Shown: in pieces, positions 1-64,000 of the stretch
Layout: each line of letters opens with the position of its first letter
Numbering within the stretch: the stretch's first letter is position 1
Assembly: GCF_022869805.1 (NCBI RefSeq)
Contig: NZ_CP094974.1
Location: 3,906,001 to 3,970,000 of the forward strand
From: Halosolutus halophilus
GTDB taxonomy: Archaea; Halobacteriota; Halobacteria; Halobacteriales; Natrialbaceae
Direction: 5' to 3'
Length of the DNA stretch: 64,000 nucleotides
Translations under genes and position numbers: made by a program
Notes under the pieces: model-generated
Databases searched by the model: none
Seen by the model: the letters and a program-made list of their open reading frames with translations, nothing else
Told to the model about the DNA's origin: nothing

Positions 1-202
1 TCGTCACGGTCGAGTCGATTCCGCCGCTCATCGCGACGATGACGCCGGTCGCGTCCGCGTCCGAAACGATGTCACGGATATCCGATCGGATCGACCGTCG
101 AACCGCCTCGAGTTCCGCCTTGCCCGTGATGAACGACCCGGTTCGTGCCCGATCCTCGGCGGCAGTGCGCAGACGATCGTTCGTAACGATATCGGCAGTC
201 AT
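1..202 (-). CDS. NAD+ synthase-like PP-loop ATP pyrophosphatase, 5' end only
   Basis: About the first 67 residues of a protein that runs off the left edge. The ATG is at 202 reading leftward. After about 50 residues of charged helical sequence comes a short hydrophobic strand and the loop MSGGIDST, the adenylating P-loop of N-type ATP pyrophosphatases. SGGIDS is the spelling typical of NadE (ammonia- or glutamine-dependent NAD synthase), whereas GMP synthase usually has SGGVDS, so NadE or a NadE paralogue is the best guess. The N-terminus looks longer and more basic than I would expect of a standard NadE, so a paralogue of other specificity is possible. TATA-like sequences lie on this strand near 228-240 and 274-283, the nearer one at leaderless spacing. 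Confidence 0.6.
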   Translation of the reverse strand, partial: MTADIVTNDRLRTAAEDRARTGSFITGKAELEAVRRSIRSDIRDIVSDADATGVIVAMSGGIDSTVT

Positions 203-376
203 GTGATCCAGACCACAACCATTTCACGATATATCGAAACGTGTGTCCCCATAAGTGCGTTTTCCTTAAACAAATATAGGTCGTATCCATTCTGGTGAAA
301 CGATCGCCGATCGATACCTCAACGTCCGGACTCGCGAAGCGGTGGGTGCTCGAGCGACCTCGCCAGGTCCGCGTTT

Positions 377-985
377 TCAGGCCGACTTCGACGCGAGATG
401 CCGGCTGAGCAGGTAGACGACGCCGGAACTGATCGCCGCTGCCGTGCCGACTGCGATCACGGGGACCGAGACGCCAGTCTGTCCGTACGGGTTTCGCGGG
501 GCGGCCACGATGACCGCTTCGAACGTCTCGCTGCCGACGTGGCCGAGCAAGAAGAATCCGACCGTGAGCAAGATGGCGAACCCCCCGGTCGCCAGCCCGA
601 ACATCGACGCGACGTCCTCGACGTTCAGTAACGTGTGCGCCTGTGACTCCGAGAGCTGTGGTTCGCGGCTCCGGCGAGCGATCGCCACCGCGACGAGACA
701 CGTCGCGGTTCCCAGCTGGATCCCGCCGGCGCACACGCCGACCCAGAGGACGAGCGGCGACGCCCACAGTGGCTCGCCGCCCGGGAAGGCTGCTCGTACC
801 GAAGACGGATAGGTGGCGGTGATCGGCACGACGAGCGCGAGCGCGAGTAACAGACCGCTCTGGTAGACGAGCTTTTGCGGAATCCGTGGCTTGATCAGCG
901 CGTATCGCTCCACTCGAAGTCGTTCGTACGTCGACTCGCCGAGGAGTGCGTCCGCGATCGGATCGTCCGGGTCAGTCGAGGTCAT
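377..985 (-). CDS. four-helix membrane protein divergent from bop
   Basis: A 202-residue integral membrane protein of unknown function. I chose the ATG at 985 because the reading frame upstream runs into the bop promoter region and lacks coding character; an ATG at 1036 is an alternative. The N-terminal 50 residues are charged and cytoplasmic-looking. Four hydrophobic segments follow at about 51-68, 85-110, 135-157 and 175-195, with a polar loop rich in Arg and Glu between the second and third. No catalytic motif is visible. It shares a 166-base intergenic region with bacteriorhodopsin, so the two may share regulation. I do not recognise the family. Confidence 0.75.
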   Translation of the reverse strand: MTSTDPDDPIADALLGESTYERLRVERYALIKPRIPQKLVYQSGLLLALALVVPITATYPSSVRAAFPGGEPLWASPLVLWVGVCAGGIQLGTATCLVAVAIARRSREPQLSESQAHTLLNVEDVASMFGLATGGFAILLTVGFFLLGHVGSETFEAVIVAAPRNPYGQTGVSVPVIAVGTAAAISSGVVYLLSRHLASKSA

Positions 986-1122
986 CGGTTCGAAAGCGTG
1001 ATCGGCCGTCGGGTCAGGTGGCCGAACACGGGGCATCGAAATATACACTCCGGTTTCGCGTCCGGAGTCAAAATTCCGGACATACACTCCTGACTGGTGG
1101 TTATCTTCGTTAGGGTTAACCG

Positions 1123-1131
1123 GTATATTTT
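1123..1131 (+). promoter_or_regulatory. bop TATA box
   Basis: The AT-rich box GTATATTTT lies 21-29 bases before the bop ATG, the spacing expected of a nearly leaderless haloarchaeal transcript. The palindrome GGTTAACC (1115-1122) abuts it directly. Confidence 0.6.
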
Positions 1132-1151
1132 GTACGTCGCTACCTTCGGGT

Positions 1152-1877
1152 ATGACCGTAGCAGTCGGTCCAGAATCCCTGTGGCTGTGGATCGGAACGA
1201 TCGGAATGACCCTCGGAACCCTGTACTTCATCGGTCAGGGGCGCGGCGTTCGCGACCCGAAGATGCAGGAGTTCTACATCGTCACGATCTTCATCACGAC
1301 GATCGCCGCGGCGATGTATTTCGCGATGGCGACGGGCTTTGGCGTCACCGAGGTGATGGTCGGCGACGAGGCGCTCACGATCTACTGGGCGCGGTACGCC
1401 GACTGGCTCTTCACGACACCGCTCCTGTTGCTCGACCTCTCGCTGCTGGCCGGCGCGAACCGAAACACGATCGCGACGCTGATCGGTCTGGACGTCTTCA
1501 TGATCGGGACCGGCGCGATCGCGACGTTCGCGGCGACCCCCGGCACCCGGATCGCGTGGTGGGGTATCAGCACCGGCGCCCTGCTCGCGTTGCTGTACGT
1601 CCTCGTCGGGACCCTCTCGAAGAACGCGCGCGACCGGTCTCCTGAGGCCGCGTCGCTGTTCGGCACCCTTCGCAACCTGGTCATCGTGCTGTGGCTCCTC
1701 TACCCAGTGGTCTGGATCCTCGGCACCGAAGGGACGTTCGGCATCCTCCCGCTGTACTGGGAGACGGCCGCGTTCATGGTGCTCGACCTCTCGGCGAAGG
1801 TCGGCTTCGGGGTGGTCCTGCTCCGGAGCCGCTCCGTCCTGAAACGGGCCGTCACGCCGTCCGCCGCGGCCGCGTGA
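1152..1877 (+). CDS. bop: bacteriorhodopsin, light-driven proton pump
   Basis: A 241-residue seven-helix retinal protein that moves protons out across the cytoplasmic membrane when illuminated. All residues that define a proton pump are visible, numbered here one below or equal to Halobacterium numbering: R81, proton acceptor D84, T88, proton donor D95 and D114 in helix D, the proton-release pair E193 and E204, counter-ion D212, and Schiff-base lysine K216 in the helix G motif [10 protein letters not shown]. The acceptor and donor aspartates exclude a halorhodopsin or a sensory rhodopsin lacking the donor. There is no long N-terminal extension. It is first in a co-directional set with hop, crtY and blh; gaps of 167 and 153 bases suggest separate promoters. 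Confidence 0.97.
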
Positions 1878-2010
1878 CGAATTCCGCATCGCTCGCTCGA
1901 ACCCGATCGAGTGCGACGCCGCGTCTCGCTCGTCTCTCGTCGCCACCGCGGCTCTCACCGATCGCTGATCGCTCAACGCCCGTGAGTATCTGTATCGGCA
2001 CGGACACCCG

Positions 2011-2018
2011 TTTATGTG
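2011..2018 (+). promoter_or_regulatory. hop TATA box
   Basis: The AT-rich TTTATGTG lies 27-34 bases before the halorhodopsin ATG within a 167-base gap. This argues that hop has its own promoter rather than relying on bop read-through. Confidence 0.5.
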
Positions 2019-2044
2019 TAATGATGCTGAAGTAACCTGTACGC

Positions 2045-2920
2045 ATGCAGTCACTAGCCGCGTTCGCGTTCGGCGTACGAACTCACGTCCTCCAAAACGG
2101 CCCGACCGACGCGGAACTGTTCGAGTACGTCTTCAGTGGTGACAACACCGTACTCGCGCTGTCGTTCGTCGTCAACATCGTCCTCGCCGGACTCACGATC
2201 CTCGGAATCGCCTATCTCGGACGGAACCTCACCGATCCGCGATCGAAGGCGATCGCGACCGCGCTGATGCTGATCTCGGTCGTTTCGATCTCGAGTTACA
2301 CCGGACTCACGTCGGGGCTGACGCTGGGCGTCGTCGAGATGCCGGCGGGCCACCCGGCGGCGGGTGCGACGACGGCCGGCCAGGACGGCGTGCTGGTGAT
2401 GTGGGGTCGGTACCTCACGTGGACCTTTTCCACGCCGTTCATCCTGATCGCGCTCGGGATGATCGCCGGGTCGAACTGGCCGAAGATCCTCACGACCTGT
2501 GCGTTCACGATCGCGATGTGTGTCACCGGCCTGGCGGCCGCCCTGACGACGTCCTCGCTGGTGCTGCGCTGGTGGTGGTTCGTCCTGGGGTCGATCTTCT
2601 TCCTCGTGATCGTGTACGTCATCCTCGTCGACTGGACCGCGGAGGCCGAGCGGGCGGGAACGACGGACCTGTTCCGGACGCTCAAACTCCTCACCGTCGT
2701 CGGCTGGTTCGGCTACCCGATCCTCTGGGCGCTCGGCGTCGAAGGGTTCGCGATCCTGGACGTCGCGATCACCTCGTGGGGCTACAGCATCCTCGACGTT
2801 ATCACGAAGTACGTCGTGACGTTCCTCGCCATGTTCTACGTCGTCGACGAACCGGATTCGATCACCGGTGGTGCGGACTACGGTGCCACCATGCCAGGGC
2901 TCGCGTCGACGGACGACTGA
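2045..2920 (+). CDS. hop: halorhodopsin, light-driven chloride pump
   Basis: A 291-residue microbial rhodopsin that imports chloride in the light. Position for position, offset by one, it matches the known chloride pumps: R122, the T125-S129-A136 triad that replaces the Asp/Thr/Asp of proton pumps, D251 and the retinal lysine K255 (motif LDVITKY). It has the longer N-terminus and the extended loop between helices B and C (about 93-115) usual in halorhodopsins. The alanine where a proton pump has its donor aspartate fits anion transport. It sits between bop and the retinal-supply genes. Confidence 0.97.
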   Translation: MQSLAAFAFGVRTHVLQNGPTDAELFEYVFSGDNTVLALSFVVNIVLAGLTILGIAYLGRNLTDPRSKAIATALMLISVVSISSYTGLTSGLTLGVVEMPAGHPAAGATTAGQDGVLVMWGRYLTWTFSTPFILIALGMIAGSNWPKILTTCAFTIAMCVTGLAAALTTSSLVLRWWWFVLGSIFFLVIVYVILVDWTAEAERAGTTDLFRTLKLLTVVGWFGYPILWALGVEGFAILDVAITSWGYSILDVITKYVVTFLAMFYVVDEPDSITGGADYGATMPGLASTDD

Positions 2921-2982
2921 CCGAACCGGTCCCGGTCCAGCGCTCGTACTGGTGCCGACCTGCGGCCTCGTGTCCCGATCGT

Positions 2983-2997
2983 CCCTAACCAGTTTGG
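2983..2997 (+). promoter_or_regulatory. Bat-type upstream activating sequence before crtY
   Basis: The 15-mer CCCTAACCAGTTTGG agrees with the Halobacterium bop-regulon activating site, recalled as ACC-c-n-ACTAGTT-n-GG, at all but two of its fixed positions. It lies 77 bases before the crtY start in the hop-crtY gap. No clear TATA box follows, but bop-regulon promoters are known for poor TATA boxes. The consensus is from memory and function is inferred. Confidence 0.45.
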
Positions 2998-3073
2998 ATT
3001 CGGGGCTTTGCCGGCGCTGGCCCTAGCCCGGTCACGGGACCCCCGTTCCGGGCAGAACCGACGGCACACGCTC

Positions 3074-3856
3074 ATGACCGTTCCACTCACGTACGCCGGT
3101 GTTCACCTGGCCTTCGTCCTGCCGCCGATCCTGGCTCTGGGCTGGCTCACGCTCCGACGCGATCGGGCCTGGCGGGGCGTTCGACCGCTCTCCGGACTCG
3201 GAATCATGATCGGCCTCGCCCTCGTCTACACGACGCCGTTGACGAATCACCTGATCCCCGAGGGCGTCTGGTGGTACGGCGAGGGGGCGGTCGTCGCGAC
3301 CGTCTGGCACACTCCGATCGAGGAGTACCTCTTCTTCGTCCTCCAGCCGACACTGACCGCGTTCTGGTTGTTTCAGGTGCCAGCAACTGCCGATCGGTCG
3401 CTGGCGATCCCCCTCGCACATCGGCTGGTCGGCATCGCAGGCGGCCTCTCGATCGCCGGCGTCGGATGGTCGTTGACCGGCGACACCTCGACGTACTACC
3501 TCGGGTGGCTGTTGCTCTGGGCCGGTCCGGTCCTCGCCGTCCAGTGGGGATTCGGCCTCACGTACCTCTGGACCGTTCGTCGACCGGTAGTGGTCGCTAT
3601 CGCCGTCCCGACGATCTACCTCTGGATCGTCGACCGGATCGCGATCGAACTCGGCATCTGGGTCATCTCGGATGGGCACACGATCGGATACACGCTGCTG
3701 GGCCTCCCCGCCGAGGAGGCGCTGTTCTTTCTCGTAACCAACGCCTTCATCGTTCAGGGAATCGTCATGTACATGTGGCTGCTCGATCGCGTCCACGAAC
3801 ACCCGTCCCTCTCCGGGGTGGTGGCCCGATTCGCCGCGAGTTCCGATGACCGGTGA
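3074..3856 (+). CDS. crtY: lycopene beta-cyclase, membrane CrtYcd/CarR type
   Basis: A 260-residue polytopic membrane enzyme that closes both beta-ionone rings of lycopene to give beta-carotene, the precursor of retinal. The protein is an internal duplication of the lycopene cyclase domain, the fused form of the bacterial CrtYc/CrtYd pair. Each half carries the conserved Pro-x-Glu-Glu helix, PIEEYLFF at about 79-86 and PAEEALFF at about 216-223. I took the ATG at 3074; the open frame extends 22 codons further but that stretch is basic and not membrane-like. Its stop overlaps the start of blh by 11 bases, so the two are almost certainly translated from one message. Upstream lies a Bat-site match (2983-2997). 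Confidence 0.93.
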   Translation: MTVPLTYAGVHLAFVLPPILALGWLTLRRDRAWRGVRPLSGLGIMIGLALVYTTPLTNHLIPEGVWWYGEGAVVATVWHTPIEEYLFFVLQPTLTAFWLFQVPATADRSLAIPLAHRLVGIAGGLSIAGVGWSLTGDTSTYYLGWLLLWAGPVLAVQWGFGLTYLWTVRRPVVVAIAVPTIYLWIVDRIAIELGIWVISDGHTIGYTLLGLPAEEALFFLVTNAFIVQGIVMYMWLLDRVHEHPSLSGVVARFAASSDDR

Positions 3857-4910
3857 CACGATCCCTCGCAGCGGTGCCACCCGCGCAGGTGCCGCGGGCC
3901 GACGGCGGGCCGCCCGCCTGAGCCTCGGCTTCGGCCTGCTTCCCATCGTCGTCGCGATCTGTATTACGGCCGTCGCTGGCTCGCCGCCGCTCGCCTACCA
4001 GTACGTTCCGCTGGCACTCAGCGTCGTCGTCCTCGGGTTGCCCCACGGGGCCGTCGATCACCTCGTGTTGCCGAGGGCTCGGGGCGACCCCGTCACCGCC
4101 CGCTCGCTCGCGTTCGTCGGCCTCCTCTATCTGCTCGTCGGCACCGCGTACGCCGTCGTCTGGTTTCTCGCCCCCGCCGCCGCGTTCGTCCTGTTCATCT
4201 TCGTTACGGTCGTCCACTGGGGACAGGGAGACGTCTACGCCCTGCTCGCACTCGTCGGCGCCGAGCACCTCGAGGCGAGACTCGGCCGACTCCTCGCCCT
4301 CGTCGTCCGGGGTGGAATCCCGATGCTCGTCCCGCTGTTCGCGTTTCCGGCGCAGTACGCCTTCGTCGCCGAGACGCTCGTCGGGCTGTTCGACCCCGAC
4401 GCGGCGGCTGCGCTCGAGCCAGCGTTCACTCCGCCGGTCCGGACGGCCGTCGCGATCGGTTTCGGTGCTGCGATCGCGCTCGCATTGCTCCTCGGCTTCG
4501 TCCGATCGGGGCCGGATGGCCGTGGCCCGTGGCTGGTCGATCTGACCGAGACGATCGGCCTCGTCGCGTACTTCGCGGTCGTGCCACCGATCCTCGCGAT
4601 CGGCCTCTACTTCTGCTTCTGGCACGCCCTCCGGCACAGCCTTCGAACGATGCTCGTCGACCCCGTCGCCGGTGCGGCGCTCGAACGAGGGGGAATCGGG
4701 ACCGCGTGGCGGCAGTTCGCCCGTGACGCCGCCCCGCTGACTGCGGGCGGACTGATCGTACTCGTGGGTATCGGCATCTCCGTCCCGCGGACTCCCGCGT
4801 CCGTCGCTGACGTCCTCGCGGTCTATCTGGTGACGATGGCCGTGCTGACGCTCCCGCACGTCGTCGTCGTGACGCTACTGGATCGAGAACAGCGGATCTG
4901 GTCGCCATAG
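3846..4910 (+). CDS. blh: Brp/Blh family beta-carotene 15,15'-dioxygenase
   Basis: A 354-residue membrane protein that cleaves beta-carotene into two retinals, the chromophore of the two rhodopsins encoded just upstream. Diagnostic iron-ligand regions are visible: GLPHGAVDH at about 75-83, the HWG of VVHWGQGD, the helix FWHALRHSLR, and the late LPHVVVV. About eight hydrophobic segments span the protein. The N-terminal 35 residues are basic. The start overlaps the crtY stop, so cyclase and cleavage enzyme are coupled. Haloarchaea may have both Brp and Blh, and sequence alone does not say which paralogue this is. Confidence 0.92.
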   Translation: MTGDTIPRSGATRAGAAGRRRAARLSLGFGLLPIVVAICITAVAGSPPLAYQYVPLALSVVVLGLPHGAVDHLVLPRARGDPVTARSLAFVGLLYLLVGTAYAVVWFLAPAAAFVLFIFVTVVHWGQGDVYALLALVGAEHLEARLGRLLALVVRGGIPMLVPLFAFPAQYAFVAETLVGLFDPDAAAALEPAFTPPVRTAVAIGFGAAIALALLLGFVRSGPDGRGPWLVDLTETIGLVAYFAVVPPILAIGLYFCFWHALRHSLRTMLVDPVAGAALERGGIGTAWRQFARDAAPLTAGGLIVLVGIGISVPRTPASVADVLAVYLVTMAVLTLPHVVVVTLLDREQRIWSP

Positions 4911-4966
4911 GGCTCGGCCCGAACCCGACCCGAGAGTCGAGCATCGAACGCTCGCGGTAGGAGTAC

Positions 4967-6850
4967 CTACGAGGGCACGACCGTGATCGGGTCCTTCCGA
5001 TCGATCGCCTGCTCTAGCTCGTCGGCGATCGCGCTGCCCCGAGACACCTGAATTTCGCCGCCGCGGCTCACCGTCGCGGTGAAGAGGTAGTCGCCGGCGG
5101 CCTGTACCTCGACGGTCTCGCCGTGGTTCCCGTCGACGGGGATGACGATGTGGCGGGAGGTGATCTCGGGCTGGACCATCTGGCCGGTTCCACTGGCCCC
5201 GCTGGTACCGCCGCCGTTCGCGCTGCCTCCGCCAGCGCCGCCAGCGCCCGCGCCGTAGTTCGGGTTCTCGTCGTGGGTCCGGACGTCGATGTCGATCCCG
5301 AGCCGGTTCTCGATGTCGGTAATGCGACCGCCGCCCTTGCCGATGACGCTCGAGATGTCGTCCTCCTCGACGTAGACGACGGCCGTGTCCTGGCTCTTGA
5401 GCTGGACGTCGACGTAGCCCCGCGCGACCGATCGGATCTCGCGTTCGATCTCCTGTTTGGCGATGCGATCGACGCCGGACTCGCTGGCGGGACTGCCCTC
5501 CTCGTCAGTGAGGGGAACGGTGACGACCTGCCGGTTGAACGTGTAGATCTCGTACTCGGGTTCGCCGGTCTGGAAGTCCGTGACGAGGATGACCGGCCGG
5601 GCGAGGTCCTCCTCGGTCAGCCCCGCCGGGACCTTGACTTCCGTCTTGACGTCGTATACCTTCGCAATCTTGCCGGTCTCGACGTAGACGACGGTGTCGA
5701 CGATCTGGGGGATCATCCCCAGTTCGACGCGACCGATGAGTCGCTGAAGGGCGTCGATCGGCCGGGTCGCGTGGACGACGCCGATCATGCCGACGCCCGC
5801 GAGACGCATGTCCGCGAAGACCTCGAAGTCGTTGGTCTTGCGGACCTCGTCGTAGATGGTGTAGTCGGGCCGGACCATCAACAGCGCGTCCGCGGTTTTC
5901 TCCATCTCGCCGCCCAGTTCGGTGTACTGGGTGATCTCGGGGCCGACCTGCAGGTCGCGCGGTTTCTCCATCGTCTTGACCGCGTACTCGTGGTCGTTGA
6001 GGTAGCGCGCGACCGCCTGGGCGAGCGTCGACTTCCCCGCACCGGGCGACCCCGAGATGAGGACGCCGCGCTGGCGCTCGAGGAGTCGTTCCTTGAGTTC
6101 GTCGGCGTGCTCGTAGTCCTCGATGTCGGTCTGGGCGATCGGCCGCACGGCCGTGATCTCGATGCCGTCCGCGAACGGCGGGCGGCCGATCGCGATCCGG
6201 TAGTCCCGGAACTGGACGATCTTCATGCCCGGTTCCGAAAGCTCGATGAAGCCGCCCGGGGCCTCCTTCGCGCCGTCGACGACCTCGCGAGCCCACTCGT
6301 CCATCTGTTCCTCGTCGGTCGGTTCGTCGGCGATCGGTTCGTAGCGCATCTCGCCGAGTTCGCCGCGCTTGGCCATCGGCACCGTGTCCGTCTTGAGGTG
6401 GACGCTCATCGTCTGGTCGTCGAAGAATTCCTCGACGGACAGCGTACCGACGTCCCTGGACTCGGGGGAGATGTGCTCGACGTCGAGGCCCTTCGCCCGG
6501 GCGACCTCGGCCTGGACGACGTCGCTGGTGATGAACGTGGCCTCGAGATCCTCTGCGATGTCGCGGATGAGCGCGTCGATCTCGCCCTCGGAGGCGTGGC
6601 CGCGCTCGATCGCGCTGGGCCGCTCGCCGACGTACTCGAGGTCGACGACGCCCTCGTCGGCGAGGTCGGCGAGCCGCTGGAGCTCTTCTAACCCGTCCCA
6701 GCCGGTCTCGATTCCGTCGTTGGCCTGCGCTTCGAGTTCCGCGACGACGGCTTCCGGCACCGAAATCGTCGCTCCCTCGAACTGCCCGTCTTCGATCGTC
6801 GCCGAGACGCGGCCGTCGATGACCACGCTCGTATCCGGCACGACGTGCAT
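4967..6850 (-). CDS. PIN-PilT-type ATPase-KH domain protein
   Basis: A 627-residue cytoplasmic protein of an archaeal family with three domains. An N-terminal PIN nuclease fold (about 1-130) has acidic residues D6, E38, D92 and D110 where PIN domains bind metal. A secretion/PilT-type ATPase follows (about 200-420), with Walker A GSPGAGKST at 267-275 and an Asp box near DYTIYDE at 329-335. A C-terminal KH RNA-binding domain has IGKGGG at 503-508. A Gly/Ala/Ser-rich linker (about 532-562) precedes a final beta-rich segment. Nuclease, ATPase and RNA-binding parts together suggest ATP-driven RNA processing or decay; the cellular role is not established to my knowledge. The gene converges with blh across 56 bases. 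Confidence 0.9.
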   Translation of the reverse strand: MHVVPDTSVVIDGRVSATIEDGQFEGATISVPEAVVAELEAQANDGIETGWDGLEELQRLADLADEGVVDLEYVGERPSAIERGHASEGEIDALIRDIAEDLEATFITSDVVQAEVARAKGLDVEHISPESRDVGTLSVEEFFDDQTMSVHLKTDTVPMAKRGELGEMRYEPIADEPTDEEQMDEWAREVVDGAKEAPGGFIELSEPGMKIVQFRDYRIAIGRPPFADGIEITAVRPIAQTDIEDYEHADELKERLLERQRGVLISGSPGAGKSTLAQAVARYLNDHEYAVKTMEKPRDLQVGPEITQYTELGGEMEKTADALLMVRPDYTIYDEVRKTNDFEVFADMRLAGVGMIGVVHATRPIDALQRLIGRVELGMIPQIVDTVVYVETGKIAKVYDVKTEVKVPAGLTEEDLARPVILVTDFQTGEPEYEIYTFNRQVVTVPLTDEEGSPASESGVDRIAKQEIEREIRSVARGYVDVQLKSQDTAVVYVEEDDISSVIGKGGGRITDIENRLGIDIDVRTHDENPNYGAGAGGAGGGSANGGGTSGASGTGQMVQPEITSRHIVIPVDGNHGETVEVQAAGDYLFTATVSRGGEIQVSRGSAIADELEQAIDRKDPITVVPS

Positions 6851-7010
6851 ACCCGAACTCGGTCACGTACGCTCATAAGGGTGTTCACCCGCGGAGAGCG
6901 ACTTGCCCCGCGGATCGTCGCTGTTTCCGGTACCTTTCGGAACTTCGTGACGTTCCAGTCCGGTGGGAAGTGACGGCGAAGCTTAACACCGGAGCCGAAC
7001 GCTTTCGTGC

Positions 7011-8660
7011 ATGGACTCCGACGTGTCGTTCGGTCGTGGCGGACTGAACCCGTATCTCGACGTCGACGAACTCGTCGAGGACATCGGACTCGACGAGGAC
7101 GAGATCGCCCGGCGAAAGGAGTTTATCGGCTTCGATCGGGAGGACGAACGCCGTCTCTCCGACCTCGAGGAACTCCTGCGGGAGAATCGGACGGCGATCG
7201 CCGACGACTTCTACGAGAATCTCCTCCAGTACGAGGAGACCCGCGAGATCATCGATCGATCGCCGAAGGGCGTCGATGCCCTCAAACGGACCCAGCAGGC
7301 CTATCTCGTCTCGCTCGCGACCGGCGACTACGACCGGGCGTATTTCGAGAACCGGGCCCGGATCGGCAAACTCCACGAGTTGCTCGACATGCCCCTGAAA
7401 CACTACGTCGGGCAGTACGGCGTCTACTACGACCTCATCATGTCGCGGCTGAACGAGCGCGTCCAGGACCAGGTCGTCGCTGCGATCGAAGAGTGGGCTG
7501 CGGACCGCGAGACCGAGCGCGACGACGGTCTCGATCGGCTCGTCGGCGCACTGGGCCTCGGCGAGAGCGAACGCGACGACGGGGGCGGTCTCGACGAGTC
7601 GTTCGAGGAGACGATCCGGGAAGCGATCGACGACGGGATGATGGACGTCCTCGCGCTGTTGCGGATCCTCAACCTCGACCTGCAGGTCGCCACCGACACG
7701 TACCTCGACTCCTACGCCCAGCGCCTCGAGGATTCGATCGAGCGCCGCGAACGGCTCGCACGTGACGTCGAAGCCGACGTCCAGGAGCCGATCGACGAAC
7801 TGCGCGAGGCGAGCGCGGTCGTCGCACAGCGTGCCGAGACGATCAGCACGCACGCGGCGACCCAGGCTGCGTCGATCGATCGGGCGGCGAGCGAGGTCGG
7901 CGAGGCGAGCGCTGCGATCGACGCGGTCGCGAGCATCGCCGACGAGGTTCACGCCGAGAGCCAGCGCACCGAGCGCCTCGCCGCCGACGGGGTCGACGCG
8001 GCCGACGAGGCGCTCGCGGAACTCGAGACGATCGAAACGGCCGTCGACGACGTCTCGTCGGCGGTCTCGTCGCTCGAGGACCGCACCGACGAGATCGACG
8101 GGATCGTCGATCGGCTGGACGACCTCGCCAAACGAACGTCGATGCTCGCGAAGAACGCCAGGATCGAGGCGTCCCGCGACCCGAGCGGGTCCGAGGCGAC
8201 CAGCGCGCTCGAGGTCATCGCGAACGAGGTCGGGTCGTTCGCCGAGCAGACCCAGTCCGACCTCCGGGCGATCGAAGATACCGTCGAATCGGTCAGGGCT
8301 GACGCTGCAGCCACGATCGAGACGGCAGACGAAACGGTCGCGCGGGTCGACACCGGAACCGAACGGATTCGCGACACGGTCGACTCGCTCGAGGCGATCC
8401 ACGAGTCGGCCCGGTCGACGGCGACCGGCATGGACGACGTCGCGGCGGCGACGGACCAGCAGGCACGCAGCGTCGAGTCGATCGCGGATTCGATCGCCGA
8501 ACTCTCCGAGACGGCCGATCAGGTGGCCGGCGCAGCCGAGTCGGTCGCCGCGGCCAGCCAGGAACAGACCGCGAGCCTGCAGGACGTCGGCGAGAGCGTG
8601 GATCGGCTGACGAGCGACGACGATCCCGATCGAACGCCGGTGTACGAGAAGGTGCAGTGA
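7011..8660 (+). CDS. globin-coupled sensor/HemAT-like soluble transducer
   Basis: A 549-residue soluble protein with no membrane helix. Residues about 30-190 are a protoglobin/globin-coupled sensor domain; H122 in the motif RIGKLHE lines up with the proximal haem histidine (H123) of Bacillus HemAT. Residues 190-260 add a helical linker, and 260-535 form a long coiled coil of the methyl-accepting type. Known relatives sense oxygen for aerotaxis. The signalling tip is unusual: where chemoreceptors have the hairpin NxLALNAxIEAARA...DEVRxLAE, this protein reads LAKNARIEASRDPSG...NEVGSFAE. That weakens the CheA/CheW contact surface, so a non-chemotaxis output is possible. It is divergent from the PIN-ATPase gene; no che genes are in the window. 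Confidence 0.85.
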   Translation: MDSDVSFGRGGLNPYLDVDELVEDIGLDEDEIARRKEFIGFDREDERRLSDLEELLRENRTAIADDFYENLLQYEETREIIDRSPKGVDALKRTQQAYLVSLATGDYDRAYFENRARIGKLHELLDMPLKHYVGQYGVYYDLIMSRLNERVQDQVVAAIEEWAADRETERDDGLDRLVGALGLGESERDDGGGLDESFEETIREAIDDGMMDVLALLRILNLDLQVATDTYLDSYAQRLEDSIERRERLARDVEADVQEPIDELREASAVVAQRAETISTHAATQAASIDRAASEVGEASAAIDAVASIADEVHAESQRTERLAADGVDAADEALAELETIETAVDDVSSAVSSLEDRTDEIDGIVDRLDDLAKRTSMLAKNARIEASRDPSGSEATSALEVIANEVGSFAEQTQSDLRAIEDTVESVRADAAATIETADETVARVDTGTERIRDTVDSLEAIHESARSTATGMDDVAAATDQQARSVESIADSIAELSETADQVAGAAESVAAASQEQTASLQDVGESVDRLTSDDDPDRTPVYEKVQ

Positions 8661-8733
8661 GAGGCGCCGCTTGCGCGTGCGGGACGGTGCCGCCGCCGGT
8701 GGTCTCAACTCCCTGGCCTCCGAAGACGCCCGC

Positions 8734-9867
8734 ATGACGATCGTCGATCTGACGCGCGAACTCGTTTCGATCCCGAGCCACGAGGACGAGACCGGGGCTG
8801 GCGATCGAATCGAAACCTGGCTCCGCCGGGAGACCGACGCCGACGTGCGGCGGGACGAGGTCGGTAACGTGATCGCACGCGAGGGAACCGGCGGGGAGAC
8901 GCTGGCACTGGTCGGCCACCACGACGTCGTCGCGCCGGCGGACTCGCAGGTGACCGACGCTGGCGACGATAGCGGCGAGTACGTCGTCGAGGAACGCGAC
9001 GGTCGGCTCTACGGTCGCGGGACCGCGGACATGAAGGGGGCCGTCGCGGCGGCCATGATCGCCTTTCGAGACAGCGAGGTCCCCGGCACCTCGGAGCACC
9101 GGCCGGAGTTCGGCGACGCCGATCCGGCCGGAGAACTCGTCTTCGCGAGTTTCGTCGGCGAGGAAGTCGGCGGCGTCGGCGCACGCCACGCGATCGAGCA
9201 GGGGTTCGCGCCCGACTACGCGATCGTCGGGGAAGGCTCGACGGGGTACTCCGCGCCCGGCGTCACCGACGTCGCCGTCGTCCACAAGGGCCGTCGGGGG
9301 AGTACGATCACCGCCAGCGGCGAATCCGCTCACGCCAGCGAGGCCGAGGCCGGCGAGAACGCGATCTACCGCGCGACGGACGCCGTCGACCTGATCCGAG
9401 ATCTGGAACCGCCCTCGATGGAGGTCGCCGGCGAGACGATCACGGGTAGCGTCGTCGTCACCGAAATCGAGGGTGGGACCGCGTGGAACGTCGTCCCCGA
9501 TCGCTGTGCGATCACGGTCGACGAGCGGACGGTTCCCGGCGAACGCGCCCCGATCGAACGGGTCGAGGAACTCCCTGGCGTCGAGTGGACCGTCGAACAG
9601 GACCTGCCGCCGATGCGGTGTGGGGACGAAGCCTTCGCCGAGACGGTCCTCGACGCGGCCGACGCCGCCCAGTCCGGCGCACCCGAACTCGTGACGAAAC
9701 CGCACGCGACCGACGCCGGCTGGCTCGCCCGGGCCGGGACGGAGTGTGTCGTCTGCGGGCCGGCGGAACCCGGCGAGGCCCACACCGACGACGAGAGCGT
9801 CTCGATCGACGTCCTCGAGCGCTGTACCGAGATCTACCGACGGGCGGCCGAGGGCTGGCTCCGGTAA
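8734..9867 (+). CDS. M20 family metallopeptidase (ArgE/DapE type)
   Basis: A 377-residue cytosolic zinc peptidase/deacylase. The metal and catalytic motifs are in order: HHDVV (about 62-66, usually HxDVV), GRGTADMKG with the bridging Asp, EEVGG with the catalytic Glu, and a C-terminal histidine in EAHTDDE. A central dimerisation (lid) domain interrupts the catalytic domain between about 185 and 290. The family includes acetylornithine and succinyl-diaminopimelate deacylases and dipeptidases; substrate cannot be told from sequence, and no arg or dap genes flank it. I took the ATG at 8734; the 21 codons upstream are not protein-like. Confidence 0.85.
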   Translation: MTIVDLTRELVSIPSHEDETGAGDRIETWLRRETDADVRRDEVGNVIAREGTGGETLALVGHHDVVAPADSQVTDAGDDSGEYVVEERDGRLYGRGTADMKGAVAAAMIAFRDSEVPGTSEHRPEFGDADPAGELVFASFVGEEVGGVGARHAIEQGFAPDYAIVGEGSTGYSAPGVTDVAVVHKGRRGSTITASGESAHASEAEAGENAIYRATDAVDLIRDLEPPSMEVAGETITGSVVVTEIEGGTAWNVVPDRCAITVDERTVPGERAPIERVEELPGVEWTVEQDLPPMRCGDEAFAETVLDAADAAQSGAPELVTKPHATDAGWLARAGTECVVCGPAEPGEAHTDDESVSIDVLERCTEIYRRAAEGWLR

Positions 9868-10020
9868 CCGTTCGGATACTGGACAGGGGATAGTGAAAAA
9901 GACAGTACAATCCACGGAACCGGCCCCGTCACCGTTCGAGCGGAGATCGAGGAGGAGCGAGCGCAGTTTCAGGAGCAGAGAAACGAAATGGAAGAATTCG
10001 TCTCGGAATCCGCCCTCGCT

Positions 10021-10209
10021 TCACTCGCAGTCCGATCGCGCCTCGCGTTCCGTCACGTTCTCGCTCCCGCACTGCGGGCACTCCGCCTGGTCCGCGTAGA
10101 ACCGCTCCCCGCAGTCCTCGCAGGCGTACGGTGCCTCCTCGGCCGCGGTCCGTTTCGCTTCCTGGGTGAACTGGCCGACCTTTCGCCCGAGGTCCTCGAA
10201 GAATCCCAT
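10021..10209 (-). CDS. small zinc-ribbon protein
   Basis: A 62-residue protein. The N-terminal half is an amphipathic helix beginning MGFFEDLGRKVG; the C-terminal half is a zinc ribbon with two Cys pairs, CEDC (29-32) and CPQC (44-47), and one extra Cys near the end. Such CPxCG-type small zinc proteins are common in haloarchaea and mostly of unknown role; some affect biofilm or stress behaviour in Haloferax (general knowledge). It is followed closely by a membrane protein on the same strand upstream. Confidence 0.75.
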   Translation of the reverse strand: MGFFEDLGRKVGQFTQEAKRTAAEEAPYACEDCGERFYADQAECPQCGSENVTEREARSDCE

Positions 10210-10270
10210 TTGCCGTGTCTTGTCCGTCGAGGCGGTTAACGGTGTGTGTCCGGACCCGTGGTGAAGCCGG

Positions 10271-10630
10271 TCAGACGCCGGGGATGCCGACCGCTTCGAA
10301 CCCGGTGATCCCGACCGCAGCGAGGGCGTACAGGCCGATCAGGACGGTAACCCACGCGACGAGGCCGATCATCGCAGCGGCGGTCCAGTCGCCCGGATAC
10401 CGGACGTTGATCACGGCGATGTACGCCAGCAGGGCGAGCAACGGCCCCAGAAGCGGGATCCAGCCGACGAAGAAGCCGACGACCGCCCAGACGATCGCTC
10501 CGATCAGGGCGGTGACGATGGCGTGATCGTAATTGCCCGCGCCGACGATCACTCGCGCACCGACGTAGATGCCGAGCGCGCCGATGAGCAGGCTGACGAA
10601 GAACACGATGACTGATGATGCGACTACCAT
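10271..10630 (-). CDS. four-helix small membrane protein
   Basis: A 119-residue hydrophobic protein of unknown function with four probable transmembrane helices at about 5-26, 31-50, 53-75 and 80-108, joined by very short loops. I chose the ATG at 10630 because it starts at the first membrane helix; an upstream in-frame ATG at 10675 adds 15 residues without coding character. It lies 61 bases upstream of the zinc-ribbon gene on the same strand, so the two may be co-transcribed. A 236-base gap separates it from the divergent carboxypeptidase gene. Confidence 0.75.
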   Translation of the reverse strand: MVVASSVIVFFVSLLIGALGIYVGARVIVGAGNYDHAIVTALIGAIVWAVVGFFVGWIPLLGPLLALLAYIAVINVRYPGDWTAAAMIGLVAWVTVLIGLYALAAVGITGFEAVGIPGV

Positions 10631-10866
10631 ATCTCGAAAACACGTCAGTCCGAGCGAACAGGTCACGGCTTGCACGTTCTACGCCCACTTCAGAGTATTC
10701 TCTCTCGCCGTGGCCGCCCGCGAGCGCGTGAACGAATCGGTAGCTGGACGGTCACGCGATTCGGTAGTCGAGTCGTTCCGAGAGGACGGGAAGCGATCCG
10801 TGCCGTTACGGCAGGGCGGAACGGGGACCACGACGTTGATACCATTGCCTCGGCAAGTAGGTCTCG

Positions 10867-12393
10867 ATGGCGACAGATCAGGCCTCACAGGAGACGGACG
10901 ATACGTACGAACGGTTCGAAGAGCGGGTCACCCGCATCTCGAACGTCGGCAACGCCGCCGGCATCCTGCGGTGGGATCAGGAGGTCGTAATGCCCGACGA
11001 GGGGACGCCCGCACGGGCACAACAACTCTCGACGCTGTCCTCGCTCAGCCACGACCTCCTGACCGCGGACGAGACCGGGGATCTGCTCGACGAACTGGAG
11101 GGGAGCGACCTCGAAGACGATCGGGCCGCGGTCGTCCGTGAGGTTCGCCGACAGTACGATCGGGAGACCAGCGTCCCGGGGGAACTCGTCGAGGAAATCT
11201 CCGCGACGACCGCGAACGCCCACCCGACGTGGAAGCAGGCCAGGGAAGAGGACGACTTCGACCACTTCGCGCCCACCCTCGAGAAACTGGTCGAACTCAA
11301 GCGGGAGTACGCGAACCACATCGATCCCGACGCCGATCCCTACGCCGTGCTCTTCGCCGAGTACGAGCCGTACCTCGACCTCGAGACGGCCGAACGGGTG
11401 CTCGAACGGCTGCGCGACGAACTCGTCCCGCTGATCGACGCGATCGACGACAGCGACGCGGACCTGGCGACCGATGCGTTCGCGGGCGAATTCGAGGACG
11501 ACGATCAGGAGGCGCTCGCCCGCGACGTCCTCGACTCGCTCGGCTACGACTGGGATCGCGGCCGCCTCGACACCGCCCCGCACCCGTTCTCCTCCGGCAC
11601 CCAGTTCGACGCCCGCGTGACGACCCGCTTCGAGGAGGACGACCTGCTCGGGTCGATCACCTCCACGATCCACGAGTTCGGCCACGCCAACTACACGCTC
11701 GGGCTCCCCGACGAGGGCTACGGCACCCCGCTCGGCGAGGCGCGCGACCTCTCCGTCCACGAATCACAGTCCCGCCTCTGGGAGAACCACGTCGGCCGAT
11801 CGCGTCCCTTCTGGGACCACTTCCTGCCGATCGCCCGCGATCGGTTCCCGGAACTCGAGGACGTCTCCCCCGAGGAGGCCTACGAGGCCGCGAACCAGGT
11901 CTACGACGACAACCTCATTCGCGTCGAGGCGGACGAACTCACCTACCACCTCCACATCGTGATCCGGTTCGAGATCGAACGCGCGCTCATCTCGGGCGAC
12001 CTCGACGTCGAAGACGTTCCCGAAACGTGGAACGACAAGTACGAGGAGTACCTCGGCGTCCGTCCGGAGACCGACGCCGAGGGCTGTCTGCAGGACATCC
12101 ACTGGTCGCACGGCTCCTTTGGCTACTTCCCGACCTACTCGCTCGGCTCCGTCCTCGCGGCGCAACTGTACGCCGCCGCCGAAGACGATCTCGGCGACCT
12201 CGACGACGCCGTCCGCGAGGGTGACTTCAACGAATTGAACGGCTGGCTCCGCGAGAACGTCCACCAGCACGGCAAACAGTACACCACCCCCGACCTGATC
12301 GAGCGGGCGACCGGCGAGGAATTCACGGCGGATTACTTCCTCGACTACGTCCGGTCGAAGTACGGCGACCTGTACGACCTCGGCGGCTACTGA
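10867..12393 (+). CDS. carboxypeptidase M32 (Taq type)
   Basis: A 508-residue cytosolic metallocarboxypeptidase that removes C-terminal residues from peptides. The zinc site is HEFGH at 269-273 with the third ligand E299 in the family signature HESQSRLWENHVG (298-310). The whole protein is helical, as known for the family, and full length. Tyr-rich motifs near 385-450 complete the substrate groove. It starts 237 bases from the divergent small membrane protein and looks monocistronic. Confidence 0.95.
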   Translation: MATDQASQETDDTYERFEERVTRISNVGNAAGILRWDQEVVMPDEGTPARAQQLSTLSSLSHDLLTADETGDLLDELEGSDLEDDRAAVVREVRRQYDRETSVPGELVEEISATTANAHPTWKQAREEDDFDHFAPTLEKLVELKREYANHIDPDADPYAVLFAEYEPYLDLETAERVLERLRDELVPLIDAIDDSDADLATDAFAGEFEDDDQEALARDVLDSLGYDWDRGRLDTAPHPFSSGTQFDARVTTRFEEDDLLGSITSTIHEFGHANYTLGLPDEGYGTPLGEARDLSVHESQSRLWENHVGRSRPFWDHFLPIARDRFPELEDVSPEEAYEAANQVYDDNLIRVEADELTYHLHIVIRFEIERALISGDLDVEDVPETWNDKYEEYLGVRPETDAEGCLQDIHWSHGSFGYFPTYSLGSVLAAQLYAAAEDDLGDLDDAVREGDFNELNGWLRENVHQHGKQYTTPDLIERATGEEFTADYFLDYVRSKYGDLYDLGGY

Positions 12394-12514
12394 ATCGGCC
12401 GCCTCCCGCCGAACGAGTGCGGCGATCGTTCGCGGCGATCCGACACGCGACGGCTCAGACCTGCGATTCGATCGCCGTTCCGTCCCGGGTCGATCGCAGA
12501 CCGAATCGTCGGAC

Positions 12515-12853
12515 TCAGAGGACGAGGAATCGCAGCACCCACAGTGCGATCATCCCGGTGGCGATCGTTGCGAAGACGTTCTCCGTCCGCCACGCGACCG
12601 CGGCGGCGACCGCGCCAGCGAGCAGGTGCTCGTCGAGGAGCGTCGCCTGGACGGTCGGGCCGAGCGTGACGAGTGCGGGTGCGACGAGTGCTGCGAGCAC
12701 CGCCGCCGGAACGAATCGGAGCAGCTTCTGGAGGCGCGTCGGCATCTCGCTGATCCGTCCGAACAGGTAGATGAAGGAGAATCGAACGGCGAACGTCGCG
12801 ACGCCGATCGCGACGATGACGCCCCAGATTGCGACGGGACCGCGGTCGATCAT
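12515..12853 (-). CDS. azlD: AzlD family branched-chain amino acid exporter subunit
   Basis: A 112-residue membrane protein with four hydrophobic segments and the family motif of a short N-terminal helix followed by FAVRFSF near 20. AzlD is the small partner of AzlC in export of branched-chain amino acids in Bacillus. The start overlaps the stop of the azlC homologue by four bases (ATGA), so the pair is translationally coupled; this overlap fixes the start. It converges with the M32 peptidase across 121 bases. Confidence 0.9.
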   Translation of the reverse strand: MIDRGPVAIWGVIVAIGVATFAVRFSFIYLFGRISEMPTRLQKLLRFVPAAVLAALVAPALVTLGPTVQATLLDEHLLAGAVAAAVAWRTENVFATIATGMIALWVLRFLVL

Positions 12854-13527
12854 CGATCGACGCCCCTCGCCGAGAGCAACCCGGCTGCGATCCCCGCCAG
12901 TGCGCCGACCAGCAGCCCGAGATTGAACGGAACGTCCGCGGCGACGATGGCAACTGCGCCGCCAGCGATCGCGGCGACGGTCCGAGGGCGGTCTTTCATC
13001 GCCGGAACCAGGAGTGCGAGAAAGACCAGCGGGACGGCAAAGGAGAGCCCCCACGACTCGGGAACGCCGGCGCCGACGACGACCCCGAGGGCCGTGCCGA
13101 CGATCCAGACCAGCCAGATACTCGCGGCGACTCCCAGATAGTACGACCGCCTGTCACGGTCGCGATCGTCGGCGTACTCGGCGATCGACATCGCGTACGC
13201 CTGATCGGTGAGCAGGTAGGCGAGGTACGCGCGAGTCCGACGGCGGTACGTTCGGAAGTGCGGTGCGATCGACGCCGAGTACATCAGCATCCGCAGATTG
13301 ATCACGACCGCAGTCGCGACGACGACCGCCAGCGGCGCGTTCGCGCCGAGCAGTTCGATCGCGGCCAGCTGGGACGCCCCCGCGAACACGATGGCCGACA
13401 TTCCGACCGCCTGCGCCGGCGTCATGCCGACGTCGGCGGCCGCGATTCCGGTAACGAGGGCGAACGGAACGATCCCGAGCTGAAGCGGGAGCGCGTCGAG
13501 TACGCCCGACCGAAGATCCTCGTTCAT
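12850..13527 (-). CDS. azlC: AzlC family branched-chain amino acid exporter
   Basis: A 225-residue polytopic membrane protein. The N-terminal helix carries the AzlC signature PLQLGIVPFALVTG (about 14-27), followed by AGASQ (48-52) and NLRM near 76. About six to seven helices are predicted by eye. With AzlD it would export branched-chain amino acids or similar. I used the ATG at 13527: the frame runs on upstream but the extra 60 residues are basic and overlap the promoter region of the divergent dehydrogenase. Confidence 0.92.
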   Translation of the reverse strand: MNEDLRSGVLDALPLQLGIVPFALVTGIAAADVGMTPAQAVGMSAIVFAGASQLAAIELLGANAPLAVVVATAVVINLRMLMYSASIAPHFRTYRRRTRAYLAYLLTDQAYAMSIAEYADDRDRDRRSYYLGVAASIWLVWIVGTALGVVVGAGVPESWGLSFAVPLVFLALLVPAMKDRPRTVAAIAGGAVAIVAADVPFNLGLLVGALAGIAAGLLSARGVDR

Positions 13528-13700
13528 ACCGACGCTCACGCTACTCGCATCAAAACGGTATCGAACTGGCGGTCGCGCGAGAATCTCCACCACGCCGGCG
13601 CAGTGCCACGACGGCGTCGCAGTTCGAGTCGAACCGGACGAACACGTCGTGGCGTCGCTTCTTCGAAGCACCCAATGTCCTGGCCGGAGATGACCGCCAC

Positions 13701-14447
13701 ATGGCATCGGAAAACCGACTCGATGAGCGAACGGCGATCGTTACCGGCGCGAGTTCCGGTATCGGCGCGGCGACCTGTCGCGCGCTCGCAGACAGGGGCG
13801 CGAACGTCGTCCTCGCGGCCCGCAGCGAGGACCGACTGGCGGAACTCGCCGACGAACTCGAGACGACCCACGACGCCGAGACGCTGGTCGTCCCGACGAA
13901 CGTCCGCGACGAGGCCGCCGTCGACGACCTGATCGCCGAGACGGTCGAGACCTTCGGCGGCATCGACGTGCTCGTGAACAACGCCGGCCTCTCCCGCGGG
14001 ACCGACGTCGCCGAACTGACGACCGAGCAGTTCGAGACGATGCAGGAGACCAACGTCGACGGCGTCTTCTACGCCACGCGGGCGGCGATTCCACACGTTC
14101 GGGAGCGGTCGGGCCACCTGATCTTCGTCGGGAGCTTCGCCGGCCAGTACCCCCGATCGTTCAACCCCGTCTACGCCGCCTCGAAGTGGTGGGTCCGGGG
14201 CTTCGCCAAGAGCGTCGCCGCGCAGGTCGGCGGCGACGGCGTCGGCGTCACGGTCGTCAATCCGTCCGAGGTTCGAACGGAGTTCGAGACCGCGGACGGG
14301 ACGACGTTCGCCGAGGCCTTCGACCCGAACGAGGCCACCGAACCCGAGGAAATCGCCGACGCGATCGTCTTCGCCGCCTCGCGCGAGGGGGCGAGCGTGA
14401 GCGAACTCGACCTCTACCGGCGGGACAAGTTCGTCGACACGTTCTGA
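13701..14447 (+). CDS. short-chain dehydrogenase/reductase, classical type
   Basis: A 248-residue Rossmann oxidoreductase. Visible motifs: coenzyme loop TGASSGIG at 15-22, NNAG at 93-96, and the catalytic S145-Y158-K162 (YAASK). The residue after the second beta strand is Arg (AARSEDR), which favours NADP(H). Sequence does not give the substrate; YdfG-like 3-hydroxyacid dehydrogenases look closest. It starts 173 bases from the divergent azlC start. Confidence 0.92.
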   Translation: MASENRLDERTAIVTGASSGIGAATCRALADRGANVVLAARSEDRLAELADELETTHDAETLVVPTNVRDEAAVDDLIAETVETFGGIDVLVNNAGLSRGTDVAELTTEQFETMQETNVDGVFYATRAAIPHVRERSGHLIFVGSFAGQYPRSFNPVYAASKWWVRGFAKSVAAQVGGDGVGVTVVNPSEVRTEFETADGTTFAEAFDPNEATEPEEIADAIVFAASREGASVSELDLYRRDKFVDTF

Positions 14448-14571
14448 GTGCTCACGATCGGTTTCCAGGGGGAGCGGTCGATCCGGGATCGACGAACGCG
14501 AATCGCTCGTATAAAACGAGGCTGAACATGCCGACTGTGGACTCACCCGCGGCGAGTCCGACCGTTCGCGT

Positions 14572-15174
14572 ATGCGAGTCTCGATCCCGGGCTTCGACGG
14601 CCTGTACTTCGACACCGACGCGGAATCGCCCGCCGTGAATATCGCCCTGACCGCCGCGGGGCGGCGCGCACCGAAACCGCAGGGGTACGCGGTGCAACTG
14701 CTGCCGTACCTCTGGTCGTTCGACGTCGACCTGCGGGAGGTGCCGAACGACCACCCGATCCAGTACCTCCACCCCGAGGGTGCCCGGAGCCTCGGCGAAC
14801 TGTCGGCCGATCGGACCGTCCGACAGGTTGGTACCGAACTCGAGTCAGTCCTCCGGTTCGTCTGGGCGGTCAACCGGGAGGTCGAGATGGCGACGAACCA
14901 GCTCGTCGGCCGCGAACCGAACCACGACGGCGTCGTCATCGAGATCGACGAGGGATCGGTCACCGCGGACGGCGAGGAACTCGGGACCGACGAGTTCGAC
15001 GTCGAGGAACCCGCCAAAAGCGTCGGTTCGGACGCCGGTATCGGCTCCCGATCGGTGACCGAGATCGAGATCGAGGACGGGAACCCCGGTGCGGACGCGG
15101 ACGCGACCGACGATGACGTCGGACTCGGTTCAGCCGGCGACGACGACGAATCTCGTCCTGCCGACGACGATTGA
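14572..15174 (+). CDS. conserved haloarchaeal protein, acidic tail
   Basis: A 200-residue protein I cannot assign. The first 115 residues are an ordered alpha/beta domain starting MRVSIPGFDGLYFDTD; the last 70 are almost entirely Asp, Glu, Gly and Ala and probably disordered. There are no Cys residues or catalytic motifs. The start is clear from a shift to acidic coding sequence and an ATG after a 124-base gap. It may be co-transcribed with the cobalamin-binding protein 85 bases downstream. Confidence 0.7.
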   Translation: MRVSIPGFDGLYFDTDAESPAVNIALTAAGRRAPKPQGYAVQLLPYLWSFDVDLREVPNDHPIQYLHPEGARSLGELSADRTVRQVGTELESVLRFVWAVNREVEMATNQLVGREPNHDGVVIEIDEGSVTADGEELGTDEFDVEEPAKSVGSDAGIGSRSVTEIEIEDGNPGADADATDDDVGLGSAGDDDESRPADDD

Positions 15175-15259
15175 CGCTTCGCCTCGAGGCCCGACCTTGC
15201 GCCCTGACGTCGACCGCCGGGACGCCGCTGTTTTTGGTCTCGGCGTCCCTACCACCGGT

Positions 15260-16300
15260 ATGCGAATCGTCACGACGCTCCCCTCGGCGACCGAGACCGT
15301 CGCCGCGCTCGGCATCGAACCCGTCGGCGTCTCCCACGAGTGCGACTATCCCCCCGGCGTCGAGTCGCTCCCGTCGATTACCCGATCGCGAATCGACGCC
15401 GACGCCTCGAGCGCCGAGATCGATCGGCAGGTACTCGAAACGGCAGAGACCGAGGACGGCGTCTACGACGTCGACGTCGAGACGCTCGACGATCTCGATC
15501 CGGACCTGATCGTCACGCAGGGAATGTGCGACGTCTGTGCGGTCGACGAGATCGTCGTCGCGAACGCGATCGAGCAAATCAACGAGGCGCGACGCGCCTC
15601 GAGCAGTCGGACGGAGTCCGACGACGACGCGGATCCCGAGGTCGTCACCACCGATCCCCACTCCGTCGCGGACGTGCTCGACGACCTCGATCGGATCGGC
15701 CGGGCGACCGGCCGCGAAGATCGCGCTCGAGAGGTCCGACTGGAACTCGAGGAGCGCATCGACGCTGTCCGGGAGCGTACGGCAGACATCGACGCCGGCG
15801 AACGCCCGCGAGTAGCGATCTTCGACTGGACCGATCCCGTGATGATCGCGGGCCACTGGACGGCCGAACTCGTCGACTGGGCGGGTGGCGAGTACGGATT
15901 GGCCGACGTCGGCGAGCGCTCTCGCCCGCGGGAGTGGGACGATATTCGCGAGTACGATCCCGAGGTCGTGATCGTCGCCCCCTGCGGGTTCGGGCTCGAC
16001 CAGATCGCCGCGAACCGGAGCGACCTCACCGATCGCGAGGGGTGGACCGATCTCGCGGCCGTACGGGACGGGCGTGTCTGGGCGCTCGACGGCCACCACT
16101 ACCTCAATCGGCCCGGTCCGCGGCTCGTGGACACGCTCGAGGCCATCGCAGGAATGGTCCGACCCGATCGGTTCGGCGCGCCGGACCGGGACGTCGCGGT
16201 CCCGTTCGACGACCTCGAGTCGATCGGAACGGGGATCGCCGATACCGCGGAGACTGGCGACGCTGACACCGCGAGCAACTCGCGAGCCGAGGTCGACTGA
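15260..16300 (+). CDS. BtuF-like cobalamin-binding protein without signal peptide
   Basis: A 346-residue class III periplasmic-binding-protein fold. It opens MRIVTTLPSATET, the typical first strand of BtuF-type vitamin B12 binding proteins, and contains two lobes joined by a long helix (about 140-175, rich in Arg/Glu). CGFGLDQ near 240 and a conserved WALDGHHY near 275 fit the family. There is no signal peptide or lipobox, so it looks cytoplasmic, unlike true transporter-binding subunits; cytosolic versions may act in cobalamin handling or repair. No btuCD genes are adjacent. The JAMM protease gene begins four bases after its stop. Confidence 0.8.
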   Translation: MRIVTTLPSATETVAALGIEPVGVSHECDYPPGVESLPSITRSRIDADASSAEIDRQVLETAETEDGVYDVDVETLDDLDPDLIVTQGMCDVCAVDEIVVANAIEQINEARRASSSRTESDDDADPEVVTTDPHSVADVLDDLDRIGRATGREDRAREVRLELEERIDAVRERTADIDAGERPRVAIFDWTDPVMIAGHWTAELVDWAGGEYGLADVGERSRPREWDDIREYDPEVVIVAPCGFGLDQIAANRSDLTDREGWTDLAAVRDGRVWALDGHHYLNRPGPRLVDTLEAIAGMVRPDRFGAPDRDVAVPFDDLESIGTGIADTAETGDADTASNSRAEVD

Positions 16301-16304
16301 ACCC

Positions 16305-16724
16305 GTGATCGTTCTCCCGACGGCGATTCGCGACGCGATCGTCGAACGCGCCCGCGAGGGGCGCCCCGACGAGATCTGTGGCGTTCTCGGCGGGGAGTAC
16401 GACCCCGACGGCCGGAGCCGCGTTCGATCGCAGTATCCCGCGGCAAACGTCGCCGATCGACCCCGGACGCGCTACCGGATCGACCCCGAGGAGCAACTCG
16501 CGATCTTCGAGCGCCTCGAGGACCGCGACGAGGAAATCGTCGGCTTCTATCACTCCCACCCCCGCGGCCCGCCGCGTCCGAGCGCGACCGACGAAGCGCG
16601 GGCCACGTGGCCCGATCGATCGTACGTGATCGTCTCGCTGGAGCCGTTCGAAGTCGGCTCGTGGCGCTGGCGGGCGGACGGTATCGACGACCGGTTCGAG
16701 CGAGAACGAGTTCCGATCGAGTAA
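16305..16724 (+). CDS. JAMM/MPN+ metalloprotease (desampylase type)
   Basis: A 139-residue protein starting at GTG 16305, the only in-frame start compatible with the upstream stop at 16300. It carries a complete JAMM zinc site: E23, then H83-S-H85, seven residues, S93 and D96 (GFYHSHPRGPPRPSATD). In Haloferax the related HvJAMM1 removes ubiquitin-like SAMP proteins from targets and frees SAMPs for sulfur transfer; that function is inferred here by family. Bacterial relatives cleave ThiS-like fusions. It is tightly linked to the cobalamin-binding protein gene. Confidence 0.88.
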   Translation: MIVLPTAIRDAIVERAREGRPDEICGVLGGEYDPDGRSRVRSQYPAANVADRPRTRYRIDPEEQLAIFERLEDRDEEIVGFYHSHPRGPPRPSATDEARATWPDRSYVIVSLEPFEVGSWRWRADGIDDRFERERVPIE

Positions 16725-16734
16725 CGGGACGGCC

Positions 16735-17178
16735 TCAGACGTCGTCCGCTTTCTCCTCCAGTTCGGATGCCTTCGCTCGCGCCTCGGCCGCCTGGTCGCG
16801 GAACTCCTCGATCTGCTGGCTCAGCTTCTTCCCGACGCGGTACTTGAAGTCGTCGGGCATCATCCCGTACTCGATGTCGAGCGTGACCATCGTGTCACAG
16901 CCCTCGACGATTTCGGGTGCCCAGCTTCCCTGTGCCAGTTTCGACTCGTCCGTGACGATCGCGTCGCCGTCCTCGACGTCGATGAACGCCGTCACGGTGT
17001 TCCAGATGTCCGGGTTGCTCGTGCTCGCCTCGTCGAACAACCCTTCGAGTCGCGACTCCGGGATCGGTTCGTCGCGAAGTTCCACGACCAGGTCCTCGAG
17101 CGCGTCGGCCAGGTCCTCGTACTCGGCCGCCTCCTCGCGAAGGGCGGCCGCTCGCTCGCTCGAACTGTCCCCCGTCAT
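16735..17178 (-). CDS. conserved haloarchaeal protein with terminal coiled coils
   Basis: A 147-residue acidic protein of unknown function. Helical, heptad-like charged segments occupy about 6-40 and 115-147; between them lies a beta-rich core with hydrophobic strands (TMVTLDIEYGMM). There is no membrane segment and only one Cys, so no metal site. The ATG at 17178 follows a clear break in coding character. It converges with the JAMM gene, with stops 10 bases apart. Confidence 0.65.
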   Translation of the reverse strand: MTGDSSSERAAALREEAAEYEDLADALEDLVVELRDEPIPESRLEGLFDEASTSNPDIWNTVTAFIDVEDGDAIVTDESKLAQGSWAPEIVEGCDTMVTLDIEYGMMPDDFKYRVGKKLSQQIEEFRDQAAEARAKASELEEKADDV

Positions 17179-17300
17179 CGGACGCCCTCCGTCCCGTCGG
17201 TGTCGGCGATCATGTGTGGGACGGTACCCGCTTCGGCACCGTAAACGTACGCTTCCGGTCCGCGGCCCCGTTTCCGACCGGAGGCAATCTCCCGATCGCG

Positions 17301-18749
17301 TCACGACGGTTCCTGCAACGCGTCCGGCACCCAGCCGCGGTTGGGATCGTCCGTCTCGTGCATCCACTCGATCAGTCGCTTCCGCATCGCCGATCGAGCG
17401 TCGGCGTACTCGGGGTGGTCGATCAGGTTCTGGAGTTCGGCGGGATCGCGCTCGAGGTCGTACAGTTCGTCGATATCGGGGCCGTTGTAGACGTACTTGT
17501 ATCGGTCCGTACGGACCATTCGCTGGGTGTAGAGGCCGAACTCCTCGCCGTGGTACTGTGCGAAGGTCGAGTCGGGCCGGCCGTCCGGGTCGTCGCCCCT
17601 GAGCAGCGGAACGAGACTGCGGCTGTGGAACGACTCCGGGATCGAGACGTCGGCCATCTCGAGGATGGTGGGCGCGAGATCGTGCAGGTGGACGGGGTAC
17701 TCGCAGACCGATCCCGGCTCGGTGGCGCCCGGCCAGCGCACCTGCAGCGGGATGCGGTAGGTGTCGTCGTACATCAGCGGCCCCTTGTTGAACTGGCGGT
17801 GGCCGCCGACGAAGTCGCCGTGATCGGACGTGTGGATCACCGCGGTGTCGTCGGTCAGGCCGTGTTCTTCGAGGGCGTCGAGGATCCGCTCTAGCTGGTC
17901 GTCGATCAGCGTCACGAACCCCCAGTACTTCGCGATCACTTCGGCCCAGATGTCCCAGTCGAACCCCCTGACGCCGCGGTAGTCGACGAAGTTCTCGTGG
18001 ACCTGGGGCTTCCCGTCGAACGTCTCCGCGTAGCTCTCCGGCGGCTCGATCGCGTCGGGGTCGTACATCGAGGCGTACGGCTCGGGGATCACGTAGGGGT
18101 GGTGTGGGCCGTAGAAGTCCGCCCGGTGGAAGAAGTGACCGTCCCGACCGTCGGTCGCGTGGGCCTCGATCGCGTCGATCGTCCGCTCGGCGAGGAAGTA
18201 CGCGCGGGTGTCCTCGACGTCGATCGGGGCTTTCGCGGCGACGAAGGTGCCTTCGCCGCCGCCGGTGTAGACCGCCTCCTCGAACTCCACCTCGTCGATC
18301 GGCGTTCCGCGCTCCTCGCGGTACTCGCGAAACGCGTCGTCGATGTCGTCGTGGTGGACGTCGCTTCCCCCGAGGTAGGAGAAGCCGAAATCCTCGGGCG
18401 TCTGATCGTTGCCGACGTGCCACTTGCCCGTGTACGTGAGTTCGTAGCCGCTATCGCTCGTCGCGAGCGCCTCCGAGAAGGTCGGGATCACGGACGGCAG
18501 GTTCGCCCGGATCGCGTCGGCCTCGTGACTGTTGTTGAGCATCCCGTGTCCGTGCGGGAACTGCCCGGTCAGCAGCGACGCGCGAGCGCTCGTACAGATG
18601 CTGATCGGCGTGCACGCGCGCTCGAATCGCATCCCCTCGCTCGCGAGGCGATCCATCGTCGGCGTCTCGACCGGCGGCCCGTCCGGTGCACTGCAATCGT
18701 AGCGCTCCTGATCGGTGAGGACGAGCAGGACGTTCGGCGTGTCGACCAT
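17301..18749 (-). CDS. sulfatase/phosphonate monoester hydrolase family protein
   Basis: A 482-residue alkaline-phosphatase-superfamily hydrolase, likely releasing sulfate from an organic sulfate ester. It begins with a metal-binding strand NVLLVLTDQ (D13). The modification site is C52-T-S-A-R56 followed by ASLLTG; the usual sulfatase motif is C-x-P-x-R, so the Pro is replaced by Ser. GKWHVG near 125 and SDHGDFVGGH near 310 supply other metal and catalytic residues. There is no signal peptide, so it is cytosolic. A leaderless promoter fits the ATG at 18749. No formylglycine-generating enzyme is nearby. Confidence 0.92.
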   Translation of the reverse strand: MVDTPNVLLVLTDQERYDCSAPDGPPVETPTMDRLASEGMRFERACTPISICTSARASLLTGQFPHGHGMLNNSHEADAIRANLPSVIPTFSEALATSDSGYELTYTGKWHVGNDQTPEDFGFSYLGGSDVHHDDIDDAFREYREERGTPIDEVEFEEAVYTGGGEGTFVAAKAPIDVEDTRAYFLAERTIDAIEAHATDGRDGHFFHRADFYGPHHPYVIPEPYASMYDPDAIEPPESYAETFDGKPQVHENFVDYRGVRGFDWDIWAEVIAKYWGFVTLIDDQLERILDALEEHGLTDDTAVIHTSDHGDFVGGHRQFNKGPLMYDDTYRIPLQVRWPGATEPGSVCEYPVHLHDLAPTILEMADVSIPESFHSRSLVPLLRGDDPDGRPDSTFAQYHGEEFGLYTQRMVRTDRYKYVYNGPDIDELYDLERDPAELQNLIDHPEYADARSAMRKRLIEWMHETDDPNRGWVPDALQEPS

Positions 18750-18770
18750 CGGATGCCGTACACTGGCCCG

Positions 18771-18780
18771 ATAGTTAATG
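18771..18780 (-). promoter_or_regulatory. sulfatase TATA box
   Basis: On the minus strand CATTAACTAT lies 22-31 bases before the sulfatase ATG. It supports that start and a leaderless transcript. Confidence 0.45.
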
Positions 18781-18876
18781 CTGGCCCGGCCCGGCCGCTC
18801 CAGGGCTCCGGCGAGAACAAATACGCGCGACATATGAACCGGCGCATTCAGCCCGATCGCCCTCGAAATCACGACC

Positions 18877-19077
18877 GTGCCGATCGCGTACTGTGATGCC
18901 TGTGACTGGCAGCGAGAAGCGAGCGAGGACGAGATCACGGAACTCGGGCGGGCCATGATCGACCACTACGTCGAGACCGGCCACAGCCCGATCGAGCGGC
19001 GTGACGCGGCCGACCGCGTCACGACCGGCGATCGAATCGATCCGGGGTCGGGGACCGTCGATCGGTCCCGCCGGTAG
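18877..19077 (+). CDS. small CxxC protein
   Basis: A 66-residue protein starting at GTG 18877. It opens PIAYCDACDWQ, with a single CxxC pair, and ends its folded part with MIDHYVETGHSP; the histidines could complete a zinc site. The last 20 residues are polar and probably disordered. I believe similar proteins are widespread in haloarchaea but know no function. It is divergent from the sulfatase, 127 bases away. Confidence 0.6.
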   Translation: MPIAYCDACDWQREASEDEITELGRAMIDHYVETGHSPIERRDAADRVTTGDRIDPGSGTVDRSRR

Positions 19078-19243
19078 GGGACGGGAGAATCGATCGGGTT
19101 CGCACCCGAGAGAAACGGTCGGTTGCTATCGAACGGCGAGCGGACGGGATCCGATCGCCGGGCACAGTGGTCGAGTCTCGGACATCCGGGAGAGAGTCAC
19201 TGGTAGCGGTTCGAGTGGTCGGCCGGGCATGGCCCCCGCGCCA

Positions 19244-19777
19244 TCAGCCGAACAGGTAGCGGAGCCACGGCCGCCGTTGCACGAACTCCAGCTGTTCGAG
19301 GTAGGCGTCGACGCCGAGGATGCGGCCCGCGGCGAAGACGCCGACGATCACGAACAACATGAGACCCATCAGGTCCCCGTTGACGTAGCCGTGCGCCCAG
19401 TCGGCGTTGCCCAGGTAGAACAACGTCATCAGGACGCCGCCGAAGAAGGCGGCGAGGCGCACGAGCGCTCCCAGGACGAGTCCCAGTCCGATGAGGAACT
19501 CGCCGAGGGGGATCATCACGTTGGTGAACTCGAGCAGCCAGGGCGTCCCGGCGACGATCTCGAACAGCCACGCGATGGGCGACTCGGCGTTCTGCAGGTA
19601 GCCGGCCGCGTTGAACGGCTCACCCGCGACGAACGCGAACTTCCCCCACCCGCTGGTGAGGAACCAGTACCCGACGATCAGTCGCACGCCGACCATCACG
19701 TAGCCGGCGACCGAGTCGGCGTACTCGAACTCCTGCTGTTTCCCGAGCCACTGTACGGTTGCTTGATTGGTTGCCAT
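19244..19777 (-). CDS. DoxX family membrane protein
   Basis: A 177-residue membrane protein with four helices at about 22-42, 85-110, 112-132 and 138-158. The first helix carries the DoxX pattern RLIVGYWFLTSGWGK. DoxX was first described as a subunit of thiosulfate:quinone oxidoreductase in Acidianus; most haloarchaeal homologues have no tested function. Nothing nearby supports thiosulfate oxidation. It is monocistronic by spacing and converges with the small CxxC gene across 166 bases in which I see nothing else. Confidence 0.88.
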   Translation of the reverse strand: MATNQATVQWLGKQQEFEYADSVAGYVMVGVRLIVGYWFLTSGWGKFAFVAGEPFNAAGYLQNAESPIAWLFEIVAGTPWLLEFTNVMIPLGEFLIGLGLVLGALVRLAAFFGGVLMTLFYLGNADWAHGYVNGDLMGLMLFVIVGVFAAGRILGVDAYLEQLEFVQRRPWLRYLFG

Positions 19778-19917
19778 TGGTCGTCACCTCACAGATGAGA
19801 GTTGGCTCTCTCGGAGGTTAATACCGGCTGTAACTCCCATTCGGCAGGAACGCGATCGATTCCCCCACTCGATGGAGGGTCTTTAATAGCGATGCTTCGC
19901 ACGCAGACGTGAGTCGC

Positions 19918-21216
19918 TCAGGCGACGTCCTCGTAGGTCGGCCGGTCCCGATCGCCGGGGAACTCGTCGACGGGAACCTGGACCTGGTCGCCCGAGTCCA
20001 TGTCCTTGATCGTCACTTCGTCGTTCGCGAGGTCCTGTTCGCCGACGATGACGACCGTCTCGGCGTTGATCGAGTCGGCGTAGTCGAGCTGGCTGCCGAA
20101 CGATCGCCCCGCGATGTCCGTCTCCACGACGTGGCCGCGATCGCGCAGTTCCCGAGTGATCCGGGCGGCCTCCGATCGGGTGTCGCCGACCTGGAGGACG
20201 TAGTACTCGGTCTGGACCTCCTCGTCGGGCCAGACCCCCGCCCGCTGCAGGAGCAGGGACAGCGTCGCGAGTCCCGGCGCGACGCCGACCGCAGGGGTCG
20301 GCTGGCCGCCGAACCCCTCGATGAGGTCGTCGTAGCGGCCGCCCCCGAAGATCGATCGGGAGACCTCGCCCGTGGAGTCGAAACACTCGAAGACGACGCC
20401 GGTGTAGTAGTCCAGCCCGCGGGCCGTTTCGAGGGAGATGGTACAGTGCTCGCGCGCGCCGAAATCCTCGGCGGCCGAGAGGACGTTCTGGAGGTTCTCG
20501 ACGGCGGCGGTGACGCGATCGGTCTCGGCGAACGCCTCGACCGCGTCGAGGTCGCCGCTGGCGATGAGGTCGTCGAACTCGGCGGCCTGGTCGTACGTGA
20601 GGCCGGCCTCGACGAGCAGGTCGTGGTACTCGGCCCGTGAGATCTTTTCCGACTTGTCGACCGCCCGGATCGCCTCGTCGACGTCCACGTCGGCGTCGTA
20701 CGTCTCGAGGACGCCGCCGAGGATGTCCCGGTGAGAGATGCGGAATTCGAAGTGCTCCTCGGTCAGGCCGAGACCGGTCAGGGCGTCGGCCGCCCACGCG
20801 AGGATCTCGGCGTCGGCCTCGGGTTCGCTCGAGCCGAAGATGTCGACGTTCGTCTGGTAGAACTCGCGCTGGCGACCCTGCTGGACCTGCTCGTAGCGCC
20901 AGAAGGGACGCGTCGAGAACCACTTGATCGGCTTCGACAGTTCCTGCTGTTTCGCGACGACCATCCGCGCCACGGTGGGGGTGAGTTCCGGGGTCAGCGT
21001 CACGTGGCGGCCGCCCTGGTCCTCGAACGCGTACAGTTCGTCCACGATCTCGTCGCCGCTCTTGTCGGTCCACATCTCGGCCCGCTCGAGGGCCGGGGTC
21101 CCGATCTCGCGGAAGCCGTACCTCCGCGCGGTCTCCTCCAGGACGTCGATGGTCGCCCGCCGCGCGGCCATCTCGCCGGGATAGAAGTCTCGAAAGCCCT
21201 TGATCCGGTCGTACAT
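19918..21216 (-). CDS. hisS: histidyl-tRNA synthetase
   Basis: A 432-residue class II synthetase that charges tRNA-His. Motif 1 lies in the N-terminal 60 residues; motif 2 is FWRYEQVQQGRQREF near 105-119; the histidine-specific motifs are ARGLDYYTG (about 264-272) and GGGRYDD (about 293-299); the anticodon-binding domain fills the last 100 residues. Length matches archaeal HisS. The start at 21216 gives the normal N-terminus MYDRIKGFRD. Confidence 0.98.
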   Translation of the reverse strand: MYDRIKGFRDFYPGEMAARRATIDVLEETARRYGFREIGTPALERAEMWTDKSGDEIVDELYAFEDQGGRHVTLTPELTPTVARMVVAKQQELSKPIKWFSTRPFWRYEQVQQGRQREFYQTNVDIFGSSEPEADAEILAWAADALTGLGLTEEHFEFRISHRDILGGVLETYDADVDVDEAIRAVDKSEKISRAEYHDLLVEAGLTYDQAAEFDDLIASGDLDAVEAFAETDRVTAAVENLQNVLSAAEDFGAREHCTISLETARGLDYYTGVVFECFDSTGEVSRSIFGGGRYDDLIEGFGGQPTPAVGVAPGLATLSLLLQRAGVWPDEEVQTEYYVLQVGDTRSEAARITRELRDRGHVVETDIAGRSFGSQLDYADSINAETVVIVGEQDLANDEVTIKDMDSGDQVQVPVDEFPGDRDRPTYEDVA

Positions 21217-21489
21217 GACAGGGCGTTCGCCGAGGGCGAACTTCTATCCTTCCTTTGGGCTCGATTCCGCGTCCCGACCGTCCGATTCGCCCTGCCGATC
21301 GGTTCGGTCGATACTCCTGCCACGTGATTCTCGAAATACTCGGGAGGACCGTACGGTAGTCAGGTACTCCTCGAGACTCCTCGAGAGTGGCTTGCCCGGT
21401 TCGCCGACGCGACGATCGTCTTCACCGATCGGCACCCGGTAGCGGGGGTCTCCGTCCGAGATCGACTCACCGTCGGGAGGGACGGCCGA
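21217..21489. other. 273-base gap upstream of hisS
   Basis: No gene is visible. A 10-base direct repeat, ACTCCTCGAG twice in tandem, lies near 21363-21382. The hisS promoter should lie at its left end, but I see only a weak AT-rich box near 21238-21246. Confidence 0.4.
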
Positions 21490-22005
21490 TCAGGACCCGC
21501 CGAACGCGTCGCTGGCCACACGCGTGACCGTCGGGCGCCCGACCAGTTCCAGGTCGGCCGTCGGACTATCCGGCGTCGGATCGATACCCAGCAGATCGTC
21601 GATGACGGCCCCGTCACCCGGAACGACCGTCACAGACGGTTCACCGGACGTGATCTCCATCTCGGTCGACGACTCCTCGGGTGCGGTCCCCGGAACCGTC
21701 GCCGAGTCGCCGGACGAAATCGCGGGCGTACATCGATCGTCGTCGGGTTCTCGATCGTCGGTTCGTCTCCGATCGTCGGCCCCTCCCCGGTCGTCCGATG
21801 CCTCGGTCGGTTCGACCGCCGCGTCCTTCAGGTTTCCGAGCAGGTCTGTGACGCCCGTCTCGTCGGCGTCGTTCCCGACCGGATCGTGTCTCCCGCCGCC
21901 GGCAATTAGCTCCGCCGGCGTGTCGGCACCGGCCGCCTCGAAGATCGCGTCCGGATCGGGGTCGACGTCCGCGAAGACCTCCTGGACTGGCGTGCGTTCG
22001 CTCAT
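21490..22005 (-). CDS. conserved acidic haloarchaeal protein
   Basis: A 171-residue protein of unknown function. The first 45 residues look ordered (VQEVFADVDPDPDAIFEAAGADTPAELI); residues 55-110 are a low-complexity Asp/Arg/Ser/Thr linker; the C-terminus has short beta-like strands ending VGRPTVTRVASDAFGG. There are no membrane helices or metal motifs, though one Cys is present in the linker. I used the ATG at 22005 because the 30 codons above it look untranslated. It is 134 bases downstream of the PP-loop gene's end, and apparently alone. Confidence 0.6.
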   Translation of the reverse strand: MSERTPVQEVFADVDPDPDAIFEAAGADTPAELIAGGGRHDPVGNDADETGVTDLLGNLKDAAVEPTEASDDRGGADDRRRTDDREPDDDRCTPAISSGDSATVPGTAPEESSTEMEITSGEPSVTVVPGDGAVIDDLLGIDPTPDSPTADLELVGRPTVTRVASDAFGGS

Positions 22006-22139
22006 GCGTCCACCTCCCACGACATCGGGTTTCGTTATGGCGCGACTATCGTACGGAACGAACAGTAATGAATTCATTAACGTTCCCGCCGTCACCGGGA
22101 TCTCGCGGCCGGTCGCGAATACCAGTACGGGCCGGTCCG

Positions 22140-22730
22140 TCAGCGAACGTCCGTGACGTACGTCTGCTCGTGCGCCGGGAAGAAGTCGGCTACCTGCTCT
22201 GGCCCGTCCGCCTCGGCGACGAGCGATCGCAACTCGGCCTCGTAGTCGGCCCGGTCGATCTCCTCGCTCGGGCCGACCGTCACCTCGAGACGGGCGTCGA
22301 CCAGCTGGTCGACTGCGGTCCGGCCGAAGCCCGACAGCGGAGCGATGTACTCGATGCCGTGACGATCCTCGAGGCTCTGGGCCTGCGCGCGCGAGACCGT
22401 CGGCACCCGATCGTCCCGCCTGGTTCCGTCGGCGATCGCGTCGAACCCCTGGCCGGCCAGCCGTTCGAGGGCGTGCTGGTGAACCAGCTGGATGCCGTTG
22501 CGGGGGAAGCCGTCCTCGCGGATCCGATCGACGGCCTCGTGGGCGACGTCGGGATCGAGATCGAGCCGTTCGAAGGCGAAGCCGACCGTCTCCGCGGTGT
22601 CCCTGGCGTGACGCCAGTCGTCGGTGACGCCGAAGTGGCCGGTCACCAGCGTGACGTCGTAGAACTCGTCGAGGAGAAGCGCTGCGAGCGTCGAGTCCTT
22701 CCCGCCGCTGTAGAGCAGTCCGAGGTCCAT
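22140..22730 (-). CDS. PP-loop ATP pyrophosphatase superfamily protein
   Basis: A 196-residue protein beginning with the adenylating loop YSGGKDST (about 7-14), as in TtcA, Dph6 and other N-type ATP pyrophosphatases that activate an RNA or small-molecule carbonyl with ATP. DGTRRDDR near 100-107 is a second conserved patch. No Cys pairs for an iron-sulfur cluster or zinc are present, so a sulfur transferase is less likely. The stop of the PDCD5 gene overlaps its start by one base, making an rps19e-PDCD5-PP-loop operon. Confidence 0.82.
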   Translation of the reverse strand: MDLGLLYSGGKDSTLAALLLDEFYDVTLVTGHFGVTDDWRHARDTAETVGFAFERLDLDPDVAHEAVDRIREDGFPRNGIQLVHQHALERLAGQGFDAIADGTRRDDRVPTVSRAQAQSLEDRHGIEYIAPLSGFGRTAVDQLVDARLEVTVGPSEEIDRADYEAELRSLVAEADGPEQVADFFPAHEQTYVTDVR

Positions 22731-23080
22731 TACCGGCGCTTGATATCGAAGCTCTTCGAATCGGGCTTGAGCTCCTGGAGGAGCTGTTTCATCTTCGCGT
22801 CGTCGATCTTGCCCTGGATGCGCCCCGATCGAGCGAGGGTGACGACCTGCCGTTCGACCTGTTCGCCGAACTGCGGCTTGCTCATCTTGACGGTGTTGAG
22901 CCGCTTGCGGGCGTCGTCGGTCAGGTGCTGGCGCAGGAGCGCGTTCTTCTGGGCCTCGGCCTGCTGCTGGGCGGCCTCCTGGGCCTCGCTGTCCTGCTGG
23001 GCCTCGGCCTGTTCCTGGAGCTGCTCCATCTTCTTCTGTCGGAGTTCCTCGAGTTTCTCCTCGTCGGGTGATCCGCTCAT
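22730..23080 (-). CDS. PDCD5 family DNA-binding protein
   Basis: A 116-residue helical protein. A long acidic, Gln-rich N-terminal helix (about 5-50) is followed by the conserved three-helix core with [17 protein letters not shown] and the C-terminal [13 protein letters not shown]. Archaeal PDCD5 proteins bind DNA weakly; their role is not settled. Linkage to rps19e is widely conserved in archaea and is seen here, 108 bases apart on the same strand. Confidence 0.95.
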
Positions 23081-23188
23081 AGCTATATCCCAGTTTTGTC
23101 CTGCAGACGGGAAAATGATTACGGACCGCGGAAAGTGAGATCTCTCGACGTGAGCGACGTCGTGAAAACGAAACTACTCGGTGATCGT

Positions 23189-23644
23189 CTACGCGTAGCG
23201 CTCGAGTTCCGGGCGATCGAGTTCTTCGAGGACCTCGCCGGCGGTGTCGTCGAGCAGGCTCTGCCCCTCGGGGGTGACGCGGCGGCCCTCACCCTCCGCG
23301 ATGTCGACGAGGTCTTCGTCTTCGAGCTGCTGGAGGATGGTTCGAATGAGGTTCTTCGAGCCGTCGGCGCGCTTGTCGGGTGCGACGCGGTAGCGGGTCG
23401 AGCCCTTCTTCGAGCCACCGTATTCGGTCGAGAGTCGTTCGACGCCGACGGGTCCGCGATCGGCGACCTTGCGCAGGAGGCTCGCGGCGCGGGTCGCCCA
23501 GAAGTCCTCCTGTTCGGGCGGGAGTTCGCGATCGACGCCGGTCTTTACGAACTCGCTCCAGTCGGGTTCGTCGAGTCGGTCCTCGAGGTCCTCGGCGAGC
23601 GCCTCGATGAGGTCGTCCGCCGGAACGTCGTACATCGTAGCCAT
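23189..23644 (-). CDS. rps19e: 30S ribosomal protein S19e
   Basis: A 151-residue small-subunit protein found only in archaea and eukaryotes. It has the S19e winged-helix core with the motifs DWSEFVKTG (about 29-37), WATRAASLLRKV and YGGSKKGS. I chose the ATG at 23644 giving MATMYDVPADD, the usual N-terminus; the longer frame is noise. It heads the rps19e-PDCD5-PP-loop set and is divergent from thiL with a 109-base gap. Confidence 0.97.
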   Translation of the reverse strand: MATMYDVPADDLIEALAEDLEDRLDEPDWSEFVKTGVDRELPPEQEDFWATRAASLLRKVADRGPVGVERLSTEYGGSKKGSTRYRVAPDKRADGSKNLIRTILQQLEDEDLVDIAEGEGRRVTPEGQSLLDDTAGEVLEELDRPELERYA

Positions 23645-23753
23645 TGGCGTGTGATTCCCGTCGGCGGCATTTAAGGCCATCGTATTCTGCGAGCGTGGTC
23701 GCCGTTCTCGACGGGTCCGGGTCGTTTTTCGCCCTGGACGCGAAACGGTCGGT

Positions 23754-24623
23754 ATGGACGAACGTGCCGCCCTGGCACTACTGGCGGACGAACTCGATCC
23801 CGTCGGCGACGACGCGGCGATCGTCGACGGGCTGGTCGTGACGACGGACATGCTCCACGAGCGGACGGACTTTCCGGACGGAACGACCAGGTATACGGCC
23901 GGCTGGCGGTCCGTCGGGGCGTCGCTGTCGGACGTCGCGGCGATGGGTGCCGAGGCGATCGCTGCGGTCGCCGCCTACGCCGCGCCGGAATTCGATCCCG
24001 AGGAGCTGCTCGCGTTCGTTCGCGGCGCGAGCGACGTCTGCGAGGGCGTCGGCGCCGAGTACGTCGGCGGCGACCTGGACGGCCACGACGAGTTCACCGT
24101 CTCGACGACTGCCATCGGACGAACGGCCGACCCGGTCCGTCGAAGCGGAGCCCGGCCCGACGACGTCGTCTGCGTCACCGGGACGCTGGGCAGAACTGCG
24201 GCGGCGCTCGCCTTCTTCGATCGGGGGGATCACGACCGCGGGAACGACCTGTTCCGGTTCGAGCCGCGGGTCGCTACCGGCCGGGCGCTCGCCCCCCACG
24301 CGACGGCCATGATGGACTCGAGCGACGGCCTCGCCCGATCGCTCCACCAGCTCGCGGACGCGAGCGACTGCGGGTTCGCCATCGAGTCGGACCCGATCCC
24401 GATCGACGATGCCGTTGCCGAAACGACTGCCGGCGAGGACGAGGCACTCGAACGGGCGACGACGTTCGGCGAGGACTTCGAACTCGTCTGTACGATCCCC
24501 GAGACCGAGGTCGAGACGGTTCGTGCGGCGACGACCGTCCCGGTAACGCCGATCGGCTCCGTCGTCGCGGACGGGGTCACGCTGGACGGGGAGCCGCTGG
24601 CCGATCGCGGGTACACGCACTGA
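23754..24623 (+). CDS. thiL: thiamine-monophosphate kinase
   Basis: A 289-residue PurM-fold kinase that phosphorylates thiamine monophosphate to the active cofactor. Markers: GDDAAI near 18-23 and TTDMLHE near 30, both metal/ATP sites; SDVAAMGA at about 59-66; GGDL near 105; DSSDGLARSL near 189-198. It is slightly short compared with bacterial ThiL but complete. No other thi genes are adjacent. Confidence 0.95.
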   Translation: MDERAALALLADELDPVGDDAAIVDGLVVTTDMLHERTDFPDGTTRYTAGWRSVGASLSDVAAMGAEAIAAVAAYAAPEFDPEELLAFVRGASDVCEGVGAEYVGGDLDGHDEFTVSTTAIGRTADPVRRSGARPDDVVCVTGTLGRTAAALAFFDRGDHDRGNDLFRFEPRVATGRALAPHATAMMDSSDGLARSLHQLADASDCGFAIESDPIPIDDAVAETTAGEDEALERATTFGEDFELVCTIPETEVETVRAATTVPVTPIGSVVADGVTLDGEPLADRGYTH

Positions 24624-24681
24624 GATATCTCACCGTCGATTTGGACGACCGGGACCGAGACCATCGGCAGCCAGCGACCGA

Positions 24682-25842
24682 CTACCCGATCATCTCGATC
24701 GGGACCGGCATGAAGCAGAGCGCACCGAGGGCGAACGTGATGGCGCCCAGCAGGAACCGGCCGCGGCCCAGGCTCTCGTCGTCGACCGGCTGGGCGGGAC
24801 CGACCGCCGCGATCACGGCGGTGAGCAGTCCCCAGAACACCCAGATGAACACCCCGTACCAGCCGTGTCCCACCACGTAGTAGAGGTACGCCGCGAGACC
24901 GAAGAGGACACCCGGAACGATCGCCGCGATCGTCTCCTGGAACTCGCCGGCCATCGCCCGGAGGATGTGGCCGCCGTCTAACTGGCCCACCGGGATCAGA
25001 TTGAGGAACGTGACGAACATCCCGACCCAGCCGCCGACGACGACCGGACTCACCGCGGTCGTCGGATCGTCCCGGTACAGCGGCTGGTCGAACAGCGCCG
25101 CGAGCCACTCCAGTAACAGCGGATAGCCGAGGCTAATCTGGATCGCGTCGGGATCGTTGACTATCCCCGGAGGCGCGGTGACGGGTGGCAGGTGCAACCC
25201 GATCACGGTGACGGCGATCGTCGCGATCAGCCCGGCCAGCGGTCCGGCGACGCCGATGTCGAACAGCGCCTTCCGATCGGGCATCCGCCCTTTCATCTTG
25301 ATCACCGCACCCATCGTCCCGATGAGCGACGGGACGGGGATGAAGTACGGCAGCGAGGCGTCGACGCGGTGGTAGCGGCTCATCACGTAGTGGCCCATCT
25401 CGTGGACGCTCCAGACGCCGAGCACCGCAGCGGTAAACGGCCACGCGCGTACCAGCTCCGTCGGATTGGAGCCCGGATCGAGGTAGTACCACTGGGCGCC
25501 GGCAAACAGCGTGGAGACGATCGTCGCCAGGAAGAGCAGCAGGTTCGTCCACGGAACCCCGTCGATGCCGATCTCCGTCGGTTCGGCGACGAGGACGTAC
25601 TCGCCGTGGCGGATCGTCAATTCCGGTTCGTACCCCGCTTCCCGAAACGCTGGCCACAGCTCGCGGATCACCTGCTCCGGCGGGTGGAGCGGATCGCCGT
25701 AGTAGACCAGTCGGTCGTCCTCGGTTCGCGTCTCGTAGATGGCAAACACGGACTCGATGCGATCGATCGGCGGGCCCGCATCGAGTACCGGTCCGTCACG
25801 CGCGGACGGCTCGAACCTGGACGAATCGACGTCCTCCATCAC
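24682..25842 (-). CDS. site-2 protease family (M50) membrane metalloprotease
   Basis: A 386-residue intramembrane zinc protease. An N-terminal soluble region of about 95 residues precedes seven or so helices. The zinc site is HEMGH at 147-151 and the third ligand lies in NLIPVGQLDGGH (281-292). The family cleaves membrane-anchored regulators; no obvious anti-sigma-like substrate is next door. The N-terminal region (VFAIYETRTEDDRLVYYGDP) is typical of archaeal and chloroplast EGY-like members. ATGs at 25842 and 25839 are both possible; a TATA box at 25861-25870 supports either. Confidence 0.93.
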   Translation of the reverse strand: MMEDVDSSRFEPSARDGPVLDAGPPIDRIESVFAIYETRTEDDRLVYYGDPLHPPEQVIRELWPAFREAGYEPELTIRHGEYVLVAEPTEIGIDGVPWTNLLLFLATIVSTLFAGAQWYYLDPGSNPTELVRAWPFTAAVLGVWSVHEMGHYVMSRYHRVDASLPYFIPVPSLIGTMGAVIKMKGRMPDRKALFDIGVAGPLAGLIATIAVTVIGLHLPPVTAPPGIVNDPDAIQISLGYPLLLEWLAALFDQPLYRDDPTTAVSPVVVGGWVGMFVTFLNLIPVGQLDGGHILRAMAGEFQETIAAIVPGVLFGLAAYLYYVVGHGWYGVFIWVFWGLLTAVIAAVGPAQPVDDESLGRGRFLLGAITFALGALCFMPVPIEMIG

Positions 25843-25860
25843 TCGTGATTACTCGTCCCC

Positions 25861-25870
25861 TCGTATAAAT
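25861..25870 (-). promoter_or_regulatory. TATA box of M50 protease gene
   Basis: On the minus strand ATTTATACGA sits 19-28 bases before the ATG at 25842, matching a leaderless haloarchaeal promoter. Confidence 0.55.
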
Positions 25871-26087
25871 CGACTGTCGTCGGCAGGAGTTCCCGTCTTC
25901 GACGGGAGGTGCGTCCTCACGCCGACGTACCAGTCGTGACGACAGGAACGAAGCGAGACGCGCCGACGGGGACCAGCACGTCGGGCGGCAGCGTCGAGGC
26001 GTGATCGTCGGGTCGTCGGCGATGCCGGATGGCGTCGGCGACCGACGCGCCGGCACGGCGGGCGATGCGGTGATCGCAGGGTGTGCT
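25871..26087. other. intergenic stretch without a gene
   Basis: GC-rich non-coding sequence between the divergent promoter side of the M50 gene and the tandem repeats. It holds a small hairpin (CCCGTC-TTC-GACGGG) near 25891-25905 and otherwise nothing I can name. Confidence 0.4.
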
Positions 26088-26143
26088 GTTGGGTGAGGTG
26101 TACGGTGTTGGGTGAGGTGTACGGTGTTGGGTGAGGTGTACGG
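26088..26143. repeat. 19-bp tandem repeat, three copies
   Basis: The unit GTTGGGTGAGGTGTACGGT occurs at 26088-26106, 26107-26125 and 26126-26143, the last lacking its final base. The copies are otherwise identical. The array lies just downstream of the stop of the 81-residue protein gene and outside any coding frame. Confidence 0.9.
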
Positions 26144-26174
26144 CTGTGTTACGCGTGCGTGTACCGATGGACGA

Positions 26175-26420
26175 TCAGGCGGGTTCGACGCGCCACGTGG
26201 TCGCGCTCGTGTACGACCACTTCTCGATCTCGAGATCGGTCGCGGATTCCGAGAGCTTGACCATCAGCGCGCCGATCTCCTTCGGGGACATCCCGACGTC
26301 GTCTGCGATGAACTTCCCTTTGAAGTACAGTTCTCCGTCTTCTGCGCGTTCGCGCAGGTAGCGTTTCAGGCGGTGTTCTTTGCTTTCCGTGGAGGGGTGG
26401 GCTGTCGTGCTCATCGACAT
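26175..26420 (-). CDS. DUF7123-like small haloarchaeal protein
   Basis: An 81-residue protein that I recognise as a near-universal haloarchaeal family (DUF7123, name from memory). The centre reads RYLRERAEDGELYFKGKFIADDVGMSPKEIGALM in overlapping parts, a helix-turn-helix-like pattern with a recognition helix around SPKEIGALMVKL, followed by beta strands WSYTSATTWRVE suggestive of a wing. A DNA-binding role is inferred only from that shape. Two ATGs lie two codons apart; 26420 is used because the TATA box at 26441-26450 is at leaderless distance. Confidence 0.8.
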   Translation of the reverse strand: MSMSTTAHPSTESKEHRLKRYLRERAEDGELYFKGKFIADDVGMSPKEIGALMVKLSESATDLEIEKWSYTSATTWRVEPA

Positions 26421-26440
26421 CCACCCGTTGTGGGAGAGAT

Positions 26441-26450
26441 ATGTTATAAA
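26441..26450 (-). promoter_or_regulatory. TATA box of DUF7123-like gene
   Basis: On the minus strand TTTATAACAT lies 21-30 bases before the ATG at 26420. Confidence 0.6.
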
Positions 26451-26543
26451 GAACGGATGGTTAGCGGCGTTTCGATTGCATTCAGATATACAGCGGTTAA
26501 TGGACCTTTTAGTCTAGTTCACAGTAACTTTTACGAAGTCCTC

Positions 26544-26574
26544 AGAATCGGTTAGATTTTTTAAAACCGATTCT
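26544..26574. repeat. perfect 10-bp inverted repeat, 11-base AT loop
   Basis: Arms AGAATCGGTT (26544-26553) and AACCGATTCT (26565-26574) flank AGATTTTTTAA. It could be an RNA hairpin/terminator or a protein-binding site with an AT core resembling a TATA box. Confidence 0.8.
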
Positions 26575-26667
26575 AATGTATTATCGTGCTGGCAACGATC
26601 GCGTCGGATCGTCCGTCACTGCGTCAGTTCCGTAACTTGAATCTACCATCGATAGCCGAATAGAAAG

Positions 26668-26724
26668 CCCTTGCGATCGGTCGCGGAACGGTCGCGAGAA
26701 CCCTTGTGATCGATCACGGTTCGG
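26668..26724. repeat. imperfect 24-bp direct repeats, operator-like
   Basis: Copies at 26668-26691 and 26701-26724 agree at 19 of 24 positions, 33 bases apart. The second contains the perfect palindrome GTGATCGATCAC (26706-26717); the first has a degenerate version of it. Two dyads three helical turns apart look like tandem operators, but no start codon is near. Confidence 0.5.
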
Positions 26725-26756
26725 ATGCAAAAATCTCTGCGGTCGATGCGAAACGA

Positions 26757-27581
26757 TCACGAACGTTCGTGAACCCAGTACTCGTCCTCGACCGTGACTT
26801 CCTTCTTGAACAGCGGCACCTCGTCTTTCAGGCGGTTGATCCCGTCTTCGACCGTCCGGAACGCCTCGTCGCGGTGTCCCGCGAGGACGACGACGAAGAC
26901 GATGTCCTCGCCGTCCCTGACGACGCCGGTCCGGTGGTGGAGTTCGACCGCGAGAACGCCGTCCCGCGATTCGAGTTCGTCTTCGATCGTGGCCATTCGT
27001 CCGTCGGCGACGCCCTCGTACTTCTCGAACTCGAGGAACTCCGTGCGGGCGTCGTCCGGGTCGTCTTTCGCGCGCACTCGGCCGGTGAAGGTCGCGATGG
27101 CACCCGATCGCTCGGCCTCCGGGGAGCGTTTGACGCGAGCGACGAGCGAGTCGAGCGTCTCGTGTGGGTCCGTGGCCTCGAGTGCCGTTACGAGTTCGTC
27201 CGGGTCGAGTTCTCCGGCCCGTTCGACCGTCGCGAGCACGTCGTCCCGTTCGTCGGCGTCGTCGGGGCCCACGGCGAGCACGGGGTACTGGAGGTCCGGG
27301 ACGCCGGTGACGACCGCGTAGTCACAGTCCGGTGCCAGCGCGTCGATGGCGTCGCCGACGGACATCCCCGTCCCCGAGGCGGTCCAGTCGCCGTCGGCAC
27401 CCAGCCCGTAGGTGACGTCGCCGCCGATCGTGAGCGCCTCGTGAGCGCCGTCCGCGATGGTCGCGTCATATCGGACCACCCCGACTCGCCCGTCGCGGGC
27501 GAGTCGATCGACGACCCGATCGACGACCTGCTCGTGTCTCTCGTCGCCGGCCCCCCGGTCCAGACAGCCGAGTACGTACAT
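26757..27581 (-). CDS. moaE: MobB-like/MoaE fusion, molybdopterin synthase large subunit
   Basis: A 274-residue two-domain protein. Residues about 130-274 are MoaE, the catalytic subunit that turns cyclic pyranopterin phosphate into molybdopterin using sulfur from a MoaD-like (SAMP) partner: SGAIATFTGRVR, EFEKYEG, HHRTGVV and the late KDEVPLFKKE with the catalytic lysines are visible. The N-terminal 110 residues resemble MobB but the P-loop is degenerate (LGCLDRGAGDERH where GxxGSGKT would be), so GTP binding is doubtful. Such fusions are typical of haloarchaea. The JAMM protease at 16.3 kb could act on the same SAMP partners. Confidence 0.9.
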   Translation of the reverse strand: MYVLGCLDRGAGDERHEQVVDRVVDRLARDGRVGVVRYDATIADGAHEALTIGGDVTYGLGADGDWTASGTGMSVGDAIDALAPDCDYAVVTGVPDLQYPVLAVGPDDADERDDVLATVERAGELDPDELVTALEATDPHETLDSLVARVKRSPEAERSGAIATFTGRVRAKDDPDDARTEFLEFEKYEGVADGRMATIEDELESRDGVLAVELHHRTGVVRDGEDIVFVVVLAGHRDEAFRTVEDGINRLKDEVPLFKKEVTVEDEYWVHERS

Positions 27582-27670
27582 ATACGAATAGATGGTGCGG
27601 TCACACTTTGTAGCTGTCGCCGCGCGTCGTCCCTGTCAACTCTTTCCCGCCGGATCGCGTACGTGCAGAT

Positions 27671-28666
27671 ATGACACACCGGATCGGCTTCACCGGCGAC
27701 GTGATGCTCGGTCGACTCGTCGACGATCGCCAGCGTCGGCGCTCCATCGACGCGGTGTGGGGATCCGTCCTCGATCGACTGCGCGCGCTCGACGGACTGG
27801 TGATCAACCTCGAGTGCGTGCTCTCGACCCGCGGACAGCAGTGGCAACGGACCCACCGCCCGTTTCACTTCCGGGCGAACCCCGACTGGGCCGTGCCGGC
27901 GCTCGAGCGCGCCGGAGTCGACGGTTGCGCGCTCGCGAACAACCACGTGCTCGACTACGAGGAAGTGGCGTTGCGGGACACGATCGACCACCTGGACGAG
28001 GCGGGCATCGCCCACGCCGGCGCGGGAGAAACGATCGACGAGGCGCTCGATCCGGCCGTCGTGTCGATCGGCGATGTCGATCTCGCGTTCGTCTCGTTCA
28101 CCGACAACACCCCGGAGTACGCGGCCGACGAGGAATCGCCGGGAACTGCCTGGATCGAGATGAACGTCGACGACGAGGAAACGCGCCGCCGAGTCCAGGA
28201 CGCGCTGGAACGGGCACGCGAGACGGATCCGGACCTGCTCGTCGCGTCACTACACTGGGGGCCGAACATGGTCACGGAGCCGCCCGAATCGTTTCGGGAA
28301 TTCGGTCGCTGGCTGGTCGAAGCGGGCGTCGACCTGATTCACGGCCACAGCGCCCACGTCTTCCAGGGGATCGAGGTCCACGAGGGGGCCCCGATCGTCT
28401 ACGACGCTGGCGACTTCGTCGACGACTACGCGGTCGACGCCGAGTTGCACAACGATCGGGGGTTCCTGTTCGAGGCGTCGGTGACGGGCGACGGGACGCC
28501 GACGGAACTGCGGCTCCGGCCGACCGAGATCGACGGCTGTGCGGTCCACGAAGCGAGTCCGGACGCGGCCGCCTGGTCCCGCGATCGAGTGCGCGAACTC
28601 TCCGCCGAGTTCGGGACGAGTTTCGATCGGGACGGGGAGGCGCTCGTCCTCCCGCTCGACGAGTGA
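27671..28666 (+). CDS. CapA-like metallophosphatase-fold protein
   Basis: A 331-residue protein of the CapA/PgsA family, which adopts a calcineurin-like metallophosphatase fold. Metal-site motifs are GDVMLGR (9-15), NLECVLS near 46, ANNHVLDY near 96, SLHWG and HGHSAHVFQG near 217. Bacterial CapA takes part in poly-gamma-glutamate export; haloarchaeal members have no known substrate and this one lacks a signal peptide or membrane anchor, so it is likely cytosolic. No capB or capC is nearby. It is divergent from moaE, 89 bases away. Confidence 0.87.
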   Translation: MTHRIGFTGDVMLGRLVDDRQRRRSIDAVWGSVLDRLRALDGLVINLECVLSTRGQQWQRTHRPFHFRANPDWAVPALERAGVDGCALANNHVLDYEEVALRDTIDHLDEAGIAHAGAGETIDEALDPAVVSIGDVDLAFVSFTDNTPEYAADEESPGTAWIEMNVDDEETRRRVQDALERARETDPDLLVASLHWGPNMVTEPPESFREFGRWLVEAGVDLIHGHSAHVFQGIEVHEGAPIVYDAGDFVDDYAVDAELHNDRGFLFEASVTGDGTPTELRLRPTEIDGCAVHEASPDAAAWSRDRVRELSAEFGTSFDRDGEALVLPLDE

Positions 28667-28787
28667 GGCGGCGAGGGTCCCCACCCGTCCCGGTCGACGT
28701 GGCTGTCACTCCCTGCCGAGCGATCGGTTCTCGGTGCTTCTGCAGTTGACAACCCTTATGATCGCCTCCCGGCTACACCGCTGTAGC

Positions 28788-29513
28788 ATGAAAGTGGTCG
28801 TCTCTATCGGCGGGAGCGTACTCGTGCCCGAACCCGGTGCCGATCGGGTGGCCGAACACGCCGCCGTCGTCGAAGACCTCGTCGCGGACGGCTGTCGCGT
28901 CGGTGCCGTCGTGGGGGGCGGCGGCGTCGCCCGCGAGTACATCGGTGCCGCCCGCGACCTGGGGGCGAACGAAATCGAACTCGACCAGTTGGGGATCGAC
29001 GTCACCCGGCTCAACGCCCGCCTGCTCATCGCCGCACTCGGCGAGGACGCGGTCACCGCACCCGCCGAGGATTACGAGGAGGCCGGCGAGGCACTTCGTC
29101 GGGGGGACGTCTGTGTCATGGGTGGCGTCGCACCGGCCCAGACGACCGACGCCGTCGGCGCTGCGCTCGCGGAGTACGTCGACGCCGACCTGCTCGTCTA
29201 CGCGACCAGCGTACCCGGCGTCTACAGCGCCGATCCGAACGAGGACGCCGACGCGACGAAGTACGACGAACTCTCCGCCGCGGACCTCGTCGACGTGATC
29301 GCCGGCCTCGAGATGAACGCCGGTGCCTCCGCGCCGGTCGACCTGCTCGCGGCCAAGATCATCGAACGATCGGGGATGCGGACGATCGTCCTCGACGGGA
29401 CGGATCCCGATCGGATCGCGCGAGCCGTCCGGCACGGTGACCACGAGGGGACCGACGTCATCCCCGCCGGGGCGGGCGAGGAGCCGACCTACTGGGCCCA
29501 GAACGAACGATGA
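28788..29513 (+). CDS. pyrH: uridylate kinase (archaeal UMP kinase)
   Basis: A 241-residue amino-acid-kinase-fold enzyme converting UMP to UDP. Motifs: MKVVVSIGGSVL at the start (nucleotide loop), VVGGGGVAREYI near 41-52, and YATSVPGVYSADPN near 137-150. Archaeal UMP kinases lack the extended bacterial insert, as here. I used the ATG at 28788. Its last four bases (ATGA) are the start of lysS, so the two are translationally coupled. Confidence 0.95.
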   Translation: MKVVVSIGGSVLVPEPGADRVAEHAAVVEDLVADGCRVGAVVGGGGVAREYIGAARDLGANEIELDQLGIDVTRLNARLLIAALGEDAVTAPAEDYEEAGEALRRGDVCVMGGVAPAQTTDAVGAALAEYVDADLLVYATSVPGVYSADPNEDADATKYDELSAADLVDVIAGLEMNAGASAPVDLLAAKIIERSGMRTIVLDGTDPDRIARAVRHGDHEGTDVIPAGAGEEPTYWAQNER

Positions 29514-31276
29514 GTTCCGAACAGGACGACGGCACCACGGACTCGGAAGGAGCCCCGGACGCGGAGAGTCCGTACACCCTCCAGCGCGAGGACGGCGACG
29601 ACGCTCGCCACGCCTTCTGGGCGGACGCGGTCGCCGACCGGGTGGAAGCGCGCGTGGCCGACCAGCGGGAGGCCACGGACAGTACGAGCGGAGAGGAACG
29701 ACCCGCGAGTCGGGAACCCGATCAGCCGATCGTGATCAAGGGCGGCATCTCGCCCTCGGGCGTTCCACACCTCGGCAACGTCAACGAGATCATGCGCGGC
29801 TACTACGTCGCGGAGGTGCTGCGCGAACGCGGCCACGAGGTCCGGCAGGTCTTCACCGCAGACGATCGCGACCCGCTCCGGAAACTGCCGCGCACGCTCT
29901 GTGACCTCGAGGGCAACCTCGTCGATCTCGGCGACGTCGACGCGGGCGCACTCGGGCGCAACCTCGGCGTTCCCTACACGGATATCCCCGATCCGTTCGG
30001 CTGCTGTGACTCCTACGGCGACCACTTCGCGACCATCATCCAGGACAGCGCCGACGCGCTCGACGTTCCGATCGACCTGCTCTCGGACACGGACCTGTAC
30101 GAGAGCGGCGACCTCGAGGCGGTCACCCGCTACGTCCTCGAACACCAGGACCGGGCACGCGAGGTCCTCGCCGAGTACCAGGACAAGGTCGACGCGGACT
30201 ACGTTCCGTTCAACCCGATCTGCGAGGAGTGCGGGAAGATTACGGAGACGGTGACGAGCGTCGATTTAGACGCAGGTGACGCTGGCACTGTCGACTACGA
30301 GTGCACCGACATGGACGCCGGCGATCGCACGATCGAGGGCTGTGGCCACGAGGGCACCGCGACGCTGCGCGAGGGCAAACTCCCCTGGCGCTTCGAGTGG
30401 CCCGCCCAGTGGCAGGTGCTGGGCGTCGATTTCGAACCGTTCGGCAAGGACCACGCCGAGGGGTCTTGGCCCAGCGGGCAGGACGTCGCGCGCAACGTCC
30501 TCGGGATCGAACCGCCAGTTCCGATGGTCTACGAGTGGTTCACCCTCGATGGCGAGCCGTTCTCCTCCTCCGAGGGGAACGTGATCCTCGTCTCGGAGGT
30601 GCTCGAACTGCTCGAACCCGAAGTCCTGCGGTACTTCTTCGCGAAGGACCCCGCGAAGGCGCGGGACTTCAGCATCGAACGCCTCGACCAGCTGGTCGAC
30701 GAGTTCGATCGACTCGAGGCCGTCTACTTCGGCGAGATCGAGGCCGACGAGGACGAGCAGGCCTTCGCCGATCGCGTCTACCCCCTCGTCGTCGAAGAAC
30801 CCAGGGCGGAGCGCGTCCGCCTTCCCTACACCTTCGCTGCGGTGCTCGGCATGACGGACGACCCCGACTTGCGCGAGGAGATCGCCCGCCGGGAGGGACA
30901 CATCCCCGAGGACGCCCCCGAGTGGGCCGTCGAGGGAGCTCTCGATCGGGTCGAAAAGGCCCGAAACTGGGCGCGCCGGACCGAAAACGAGTTCGACTAC
31001 GAACTCAAGCGCACCGAGATTCCGGACCACGACTTCGACAGTGCCACGGAGGACGCGCTCGCGGAACTCGCCGACTTCATCGAGGCCGGTCACGAACCCG
31101 ACGAGATCCAGGGCGAGATCTACGAGACCGCGAAGCGCCACGACGTCGACGTCGGTGACTTCTTCGCCGCCGGCTACCGGCTCTTCTTCGACGAGGAGCA
31201 GGGGCCGAAACTCGGCCCCTTCCTCGCGAAGGTCGATCGGGAGTTCGTCGTCGACCGGCTTCGACGCGAGCGATAG
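29510..31276 (+). CDS. lysS: lysyl-tRNA synthetase, class I
   Basis: A 588-residue class I enzyme, the type found in many archaea instead of the class II LysRS. The HIGH-like motif is in SGVPHLGNVNE near 83-93; the KMSKS equivalent is FSSSEGNV near 350-357. Between them Cys-containing loops (CEECGKI near 241 and EGCGHEG near 279) suggest zinc binding. The C-terminal 200 residues are the helical anticodon-binding domain. The first 60 residues are an acidic, poorly conserved extension. It overlaps pyrH by four bases. Confidence 0.96.
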   Translation: MSSEQDDGTTDSEGAPDAESPYTLQREDGDDARHAFWADAVADRVEARVADQREATDSTSGEERPASREPDQPIVIKGGISPSGVPHLGNVNEIMRGYYVAEVLRERGHEVRQVFTADDRDPLRKLPRTLCDLEGNLVDLGDVDAGALGRNLGVPYTDIPDPFGCCDSYGDHFATIIQDSADALDVPIDLLSDTDLYESGDLEAVTRYVLEHQDRAREVLAEYQDKVDADYVPFNPICEECGKITETVTSVDLDAGDAGTVDYECTDMDAGDRTIEGCGHEGTATLREGKLPWRFEWPAQWQVLGVDFEPFGKDHAEGSWPSGQDVARNVLGIEPPVPMVYEWFTLDGEPFSSSEGNVILVSEVLELLEPEVLRYFFAKDPAKARDFSIERLDQLVDEFDRLEAVYFGEIEADEDEQAFADRVYPLVVEEPRAERVRLPYTFAAVLGMTDDPDLREEIARREGHIPEDAPEWAVEGALDRVEKARNWARRTENEFDYELKRTEIPDHDFDSATEDALAELADFIEAGHEPDEIQGEIYETAKRHDVDVGDFFAAGYRLFFDEEQGPKLGPFLAKVDREFVVDRLRRER

Positions 31277-31320
31277 CGCGGACGTCGGTTTCGAGGGGGA
31301 GTCCGATCGATACCGGGTTC

Positions 31321-31410
31321 GATTTCGGCCGCCAGACGACAGCCGTATTCGATTCCGGCAGCCAGACGACAGCCGTATTCGATTCCGGCAGCCAGACAAA
31401 AGCCATTTGA
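31321..31410. repeat. 30-bp tandem repeat, three copies
   Basis: Copies at 31321-31350, 31351-31380 and 31381-31410 follow each other without spacing. Copies 1 and 2 differ at two positions; copy 3 keeps the first 17 bases of copy 2 (GATTCCGGCAGCCAGAC) and then drifts. The array fills the gap between the lysS stop and the next start. The 30-base period is about three helical turns. Confidence 0.9.
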
Positions 31411-31434
31411 GAACGCCTCCCGGACTTACGGTCG

Positions 31435-33273
31435 ATGGAACACGCCGTCCCCCTCTTCGTCTCGCCACCCGAACTCTTCGGTTCGGAACTCCTCACGTGG
31501 GCCGCCATCGGGCTCGCCATCTACTGGCTCGGGATCGTCCTGCTCCGACAGATGGATCTCTTGCCCGGTTTCGTCGCGACCCAGGGTCCGATCCTGACGA
31601 TTCACACGAAACGAGGCCGGGCGTTTCTCACCAGGCTCGCGCGGCCGAAGCGATTCTGGCGCGCGTGGGCGAACCTCGGGATCGGCATCTCGCTCGTGGT
31701 GATGGTGGGCATGTTCGTCTTTCTGCTCTCGGCCGCGCTGACCTCACTCACGTCGCCACAGGTCTCCTCGACCGTTCAGCAACCCCGGAACGTCCTCGTC
31801 ATCCCCGGCGTCAACGACTTCCTGCCGCTCTCGGCGACCCCCGGAATCGTCATCGGCTTGCTCGTCGGCCTGGTGGTCCACGAGGGCGGCCACGGCCTGC
31901 TCTGTCGCGTCGAGGACATCGACATCGATTCGATGGGCGTCGCGATGCTCGCGATCCTCCCGATCGGGGCGTTCGTCGAACCCGACGAGGAGAGCAGCAA
32001 GTCGGCCTCCCGCGGCGGCCAGACGCGGATGTTCGCCGCCGGCGTCACCAACAACTTCGCGATCACGCTCCTCGCCTTCGCGCTGCTGTTCGGGCCGATC
32101 GCCGGTTCGATCGCCGTCGCACCCGGGGCCGCGGTCGGTGGCGTCGCGTCCGACTCGCCCGCCGCCGACGCCGGCATCGAGCCCAACGACCGGATCACGG
32201 CGATCGACGGCCAGCCCGTCGAGTCGAACGCCGACCTCGCGGACCGGATCGAGGCCGCCGAGGGCGACCAGCTCTCGGTCGAACTCAACGGCGAGGAGAC
32301 GGTCCCCGTCGATCGATCGCTGCTCGTCACCGCGGCGATGGACGACGGCCCGACGGGACTCGCCGTCGGGGACGCGATCCTCGCCGTCGACGGCGAGGCG
32401 GTCGCGACAGAACGCGGCTTCTACGACGCCGTCGGCGACGACGAGGTCGTTACCCTCACGGTCGAACGGGGCGACTCCGACGAACAGGTCGATCTCGAGG
32501 TGCCGATCGGGGCCGCAGTCACGGTGATCGAGGACGAACCGCTCGCGGGGACGATCGGACCGATCGAGGGTCCGTTCGTCGTCACCTCCTTCGACGGCGA
32601 GCGGATCCACAGTTACGCCGACCTCCAGTCGGCGCTCGACGAGACGAACGCGGGCCAGGAGGTCACCGTCGTCGGCTACCACGACGGCGAGCGCGAGGAA
32701 ACGACCGTCACCCTCGGCGAGCACAGCCAGTCCGACAACGGCTTCCTGGGTATCTCCCCGAACCCCGGCGTCTCCGGGCTGACGGTGAGCGACCTCGGCG
32801 TCCAGCTCTATCCCGCCGACGAGTACCTCGCCATGCTGGGCGGCGACGGCGAAACCCGGTTCGGCCCGATCACCGACAGCTTCCTCGGGAAGATCGGACT
32901 CGCACTGCTCTTGCCGATCATCGGCATCGCGGGCGGCCTCCCGTTCAACTTCGCCGGCTTCACGGGCGGGATCGAGAACTTCTACGAGGCCCAGGGGGCA
33001 CTCGCCGCGTTCGGGGACGGCACCGTCTTCGTCCTCGCGAACGTACTGTTCTGGACCGGCTGGATCAACGTTCAACTCGGCTTCTTCAACTGTATTCCCG
33101 CCTTCCCGCTGGACGGCGGCCACATCCTCCGGACCAGTACGGAGGCGATCGTCTCCCGGCTGCCGATCGATCCGACCCGGGGGATGGTTCGCATGGTGAC
33201 GACCTCCGTCGGACTCACGATGCTGGTCAGCTTCCTCGCGATGCTGTTCGCGCCGGGACTGCTCGCGGGCTAA
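31435..33273 (+). CDS. site-2 protease family (M50) with PDZ domains
   Basis: A 612-residue membrane zinc protease. The zinc motif HEGGH is at 149-153 and LDGGH at 559-563, both in helices. Between them is a long non-membrane region of about 300 residues that I read as two PDZ-like domains (SDSPAADAGIEPNDRITAIDGQPV near 240 is the classic carboxylate-binding strand and turn, given here in part). The family carries out regulated intramembrane proteolysis of signalling proteins. Start ATG 31435 lies 158 bases after lysS, downstream of the 30-bp repeats. Confidence 0.93.
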   Translation: MEHAVPLFVSPPELFGSELLTWAAIGLAIYWLGIVLLRQMDLLPGFVATQGPILTIHTKRGRAFLTRLARPKRFWRAWANLGIGISLVVMVGMFVFLLSAALTSLTSPQVSSTVQQPRNVLVIPGVNDFLPLSATPGIVIGLLVGLVVHEGGHGLLCRVEDIDIDSMGVAMLAILPIGAFVEPDEESSKSASRGGQTRMFAAGVTNNFAITLLAFALLFGPIAGSIAVAPGAAVGGVASDSPAADAGIEPNDRITAIDGQPVESNADLADRIEAAEGDQLSVELNGEETVPVDRSLLVTAAMDDGPTGLAVGDAILAVDGEAVATERGFYDAVGDDEVVTLTVERGDSDEQVDLEVPIGAAVTVIEDEPLAGTIGPIEGPFVVTSFDGERIHSYADLQSALDETNAGQEVTVVGYHDGEREETTVTLGEHSQSDNGFLGISPNPGVSGLTVSDLGVQLYPADEYLAMLGGDGETRFGPITDSFLGKIGLALLLPIIGIAGGLPFNFAGFTGGIENFYEAQGALAAFGDGTVFVLANVLFWTGWINVQLGFFNCIPAFPLDGGHILRTSTEAIVSRLPIDPTRGMVRMVTTSVGLTMLVSFLAMLFAPGLLAG

Positions 33274-33306
33274 TCGGCTCCCGCTGTTGGCGATCGTTCC
33301 CGTCGC

Positions 33307-33831
33307 TCAATCCTCGGGCTCGATCCCGTGGCGATCGTAGAACTCCTCGGGCGTGTCCTCGATGCGTTCGAACTCCGTATCGAAGTAGTGCTCGTGGTGG
33401 CGAACGACCTGTTCGACGACCCACTGGCTGAACGTCTCGTCGAACCGCCACTCGCCGTCTCGGTCGGGAATCTCGAACCGATCGTCCGTCGCGAACGCGG
33501 CGTAGACGTGGAAGAAGCCGAGGATGACGTCGGCGAAGTCGCGGGCCTTCTCGGCGCTGCTCTCCCGGCGTTCCGCGAGTTCCTCGGCCCCCGAATCGGT
33601 GAGTTCGAAGTACTTCCGATCGGGTTCGTCCTCGCGTTCGATCCGCTCGGCCCACCCCTTCTCCTCGAACTTGTAGAGGATGGGATAGACCGAACCGTAG
33701 GATGGCTCCCAGTGGCCGCCGCTGATCTCGCGGATTTCTTTCAGAATCTCGTACCCGTACCGCGGTTTCTCCTCGAGCAACTCGAGAACGAGATAGGCGA
33801 TGACTCCTTTCGGCGGCCCACTTTTCCGCAT
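33307..33831 (-). CDS. PadR family transcriptional regulator
   Basis: A 174-residue DNA-binding protein. The winged helix occupies about 5-85 with the PadR hallmarks YGYEILKEI (25-33), SYGSVYPIL (44-52) and the wing KYFELTDSGAEEL. The C-terminal half is helical and would dimerise. PadR proteins are usually repressors of adjacent genes responding to phenolics or drugs; the divergent neighbour is the PitA/HemQ-like gene 130 bases away, a plausible target. Confidence 0.93.
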   Translation of the reverse strand: MRKSGPPKGVIAYLVLELLEEKPRYGYEILKEIREISGGHWEPSYGSVYPILYKFEEKGWAERIEREDEPDRKYFELTDSGAEELAERRESSAEKARDFADVILGFFHVYAAFATDDRFEIPDRDGEWRFDETFSQWVVEQVVRHHEHYFDTEFERIEDTPEEFYDRHGIEPED

Positions 33832-33961
33832 GTGTCTGAGACGTTACTCCGTCGGACGTAAATGGCTTCTGACGACTTCAAATCTCACGGTCAGTCCGGC
33901 GACTCGGCACCGCCGGGCCGAAACCCGGTCCTTCTTGGCGTCGCCGCCCCAACCGGCGTCT

Positions 33962-35578
33962 ATGGACCGACGGCAACCGCCACAGACCGAAGAGGGCTGG
34001 TACGTCTTGCACGACTTCCGGTCGATCGACTGGGACGCCTGGCGGGCGGCCCCGGAGCGAGAACGGACGCGGGCGATCGAGGAGGGAATCGACTACCTCG
34101 CCTCCCGCGAAGCCGTCGCGGACGCCGAGGAGGGCGAGTCGGCGACGTTCTCGGTGCTCGGGCACAAGGCAGACCTGCTGTTCTTGCACCTGCGACCGTC
34201 GCTCGGCGACCTCGACGCGATCGAGCGCCAGTTCGAGGGGACGGCGCTCGCGGAGTTCACCGAGCGTGCGGACTCGTATCTCTCCGTGACGGAGGTTTCG
34301 GGGTACATGTCCCAGGAGTTCTTCGAGGAGGACGGCGAGATGGAGGACGCCGGGATGGAACGGTACATCGAGTCGCGGCTCAAACCCGACATTCCGGACG
34401 CGGACTTCCTGAGTTTCTACCCGATGAGCAAGCGACGGGGACCCGACCACAACTGGTACGAACTCCCCTTCGACGAGCGCGCCGACTACCTCTCGAACCA
34501 CGGCGAGATCGGCAAGGATTACGCCGGTCGGGTCACCCAGATCATCTCCGGCAGCATCGGCCTCGACGACTTCGAGTGGGGGATCACGCTGTTCGGCGAC
34601 GATCCGATGGACGTGAAGGAACTGCTCTACGAGATGCGCTTCGATCCCTCGAGTTCCCGCTTCGCGGAGTTCGGCCGATTCCTCTCTGCACGGCGATTCC
34701 CGCCCGAACAGCTCGGCGCGTACCTCGCGGGCGATCGGATCCCGCAGGACGAGAGCGAGCAGGGACACCCACACGGGCCGTCCGACGGCCACACCTACGG
34801 CGATTCCGGCGGACATCCACACGGGGAGTCGGGCGGTCATCCGCGCGGCGGGGACGAGTCCGGCGGCCACGGCGACGCCAGTGACGAGGACGTCCGAAGC
34901 GAACTCGAAGAGATCGGCGTCTACGCGGGCCAGCCACACGGCGAGGACGTCCACGCCGTCGTGCTCTACTCCGCGGCAGACCCCGACGCCATCTTCGAGG
35001 AGGTCGAGGGGCTGCGGACGAACTTCGATCACTACGACACGCACGTGAAGACCGCCGTCTACGAGCCGAACGAGGCGGCTCTGCCGCCTCGGAACGGCGA
35101 GCGGGGGGCCCGCGAGCCGCGTGACGACGCGTCGGACGCTGAGACGGCCGTCGTCAGCCTCTGGGAAACCGAGCGCGCCGCGAACACGGCCGCGGGATTC
35201 CTCGCCGACCTTCCCGACATCGTTCGACAAGCCGGTGACGATGGGGCGCCCGCTGGTACCGATGGCGAGCGGGGCGACGGCCCCGCGAGCGACGACTCCT
35301 GGGGGACGATGGGCATGTTCTACACCGTCGAACCCGACCACCGCGAGGACTTCGTCGACACCTTCAGCGACGTCGCCGGTCTGCTCGCCGACATGGACGG
35401 CCACCGCAAGAGCGACCTGCTGGAAAACCTCGAGGACGAGAACGACATGTTCATCGCCAGCCGGTGGGACTCCCGCGAGGACGCCATGGAATTCTTCCGC
35501 AGCGACGCGTTCTCCGAGACCGTCGAGTTCGGCCGCGACGTGCTCGCCGATCGGCCGCGCCACGTCTTCCTGGCCTGA
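33962..35578 (+). CDS. pitA: chlorite dismutase-family/ABM-domain fusion (PitA, HemQ-like)
   Basis: A 538-residue cytosolic fusion. Residues about 10-255 are the chlorite dismutase/HemQ fold (SGYMSQEFFEED, SFYPMSKRRG, HNWYELP), the family that includes coproheme decarboxylases of haem synthesis. A His/Gly-rich linker of about 40 residues (266-305) follows. The C-terminal half has antibiotic-biosynthesis-monooxygenase (ABM)-like ferredoxin folds, two copies by eye (about 318-420 and 450-538). The same architecture is known from Haloferax volcanii PitA. Haem synthesis or iron handling is inferred from family. The ATG at 33962 lies well inside a longer open frame whose upstream part is basic and unrelated. 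Confidence 0.88.
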   Translation: MDRRQPPQTEEGWYVLHDFRSIDWDAWRAAPERERTRAIEEGIDYLASREAVADAEEGESATFSVLGHKADLLFLHLRPSLGDLDAIERQFEGTALAEFTERADSYLSVTEVSGYMSQEFFEEDGEMEDAGMERYIESRLKPDIPDADFLSFYPMSKRRGPDHNWYELPFDERADYLSNHGEIGKDYAGRVTQIISGSIGLDDFEWGITLFGDDPMDVKELLYEMRFDPSSSRFAEFGRFLSARRFPPEQLGAYLAGDRIPQDESEQGHPHGPSDGHTYGDSGGHPHGESGGHPRGGDESGGHGDASDEDVRSELEEIGVYAGQPHGEDVHAVVLYSAADPDAIFEEVEGLRTNFDHYDTHVKTAVYEPNEAALPPRNGERGAREPRDDASDAETAVVSLWETERAANTAAGFLADLPDIVRQAGDDGAPAGTDGERGDGPASDDSWGTMGMFYTVEPDHREDFVDTFSDVAGLLADMDGHRKSDLLENLEDENDMFIASRWDSREDAMEFFRSDAFSETVEFGRDVLADRPRHVFLA

Positions 35579-35617
35579 TAGTTCGATTTCGATTTTCCCG
35601 CGACCCGAGGCCCGGTC

Positions 35618-35806
35618 TCAGATCCGTCCGGACTCCGTCTCGTCGTAGAAGAAGTAGGCCGCGATACCGGCCAGCCCGAACGCCAGCGTGAGGAAGGGCC
35701 ACTTGCCGGCGTCGCGATCGGTCCAGAAGGCGTGAGCGGTCACGAAGACCGCGAACCCGACGTGTGCGAGAAGCGTCGCGAAGAGGAACGCGGTGAACTC
35801 CATCAC
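35618..35806 (-). CDS. small two-helix membrane protein
   Basis: A 62-residue protein with helices at about 6-26 and 37-54 separated by a short polar turn (WTDRDAGK), ending in an acidic tail. I do not know the function. The ATG at 35806 or the one three bases later is the start. It converges with pitA, with stops 40 bases apart. Confidence 0.7.
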   Translation of the reverse strand: MMEFTAFLFATLLAHVGFAVFVTAHAFWTDRDAGKWPFLTLAFGLAGIAAYFFYDETESGRI

Positions 35807-35883
35807 TCGAGGGATTCGACGTCACGCGGATAGCCGTTTCGAAGCGATCCGTCGGATTCCACGGTCGGGACGACCGGCCGGGA

Positions 35884-35915
35884 AGAACGACCACCGGAAC
35901 CACGGTGGTCGTTCT
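35884..35915. repeat. 12-bp perfect inverted repeat
   Basis: Arms AGAACGACCACC and GGTGGTCGTTCT with the 8-base loop GGAACCAC. It is followed on the plus strand by GACCCGGGG, with no U-run, so a classical terminator is not obvious. Confidence 0.8.
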
Positions 35916-36041
35916 GACCCGGGGAAGGCTGTTCCACCGGAACTCACCGCGAGCGGGCCGACGACCGACCCGGAGAGCGCGGCGCGAAGCGCCGCGGATA
36001 GGCAAGCGGCGGAGCCGCGAGCCAGGGGAGGGGCTTTCGAT

Positions 36042-36119
36042 CGACCTTTTGCCGAGGGACGTCGCGCTGGCCGCAGCATAGCTGCCGGACAGTCCGAGAG
36101 ACCGCAGAGCAAAAGGTCG
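36042..36119. ncRNA. candidate structured small RNA or terminator
   Basis: Arms CGACCTTTTGC and GCAAAAGGTCG close a 56-base interior that itself folds (5-bp hairpin at 36073-36085). The element abuts the stop of the 127-residue protein gene (36124), so it could be that gene's 3' hairpin read on the minus strand. Which strand is transcribed is unknown, and this is a structural inference only. Confidence 0.3.
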
Positions 36120-36123
36120 GTGG

Positions 36124-36507
36124 TTAGAAGTCGTGGTCCGGATCGTCCTCGACTTTCCGCTTCATCGAGTCGCGACGGGATTTGGCGTCACGGCCCGTCG
36201 CTTCGAGCAGGAAGTCGTTTTTCGCGTCGACGGCCTCGCCGGCGGCTTCGAGTTCGTCGGGGCCGAGTTCCGTCGGATCGCGTTCGTAGAACTCGACACC
36301 GAGTTTGTCCTTCTTGCCGGAGTACTCGACGGCCCCGACGACGACTTTCTCGAAGACGGGGTTGTCGGGTTCCCCGATGACGTACAGGTCACTCCCCTTG
36401 TACTCCTCGGTGCCCGTGATCGGACCGAAGTAGTCCTCGATGGTCGCTTCCATATCGGGGATTCGCTCCTCGAGATATTCACCGCGGCGCATCTTGTACT
36501 CCTTCAT
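36124..36507 (-). CDS. DUF5611-like haloarchaeal protein
   Basis: A 127-residue soluble protein. It begins MKEYKMRRGEYLEER and contains DYFGPITGTEEYKGSDLY and the basic C-terminus SRRDSMKRKVED; I recall this family as DUF5611, widespread in haloarchaea with no known role. The fold looks alpha/beta with many short strands. The start at 36507 gives the conserved N-terminus; ATG six codons later is less likely. Confidence 0.8.
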   Translation of the reverse strand: MKEYKMRRGEYLEERIPDMEATIEDYFGPITGTEEYKGSDLYVIGEPDNPVFEKVVVGAVEYSGKKDKLGVEFYERDPTELGPDELEAAGEAVDAKNDFLLEATGRDAKSRRDSMKRKVEDDPDHDF

Positions 36508-36648
36508 GGATTAGGGAATACACGGCGGAGTGTTTACCTCTTTTCATAGCCGACGTTGTGGACCTGCGACACGTTATCGCCAGTGACGGACGACGCCGTT
36601 CGAACCGCTCGCCGGCGGCGATCGGTGCCGGTGGTCTCGGGTCTCCGG

Positions 36649-37458
36649 TTACCGCTGTCGTTCGCTGAGATAGCCCTTTCGACACTCCGGACAGATGTCG
36701 CCGGTCCTGAGCGAACTGCGCCTGCTCCCCGCGACGTGCCCGCATCCGGGACAGTAGAGTTCGGTCGGGGCGTCCTCGGCGGGGCCCTCCCGGCCGTCGG
36801 CCGGCGCGGGTGCGGACGCGGCCCGCTCGATGCCGGTTCCCGACTCGGCGCCGGTCTCGGCCTCGACCTCGCCGCCGTGCTCGGCTTCGATCGTTTCGGC
36901 GTCCGGCGGTTCCGCGTCGACGCCGACCGGGTCGGAATCGCTGGCCGCCTCGGTCGTCGTGTCCGTCTCGAGAATGACCGCGTCGTCGTCGATCGGTTCG
37001 GTTTCGTCGCGGTCGGGCCACTCCTCGGGTTCGCGCTCGGCACCGATCGGCGGTCCGACGTCGTCGGAGTCGGGCCACTCGCCGTGACCGCGGTCCCCGC
37101 GGGTGTCGGCGGGTTCGTCCTCGAGAATTTCGCCGTCGTCCGTGACCGGGTCACCGTTCTCGTCCGTGGGAACGGCGATTTCGTCGTCTTCTCCGGCGAC
37201 GTCGGCGTCCGCCTCGGCGTCGATAAACTGGGCGTCGGTCGCGTCGGCGTCGGGATCGTCGGGTCGTGGATCGGCGTCCGCCCCGGTACTGAGGCTCGTT
37301 ACCTCGGTGTTCTCGCTGACAACGTGTCTGTTACCACAGCGGGCACACTCTTCGTACTCCTGGACGGTCACGACGACCTCACTGCCCCGTTCTTCGCGCT
37401 CGCGTTCGACCTCGGATTCACCGTAGTCGTGTCCGAGCAGCGAACATCGCATGACCAT
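36649..37458 (-). CDS. DUF7093-like protein with two zinc-binding ends
   Basis: A 269-residue protein. Both ends look like zinc binders: the N-terminus has MRCSLLGHDYG and CARCGNRH, and the C-terminus has CPGCGH...CPEC separated by about 16 residues. The middle 180 residues are extremely acidic and low in complexity (Asp, Glu, Pro, Thr), probably disordered. I recall haloarchaeal homologues as DUF7093; the role is unknown. Start codons at 37458 and 37452 are both possible; the TATA box at 37481-37490 favours 37458. Confidence 0.75.
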   Translation of the reverse strand: MVMRCSLLGHDYGESEVEREREERGSEVVVTVQEYEECARCGNRHVVSENTEVTSLSTGADADPRPDDPDADATDAQFIDAEADADVAGEDDEIAVPTDENGDPVTDDGEILEDEPADTRGDRGHGEWPDSDDVGPPIGAEREPEEWPDRDETEPIDDDAVILETDTTTEAASDSDPVGVDAEPPDAETIEAEHGGEVEAETGAESGTGIERAASAPAPADGREGPAEDAPTELYCPGCGHVAGSRRSSLRTGDICPECRKGYLSERQR

Positions 37459-37480
37459 TGTCACACCGTACCCGGTCATG

Positions 37481-37490
37481 GCATAAAAAA
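37481..37490 (-). promoter_or_regulatory. TATA box of DUF7093-like gene
   Basis: On the minus strand TTTTTTATGC lies 23-32 bases before the ATG at 37458. A second AT-rich box (TGATATAAAT, 37501-37510) is 20 bases further up. Confidence 0.5.
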
Positions 37491-37674
37491 CGTACTGCAT
37501 ATTTATATCAATCGTGAGCACAGTGCCGATCGATGACTGGAATCGATCGCTCGACGTGAACCCGTCGGAACGGGGTCCGGCGGCGACCCGATCGCACGCG
37601 TTGCGGCTTCGCCCGTCGTCGGCTATCGCTCGAACGGCAAACGTCAAATCCCGGGTCGTCGAATGTACAGCTAG

Positions 37675-37974
37675 ATGAAAGCAAAGCGAGAGTACCGGAA
37701 CCGCGCGCAAACGGAGGTCGCGGTACTCGATGCGCTCGTCGATCGCGCCGAGGAGGGGATGACTGTCTTCGAACTCCGGGCGGCCGTCGAAGTCGACATC
37801 GACGAACTCGAGGAGGCCCTCGGGACGCTGAAGGCGGACGACCTGATCGTCGCCGAGTCGGACGTCGACGAGACGGTGATCAAACCCGACGAGCGGGTCG
37901 TCCCCGACGCGCCCACCGAGGAGGAACCCGACCAGTCGATCGGCGAGTGGCTTCGCGAACGAATTCCTTTTTGA
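37675..37974 (+). CDS. small winged-helix protein (DUF6432-like)
   Basis: A 99-residue protein with a winged-helix pattern: helix RAQTEVAVLDALVDRA, then MTVFELRAAVEVDIDELEEAL as helix-turn-helix, then a short wing (LIVAESDVDETVIKPDE). The tail is acidic and ends IGEWLRERIPF. I recall similar proteins as DUF6432. It sits 39 bases before the GcvT/YgfZ gene on the same strand, so the two are probably one transcript. Confidence 0.75.
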   Translation: MKAKREYRNRAQTEVAVLDALVDRAEEGMTVFELRAAVEVDIDELEEALGTLKADDLIVAESDVDETVIKPDERVVPDAPTEEEPDQSIGEWLRERIPF

Positions 37975-38013
37975 ATCGAAACGCCTGTGGGTGCCAGGCA
38001 CGTCTGTGAAGGC

Positions 38014-39129
38014 ATGAGCGTCATCGAGTCTATTCATACCGATCTCGGGGCCACCTTCGGCGAGCGCGACGGCCGAACGATCGTCGAACACTACGGGCGG
38101 CCGGAGCGAACGCACCGCGCCGTTCGCAACGGCGTCGGACTGCTCGAGACAGCCTACGGCGTGATCGTGGTCGAAGGGGACGATCGCGTCGAGTACGTCG
38201 ACAACGTCGTCTCGAATCGGGTACCCGACGAGGACGGCCAGGGCTGTTACGCGCTCGTGCTCGACCCGCAGGGCGGGATCGAGATCGAACTCTACGTCTA
38301 CAACGCCGGCGAGCGACTGCTGCTCTTTACGCCGCCGACGGAGGCCGAAAGCCTCGCTGAGGAGTGGTCCGAGAAAGTGTTCATTCAGGACGTCGACATT
38401 CGGGTCGCGACCGAGGACTACGCCATCTTCGGGATCCACGGCCCGAAGGCCACCGAGAAGATCGCGAGCGTCCTCAACAAGGCTGGCTCGCCCGAGCGGC
38501 GCTACTCGTTCGTTCGCGGGACGATGGGCGACGAGGGCGTCACCGTCATCCGCACCGACGCGCTCTCCGGGGAGGAGAGCTACGAGGTGATCTGTGCGGC
38601 CGACGACGCCGAGGCCGTCTACGACACCCTGCTGAACCACGGGCTCAACGCCGCGCCGTTCGGCTATCGAACGTGGGACACGCTCTGTCTCGAGGCCGGT
38701 TCGCCGCTGTTCCACACCGAACTCGAGGGGACGATCCCGAACGTGCTCGGCCTGCGCAACGCGCTGGACTTCGAGAAGGGCTGTTACGTCGGCCAGGAGG
38801 TCGTCTCCCGCGTCGAGAACCGGGGCCAGCCGAGCCGACAGCTGATCGGGCTGACGATCGGCGGCGAGACTGGAGACGAGAGCGAGGGCCCGCCGGTCCC
38901 CGACTCCGGCGCGGCCGTCTTCGACGGCGACGCCTCGATCGGCGACGTGACGCGTGCCGGCGTTAGCCCGCTGCTCGAGGACGTCATCGCGCTCGCCATC
39001 GTCGAGTACGGACTCGAGAGCGACGAGGTGACGGTTCGCGTCGGCGGCGAGGAGGTCCCCGCGACGGTGACCGACTTGCCGTTCGTCGAGGGATCGGATC
39101 GGTCCGATCGGCTACCCGAGTACCAGTAG
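38014..39129 (+). CDS. GcvT/YgfZ family folate-binding protein
   Basis: A 371-residue protein of the aminomethyltransferase/YgfZ family. It has the tri-lobed folate-binding layout and the YgfZ signature KGCYVGQE near 255-262. YgfZ helps repair or assemble some iron-sulfur enzymes with folate, whereas GcvT works in glycine cleavage; the signature favours YgfZ, and no gcvH or gcvP lies in the window. The start at 38014 (MSVIESIHTD) avoids a nine-codon upstream extension. Confidence 0.85.
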   Translation: MSVIESIHTDLGATFGERDGRTIVEHYGRPERTHRAVRNGVGLLETAYGVIVVEGDDRVEYVDNVVSNRVPDEDGQGCYALVLDPQGGIEIELYVYNAGERLLLFTPPTEAESLAEEWSEKVFIQDVDIRVATEDYAIFGIHGPKATEKIASVLNKAGSPERRYSFVRGTMGDEGVTVIRTDALSGEESYEVICAADDAEAVYDTLLNHGLNAAPFGYRTWDTLCLEAGSPLFHTELEGTIPNVLGLRNALDFEKGCYVGQEVVSRVENRGQPSRQLIGLTIGGETGDESEGPPVPDSGAAVFDGDASIGDVTRAGVSPLLEDVIALAIVEYGLESDEVTVRVGGEEVPATVTDLPFVEGSDRSDRLPEYQ

Positions 39130-39160
39130 GCGCTATCGATCGACGCGCGAGAACGTCCAC

Positions 39161-39170
39161 ATATTTTATA
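39161..39170 (+). promoter_or_regulatory. TATA box of esterase gene
   Basis: ATATTTTATA lies 25-34 bases before the ATG at 39195, a strong haloarchaeal TATA box at leaderless spacing. Confidence 0.6.
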
Positions 39171-39194
39171 GTGGAACTGTGAACAGGGCGACGA

Positions 39195-40358
39195 ATGACC
39201 GCCAGCGACGACGCTGCCGCCCGGGAACCCCCCAATCGACGAACGCTGCTCCGGCAGACGGGTTCGGGAGCCGATGCCGGCGTGCTCACGCCGATCGCGT
39301 CACCGAACGACGGGAGCGAGTTCCTCGCCCGGAAGATCGACGGCCGCGGGTACGGGCTGTTCGTCCCGGGCGGCGTCAGCAGTGACGAGCCAACCGACCG
39401 ACGCCCCCTCGTCGTCATGCTACACGGCTGCCGACAAACGCCCGCCCAGTTCGCCGAGGAGACGGGGATGAACGCCGTCGCCGAGGAGGAAGGATTTCTC
39501 GTCGCGTATCCGAAGCAGTCGATCCTCGCGAACCCGCGACGGTGCTGGAACTGGTTCGACGACGACCACACGTCGCGAGGGCGTGGCGAACTCGCCGACG
39601 TCGTCGCCGTCGTCGACGCGGTTCGCGACGACTACCCCGTGGACGAGGAGCGGATCTACGTCACCGGCCTCTCCGCCGGCGGGGCGATGGCGGCCCACGC
39701 GATCGCTGCCTACCCCGATCGGTTCGCGGCCGCGGGAGTCCACGCCGGCCTCGCGTACGGGGCGGCCTCGAGCGCACTCACGGCGCTCTCCCGGATGCGC
39801 CGCGGCGGTGCCGATCCCGAACGGCAGGGTCGGGAAGCGTACGAGGCGATGGGCGATCGCGCCCGCAGAATTCCGACGATCGTCGTTCACGGGACGGCCG
39901 ACGACACGGTCGCCGTCGAGAACGGGCGACAGGCGAGCGCACAGGCGCTGCGGGCGAGCAACCTCGCCTATCGCCACGATCGGGGGGCTGCGGACGGGAG
40001 GCTTGCGAACGAGAGACCCGCGGACGACTTCGTCGACGCGGCTCCGGCCGTCGTCGAGAAGGGCGAGTTCGGTGCCTACGGCTACACGCGACGCGAGTTC
40101 CGCGACTCGACCGGAAACGTCATCGTCGAAGAGTGGCTCGTCGACGGGATGGGCCACGCGTGGGCGGGTGGCCGCCCGGGTGACTACACCGCCCCAGATG
40201 CGATCGATGCGAGTCGCCTCACGTGGGGCTTTTTCGAGACGCACACGCGGTCCGAACCGGGATCGGGACGTGACGAGGGATCGAGACGAAACGACTCGCG
40301 GGCGAGTACCGAAGCCGACGGGACGTCGTGGCTGTCGGTGCCCGATTTCAGCCGATGA
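39195..40358 (+). CDS. PHB depolymerase-type alpha/beta hydrolase
   Basis: A 387-residue esterase of the extracellular polyhydroxybutyrate depolymerase/LpqC group. The oxyanion segment is MLHGCRQT (about 74-81), the nucleophile elbow is GLSAGG (about 157-162) and the catalytic His is in DGMGHAWAGG near 317. The N-terminus has RRTLLRQTG, which looks like a twin-arginine signal, but no hydrophobic stretch follows, so export is uncertain. Its last 11 bases overlap the archaemetzincin stop on the other strand. No PHA synthase genes are nearby. Confidence 0.87.
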   Translation: MTASDDAAAREPPNRRTLLRQTGSGADAGVLTPIASPNDGSEFLARKIDGRGYGLFVPGGVSSDEPTDRRPLVVMLHGCRQTPAQFAEETGMNAVAEEEGFLVAYPKQSILANPRRCWNWFDDDHTSRGRGELADVVAVVDAVRDDYPVDEERIYVTGLSAGGAMAAHAIAAYPDRFAAAGVHAGLAYGAASSALTALSRMRRGGADPERQGREAYEAMGDRARRIPTIVVHGTADDTVAVENGRQASAQALRASNLAYRHDRGAADGRLANERPADDFVDAAPAVVEKGEFGAYGYTRREFRDSTGNVIVEEWLVDGMGHAWAGGRPGDYTAPDAIDASRLTWGFFETHTRSEPGSGRDEGSRRNDSRASTEADGTSWLSVPDFSR

Positions 40359-40869
40359 GTCGCTGACAGCTACCACACAGCGACTTCTCCTTGATGTCGA
40401 CCTCGCGGACCGTCGGCGAGAAGTTCATCACGCAGCGGTTGTTGTCGCAGTGTTCGAGGCCGTAGGTGTGACCGATCTCGTGGACGATCTCCTTGCGGAC
40501 GCGATCCTGGAAGATGTCGGACGCACTCTTGTTCGAGAAGCCGCCGTCACTGGATGTCTGGAGTCGGTAGGTCGAGACGACGCTGCCGCTGCCGTCGAGA
40601 TAGGCGAGGCCGAAGACGTAGTTTCGTCGCCGGTAGAAGAGGTCGTGGGGGGTGATCGCGATGTTCTTCTCACCGCGGCCAACGCGCTCGGCGAGCTGGA
40701 TGAACGTCTCCGCACAGTACTGGTTCCGGCCGGAGTCGTACGCGCCGTTTGGAACGGACTGCGACTCGTTGATCGTCACGTCGCAGTCGTAGACCGATCG
40801 CAACCCCGACGAGGCGACCCGCTTGACCCGTGCAGGGACGTTGCCGACCGGCACGATATCGACGAGCAT
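40348..40869 (-). CDS. amzA: archaemetzincin zinc metalloprotease
   Basis: A 173-residue metzincin-type peptidase. The active site HEIGHTYGLEH at 130-140 fits HExxHxxGxxH, followed by a second zinc site of four cysteines, C141, C146, C165 and C168 (Cx4Cx18Cx2C), and the Met-turn VMNFS at 147-151. This arrangement is the archaemetzincin hallmark. Its physiological substrate is unknown. It is convergent with and overlaps the esterase by 11 bases. Confidence 0.95.
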   Translation of the reverse strand: MLVDIVPVGNVPARVKRVASSGLRSVYDCDVTINESQSVPNGAYDSGRNQYCAETFIQLAERVGRGEKNIAITPHDLFYRRRNYVFGLAYLDGSGSVVSTYRLQTSSDGGFSNKSASDIFQDRVRKEIVHEIGHTYGLEHCDNNRCVMNFSPTVREVDIKEKSLCGSCQRLIG

Positions 40870-40938
40870 AGCAAGGGCTTAGGCCGCGGACAGCATAAAC
40901 GTCCCGCCGTGTCCCACTCTCGTCGCGATCCCCGGGCA

Positions 40939-41313
40939 ATGCGCGATTACCTGTGCGACTACGAGCGGGTCGTCGAGGTCGGGATCGGCCGCCGGACCGA
41001 CCTCGCGGCGGCGCTCGCCCAACGGGGGATTGTCGTCACCGCAACGGACGTCTACGATCGCGAGGTCCCCGACGGCGTGCGATTCGTCCGCGACGACGTC
41101 GTCGACCCCGATCGCGGGGTCTACGCCGACGCGGACGCGATCTACGCCCGGAACCTGCCGCCGGAACTTCACCGGCCCGCGCTCGACGTGGCCCGCGCGG
41201 TCGACGCCGACTTCCTGTTCACGACGCTGGGCGGCGACCAACCCGCCGTCCCGGTCGAGCGGACGACGATCCGGGAGGGGACGCTGTACGTCGCCCGATC
41301 GTCGTCGCCCTGA
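40939..41313 (+). CDS. UPF0146 family protein
   Basis: A 124-residue protein with a Rossmann-like opening VVEVGIGRRTDLAAAL (about 9-24) and TATDVYDR, reminiscent of a small methyltransferase without its C-terminal half. This is the archaeal UPF0146 family; function unknown. An in-frame GTG at 40909 would add ten residues. I prefer the ATG because the AT-rich box at 40891-40900 is then at workable distance, but the choice is open. Confidence 0.8.
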   Translation: MRDYLCDYERVVEVGIGRRTDLAAALAQRGIVVTATDVYDREVPDGVRFVRDDVVDPDRGVYADADAIYARNLPPELHRPALDVARAVDADFLFTTLGGDQPAVPVERTTIREGTLYVARSSSP

Positions 41314-41380
41314 GACGTGATCCGTCGCGCCGGACCGAGACGCGAACGATTTATCCGGACCGGGAACAGTTCAGGGATCG

Positions 41381-42010
41381 ATGGTGTCCGAGTACGCGCT
41401 GCTCGCCGTCGCCGCGGTGGCAGCCGTCGCGGTGCTCGTCGCGGCAGCGATCGGCGTCGGTTACCTGCTCTGGCTCGGCGAGCGACTCTTCGCGATCCCG
41501 GGTATCGTCGTCCACGAGTTCGCCCACAAGAGAGCCTGTGATCTCGTCGGCGTCACCGTCGTCGAGGTCGTCTACTTCAGGCTCGGCGATCCGGCGGGCT
41601 ACGTCCGCCACGAACAGCCGGCGCGATACCGGGACACCTTCGTGATCAGCGTCGCCCCGTTCCTCGTCAACACCCTCATCGCGTTCACCGTCTTCCTCGC
41701 GCTCGCGGCGCTCGTCGAGACGATCGGCGACCCCGGAACGACTCCGGCCTGGTCGATCGCGACGGGGATCGGGCTGGCCTGGTTTGGACTCTCGATCGGC
41801 GTGTCGGCGTTCCCGAGTACGGGCGACGCGAACACCCTCTGGACCCGATCGCGGTCCGAGTGGCGCCGATCGCCGATCGTCCTGCTCGGGATCCCTGTCG
41901 TCGTCGTAATCTACGTCGTGAACCTGCTGTCGTGGCTGTGGGCCGACCTCTTCTACGCAGTGGGCCTGCTGTTGTGCGCGTCGTGGCTCGTCGGCATCGG
42001 TCCGATCTGA
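41381..42010 (+). CDS. membrane metalloprotease-like protein (HEFAH)
   Basis: A 209-residue polytopic membrane protein with a zinc-protease-like motif HEFAH at 45-49 in a hydrophobic helix (GIVVHEFAHKRACDLVGV). Five further helices follow. A loop DPAGYVRHEQP near 69-79 resembles the region after the first zinc helix of M50 enzymes, and GLSIGVSAFPSTGDAN near 138-153 sits where LDG would supply a third ligand. I take it as a minimal site-2-like protease of unknown substrate; catalysis is not proven by sequence. It is 67 bases after the UPF0146 gene, likely one transcript. Confidence 0.75.
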   Translation: MVSEYALLAVAAVAAVAVLVAAAIGVGYLLWLGERLFAIPGIVVHEFAHKRACDLVGVTVVEVVYFRLGDPAGYVRHEQPARYRDTFVISVAPFLVNTLIAFTVFLALAALVETIGDPGTTPAWSIATGIGLAWFGLSIGVSAFPSTGDANTLWTRSRSEWRRSPIVLLGIPVVVVIYVVNLLSWLWADLFYAVGLLLCASWLVGIGPI

Positions 42011-42134
42011 CGCGTCGGGCGTGTGCTTCATCGTCGGCGGGACGCCGCAATACGTTCGACGAGACGGTCCGCCCCGGAGCGCGAGGCGAGCGCGCGACGA
42101 ACGACCGCACCACGCGATCGCGTGGTCGCGTCCC

Positions 42135-43772
42135 TCACTCGTATTCGAACACGCGAGCCATCCCTCGTTCCAGGTGATAGACGTTGTGACAGTGGAACAG
42201 CCAGTCGCCGGGGTTGTCCGCCCGGAAGTCGAAGGTCACCCGATCGCCGTGTGGCGCGACGAGAACGGTGTCCTTGACCGCGTCGCCGACCTGGAAAAAG
42301 TGACCGTGAAGGTGCATCGGATGGATCGCCGGACTGCGATTTATCATGCGGACTCGAACGTGCTCGCCCTCGCTGATTTCGAGCGGGTCGGCGTCCGGGT
42401 ACGTCTCGCCGTCGATGGTCCACGCGTCGGAGTCAGAGCCGCCCATCATTCCGCCCGACAGCGTGAGGTCGAACGTCCGGTCCGGGCTACCGCCGAGATC
42501 CAGTTGCTCGAGCGCCTCGAGATCGTCGTACTCCAGTCGTCGGCCGTCGAACTGCGGCCGTTCAGCGGTCCCGTCCCCGTCCGCGTCCGCGTACCGGAGC
42601 CTCGCCTCCGCAGGCTCTTCGGTTCCGACGACCGGTTCCGCGACGATCGACCACTCGCCGGGGGAATCGGCCTCGACGATCGCGTCGTAGCGTTCGCCCA
42701 TGCTCATGACGAACGAGTCGACGGCTACCGGTTCGACCGGTCGGCCGTCGGCGTGCGTCACGGTCAGCGAGTGGCCGCCGACGCCGACGCGATACGTCGT
42801 GGTACTGCTGGGGTTGATGAACCGAAGACGAACGCGTTCGCCCTCCTCGACGTCGAACACGGGCGGGTCCGAGGGGAGGCGGCCGTTGACGAGCAGCCCC
42901 TCGTACGGCGGTCGCTGGCCCAGCATCTGACTATCGGGACCCATGCCGTCGTCGGGACCCGTGCCATCGCTGGGGCCCATTCCATCGCCGTTTCCGTTCG
43001 GTCCGTCGCCGGGCCCCATTCCGTCGTCGGGTCCCATGCCGCCGCCATCTCCCGGCCCGCCGCCATCGCCGGGACCCATTCCATCACCCGGTTCACCACC
43101 ATCGCCGGGCCCCATTCCGTCTCCCGGTCCACCACCATCGCCTGGACCCATTCCGTCGCCGTCTCCGCCTGGTCCGACGCCATCTCCGCCCGGCGGCGCT
43201 TCGATCGAGTCGAGGGCCGGACTCTCCGCGAGGTAATCGTCGATCTGCAGCGTGTACTCGCGGTCGTACTCGACGTGCGGTGATTCCGCTTCGATGATCA
43301 GTGGTCCGTAGAGGCCCCTGTCGAGTTGCAACCCGACGTGGCTGTGGTAGACGTACGTTCCCGCCGGCGACGCCTCGTACTCGTACTCGAACGTCTCGTC
43401 GGACGAGACGGGTTCTTGCGTGACGTTCGGAACGCCGTCCATCGGATTCGGGACGGGAACGCCGTGCCAGTGAACGGTCGTCCCCTCGGGCAACTGACTT
43501 TCCAGCGAGACGCGGAGCGTCTCCCCCTCGCTCACGCGGAGTTCCGGACCGGGGATCTGCTCGTCGTACAGCCACGTCTCGAAGCTCTCGTCCGGTCCGA
43601 CGTCGACCCGTCCGTCCGAGGCGATCAGCGTTTCCGCTTGCGCGTCGTCGTCCTGCGACGACTGCTCGAGTTCCGCCGAGCCGATCCCGCTCGCGAGTCC
43701 AGCGATTCCGAACAGCGTCGCGCCGCCGCGTAACGCTTGCCGTCGTGGGATGGGGCGTTCGTTGTCGTCCAT
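42135..43772 (-). CDS. Tat-exported multicopper oxidase (laccase type)
   Basis: A 545-residue secreted oxidase. The N-terminus has a twin-arginine signal (RRQALRGGA then a hydrophobic stretch to about 30). Copper ligands are all present: H101-W-H103, H143-S-H145, H484/H487/H489 in HPMHLHGH, and H527-C528-H529...H533...M538, giving a type 1 copper with axial Met. Haloferax LccA is a known relative. An insert of about 90 residues (194-283) between the first two cupredoxin domains is made of Gly, Asp, Pro and Met repeats. The ATG at 43772 has an AT-rich box (CATTTTTCCC, minus strand) about 24-34 bases upstream. Confidence 0.93.
   Translation of the reverse strand: MDDNERPIPRRQALRGGATLFGIAGLASGIGSAELEQSSQDDDAQAETLIASDGRVDVGPDESFETWLYDEQIPGPELRVSEGETLRVSLESQLPEGTTVHWHGVPVPNPMDGVPNVTQEPVSSDETFEYEYEASPAGTYVYHSHVGLQLDRGLYGPLIIEAESPHVEYDREYTLQIDDYLAESPALDSIEAPPGGDGVGPGGDGDGMGPGDGGGPGDGMGPGDGGEPGDGMGPGDGGGPGDGGGMGPDDGMGPGDGPNGNGDGMGPSDGTGPDDGMGPDSQMLGQRPPYEGLLVNGRLPSDPPVFDVEEGERVRLRFINPSSTTTYRVGVGGHSLTVTHADGRPVEPVAVDSFVMSMGERYDAIVEADSPGEWSIVAEPVVGTEEPAEARLRYADADGDGTAERPQFDGRRLEYDDLEALEQLDLGGSPDRTFDLTLSGGMMGGSDSDAWTIDGETYPDADPLEISEGEHVRVRMINRSPAIHPMHLHGHFFQVGDAVKDTVLVAPHGDRVTFDFRADNPGDWLFHCHNVYHLERGMARVFEYE
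42924..43193 (-). repeat. Gly-Met-Pro-Asp coding repeat within the oxidase
   Basis: Degenerate in-frame repeats of GMGPGDGGGPGD-like units, about 90 codons. The DNA shows recurring CCATCGCCGGG/CCCATTCC words on the plus strand, so length variation between strains would be expected. Confidence 0.85.
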
Positions 43773-44166
43773 CGTGGAACGTCCCACGGCGACAGGGAAA
43801 AATGAGGGGCGTGCCAGCGCACGTGCTCCTCGAATCACGTTCGAGGACCGCGACCACGTCGTCGGGGAATCCATCGTGAATGCGATGCGTCGGTTAGTCG
43901 GTTTCCGATGGACGGAGGTTTCCGCCGAAGACGGACCGCCCGGATAGTCGCGATCGGGGTCGACCGGGCGGAGCAGGAGGGTGATCGGCAGCACGGACCC
44001 GCTAACGTCGGCGCCGCGGCCAGCACCGGCTAGAGTAGCCCGAGCGGCGCCAGCGAGACGAAGCGCCTCGCCGCGCGTGTTCGTGTCCCACGACCGGGGT
44101 TTGGCGTCCCGGCCCTCGCGATCCGAATCCGACCGCCTTTATTCTCGGCGAGTCGAGTGGACGGGT
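43773..44166. other. 394-base divergent intergenic region
   Basis: It lies between the multicopper oxidase and HAD gene starts, with AT-rich promoter boxes at both ends (about 43793-43806 minus; CTTTATT at 44137-44143 plus). The middle is GC-rich with no convincing ORF; a minus-strand frame from 43994 has a short hydrophobic start but no continuation I believe. Confidence 0.5.
44137..44143 (+). promoter_or_regulatory. TATA box of HAD hydrolase gene
   Basis: CTTTATT lies 24-30 bases before the ATG at 44167. Confidence 0.5.
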
Positions 44167-45045
44167 ATGAACGCAGACGCCGTCGTGTTAGACGTCGACG
44201 GCGTGCTCGTCGACGTCGCCGACTCCTACCGGCGGGCGATCGTCGACTCGATCGAGCACGTCCACGAGCGGACGATCCGCAAACCCGACATTCAACTGTT
44301 CAAGGACGCCGGCGGGTTCAACAACGACTGGGAACTGACCTACGCCGCCGCGCTCTACGTCCTCGCGACGGGCGAGGGGTACCGCGACTCGATCGAGGAC
44401 TTTACCGCCGAAGTCGCCGCCGAGGGCGGCGGCCTCGAGGCGGCCGAGACCGTCGTCCGGGACGCGATCGGGGCGCGGGCCACCCAGCGGGTGACGGATC
44501 GTTTGGACACCGATCGGCTCCGGGACGTCTTCCAGCAACTCTACCTCGGGGCGGACCTCTACCGCGGGATCGAGGGCGGCGACCCCGACCTCGAGACGCG
44601 CGGATTCATCCACGACGAACCGGTCCTCCTCGCGGACGAGGCGCGCGAGACCCTGCTCGCGAACTACGACGTCGGGATCCTGACCGGCCGCCCGGAAGCG
44701 GAGGCCGAAATCGCCCTCGATCGGGTCGGTCTCGACGACGAAATTCCGATCGAGCACCGCTTCACGATGGACGACTGGGAGGAAGGGAAACCCCATCCAC
44801 GGGCGCTGACCGTCCTCGCGGAGCGGTTCGACGCCGACGGCGTCGCCTTCGTCGGGGACACGCTAGACGACGTCCGGACCGCCGTGAACGCGAACGAGGC
44901 GGACCCCGATCGAGAGTACCACGGAATCGGCGTCCTCACCGGCGGACTGACCGGAGAGGAAGGCCGTCGGAAGTACGAGGCCGAAGGTGCGACGGCGGTC
45001 CTCGATTCCGTCAACGAGGTCCCCGATCTGCTCGGGGAAGCGTGA
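44167..45045 (+). CDS. HAD superfamily hydrolase
   Basis: A 292-residue phosphatase-fold protein. Motif I is [11 protein letters not shown] (7-17) with the nucleophile and acid Asp pair; motif II is ILTGRPEAE near 177; the Lys of motif III is in EGKPHPRAL near 206; motif IV is FVGDTLDDV near 225-233. A helical cap lies between 20 and 150. This is close to the TIGR01548-type archaeal family, whose substrate is unknown. It appears to be monocistronic. Confidence 0.9.
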
Positions 45046-45291
45046 TCGAGGCGGGTTGCGGCCGGTACAGTATCGGGCGTCATTGTTCGTTCACACCACC
45101 TCGTGTGCCTATTCGCAGGAGATAGGCCGGTAAGTACAGGCGAACGGCGTTTCAATTCCGTCCGGATTCTCTGCTTCCGGCGGCCGCTCCCTCGGCCGTT
45201 GCCCCCGTCTCTATCTGCAACGGTATCAGTCGCGTCCCGGAGATTTTCGGTCGTCGCATCGCCGCCAGGGAGGAAAAAACGTGTGAGTACG
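45046..45291. other. intergenic stretch without a gene
   Basis: I see no ORF, strong repeat or stem here. It is the left part of a 606-base gap that is less GC-rich towards its right end, where two candidate microproteins lie. Confidence 0.4.
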
Positions 45292-45363
45292 CTACTCGTC
45301 GCTCTTGCGCCCCGAGAGCAGTCTGGCGAGGAACTTGGGGGCTTTGTATCCGCGCTGACTCAT
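45292..45363 (-). CDS. candidate basic microprotein, 23 residues
   Basis: ATG at 45363 to TAG at 45292 encodes 23 residues starting MSQRGYKAPKFLARLLSG and ending KSDE. It is basic, helical and GC-rich at third positions. It lies 38 bases downstream of the next candidate on the same strand. There is no homologue I can cite; it may be a chance ORF. Confidence 0.35.
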   Translation of the reverse strand: MSQRGYKAPKFLARLLSGRKSDE

Positions 45364-45401
45364 CGTTACGCGGCGAGTTTGCTCAGGGCGTTCATTCTCT
45401 C

Positions 45402-45530
45402 TCATACAACTAGCATTCCGATGATTAATTCATGAAGGTTGTCATCAGTTACACCTCTCCACGCACCGTATGCTAAGAGCAGCGTGCCCACGATCAAGAG
45501 AAGATAGATATTCCGGCCCTCCGTTCGCAC
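45402..45530 (-). CDS. candidate single-helix membrane microprotein, 42 residues
   Basis: GTG at 45530 to TGA at 45402 encodes 42 residues: a short basic start (RTEGRN), one 17-residue hydrophobic helix (IYLLLIVGTLLLAYGAW), and an amphipathic second half ending IIGMLVV. About half of its third positions are G or C, far below neighbouring genes, so it is either acquired or not translated. No good TATA box is visible. Confidence 0.3.
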   Translation of the reverse strand: MRTEGRNIYLLLIVGTLLLAYGAWRGVTDDNLHELIIGMLVV

Positions 45531-45651
45531 GACCAGTGAGCAACGACGATCCAGGACGGGAAAGCGATCGTCAAACGCTTACACGGCCGAGTCCGGGCAG
45601 TTCGACACCCCGACCGAAATTTACACGACGAATCCAGCCATTACGGACCGT

Positions 45652-45930
45652 ATGACACCAACCGTCAACGACCTCCGGAACGAGATCCGAGTGGCTGTGG
45701 GGAGGTACGAACGCGTCGAATCGACCGCGTTCACCAAAGAAGCGCTCGCCGCGATCTGTGACGCCGTAAACTACGATATCGAGACGCACACGCTCCCGCC
45801 CAAATCGCAGATGCGATCGGGAATTCTCTGGAAACTCGACGTTCTGGACGAAGACGACCCGGACCGCACCGATCGCCCCTTCCGGAAGGACGAACTCGAA
45901 TCGATCGCGGCGGCGCTGGACGCCGAGTAG
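45652..45930 (+). CDS. conserved small haloarchaeal protein
   Basis: A 92-residue acidic soluble protein beginning MTPTVNDLRNEIRVAVG. It appears all-helical, with a conserved-looking LPPKSQMRSGILWKL in the middle. The shape hints at a nucleic-acid or protein-interaction domain but I cannot assign one. AT-rich sequence (AAATTTACA, about 45620-45628) precedes the ATG at usable distance. Confidence 0.7.
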   Translation: MTPTVNDLRNEIRVAVGRYERVESTAFTKEALAAICDAVNYDIETHTLPPKSQMRSGILWKLDVLDEDDPDRTDRPFRKDELESIAAALDAE

Positions 45931-46047
45931 CGACCGGTACCACGCTCCCGAAATCGCCGAGCGACCGTTCCGCAGGTCGACGGACCAGCACCCCGTCAGC
46001 ATCCGCCCATCGTTTTTTCGGCGTCGTCGGTGTAGCGGGATGGACCA

Positions 46048-47616
46048 ATGCGCGAGGAGTTTTCCCGCGGCGACGACCTCCCGGGCGAACCGATCTCGGT
46101 CTGGCTCGCGACCACGCTCGACGACGACCCACCCGCCGAATCCCTCGAGGGCGATCGGACGGTCGACGTCTGCGTCGTCGGAGCCGGCATCGCCGGCCTC
46201 TCGACGGCGATCGAACTGCGCGATCGCGGCCACTCGGTCGCCGTGCTCGAACGCGATCGGGTCGCGACCGGCGTGACGGGCAAGTCGACCGCGAAGCTGA
46301 CGAGCCAGCACGGGTTGATCTACGACCACCTGCGCCGGGAGTTCGGCCGCCGGGGGGCCAGCCGGTACGCGACCGTCCAGGAGGAGTCGATCGACGCGGT
46401 CGAGCGACGAATCGACGACCTCGGGATCGACTGCGGGTTCGAGCGCCACCCCTCGTACCTCTACAGCGACAGCCCGGACGAGATCGAGCGCGAGGCCGAC
46501 GCCGCCCGCGGAGCGGGGATCGACGCCAGTTACGTCACGTCCGTGCCGCCGTTCGAGCGGGCGGCGGCCGCCGTCCGGTTCGACGACCAGGCGTGGTTCG
46601 ATCCCCGGACGTACCTGCTCGCGATCGCCGACGAACTCCGCGCGGACGACGACGCGGCCGTCTTCGAGGAAACGCGCGTCACGGACGTCGAGCCCGGCAC
46701 TCCGTGTCGCGTCCGGACCGAGACGGGAACCGTCACCGCGCGGCAGGTCGTCGTCGCAACCGGTTTCCCGATCCTCGATCGGGCGGGGTACTTCGCGCGG
46801 ATGTACCCGAAACGGTCCTACGTGCTCGGAATCCGGCTCGACGGGGAGCCACCCGAGGGGATGTACTACCGGTCCGGCGACCCCTACCGATCGGTCCGGA
46901 CCCATCGGGGCGACGAGGGCACGTTCCTGCTCGTCGGGGGCGAGAACCACAAGACCGGCCAGGGAGGCTCGACGGCCGATCGCTACCGCAGGCTCGCCCG
47001 CTGGGCGCGCGATCGGTTTTCCGTCGACGAGATCGTCTATCGGTGGTCGACCCAGGACTACCGGCCGGCCGACAAAGTTCCGTTCGTCGGTCGCGCCGGC
47101 GCGGGCACCGAGAACGTCTTCGTCGCCACCGGCTTTCGCGGCTGGGGGATGACCAACGGCGTCACCGCCGGTCGCCTGCTCGCCGCAGAAATCGCCGGCG
47201 AGAGCCCGCCTACGCTGGATCTGTTCGATCCGCTCCGGTTCACGCCGAAGCCCTCGTTCAGCGAGACCGTCACCGAGAACGCCGACGCCGCGAGCGAGTT
47301 CCTCACCGACTGGGCGCGGGCGCTGCTCACGCCCGATCGGTCGACGCTCGATCCCGGCGAGGGACGGGTCTTCCGCGAGGGCGGAAAGCCGATCGCCTGC
47401 GCCCGCGACGACGACGGCGACCTGCACGCCGTCTCGGCCGTCTGCACGCACATGTACTGTCTCGTCGAGTGGAACGACGGCGAGTGTAGCTGGGATTGTC
47501 CCTGTCACGGCTCGCGATTCGGCCCCGACGGCGAGGTACTGGAGGGGCCGGCCAACGAGGACCTGTCGAAGAAGCCCGATCGAGAGGCGTTCCCACCGCA
47601 GGAGTCGGACGACTGA
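46048..47616 (+). CDS. FAD-dependent oxidoreductase with C-terminal Rieske domain
   Basis: A 522-residue two-domain enzyme. The N-terminal 400 residues are a DAO-type FAD domain, with the dinucleotide loop VVGAGIAGLSTA (about 42-53) and a late ATGFRGWGMTNG near 358-369. The last 90 residues are a Rieske 2Fe-2S domain with CTH and CPCHGSRF (about 468-501). Relatives are bacterial and archaeal proteins of unknown substrate, sometimes annotated as glycine/D-amino acid oxidases. Electron transfer from substrate via FAD to the Rieske cluster is inferred. No signal peptide. Confidence 0.92.
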   Translation: MREEFSRGDDLPGEPISVWLATTLDDDPPAESLEGDRTVDVCVVGAGIAGLSTAIELRDRGHSVAVLERDRVATGVTGKSTAKLTSQHGLIYDHLRREFGRRGASRYATVQEESIDAVERRIDDLGIDCGFERHPSYLYSDSPDEIEREADAARGAGIDASYVTSVPPFERAAAAVRFDDQAWFDPRTYLLAIADELRADDDAAVFEETRVTDVEPGTPCRVRTETGTVTARQVVVATGFPILDRAGYFARMYPKRSYVLGIRLDGEPPEGMYYRSGDPYRSVRTHRGDEGTFLLVGGENHKTGQGGSTADRYRRLARWARDRFSVDEIVYRWSTQDYRPADKVPFVGRAGAGTENVFVATGFRGWGMTNGVTAGRLLAAEIAGESPPTLDLFDPLRFTPKPSFSETVTENADAASEFLTDWARALLTPDRSTLDPGEGRVFREGGKPIACARDDDGDLHAVSAVCTHMYCLVEWNDGECSWDCPCHGSRFGPDGEVLEGPANEDLSKKPDREAFPPQESDD

Positions 47617-47633
47617 TCCCCGACCCAGCGTCC

Positions 47634-48467
47634 TCACCGCGAAGTTCCCGCCTCGCGAACCCCGGGGTACTCGACGACGATCCCGTCGACGCCCGCCCTG
47701 GCCAACTGGTCGAACTGGGTCCAGGTCTCGATCGTCCAGACGTTGACGGCCCGACCCTCGCCGTGGGCGCGCTCGACGACGTCGATCGCGGGCTCGCCGC
47801 CCGGGAACCCCCCGTACTCGGTGGTCGCGAGCGGCGTCCCGGCGATCGCGTTCCGCGGCGGGTGGATCGCCTCGCAGTCGTAGCGGCGGGCGATCTCGAT
47901 TCCGGCCTCCAGATCGTCCCAGACGAGCGGCGCTGTGGCGTAGTCGGGCGCGACGTCGCGAACCGCAGCCAGTGCGCCCTCGCAGAACGACGAGAAGAGG
48001 ATCTCGCCCTCGAAGGCGTCGCAGTCGTCGATCGCGCGATCGACGAACGGCTCCCAGACCGCGCGACGATCGGCGCGTTCGTTTGGAGCGAGCGACTCGG
48101 CGAACCGCAGGTCCGCCGTGCCGGGATTCTTCAACTCGACGTTGACGCCGACGGTGGCGGGAATCGCCTCGAGAAACGCCGCGAGCGTCGGGACCGTCTC
48201 GTCGGTACCGAGCACCCGCGCGTCTCGGACGGTCTCGAGGTCGGTCTCCCACACGAGCCCCGAGGCGTCGGTGAGCGGGCGGCCGTCGCGGGTCCCGTCG
48301 AGACGCTCGTCGTGGATCACGACCGGCGTCCCACAGGCGGCGGGCTGAACGTCGATCTCGAGCATGGCGGTCTCGTCCCGATCGGCCGCGCGGACCGCCG
48401 CACCGATCGTGTTCTCGGGTTCGACGCCCGCGTAGCCGCGGTGCGCGATGACGGCAGGACTGGACAT
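47634..48467 (-). CDS. glycerophosphodiester phosphodiesterase
   Basis: A 277-residue TIM-barrel enzyme hydrolysing glycerophosphodiesters. Catalytic and metal motifs: AHRGYAGVEPENT (8-20), EIDVQ near 37-41 and VVIHDERLDGT near 49-59, then VELKNPG near 109. There is no signal peptide, so it is cytosolic, perhaps in lipid turnover. The start at 48467 is fixed by the conserved N-terminus. It converges with the FAD-Rieske gene, 17 bases apart. Confidence 0.93.
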   Translation of the reverse strand: MSSPAVIAHRGYAGVEPENTIGAAVRAADRDETAMLEIDVQPAACGTPVVIHDERLDGTRDGRPLTDASGLVWETDLETVRDARVLGTDETVPTLAAFLEAIPATVGVNVELKNPGTADLRFAESLAPNERADRRAVWEPFVDRAIDDCDAFEGEILFSSFCEGALAAVRDVAPDYATAPLVWDDLEAGIEIARRYDCEAIHPPRNAIAGTPLATTEYGGFPGGEPAIDVVERAHGEGRAVNVWTIETWTQFDQLARAGVDGIVVEYPGVREAGTSR

Positions 48468-48526
48468 ACCCCGAGAACGGTGGTCGGGATAATGGGTGCT
48501 ATGCTCCCTCGACGGACGGCAAGAAG

Positions 48527-49582
48527 TCACCCGACCCGGGCCCCTCGGCGGGGCTCGAGGCCGACTGCGTCGGCGAGCAGTTCGTGCGATCGGAGCGTGT
48601 CCTCGTGATCGGCGAGCTGGTTCTGGACGACGACCTCGTCGACGCCGACCTGCGACGTCAGTTCCTCGAGCAGGTCGCGCACCGTCTCCGGGCTGCCGGA
48701 GATCGCTCGCGGCCACTCGCCGGGCACGATCGGCGTCCGCGTCGGTTCGGGGACCGATCCGAGCACGTCGATCGCCCCCTCGACCGAGTGGATCGGTAGC
48801 CGGTCGACCCGCCCGCTCCGGAGCAGGCGCGAGGACGCCTCGGTCGTCGCGCGAAGCCGCGCCGCTTCCTCGTCGGTCTCGGCGCAGGTGACGTTCACCG
48901 CGAGCATGCCGGCGGGCTCGGCCGGGCCGGCGCCGTACGGCGACGGGTCGAAGTGATCCCGGTACGTCTCGAACGCCTCGACGGCCGGCTCCGGTCGAAT
49001 GAACGCGGCGAAACAGTAGGGCAGTCCCAGTTGGCCGGCGATCTTCGCACTCGAGGGGCTCGAGCCGAGGACCCACACGTCCGGCACGGAGTCGCCCGAT
49101 CGGGCCAGTTCGAGGTCGCTGAACGGGTGCTCGTCGTCGAACCCGTCGTGGAGGTGTTTCGCGACCTCGTCGATCTTCTCGGCGTGATCGTCGCCGGTCC
49201 GCCGTCGCTGGCTGCGATCCGGCTGGAGGGCGAAGTCGCTCGTCGGGTTGCCCGTCGCTCGACCGAGGCCGAGGTCGATTCGACCGGGGGCGAGCGCGTC
49301 GAGGACGCTGAAGGTCTCCGCGACCTTGTACGGGCTGTAGTGGTTGAGCAGCACGGTCCCGGAGCCGACCCGGATGTCGGAGGTCTTCGCGGCGACGTGG
49401 GGAATCAGCGCTTCGGGCGTCGTGCTCGCGACCGAGTCGGTGAAGTCGTGGTGTTCGGCCACCCAGAACCGCGAGTAGCCGAGCCGTTCGGCCTGCCTGG
49501 CACGGTCGACCGTGTGTTCGAACGCGTCCGTCGCGGTGCCACCCTCCGGGATCGGCGCGAGATCGACGATCGAGAGTTCCAT
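48527..49582 (-). CDS. LLM class flavin-dependent oxidoreductase
   Basis: A 351-residue luciferase-like monooxygenase-fold protein. It has the typical opening LSIVDLAPIPEG, RFWVAEHHD near 38-46, IRVGSGTVLLNHYSPYKVAE near 70-89 (in part) and LGRATG near 105. The family uses FMN or F420. Substrate is unknown. It is 59 bases upstream of the glycerophosphodiesterase gene on the same strand, so co-transcription is possible. Confidence 0.92.
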   Translation of the reverse strand: MELSIVDLAPIPEGGTATDAFEHTVDRARQAERLGYSRFWVAEHHDFTDSVASTTPEALIPHVAAKTSDIRVGSGTVLLNHYSPYKVAETFSVLDALAPGRIDLGLGRATGNPTSDFALQPDRSQRRRTGDDHAEKIDEVAKHLHDGFDDEHPFSDLELARSGDSVPDVWVLGSSPSSAKIAGQLGLPYCFAAFIRPEPAVEAFETYRDHFDPSPYGAGPAEPAGMLAVNVTCAETDEEAARLRATTEASSRLLRSGRVDRLPIHSVEGAIDVLGSVPEPTRTPIVPGEWPRAISGSPETVRDLLEELTSQVGVDEVVVQNQLADHEDTLRSHELLADAVGLEPRRGARVG

Positions 49583-49698
49583 ACCGGTTCCGGGGCCTCG
49601 AGACGGGAAGGCGATACGGATTCGATCCGGCGTCGCCGCCCCGGGACCCGACCATTGACGGGCCAGGGTTCACCCGACTCGGTCCCGAAGCCACGTCC

Positions 49699-49956
49699 GT
49701 GACCCGAACCACGCTCGCGGACGTCGAACGGAGTCTCGCTCGGGCGACCGATCTCGAAACGGAGGAGGCGGTGTTGGTGTTGCGAACCGCTCGCGAGGAC
49801 CTGCAGGCGCTCGGAAACGACCCCGACGTCGACGAGGAGCGCCGGCGGGCCCTCGAAGAGCGACTCGACCAGCGCATCCGCGAGGTCCGGAACCGCGACG
49901 CTTACGACAGCGGACTGGGGGCGGCGATGAATCCGGACGAGGACGACGCACCGTGA
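49699..49956 (+). CDS. small helical acidic protein
   Basis: An 85-residue protein from GTG 49699. Nearly all of it is heptad-like helix rich in Arg, Glu and Leu, with a Gly-containing C-terminus (YDSGLGAAMNPDED). It is likely a short coiled coil. I know of similar haloarchaeal hypotheticals but no function. It is divergent from the LLM gene by 116 bases. Confidence 0.65.
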   Translation: MTRTTLADVERSLARATDLETEEAVLVLRTAREDLQALGNDPDVDEERRRALEERLDQRIREVRNRDAYDSGLGAAMNPDEDDAP

Positions 49957-50150
49957 TTCGAGCGCACGCGAGTGCCCCAGTTCGATCGGAGTCACCGGCG
50001 GGGGCGGACAGTTCCGCGCAGTGGAACCGTCACAGGGGGCGCCTACTGGCGTCACCCGCGGAGACGGGGCCGAACCGGCGCTCGAAACGGCGGCTTTCAC
50101 CCGCAACGGTAGCGCGCTTTTATATCACCGACGCGGGGTAGATGGGCGCG

Positions 50151-51284
50151 ATGAGCGGACCAACGCGACGCCGGATGCTGACAGGCGTCTCGACCGGAGC
50201 TGTACTTCTCTCGACAGGAACCGTCGTCCGCGGAACGGGTGCCGATCGGAGCGCTGACGACGGGCCGGCGGCGAGACCCAGCGAGGGCACTCCGCTCGAC
50301 GTGTCCATCGTCGAGACGAACGCGCCCGTCAGTGCGGGGGACTACCTCGAAGTGACCGCCGCCGTCGAAAACACCGGAACGAGCGACGTCCGGACCGACG
50401 TCTCCCTGGTCGTCGGGGACGATCCCGAACGCGTCGGCCGCGTGCGGACGACGATCGAGGCCGGCGAGACGACGACGGTCACGCACGGCTTCTACACGTA
50501 CCCGGTCCCGGCCGACGCCGAGTTCCCGGTTCGAGTGGAAACCGAGGGTGACGCGGCCGAACGGACCGTCGGCGTGACGGGCGCGGCGACGCTTTCCGAC
50601 GGGCGTCCCGATCGCGATCTCGCCGTCCAGCCGGGGACCGAGGTGCTGTTCGAAGCCGGTACCGTCGAGTCGGACGCCTCACGGACGACCGTCTGGTGGG
50701 TCGACGGCGACCGCGCCGGCGGAGCGATCGGCGGGCCCTGGCAGGCTGCCTACGACGCGGAGACCGGGTTTCACTACTGGCGGGAGGCGTTCGAGTCGCC
50801 CGGGACGCACGACGTGGCCGCGGCCGTCGTTCCCGACGACGGGGCGGAAACGTACGCGGCTCACTGGACGGTTACGGTGACCGACGACGGGAACGCGTCG
50901 CCGTCGATCGACGCCCGCAGTCCGGACCCGGACGAACACTCGTACACGCGCGACGAGACCGCCACGTTCGAACTCGACGTGACCGACCCCGACGGGGGCC
51001 TCGATCGGGTCGTCTGGTGGCTGACCCAGGCCGACGTGATCCTCGACGTGACCGCCCTCGCCGGCGCGTCGGACACCGCGCGGCTCTCCGTCGCGGCCGA
51101 TCGGCTCTGTCACACCTGTCGCGTCGTCCCGTGGGTGATCTGTACGGACGGGACCGTCGCCTCGCCGGACGATACCTGGCAGATCGGAACGGTCCCGGAC
51201 GATGGAGGGGACGAGGAGACGGTCGAGGTCTCGACCGCGGAGACCAACGATCCCGTCGAAACCGGCGACGAGAGGAGCCGCTGA
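50151..51284 (+). CDS. Tat-exported Ig-like/CARDB-type surface protein
   Basis: A 377-residue protein with a twin-arginine signal (RRRMLTGVSTGAVLLSTG, about 6-23) and no C-terminal membrane anchor or PGF motif. Three beta-sandwich modules follow: a CARDB-like one (LDVSIVETNAPVSAGDYLEV...), then two PKD-like ones with WWVDGD and WWLTQAD motifs. CxxC near 318 could form a disulfide. It is presumably secreted or surface associated. An ATG three codons up at 50142 is also possible. Confidence 0.75.
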   Translation: MSGPTRRRMLTGVSTGAVLLSTGTVVRGTGADRSADDGPAARPSEGTPLDVSIVETNAPVSAGDYLEVTAAVENTGTSDVRTDVSLVVGDDPERVGRVRTTIEAGETTTVTHGFYTYPVPADAEFPVRVETEGDAAERTVGVTGAATLSDGRPDRDLAVQPGTEVLFEAGTVESDASRTTVWWVDGDRAGGAIGGPWQAAYDAETGFHYWREAFESPGTHDVAAAVVPDDGAETYAAHWTVTVTDDGNASPSIDARSPDPDEHSYTRDETATFELDVTDPDGGLDRVVWWLTQADVILDVTALAGASDTARLSVAADRLCHTCRVVPWVICTDGTVASPDDTWQIGTVPDDGGDEETVEVSTAETNDPVETGDERSR

Positions 51285-51334
51285 ACGCACCGATCGCGAA
51301 CCGTGATCCCGGCGAGATCGGCCGAACCCCCACC

Positions 51335-51342
51335 ATTTTATT
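51335..51342 (+). promoter_or_regulatory. TATA box of npdG
   Basis: ATTTTATT lies 25-32 bases before the ATG at 51367. Confidence 0.55.
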
Positions 51343-51366
51343 CGGGTGCCGTGCCGAGACAGGCGT

Positions 51367-52035
51367 ATGCGAATCGCACTACTCGGCGGAACCGGCGACA
51401 TCGGCGAAGGACTCGCGCTGCGCTTTGCACGCGATACGGACCACGAGATCCTCATCGGTTCGCGCGATCCCGAGAAGGCCCGCGACGCGGTCGCGGCGTA
51501 CGAAGATGAACTCGCGGACCGAGGTGCCGAATCGACCGTCAAGGGGTTCGCGAACGAGATGGCCGCGGACCGTGCGGACGTCGTCGTTCTCTCGGTGCCG
51601 CCGTACTACGCCGGCGACACGGTCGAGGCCGTCGCGGACAGCCTCGACGAGGACACGATCCTCGTCACGCCCGCCGTCGGGATGCAGGGCGACGAGGACG
51701 GCCTCCACTACCATCCACCCGGGGCCGGGAGCGTCACCGAACTCGTCGCTCAGCGCGCGCCCGACGCAGTACCGGTCGTCGGCGCCTTCCACAACCTCGC
51801 GGCCGACGCGCTGTCGGACCTCGACAACGACCTCGACCTCGACACGCTCGTCGTCGCGGACGACGAGGACGCGAAGGAGTCCGTGCTGGCCCTCGCGAAC
51901 GAGATCGAGGGCCTGCGCGCCCTGGACGTCGGCCCGCTGGCCAACGCCGCCGAGGTCGAGAGCGTCACGCCGCTGGTCATCAACATCGCGAAGTACAACG
52001 AGGACATGCACGACGTCGGCGTGAAGTGGGTTTAG
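51367..52035 (+). CDS. npdG: NADPH-dependent F420 reductase (F420H2:NADP oxidoreductase)
   Basis: A 222-residue enzyme exchanging hydride between coenzyme F420 and NADP. It starts MRIALLGGTGDIGEGLALR, the NADP-binding loop, with IGSRDPEKA after the second strand (Arg for the 2'-phosphate). VVVLSVPPYYAG near 75 and VGAFHNLAADAL near 138 are family landmarks. The start at 51367 agrees with the TATA box; the frame continues upstream but not as protein. It provides NADPH/F420 balance for flavin and F420 enzymes such as the LLM protein. Confidence 0.93.
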   Translation: MRIALLGGTGDIGEGLALRFARDTDHEILIGSRDPEKARDAVAAYEDELADRGAESTVKGFANEMAADRADVVVLSVPPYYAGDTVEAVADSLDEDTILVTPAVGMQGDEDGLHYHPPGAGSVTELVAQRAPDAVPVVGAFHNLAADALSDLDNDLDLDTLVVADDEDAKESVLALANEIEGLRALDVGPLANAAEVESVTPLVINIAKYNEDMHDVGVKWV

Positions 52036-52209
52036 CGATCGACCCCGGCACCGACGCGTCGCTCACTACCGGCTGATACGCCCCGACCCGTCGGTCGACG
52101 CTGCTGGAATCCGTGAGCGGAACGATCGATCGCGTCGGACCCGAACGACGGTCGGATCGGAACGGCCCGCGACCGCGACAGACCGAACCGGCGCGGGCAG
52201 GACGTGGCG

Positions 52210-52383
52210 TTACCGCCACTCGTCGGTCGAGAGCGCCTCCGCCTCCGGCATCGTCATCCAGACGTCGTCTCGCGTAATGTCGGCGATGACGACGTGCTGG
52301 CGGCCGTCGATCTCGTCGATCGAAGCGACGATTTCTGGAACGTCCTCCAGTTCCTCCCCGAACGACTCCAGGTCGGGCTTCAT
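52210..52383 (-). CDS. small conserved haloarchaeal protein
   Basis: A 57-residue soluble protein beginning MKPDLESFGEELEDVP and containing RQHVVIADITRDDVWMTM. It has a beta-rich middle and acidic ends. I recall similar small DUFs in haloarchaea (DUF7556, not certain). The ATG at 52383 is favoured over one nine codons up. Confidence 0.65.
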   Translation of the reverse strand: MKPDLESFGEELEDVPEIVASIDEIDGRQHVVIADITRDDVWMTMPEAEALSTDEWR

Positions 52384-52608
52384 ACTCGAGGGGACGAAGT
52401 GACACACCATGAATGTTCTGGAATGTCCGCAATTACTGGTTGAAAGTGCAAGGAAATAGGCCGCATTACTATAGGAATCGATAGAACTCGATATTCGACT
52501 GGACGCGTATTGTGTGCAACGTACGGACGCGACGGCCGCCGCTCGATCGCGACGGGTGACTGCGGAGTGACGTCGACTACAAAACGAGCGGCACGAATCG
52601 TCCGTTCC
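52384..52608. other. 225-base gap, AT-richer
   Basis: It lies upstream of the small protein gene and downstream of the thioredoxin stop. Some AT-rich sequence near 52425-52500 probably includes the small gene's promoter; I see no ORF. Confidence 0.4.
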
Positions 52609-52878
52609 TTACGCGCCAGCCGACTCGAGCGCGTCTTCGATATCGTTGCGCTGCGTGACACCGACGAATCGCTCGACGATCCCGTCGTCGTTCTCGATGA
52701 TGAGGGTCGGGAGCGAGCGTACCTGGTACTCGTTTGCCACGTCCTGCTGTTCGTCGACGTTGATTTTCTCGACTTCGAATCGGCCCTCCCAGTCGTCCTC
52801 GAGTTCCTCGAGGATCGGGTCCTGGGTCTTGCAGGGGCCACACCAGTCCGCGTAGAAGTCCTTGAGTGTGACAGTCAT
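52609..52878 (-). CDS. thioredoxin
   Basis: An 89-residue single-domain thioredoxin with active site WCGPC (12-16) and cis-Pro in SLPTLII near 57. It is shorter than bacterial thioredoxin, lacking the first strand. Cytosolic disulfide reductant. It starts 190 bases from the divergent stress protein. Confidence 0.93.
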   Translation of the reverse strand: MTVTLKDFYADWCGPCKTQDPILEELEDDWEGRFEVEKINVDEQQDVANEYQVRSLPTLIIENDDGIVERFVGVTQRNDIEDALESAGA

Positions 52879-53039
52879 CGGTTCATCGCTAGTTCCAACG
52901 CAGCGCGCATAAGGGTTTCCCAGTCGTACGAGGGTGGCACAACAGCGGGCCGCGGTACTGTCACCCGTTCGTCAGGTCAGGGATCGCCGGCCAGCGATCC
53001 GGACCGTCCGTTCTCGGTGGCCGGTCATTTGCCCCACGA

Positions 53040-53048
53040 ATTTATATT
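53040..53048 (+). promoter_or_regulatory. TATA box of universal stress protein gene
   Basis: ATTTATATT lies 21-29 bases before the ATG at 53069. Confidence 0.6.
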
Positions 53049-53068
53049 TGCCAGTCGAACCACCGACT

Positions 53069-53713
53069 ATGTATCAGCACGTTCTGGTGCCCACCGACGG
53101 GAGCGAACCCGCATCGCGAGCGGTCGAACAGGCGATCGAGATCGCTGACCGGTTCGACGCGACGCTTCACGTCCTGTTCGCCGTCGACGTCGACGAGAAG
53201 ACGCCCTGGAGTCTCTCCGAGAGCCAGGTCTCCGAGTCGATGCGCGAACACGGCCGCGCGCTGACGGAGGGCGTCGCCGAACGCGCCCCCGACGATCTCG
53301 AGGTCGTCACGACCGTCGAGGAGGGCGATCCTCGCGAACGGATCCTCACGTACGCCGACGTCAACGGTATCGACGTCATCGTGATGGGAACCCACGGCCG
53401 CAAGGGAATCGATCGACTCCTGCTCGGGAGCGTGACCGAGCACGTGGTGCGCAACGCGGACTGTTCCGTCCTGGTCACGCGAGCCGAGGAAGACGAGCAA
53501 CCCGTCGGGAACGCCGACGCGGCGATCGACACCGCCCGGACGGCGCTCGAGGAGGCCGAAGGGATCGACGCCGCCGCCCTCGAAATCGACGACGAGCCAC
53601 ACGAGATGGGCGGTTACTGGATCGTTCACGCGGAGACCGACGACCGGGCGTTCAACGTCCACATCTCGCGGGCCACGGGGACGACGCGGATCGCCGACGT
53701 CACCGAGTCGTAA
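53069..53713 (+). CDS. universal stress protein with C-terminal extension
   Basis: A 214-residue protein. The first 140 residues are a complete Usp domain: VLVPTDGSEPA (5-15) and the ATP-binding GTHGRKGIDRLLLGSVTEHVVRNADCSVLV in overlapping parts near 108-138 (G-2x-G-9x-G-S/T pattern). About 70 further residues form a small alpha/beta extra domain (GYWIVHAETDDRAFNVHI) not usual for single Usp proteins. It is probably involved in stress or ATP-dependent signalling. Confidence 0.92.
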   Translation: MYQHVLVPTDGSEPASRAVEQAIEIADRFDATLHVLFAVDVDEKTPWSLSESQVSESMREHGRALTEGVAERAPDDLEVVTTVEEGDPRERILTYADVNGIDVIVMGTHGRKGIDRLLLGSVTEHVVRNADCSVLVTRAEEDEQPVGNADAAIDTARTALEEAEGIDAAALEIDDEPHEMGGYWIVHAETDDRAFNVHISRATGTTRIADVTES

Positions 53714-53749
53714 CGCGACGTCGGGGGCCGGCGCCGTCGACGCGTCGCC

Positions 53750-55273
53750 TCAGGCGAGCCAGTCGGCGAACGACCCCTCGAGGAGCGTCTCGCGCTGGTG
53801 GTCGACGTAGCGCCGTTGCGTGCCGGCGATGGCGTCCGCGAGCGACGCGCCGTCCGCGAGTCGGTCCGCCACGCGGCGACGCTTCCACGCGGCGGGGGTC
53901 GTGCCGTGCTCCAACCGCGCCGACAGGGGCTCGAGATAGCGATCGATCGTCGCCTCGTCGAGTCCCCGGGTCTCGAGGCCGTCCCGCACCGCCGCGAGGA
54001 GTTCATCGTAGAGTCGGCTCCGATCGGTCGTCGGTTCGCCGTTGCTGTCGATCCACGTTAGCTCCGCGTCGAGGCCGTCGCGAACGGCGGCGTAGAAGTT
54101 CTCGCGCGCCCGCTCCCACGAGAGGGTTCCGACCGGGTGGTCGCGCCGGGGGAGGCTCTCCATGAGCCCGGCGAACGCCGCGAGGAAGGCGACGCTGTCG
54201 CGGACGGTCGGCTGGGCCGGAAGCGGCCGGAACTCGATCCGCGCGTTCGCCGCGGCCTTCGTCGGCGCGTCGAAGACCGGCCGGACCCACCGCCAGTAAC
54301 TCCCGTGTTTGTACTGGAGGTGCCGGTACCGATCGTCGAACCGGCCGCGATCCGCGAGTTCGTCCGGGACGATCGGGGGATCCGCCGCGATGCGATCGAT
54401 ACACTCCGCGACGCTCTCGACGTCCCGGGGGAAGCGGACCTTGGGCGGGACGTCCGCGTCGTCGGGCGGGTTCATCACGCTCTCGAAGACGCCGATCCGG
54501 TGTTCCATCCGGCCGTCGGCGAGCACCGCGTCGGGATCGGCGTCGTCCGCGTAGAGTTCGGGCGGGAAGAACGGCGAGTTCACCCCGAGCGCGAGCAGCG
54601 GCCCCGCCACCCGGATCGCGTACCGGAAGTACTCCGGGAGATCCGGCGCGTGCGGGACCTGATAGTGGGGCTGGATCGACGTGATCAGCGACTCGAGGCC
54701 GACGGTCTCCGCCGACAGGTCGACGTGGGGCGCGTCGAGTTCCATCCCGGCGGGATACGGCGCGTTCGACATCGCCTGATAGCGAACGTCGTCGCTCACG
54801 TTCGTCGAGACCGTGATCCCCTCGCGATCGACGGTGTCGGTGAGATAGCGACGCGCGGACTCGCCCGTCGGCGGGGTCGTCCACATGCCGTCGCTGACGA
54901 GGTCGATCCCCTCGGTTCGCGTCCGCTCCCGCGCGGCCGCGAGCCGCGCCTGTACCTCCCGGTGCTGGGCGGCCAGCCCGTACGCGTTCAGCGGCTGCGG
55001 GCTGGTGTTCATCTCCGCGTTGTGCAGTCCCATCTCCTTGCCGAACCCGATGAATCGCAGTAACCAGCGCGGGACCCGACGCAGTGCGGCCGTCTCGCGA
55101 TCGACGCCGTATAACTCGTACTCGAGGCCGACGATCGCCTGCGGGTTGTCGAAAATCCCCTCGCGAACGTCGGCCTCGAGCCGCCGGGCTTCGGCGTCGA
55201 CGCGCTCGCCGAACCCCGCCGGGTCCGTCGCGATGATCTCCCTGACGTCGTCGACCAGTGCCGAGTCGATCAT
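53750..55273 (-). CDS. glutamate-cysteine ligase family (GCS2-like) protein
   Basis: A 507-residue protein of the carboxylate-amine ligase fold. The ATP/substrate motifs are VGLEYELYGVD near 48-58, KEMGLHNAEMNTSPQP near 79-94 and ARIEFRPLPAQP near 341. The family joins glutamate to an amine with ATP; haloarchaea use gamma-glutamylcysteine as their main thiol, so that product is possible, but this longer type may have another role. It converges with the stress protein gene, 36 bases apart. Confidence 0.8.
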   Translation of the reverse strand: MIDSALVDDVREIIATDPAGFGERVDAEARRLEADVREGIFDNPQAIVGLEYELYGVDRETAALRRVPRWLLRFIGFGKEMGLHNAEMNTSPQPLNAYGLAAQHREVQARLAAARERTRTEGIDLVSDGMWTTPPTGESARRYLTDTVDREGITVSTNVSDDVRYQAMSNAPYPAGMELDAPHVDLSAETVGLESLITSIQPHYQVPHAPDLPEYFRYAIRVAGPLLALGVNSPFFPPELYADDADPDAVLADGRMEHRIGVFESVMNPPDDADVPPKVRFPRDVESVAECIDRIAADPPIVPDELADRGRFDDRYRHLQYKHGSYWRWVRPVFDAPTKAAANARIEFRPLPAQPTVRDSVAFLAAFAGLMESLPRRDHPVGTLSWERARENFYAAVRDGLDAELTWIDSNGEPTTDRSRLYDELLAAVRDGLETRGLDEATIDRYLEPLSARLEHGTTPAAWKRRRVADRLADGASLADAIAGTQRRYVDHQRETLLEGSFADWLA

Positions 55274-55403
55274 ACCTCGCTCGTAACTGTCGACGGACTC
55301 GATAATGAACGATACGGCGATCGCGGGCCGGTTGCGACGGGTCCGCCCCGATCGGACCGGGGAGCAACGAAAGACTTAGTTCCGGGGAGCCATACGAACG
55401 CGT

Positions 55404-55565
55404 ATGGACAGAGGACAGAACAGCGGTGGGCTGATGTCCAGTGCCGGACTCGTCCGGTACTTCGACTCCGAGGACTCGAACGCCATCCGTATCGATCCGA
55501 AGACGGTCATCGCGTTCGGCGTCATGCTGGGCGTACTGGTCCAGTTGCTGACGTTCGTCTCGTAA
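55404..55565 (+). CDS. secG: preprotein translocase subunit Sec61-beta
   Basis: A 53-residue protein, ATG 55404 to TAA 55565. The N-terminus [18 protein letters not shown] and the single C-terminal helix (about 34-53, [19 protein letters not shown]) are characteristic of archaeal Sec61-beta, the small third subunit of the SecYEG translocon. It is easily missed because of its size. It is divergent from the GCS2-like gene. Confidence 0.95.
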
Positions 55566-55637
55566 CGTCGGCATCACCCACCTTCTCGCCAATCGCGCAC
55601 CGAGCACGACGAGCGCCGGCCGTCTCGCGTGGACCGA

Positions 55638-56219
55638 CTACCCCCGAACGCCGGGTTCGTCCGCCGTCGCCGGAGCGGCGTGGGACTGTCCGCGAAGGTA
55701 TCGCTCGCCGCGTCGCGTCAGCCGATACTTCCCCCGTTCGACCTTCTCGACGAGCCCGTGTGTCTCCAGTTCGATCAGGCGACGGTTCACCTCTTTTCGG
55801 CTGAACCCGGTGTTGAAGGCCACGATCGACGGCGCCAGGACGAGGTCCGTGCCGTGGAACGCGCCGAGGATCTCGTCGTCCATCGGCGTCATCCACTCGG
55901 CCGGCCGGCGGATGCGGGACGGCTCGCTCAGGAGCGCTCGGTTCCACGCCGTCGTCCGCACGTCGTTCGCCACGGGATCGTAGAGGCCCAGGACGACCAG
56001 CAGCGCGGCGATCCCGTGGATCCAGTGGACCAGCGACGGCGCGACCAGTTCGGCCACCGGCCCGCCGATCACGGCCAGGACCAGTCCGGCGACGGTAACG
56101 AGCACGAACCGCCGGTACGCCGTCGTCGACGCCTCGAGCGAGAGGAAGTACAGGAGTTCGAGGGAGACGACGATTCCGATCGCCAGATTGTACCAGGCGA
56201 AGGGGGTCAGTCCGTCCAC
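55638..56219 (-). CDS. membrane-embedded winged-helix regulator
   Basis: A 193-residue protein in two parts. The first 100 residues hold three transmembrane helices (about 9-29, 38-58 and 62-82). Residues 108-180 are a winged helix: MDDEILGAF, then FNTGFSRKEVNRRLIELETHGLV in overlapping parts, then the wing KYRLTRRGERYL, close to haloarchaeal PhiH1-type HTH domains. A membrane-tethered transcription factor is the simplest reading. The start overlaps the preceding gene by 13 bases. It converges with secG. Confidence 0.82.
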   Translation of the reverse strand: MDGLTPFAWYNLAIGIVVSLELLYFLSLEASTTAYRRFVLVTVAGLVLAVIGGPVAELVAPSLVHWIHGIAALLVVLGLYDPVANDVRTTAWNRALLSEPSRIRRPAEWMTPMDDEILGAFHGTDLVLAPSIVAFNTGFSRKEVNRRLIELETHGLVEKVERGKYRLTRRGERYLRGQSHAAPATADEPGVRG

Positions 56220-56527
56220 GAGGCCTCACCTCCCGATCGAGTCCGGCGGAGTTGGCGGTGCCGGAGTATCAGCAACCCGAGGAAGATCGCGATGACCGTG
56301 TTCACCGCGCTCCGGAGCACGTGAAGGGCCAGCGATTCCGGACCCGCGACGAGCAGCATCGTGTGGTAGATCGTCAGGGCGACCATCCCGAGCGAGAGGA
56401 GGGCGATCGCCGTCCCGAAGGGGGAGTTCCGGAAGATGCCCCAGGACAGGAGCGCGAACACCCCGGCCCCGGTACCGGCAACGATCGCGAAGGGGACCCC
56501 GAGGAGGTGGACGACGGAGTGGGTCAT
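56207..56527 (-). CDS. small three-helix membrane protein, regulator partner
   Basis: A 106-residue membrane protein with helices at about 9-30, 38-60 and 68-88 and a basic then acidic tail (RHRQLRRTRSGGEASWTD). Its 3' end overlaps the winged-helix gene start by 13 bases, so they are coupled. It resembles the membrane half of its partner in layout and may form a sensing unit with it; no enzymatic motif is present. It is divergent from the Cys-rich protein gene (276 bases). Confidence 0.75.
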   Translation of the reverse strand: MTHSVVHLLGVPFAIVAGTGAGVFALLSWGIFRNSPFGTAIALLSLGMVALTIYHTMLLVAGPESLALHVLRSAVNTVIAIFLGLLILRHRQLRRTRSGGEASWTD

Positions 56528-56803
56528 AGCGCGGGCTACAGTTCCGGGAGCCGTTAACCTGCGGCCTGTGATTTCAGTGGTGCGACGACGCGGGAATCGG
56601 ACCGACGACGGGCTATCCGACCGTGTCGAGTCCGATCGCTCGCCGGCGAACCCGACGCGCCAGCCGGCGGTAATTCGTCGTAACCCCGTCCTCACCGATC
56701 GGTCACACCGCCGCGCCCGTCGCGGATTTTGTCCCTCACCGTTCGGTCGGCGCGTCGTGGGAAGCGGCTAACAAAACGGATCGCGGTCCTCCGATCGACC
56801 GCA

Positions 56804-57157
56804 ATGGCACTGACCCAGATCGACCACGTGAGCGAGAACGAGGAGATGCAGGAGTGTATCGACAGCTGTTTCGAGTGCGTGCAGGCCTGCGAGTGGTGTG
56901 CCGACGAGAGTGCCGACGACGGCGAGGAGATGGCCGAGTGTCTCCGGCTCTGCCGGGACGTCGCCGACCTGGCGGAGATGCACGCACGGTTCATGGCCCG
57001 AAACTCCGGCTACAGCTCCGATCTCGCCGCGATCACCGCCGACGCCTGCGACGAGTGCGCCGACGAGTGCGAGCAACACGATCACGAGCACTGTCAGGTC
57101 TGTGCGGACGTCCTCCGGGAGTGTGCAGAGACCTGCCGGAACATGGCGTCGGCCTGA
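56804..57157 (+). CDS. Cys-rich four-helix copper-binding protein (DUF326/Csp-like)
   Basis: A 117-residue protein with 14 cysteines, mostly as Cx2C and Cx3C pairs along helices (C18, C22, C25, C29, C32, C46, C50, C82, C85, C89, C97, C100, C107, C111). This is the layout of DUF326 four-helix bundles such as bacterial copper storage proteins Csp, which hold many Cu(I) ions. No signal peptide, so a cytosolic Csp3-type store is inferred. It begins the module with the SPW, GH15 and VKOR genes. Confidence 0.9.
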   Translation: MALTQIDHVSENEEMQECIDSCFECVQACEWCADESADDGEEMAECLRLCRDVADLAEMHARFMARNSGYSSDLAAITADACDECADECEQHDHEHCQVCADVLRECAETCRNMASA

Positions 57158-57273
57158 GACCGCTACGGTCGCGATTCGTCGTTCCGATCGCCACTCGCTC
57201 ACGATCGGATCGAACGCGAGCCACGACCGACTCGAACGCGAGCTACGATCGCCGCACATGCGAACTCGAGACC

Positions 57274-57657
57274 ATGGACGCGACCACGAGATGGACCGCC
57301 GTCGGCAACGGCGCCATCGGCTGTTGGCTGCTCGTCGCTCCGATCGTCTTCGACGCGCCAGCGATCGGTCGGTGGAACGACGCGATCGTCGGCGCCGTGA
57401 TCGTCCTCGTGGCCGGCACCAACTACGCCAGAGCGACCAGACGGCGCCCCGCGAGTGCGATCGGATCGGGACTCGTCGCGATCCTGGGGCTCTGGCTCGT
57501 CGTCGCGCCGTTCGCGCTCGGCTTCGAGGGAGTGGCGCTGTGGAACGACGTCGTCGCGGGGACCGTCGTCGCGAGCTTCGCCGGCTACAACGCGTACGTC
57601 GCGACCCTCGCCGGCACCGAGTCGTCCCTTCGTATGACTGCCAAAAAGAGACCGTGA
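57274..57657 (+). CDS. SPW-repeat membrane protein
   Basis: A 127-residue membrane protein with four helices arranged as two SPW repeats: WLLVAPIVFDAP near 18-29 and GLWLVVAPFALGFEG near 70-84 are the repeat cores (the pattern is small-Pro-Trp like). Function of SPW proteins is unknown. It sits 117 bases after the Cys-rich gene and 76 before the GH15 gene on the same strand. Confidence 0.85.
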   Translation: MDATTRWTAVGNGAIGCWLLVAPIVFDAPAIGRWNDAIVGAVIVLVAGTNYARATRRRPASAIGSGLVAILGLWLVVAPFALGFEGVALWNDVVAGTVVASFAGYNAYVATLAGTESSLRMTAKKRP

Positions 57658-57732
57658 TGGACCGATATGGACGAATCGTCTGGCGATCGGAGACCGATCC
57701 GTGCGCGAACCGATCCGAGATCGCAAGTGACC

Positions 57733-59664
57733 ATGGAATACCAACGACTCGAGGACTACGGTGCTATCGGTGACGGAAACACCGTCGCTCTCGTCGGCCG
57801 TAACGGCTCGATCGACTGGTGTCCGTTCCCGCACGTCGAATCGCCCAGCGTCTTCGCCGCGCTGCTGGACGCCGATCGCGGCGGGCGGTTCGCCGTTCGA
57901 CCGACGCAGTCGTTCGAGTCCGTCCAGCGGTACCGCGATCGGACCAACGTCCTCGAGACGACGTTCCAGACCGCAGGCGGCACCGCGACGGTGACCGACT
58001 TCGTGCCCGTCGCCGAAGCGACCGGGGCGGACGATCCGCCCGCAGTCTACCGGAAACTGGACTGTGACGACGGGCCGCTCGAGTTCGAGGTCCAGTTCGA
58101 GCCGCGATTCGACTACGCGCGGGACGTACCCGCGGTCGACCCGGCGACCGACGGCGCGACGGGCGACGGCGTCGTCGCGATCGGCGACGACGAACGGGCC
58201 GTCCTCTCGAGCGACGTCCCGCTCGATCCGTCGGCCGACGGGCACGGGGCGAGCGCGACGGTGACGATCGAGGCCGGCGAGACGCGCTGGCTCGTCCTGG
58301 GGTACGACGCGGCGATTCCACTCGAGCCGTCGTGCCACCGGGAGACGCTCCGGGACACCGTCGACTACTGGCGAGAATGGATTCACGATTGCGACGGGGA
58401 GAACTGTCCCGTCGGCGGGCCGTGGCACGATCTCGCGGTTCGATCGTCGCTCGTTCTCAAACTCCTCATCCACCGCGAGACGGGCGCGGTGTGTGCGGCC
58501 CCGACGACCTCGCTGCCGGAGGACCTCGGCGGCGTCCGCAACTGGGACTACCGATTCAACTGGATCCGCGACGCGGCCTTTACGGTCAGGGCGCTGTCCG
58601 AACTGGGCCACCTGGCGGAGGCGCGATCGTACTTCGAACTCTGTCTCGATCACTGTCGCAAGCACGATCCCGGGGCGGTTCCGCCGGTCTACGGCCTCCA
58701 CGGCGAAGACGTCCCCGAGGAGCGGACCCTCGATCACCTCAGCGGACACGGCGGTTCGGCCCCCGTGCGCGTCGGGAACGCGGCGAAGAACCAGCACCAG
58801 CTCGACGTCTACGGCGAGTTGATCCTCGCGATCTACGAGAGCGTCCGCTACGGCGAACCCGTGACGACCGACGACTGGGCGGTGATGTGCGATCTGATCG
58901 ACTACGTCTGTGAGGGGTGGGACGAGCCCGACGCCGGCATCTGGGAGGTTCGGTCCGACTACGAGCAGTTCGTCTACTCGAAGGTGCTGTGCTGGACGGC
59001 GCTCGACCGCGGGATCAAACTCGCCGAGGCCGCCGGCGACGACGTGTCGGCCCCGGTCGATCGCTGGCGGGCGTGTCGTCGGAACGTCCGGGACGCGGTC
59101 CTCGAGCGCGGATACAGCGAGCGTGCGAACAGTTTCGTCCGGGCGTTCGGCGACGAGGAGACGCTCGACGCGGCGAATCTGCTCGTTCCGGTCGTCGGCT
59201 TCCTCCCTCCCGACGACGATCGCGTCCAGGGGACGATCGACGCGACGATCGACCGACTGACGACCGACGACGGCCTCGTGCGGCGCTACGAGGGCGACGA
59301 CGGGCTCCCCGGCGAGGCGAGTCCGTTCGCCGTCTGTTCGTTCTGGCTCGTCACCGCGCTCGCGTTATCGGGACGGACCGCCGACGCGACCGAGCGGTTC
59401 GAACGGCTCCTCGAATACGCCAGTTCCCTCGGCCTGCTCGCCGAGGCGATCGATCCTGACACCGGCGAACAGCGGGGCAATTTCCCCCAGGCGTACAGTC
59501 ACATCGGGCTCCTCAACGGCGCGCTCTACCTCGGAAACGCGGCCGGTTCGAGCGAGGCGTCACCGGCCCCGCTCGGCCTCGACGAGTCGCTCGACGCTGC
59601 CGCGTCCGGCGGGGAAATCGTCCGCCAGTCGAACGACACCGAACGAGAGACACCAGGCCAATGA
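57733..59664 (+). CDS. glycoside hydrolase family 15 (glucoamylase/trehalase type)
   Basis: A 643-residue enzyme with the usual GH15 N-terminal beta-sandwich (to about 240) and a C-terminal (alpha/alpha)6 barrel. Landmarks: IGDGNTVALVGRNGSIDW near 10-27 in overlapping parts, NWDYRFNWIRDAAFT near 270 and DAGIWEVR near 402-409 with a catalytic Glu. There is no signal peptide, so it would act on an internal sugar such as trehalose or maltooligosaccharide. Similar GH15s pair with SPW and dehydrogenase genes in other prokaryotes, as I recall. Its last four bases overlap the next start. Confidence 0.93.
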   Translation: MEYQRLEDYGAIGDGNTVALVGRNGSIDWCPFPHVESPSVFAALLDADRGGRFAVRPTQSFESVQRYRDRTNVLETTFQTAGGTATVTDFVPVAEATGADDPPAVYRKLDCDDGPLEFEVQFEPRFDYARDVPAVDPATDGATGDGVVAIGDDERAVLSSDVPLDPSADGHGASATVTIEAGETRWLVLGYDAAIPLEPSCHRETLRDTVDYWREWIHDCDGENCPVGGPWHDLAVRSSLVLKLLIHRETGAVCAAPTTSLPEDLGGVRNWDYRFNWIRDAAFTVRALSELGHLAEARSYFELCLDHCRKHDPGAVPPVYGLHGEDVPEERTLDHLSGHGGSAPVRVGNAAKNQHQLDVYGELILAIYESVRYGEPVTTDDWAVMCDLIDYVCEGWDEPDAGIWEVRSDYEQFVYSKVLCWTALDRGIKLAEAAGDDVSAPVDRWRACRRNVRDAVLERGYSERANSFVRAFGDEETLDAANLLVPVVGFLPPDDDRVQGTIDATIDRLTTDDGLVRRYEGDDGLPGEASPFAVCSFWLVTALALSGRTADATERFERLLEYASSLGLLAEAIDPDTGEQRGNFPQAYSHIGLLNGALYLGNAAGSSEASPAPLGLDESLDAAASGGEIVRQSNDTERETPGQ

Positions 59665-61145
59665 GCGACGAGAGACACCACGACTCGAACGACGAATCGA
59701 CCGCCGTGACGACCGACGGACGAATACGGGACTCGCGGACCGACGACGGTGGAAACGGCGACGAGAGCGGCGATCGGAACGGCGAGGACGACGGCTCGAT
59801 GCGGCCGGGCGACATGATGCTCGCCCACCCGACGGAGGAGATCTGGCCCCAGTACGCCATCATCTCGCTCGGGTTCTGGCTCCTGGCGAGCACGCCGACG
59901 CTGGGGTACGAGAGCGCGCTGATGCGGTGGAACGGCATCGTGAGCGGAGTCGTCCTCATTGCGCTGGCCGGCCTCACGATCTACCGGGAGAGCGGCTACG
60001 CAAACTACGCCAACGGCTTCGTCGGCCTCTGGCTGGTGTTCTCGCCGATCGTGTTCTGGGCGCCGACGGCCGCGGCGTACGCCAACAACACCCTCGTCGG
60101 CATCATGGTGATGACGTTCTCGATCATCATCGTGATGCGCTCGGAGATGGACGGCCCGACCGTTCCCCCGGGCTGGTCGTACAACCCCTCGACGGGCGCA
60201 CAGCGCGCCCCGCTGATCGCGCTCGGGATCTTCGGCTTCTTCGCCTCGTGGTACATGGCCGCATTCCAGCTGGAGTACATCAGTAGCGCGTGGGATCCGC
60301 TGTACGGCACGGGCACCGAGCAGATCCTCACGTCGAAGGTGTCGGCGGCGTTTCCGGTTTCCGACGCCGGCCTCGGCGCGGTCGCCTACTCGATCGAGGC
60401 CCTGATGGGATTCATGGGCGATCGGCGACGCTGGCGCACGATGCCGTGGATGGTTGCCTTCTTCGGCGTCGTCGTGATTCCCCTCGGGTTCGTCCAGGTG
60501 CTGCTGGTCATCATGCAGCCGATCATGGTCGGGACCTGGTGTACCCTCTGTCTCCTGTCGGCCTTCGGCATGCTGTGGATGATCTCGCTGACGGTCGACG
60601 AGATCGTCGCGATGGGCCAGTTCCTCGTCCGGCTGATGCGACAGGGCGACAGCCTCTGGACCGCCTTCTGGATGGGCGGGACGTTCCCCGAAGCGGAGTC
60701 CGGCGTCGACGAGACGACGGCGCGGCCGATCGACGACTCCCCGATCCGCGAGCCGTTCTGGGGCGTCTCGATCCCGTGGACGCTGCTGGCCGCGATGGCC
60801 CTCGGCGTCTGGCTCATGCTCTCGCCGACCGTCTTCGGGACGACGGGGCTCATGGCCGACAGCAGCCACCTGATCGGCTCGCTGGTCGTCTCGTTCACCG
60901 TGATCGCGACCGGCGAACCCGCCCGGGCAGTCCGGTTCCTGAACGTCCCGCTGGCCGGGTGGATCATCGTCGCTCCGTGGCTGCTCGCCGGTGTCCCGAC
61001 GATCGCCGCGATCAACGCCACCGTCGCCGGCGCGCTCGTCCTGGTCCTCAGCGTTCCGCGCGGCCCGATCGCGGACCGCTACGGCGGCTGGGAGCGCTAC
61101 GCGACCGTCGAGACGGTCGATCGACTGAATCCCCTCAGTAGCTGA
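59661..61145 (+). CDS. SPW-VKOR-SPW membrane fusion protein
   Basis: A 494-residue membrane protein. After about 60 disordered acidic residues come SPW-repeat helices (about 63-160), then a vitamin K epoxide reductase-like four-helix core (about 183-320) with the redox pair C294-T-L-C297, then a second SPW block (about 370-465). The periplasmic loop Cys pair found in ordinary VKOR is absent: the loop near 215-245 has no cysteine. The CxxC could pass electrons between a disulfide and a quinone. The start overlaps the GH15 stop by four bases. Confidence 0.85.
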   Translation: MSDERHHDSNDESTAVTTDGRIRDSRTDDGGNGDESGDRNGEDDGSMRPGDMMLAHPTEEIWPQYAIISLGFWLLASTPTLGYESALMRWNGIVSGVVLIALAGLTIYRESGYANYANGFVGLWLVFSPIVFWAPTAAAYANNTLVGIMVMTFSIIIVMRSEMDGPTVPPGWSYNPSTGAQRAPLIALGIFGFFASWYMAAFQLEYISSAWDPLYGTGTEQILTSKVSAAFPVSDAGLGAVAYSIEALMGFMGDRRRWRTMPWMVAFFGVVVIPLGFVQVLLVIMQPIMVGTWCTLCLLSAFGMLWMISLTVDEIVAMGQFLVRLMRQGDSLWTAFWMGGTFPEAESGVDETTARPIDDSPIREPFWGVSIPWTLLAAMALGVWLMLSPTVFGTTGLMADSSHLIGSLVVSFTVIATGEPARAVRFLNVPLAGWIIVAPWLLAGVPTIAAINATVAGALVLVLSVPRGPIADRYGGWERYATVETVDRLNPLSS

Positions 61146-61147
61146 CC

Positions 61148-62188
61148 ATGTCCGAATCCACCGTATCCGAAGCCGAACCCACCGAATCCGAAGTCGTCGT
61201 CGTCACGGGCGCATCGGCCGGCGTCGGGCGAGCCACCGCTCGCGCGTTCGCCGAACGCGGCGCGAAAATCGGCCTGCTCGCGCGGGGCGAGGACGGCCTC
61301 GAAGGCGCGCGCGAAGACGTCGAGGCGGCCGGCGGCGAGGCGATCACCGTCCCGACCGACGTGGCCGATCCCGACGCGATCGAGGCCGCGGCCGAAGCCG
61401 TCGAGGAGACGTTCGGACCGATCGACGTCTGGGTGAACAACGCGATGGTGTCGGTGTTGTCGCCGTCCGCGGAGATGACCGCCGACGAGTACCGTCGCGT
61501 CACCGAGGTCACGTACCTGGGATACGTCTACGGCACGCAGGCCGCGCTCGATCGGATGCGCCCGCGCGACGAGGGGACGATCGTCCAGGTCGGTTCGGCG
61601 CTTGCGTACCGCGGCATTCCGCTCCAGTCCGCCTACTGCGGGGCGAAACACGCGATCCAGGGGTACACCGAATCCGTGCGGACGGAACTCATCCACGACG
61701 ACTGCGACGTGCAACTCTCGATGGTACAGATGCCCGCGATGAACACCCCGCAGTTCGAGTGGGCGAAGAGTCGATTGCCGTGCGAGCCACAGCCGGTACC
61801 GCCGATCTACCAGCCCGAGGTCGCCGCCCGCGCGATCGTCTGGACCGTCGATCACGGACGGGACGAACTGTGGGTCGGCTGGCCGACGCTGAAGGCGATC
61901 CTCGGCAACCGACTCGTTCCGCGGCGACTCGACCGATACCTCGCACAGGGGGGATACGACGCCCAGCAGACCGACGAGCCCGTCGACCCCGATCGAGAAC
62001 ACAACCTCCGCGACCCGGTCTCGGGGGATTTCGGCGCTCACGGCCCGTTCGACGAGCGGGCCCGCGATCGAAGCCTGCAGCTCTGGGCGGCCGTGCATCG
62101 ACGAACGATCGCCCTGGTCGCCGGCCTCGCGGCCGCGGTCGTCGGCGCGGTTCTCGGTCGGCGCGTCACGGCGTCCGGTCCGGATTGA
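61148..62188 (+). CDS. membrane-anchored short-chain dehydrogenase
   Basis: A 346-residue oxidoreductase. Motifs: TGASAGVG at 20-27, NNAM at 97-100 (usually NNAG), S150, Y163 and K167. After the catalytic domain (about 250 residues) an extra 70 residues end in a transmembrane helix (about 318-336, IALVAGLAAAVVGAVLG), so it is tail-anchored. It starts two bases after the SPW-VKOR stop. The substrate is unknown. Confidence 0.9.
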   Translation: MSESTVSEAEPTESEVVVVTGASAGVGRATARAFAERGAKIGLLARGEDGLEGAREDVEAAGGEAITVPTDVADPDAIEAAAEAVEETFGPIDVWVNNAMVSVLSPSAEMTADEYRRVTEVTYLGYVYGTQAALDRMRPRDEGTIVQVGSALAYRGIPLQSAYCGAKHAIQGYTESVRTELIHDDCDVQLSMVQMPAMNTPQFEWAKSRLPCEPQPVPPIYQPEVAARAIVWTVDHGRDELWVGWPTLKAILGNRLVPRRLDRYLAQGGYDAQQTDEPVDPDREHNLRDPVSGDFGAHGPFDERARDRSLQLWAAVHRRTIALVAGLAAAVVGAVLGRRVTASGPD

Positions 62189-62261
62189 GCTACACGGAAC
62201 CCGGCCGAGTCACGCGCGAAACCTCGTAAGGTAGTTGAACGGCCCGTCCATAGCGGAGCGC

Positions 62262-62885
62262 ATGACACTGGTTGCGGGCGTCGTCGCCGTCCAGGGCGAC
62301 GTCGCGGAACACGCGGACGCCATCGAGCGGGCGGCACGGGCGCACGGCCACGAGGTTACGGTACGCGAGATCCGCGAGTCCGGGATCGTCCCCGACTGCG
62401 ACCTGCTCGCGATGCCCGGCGGCGAGTCGACGACCATCTCCCGACTCGTCCACAGCGAGGGGATCGCCCCGGAGATCCGCGCGCACGTCGACGCCGGCAA
62501 GCCGCTGCTCGCGACGTGTGCCGGGCTGATCGTCGCCTCGACCGACGCGGGCGACGATCGGGTCGACGAACTCGGATTGCTCGACGTGAGCGTCGAGCGA
62601 AACGCCTTCGGCCGCCAGAAGGACAGCTTCGAGGTGCCGCTGTCCGTTTCCGGTCTCGCCGACGACGAACCGTACCCGGCGGTGTTCATCCGGGCCCCGG
62701 CGATCGACGCGGTCGGGGAGTGCGAGGTGCTCGCGACGTGGGACGATCGGCCGGTTGCCGTCCGAGACGGGCCGATCGTCGGCACCGCCTTCCATCCCGA
62801 ACTGACCCCCGACAGCCGGATTCACGGGCTCGCCTTCTTCGAGAACGACGACGCGTCGGTACCGGCGGGAGAGGAGATACACTGA
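62262..62885 (+). CDS. pdxT: pyridoxal 5'-phosphate synthase glutaminase subunit
   Basis: A 207-residue class I glutaminase that supplies ammonia to PdxS in vitamin B6 synthesis. Motifs: GVVAVQGDVAEH near 6-17, MPGGESTT near 51-58, nucleophile C86 in LLATCAGL, and the pair H178 and E180 in TAFHPEL. The start at 62262 matches the usual N-terminus MTLVAGVVAVQGD. pdxS is not in the window. Confidence 0.95.
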   Translation: MTLVAGVVAVQGDVAEHADAIERAARAHGHEVTVREIRESGIVPDCDLLAMPGGESTTISRLVHSEGIAPEIRAHVDAGKPLLATCAGLIVASTDAGDDRVDELGLLDVSVERNAFGRQKDSFEVPLSVSGLADDEPYPAVFIRAPAIDAVGECEVLATWDDRPVAVRDGPIVGTAFHPELTPDSRIHGLAFFENDDASVPAGEEIH

Positions 62886-62998
62886 CGCAGTCGGCGGACG
62901 GCGATCGGTCACGTCGTCGGGACCGCTCGGCCCGACACTCGCGGTGCATGCACTCGCTGTCGGGCAGGTTTTTCATCCTCGCACGCATCCATGGGGGT

Positions 62999-63466
62999 AT
63001 GAAGGCATCCATCGATGCGGTCCGCGTCGCGGGGACGCCCCAGGGACCGGTCCCAGTGGTCGTCCTCGCCGTCGACGACGAAAACGACGTCGTGCCGATT
63101 TTCATCGGGTTCAACGAGGCGACCAGCATCGCCCGCGGCCTCGAGGCCGACGACATCGGTCGCCCGCTGACCCACGACCTCCTGCTCGACGTGATGGAGG
63201 AACTCGGCAGCCGGATCGATCGGGTCGTCGTCAGCGAGATCGAGCAACGCGACGACGGGCAGGGCGGGACCTACATCGCCGATCTCCACGTCGAGACGCC
63301 GCGGGGCGAGACCGTCATCGACGCCCGGCCCAGCGACTCGCTGGCGCTCGCCGCCCGAACGAACGCGTCGATCGAAGTGACCGAAGACGTCTTCGAGGAC
63401 GGCCGAGACGACAGCGAAAAGTTCGAGCAACTGGAAGACATCCGCAACGTATCCGGTGAGATGTAG
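62999..63466 (+). CDS. bifunctional nuclease (BFN/DUF151) domain protein
   Basis: A 155-residue protein of the DUF151 family. It has VLAVDDENDVVPIFIGFNEATSIA near 23-46 in overlapping parts, then DRVVVSEI and the signature IDARPSDSLALAART near 110-124. Plant members have DNase and RNase activity; archaeal ones are untested. hisE begins one base after its stop. Confidence 0.92.
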   Translation: MKASIDAVRVAGTPQGPVPVVVLAVDDENDVVPIFIGFNEATSIARGLEADDIGRPLTHDLLLDVMEELGSRIDRVVVSEIEQRDDGQGGTYIADLHVETPRGETVIDARPSDSLALAARTNASIEVTEDVFEDGRDDSEKFEQLEDIRNVSGEM

Positions 63467-63751
63467 ATGGAGGATATACTCGAGGAGCTGTTTGCCGTCA
63501 TCGAGGATCGCAAGGAAACGCTTCCGGAGGGGTCCTACACCGCGTCGCTGTTCACCCACGAGAAGGGCGAGAACGCGGTGCTGGAGAAACTCGGCGAAGA
63601 GACGACCGAACTCGTCCTCGCGGCGAAAGACGACGACGACGAGGAAGTGGCCTACGAGGCCGCCGACATCGTCTATCACCTGCTCGTGTTGCTCTCGATG
63701 AAAGACATGGATCTCGCAGACCTCGAAGCGGAGCTTCGGGCTCGTCGGTGA
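63467..63751 (+). CDS. hisE: phosphoribosyl-ATP diphosphatase
   Basis: A 94-residue helical protein of the MazG fold that converts phosphoribosyl-ATP to phosphoribosyl-AMP, step 2 of histidine synthesis. Markers: LEELFAVIEDRK, the metal-binding KLGEETTELVLAAK (about 41-54) and YEAADIVYHLLVLL. It directly follows the BFN gene and precedes a 167-base gap. Confidence 0.96.
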   Translation: MEDILEELFAVIEDRKETLPEGSYTASLFTHEKGENAVLEKLGEETTELVLAAKDDDDEEVAYEAADIVYHLLVLLSMKDMDLADLEAELRARR

Positions 63752-63918
63752 GCGGACTGCCCCGCGCCGTCGACGGGGCAACGGCGAGGGATCCGCCCGT
63801 GCCGTCGTCGGCCCGGCCCCCAATCGACGGGTTAGTTTCTTGGTGAGGGAGGGGTGATACCCACACGTTGCACGAACGACAGGTCGACGGTCCGATTCGA
63901 ACGACGAGGTGACTTCAC

Positions 63919-64000
63919 GTGGCAGCCGATTCCAGGGGCGACGAATCCAGTGGCGATCGGTTCGACTACCGGCAGGTATCGTTCGTCGTGCTCGCCGCGC
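63919..64000 (+). CDS. start of an unidentified gene, cut by the window edge
   Basis: From GTG 63919 the frame reads MAADSRGDESSGDRFDYRQVSFVVLAA and stays open to the edge (written here as one example of 27 residues in two parts: MAADSRGDESSGD, RFDYRQVSFVVLAA). An acidic start followed by a hydrophobic run suggests a membrane protein. Nothing more can be said. Confidence 0.35.
   Translation, partial: MAADSRGDESSGDRFDYRQVSFVVLAA

Follow-up and report, generated by a model that had tools for sequence, protein, structure and literature searches.

In the window, the whole 64,000-nt stretch of DNA that was analysed, two overlapping minus-strand genes, here called REG and PARTNER, lie divergent from a run of plus-strand genes (Table 1). 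The first-pass annotation had described both genes and a divergent Cys-rich/SPW/GH15/VKOR/SDR set. Both ORFs were found where it had placed them, and the divergent genes, here identified as DUF326 (CYS), SPW, GH15, SPW-VKOR and SDR, agree with its description. The PARTNER stop and the REG start share 13 nt (56207-56219, minus strand), with the GTG of REG lying inside the 3' end of PARTNER, an arrangement predicted to couple the translation of the two genes. The best start of PARTNER is the ATG at 56527; a longer ORF reaching to 56695 is not conserved.

Table 1. Coordinates of the features at the REG/PARTNER locus
Feature	Position in window	Strand	Description
REG	55638..56219	-	193-aa predicted membrane-anchored regulator, start GTG 56219
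REG domains			TM helices 6-29, 36-59, 61-84; linker helix 87-98; winged helix 112-175 (residues, AlphaFold2)
PARTNER	56207..56527	-	106-aa membrane protein, three hydrophobic segments (hydropathy)
Predicted operator, upstream copy CCTCACCGATCGGTC	56690..56704	+	
Predicted operator, promoter-proximal copy CCTCACCGTTCGGTC	56734..56748	+	34-35 nt upstream of TATA-like element
TATA-like element CTAACAAAAC of DUF326 gene	56768..56777	+	
CYS	56804..57157	+	predicted target, 117-aa Csp3-type cytosolic copper-storage protein (DUF326)
Small SPW-like membrane protein	57274..57657	+	after CYS; in 21/47 loci
GH15	57736-59664	+	optional cassette
SPW-VKOR	59661-61145	+	optional cassette, fusion protein
SDR	61148-62188	+	optional cassette

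Hydropathy analysis of REG gave three hydrophobic segments, in agreement with the three membrane helices of its AlphaFold2 model, in which the winged helix (residues 112-175) has high pLDDT. Residues 103-182 matched the PhiH1 repressor-like structure 3b73 (E=1.9e-6), and Foldseek matched the winged-helix fold of the model to the same structure. The protein also matched PHROG 2440 (transcriptional regulator) with E=4.6e-20. Against the Pfam family HVO_A0261_N (PF25213), REG scored 29.4 bits, below the gathering cut-off of 35; by sequence it appears related to this PhiH1 repressor-like family, yet it is not filed there. In the search for a known fold of the membrane half, Foldseek against the PDB returned only winged-helix or poor matches, none below E=0.001, and such an assignment was rejected.

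PARTNER scored 18.0 bits against Phage_holin_2 (PF23778; cut-off 32), stayed below every Pfam cut-off and had no match in NCBIfam or PHROGs; its assignment to the holins or another named family was rejected on these scores. Its nearly invariant residues are R33-S35-P36-F37-G38, Met48, and Tyr54-His55 at the outer end of TM2. The initial description of one protein with three membrane helices and a PhiH1-like winged helix, overlapping a small three-helix membrane partner, was thus borne out for both chains (hydropathy for both; AlphaFold2 and the 3b73 match for REG).

Searching 293 genomes of the order yielded ~30 REG homologues containing the membrane half; further ones, almost all from haloarchaea, came from scanning named genomes. 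They occur in Haloterrigena, Natrinema, Halobiforma, Natronococcus, Halovivax, Haloarcula, Halostella and others, in some cases on plasmids. The comparison set comprised 47 distinct haloarchaeal REG loci. PARTNER directly adjoins REG in 45 of these; the other two are a truncated contig (L073) and a locus with a weakly similar (33%) three-helix PARTNER (L071). In six loci (L066, L067, L068, L069, L070 and L072) REG and PARTNER form a single fused ORF. The stop-to-start spacing of unfused pairs with intact reading frames ranges from -13 to +6 nt across genera; the -13 overlap recurs in seven relatives (L045-L049, L051, L074), and the other intact unfused pairs are spaced at -4 to +6. Because the two ORFs are conserved across genera within this range, we regard both as genuine genes. 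A PARTNER profile search produced 33 matches in 32 genomes, all of them beside or fused to REG or a REG-like membrane half. This comparative evidence indicates that REG and PARTNER act as a unit, and we infer that the two subunits are in contact.

The first divergent gene, CYS, encodes a protein with 14 Cys that starts MALTQIDHV and has no apparent signal peptide. It scored 36.4 bits against DUF326 (PF03860; cut-off 20.4), and residues 15-115 matched the structure of B. subtilis Csp3 (5fig, E=5.9e-16). Csp3 tetramers bind ~80 Cu(I) each, and the proteins confer protection from copper (PMC5171941). With its bundle match to a solved structure, its richness in Cys and no export signal, CYS is classed by sequence as a Csp3-type copper-storage protein, with Cu(I) binding predicted. 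At 30 of the 47 loci, a DUF326 gene and the pair are divergently oriented. Ten further loci carry a DUF305 gene within 2 kb, five divergent and five convergent, and PF03713 (DUF305) was confirmed in four of the five divergent ones. In Synechocystis, the DUF305 protein CopM binds copper and plays a part in resistance to it (PMC4335983). Thus, a DUF326 or CopM-like DUF305 gene lies within 2 kb of the pair at 40/47 loci. A Cu-type P-ATPase gene is found near 12/47 loci and a Lrp-TRASH gene near 3/47; a cupredoxin gene adjoins REG in L071, and the neighbours in L053 include genes for a Lrp-TRASH regulator, an ATPase and a CopZ-like protein. Five loci (L062, L063, L076, L165, L167) have no recognised copper gene nearby. 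None of these copper-related neighbours was seen at nine PhiH1 relatives that consist of the winged helix only. Judged from these neighbourhoods, the constant companion of the pair is the first divergent gene (DUF326), or a CopM-like DUF305 gene, plus the promoter element described below. Note that in L053, L054, L055 and L155 the copper-storage gene is followed by, or gives way to, a gene for a DUF4396 membrane protein that has a cell-wall-binding domain.

The promoter of the DUF326 gene contains a TATA-like element (consensus (A/C)TAACAAA), which in every relative starts 33-35 nt ahead of the ATG. A motif, YCTCAYYRNTY, was present 34-35 nt upstream of this element in 23/23 pair-linked DUF326 promoters (a count that includes the window and one decayed pair), with a second copy 41-44 nt further upstream in most of them. 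At unlinked DUF326 genes, 39/41 promoters lacked the motif at that position, and unlinked paralogues within the same genomes also lacked it, ruling out a general DUF326 promoter element. The two exceptions are extra DUF326 copies in a single genome (G255) that bears the pair elsewhere, which suggests action in trans. For an earlier count (23/0 versus 2/36), Fisher's test gave p=8e-15, with relatedness ignored. The motif also precedes DUF305 in L069 and L070, and in L072 with a variant first base. At the convergent DUF305 loci (L059, L161-163, L179) YCTCAYYRNTY was not found, ruling it out as the operator there. A composite pattern searched in 27 genomes gave 36 matches, mostly at these promoters, as compared with 3 for the reversed control. 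In the window's genome the composite element occurs only once, at the DUF326 promoter, which speaks against a wider regulon there. The predicted winged helix of REG would be the binder of YCTCAYYRNTY. A position upstream of the core promoter is the usual place for archaeal activators; activation is therefore favoured over repression.

Two minor observations concern related promoters. Locus L075 (G293, of the same genus as the window) retains the copper-storage gene and an intact element together with a decayed PARTNER and no REG, as in a locus losing its regulator. The unlinked DUF326 genes of L078, L080, L082, L085, L086 and L087 share TTGCA ~18 nt before TTGAT upstream, a sequence pattern that suggests another regulator for the core copper-storage gene.

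Alignment of the two membrane proteins pointed to a candidate sensor site. REG His65 and His68 (HWxHG, at the start of TM3) are present in 33/33 aligned sequences. PARTNER His55 is present in 31/32, the exception being the decayed copy in L075, and Met48 in 28/32. The alignments of REG and PARTNER contain no conserved Cys. The AlphaFold2 model of the natural fusion in L072 has five TM helices followed by the winged helix (pLDDT 81.5, pTM 0.53); TM2 carries His55 near its end, and His129/His132 lie where TM5 begins. pTM values are modest (0.53, 0.47) and the models are monomers. With the winged helix in the cytoplasm, His55 and His129/His132 would fall on the outer side. REG His65 and His68 and PARTNER His55 are thus predicted from the model to lie at the outer membrane face, where we propose a metal site common to both proteins. 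Copper is the likely ligand, judging from the neighbouring genes.

A rare form of the two-protein membrane module without the winged helix was found in G027, G056 (L208) and G176 (L209), with the HxxH and the partner YH kept. Its neighbours are a PCNA-like gene in L209, and tRNA-synthetase and DUF7347/DUF7351 regulator genes in L208; the module has no copper context in the three genomes. Since the His are conserved there in the absence of copper genes, the ligand of the His site may be another one, or its range of ligands broader.

We consider it reasonably probable that the pair is a two-subunit transmembrane regulator that probably senses copper and acts on a copper-storage promoter. REG and PARTNER would constitute one transmembrane one-component regulator divided between two chains. 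The sensor would be formed by the membrane helices with REG His65 and His68, PARTNER His55 and perhaps PARTNER Met48 near the outer face, most likely binding copper, or another soft metal, coming from outside. Metal binding would alter the position or dimer state of the cytoplasmic winged helix of REG, which would occupy the YCTCAYYRNTY sites next to the divergent promoter, on its upstream side. The consequence, most likely activation as judged by site position, would be expression of the Csp3-type gene, or of the CopM-like DUF305 gene in other species, so that a copper-sequestering protein would be made when copper is present. More tentative, and somewhat short of an even chance, is the proposal that the pair represents a new archaeal class of metal sensor, with a three-His copper site at the outer face spanning two three-helix proteins and joined to a winged helix. 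If so, the cell would read copper outside the cytoplasm and turn on cytosolic storage without a kinase or cytosolic sensor.

The same promoter might instead be controlled in response to another signal, such as the redox state of heme or quinone, oxygen, or thiol/disulfide stress. The His would then serve as heme ligands, and the copper-storage protein would be one among several outputs under stress. His pairs in membrane helices can indeed bind heme, SPW-VKOR and SDR genes follow the target in the window and 10 other loci, and the homologues that lack the winged helix retain the His with no copper genes beside them. However, the outputs that vary between lineages (DUF326, DUF305, Cu-type ATPase, cupredoxin) share copper rather than redox enzymes, and HxxH on one helix with a lone His on another would be an unusual heme site. 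We regard a non-copper signal as unlikely. It is less likely again that another regulator, for example a cytosolic Lrp-TRASH protein, binds the element while the pair only modulates or does something else. Lrp-TRASH is the known haloarchaeal copper regulator (PMC3551603) and its genes are close to three loci, but it is nearby in those three of the 47 only, and the element tracks the pair and not the DUF326 gene (23/23 versus 2/41).

The first-pass annotation had proposed that the pair could be a regulator of the whole Cys-rich/SPW/GH15/VKOR/SDR set. Its core proposal, a membrane-tethered regulator with an obligate small partner that probably controls divergent genes, is retained here; the whole set as target is not. 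The genes behind DUF326 lie on the same strand with gaps of about 116, 78, -4 and 2 nt, could form one transcript, and in the window GH15, SPW-VKOR and SDR may be co-transcribed behind the DUF326 promoter. This cassette (57736..62188) is found in 11/47 pair loci. The pair is conserved without it in the other 36, against the expected co-occurrence with the whole divergent set, and 13/21 SPW-VKOR copies do not adjoin a pair (8/21 do). In the window's genome, moreover, the element is found only at the DUF326 promoter. The cassette was accordingly rejected as a dedicated target, being present at a minority of the pair loci and often found without the pair, and control of the whole set is the most improbable of the explanations considered.

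Membrane-bound one-component regulators (transmembrane transcription regulators, TTRs) are a recognised class (PMC10269533); ArnR and ArnR1, which control motility and surface structures, are archaeal examples (PMC6396743). REG combines on one chain a predicted DNA-binding domain (3b73, AlphaFold2, PHROG 2440) and at least one predicted transmembrane region (hydropathy, AlphaFold2), and on these sequence features the REG/PARTNER system is assigned as a new TTR variant with predicted control from the membrane. It resembles TTRs and ArnR/ArnR1 in being a one-component system in which a DNA-binding domain is combined with membrane helices and acts, here by prediction, from the membrane. However, the HTH of ArnR/ArnR1 is N-terminal whereas the winged helix of REG is C-terminal, the sensor of REG/PARTNER is divided between two proteins or made as a fusion, and the genes linked to it are copper genes. 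The text of the TTR survey (PMC10269533) makes no mention of copper or metals. The 111-residue chain of 3b73 covers the winged-helix region only, to which REG adds a conserved sensor half with three TM helices. In ToxR/ToxS and TcpP/TcpH, a membrane regulator is likewise encoded alongside a small membrane partner. Those regulators are single-pass with large periplasmic domains, whereas REG and PARTNER have three helices each and almost no outside domain, and naturally fuse.

Among copper regulators, the haloarchaeal Lrp-TRASH protein VNG1179C is cytoplasmic and controls a CopA-type ATPase and CopZ-like chaperones (PMC3551603). It belongs to the same organism group and shares the role in copper homeostasis that we infer for the pair. 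It consists, however, of a Lrp HTH and a TRASH domain, and the AsnC-type HTH and TRASH domain of such regulators were found in neither REG nor PARTNER. The two-component system CopRS controls copM in Synechocystis (PMC4335983). No regulator like REG/PARTNER was described for Csp3 or CopM/DUF305 in the papers found, and searches of the open-licence literature turned up neither a PhiH1-type membrane regulator nor PARTNER, nor any regulator of archaeal DUF326 genes. The earlier remark that no system of such make-up is described agrees with this search, and the pair is a candidate membrane-based copper sensor of a hitherto undescribed kind. Regulation of cytosolic copper-storage proteins has been little described, and the experimentally studied haloarchaeal copper regulator in the papers found is the cytosolic Lrp-TRASH protein. 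The present system is testable, as it supplies a defined sensor pair, a predicted three-residue ligand site, predicted operator coordinates and a predicted target, and the natural fusions provide it as a single chain for structural studies.

A 6.6-kb block of the window that runs from REG to SDR (55566-62261) lies between the genes for Sec61beta (55404-55565) and PdxT (at 62262). Since the Sec61beta and PdxT genes are adjacent, about 100-190 nt apart, in the relatives L082, L094 and L096, the block looks like an insertion into a core locus. Plasmids that carry copies related to it include those of Natrinema zhouii and Halostella pelagica. Just beyond Sec61beta, the interval 53750-55273 encodes a distant relative, below cut-offs, of glutamate-cysteine ligase/carboxylate-amine ligase. 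The cassette of GH15, SPW-VKOR and SDR is itself conserved in 19/293 genomes, mostly without the pair.
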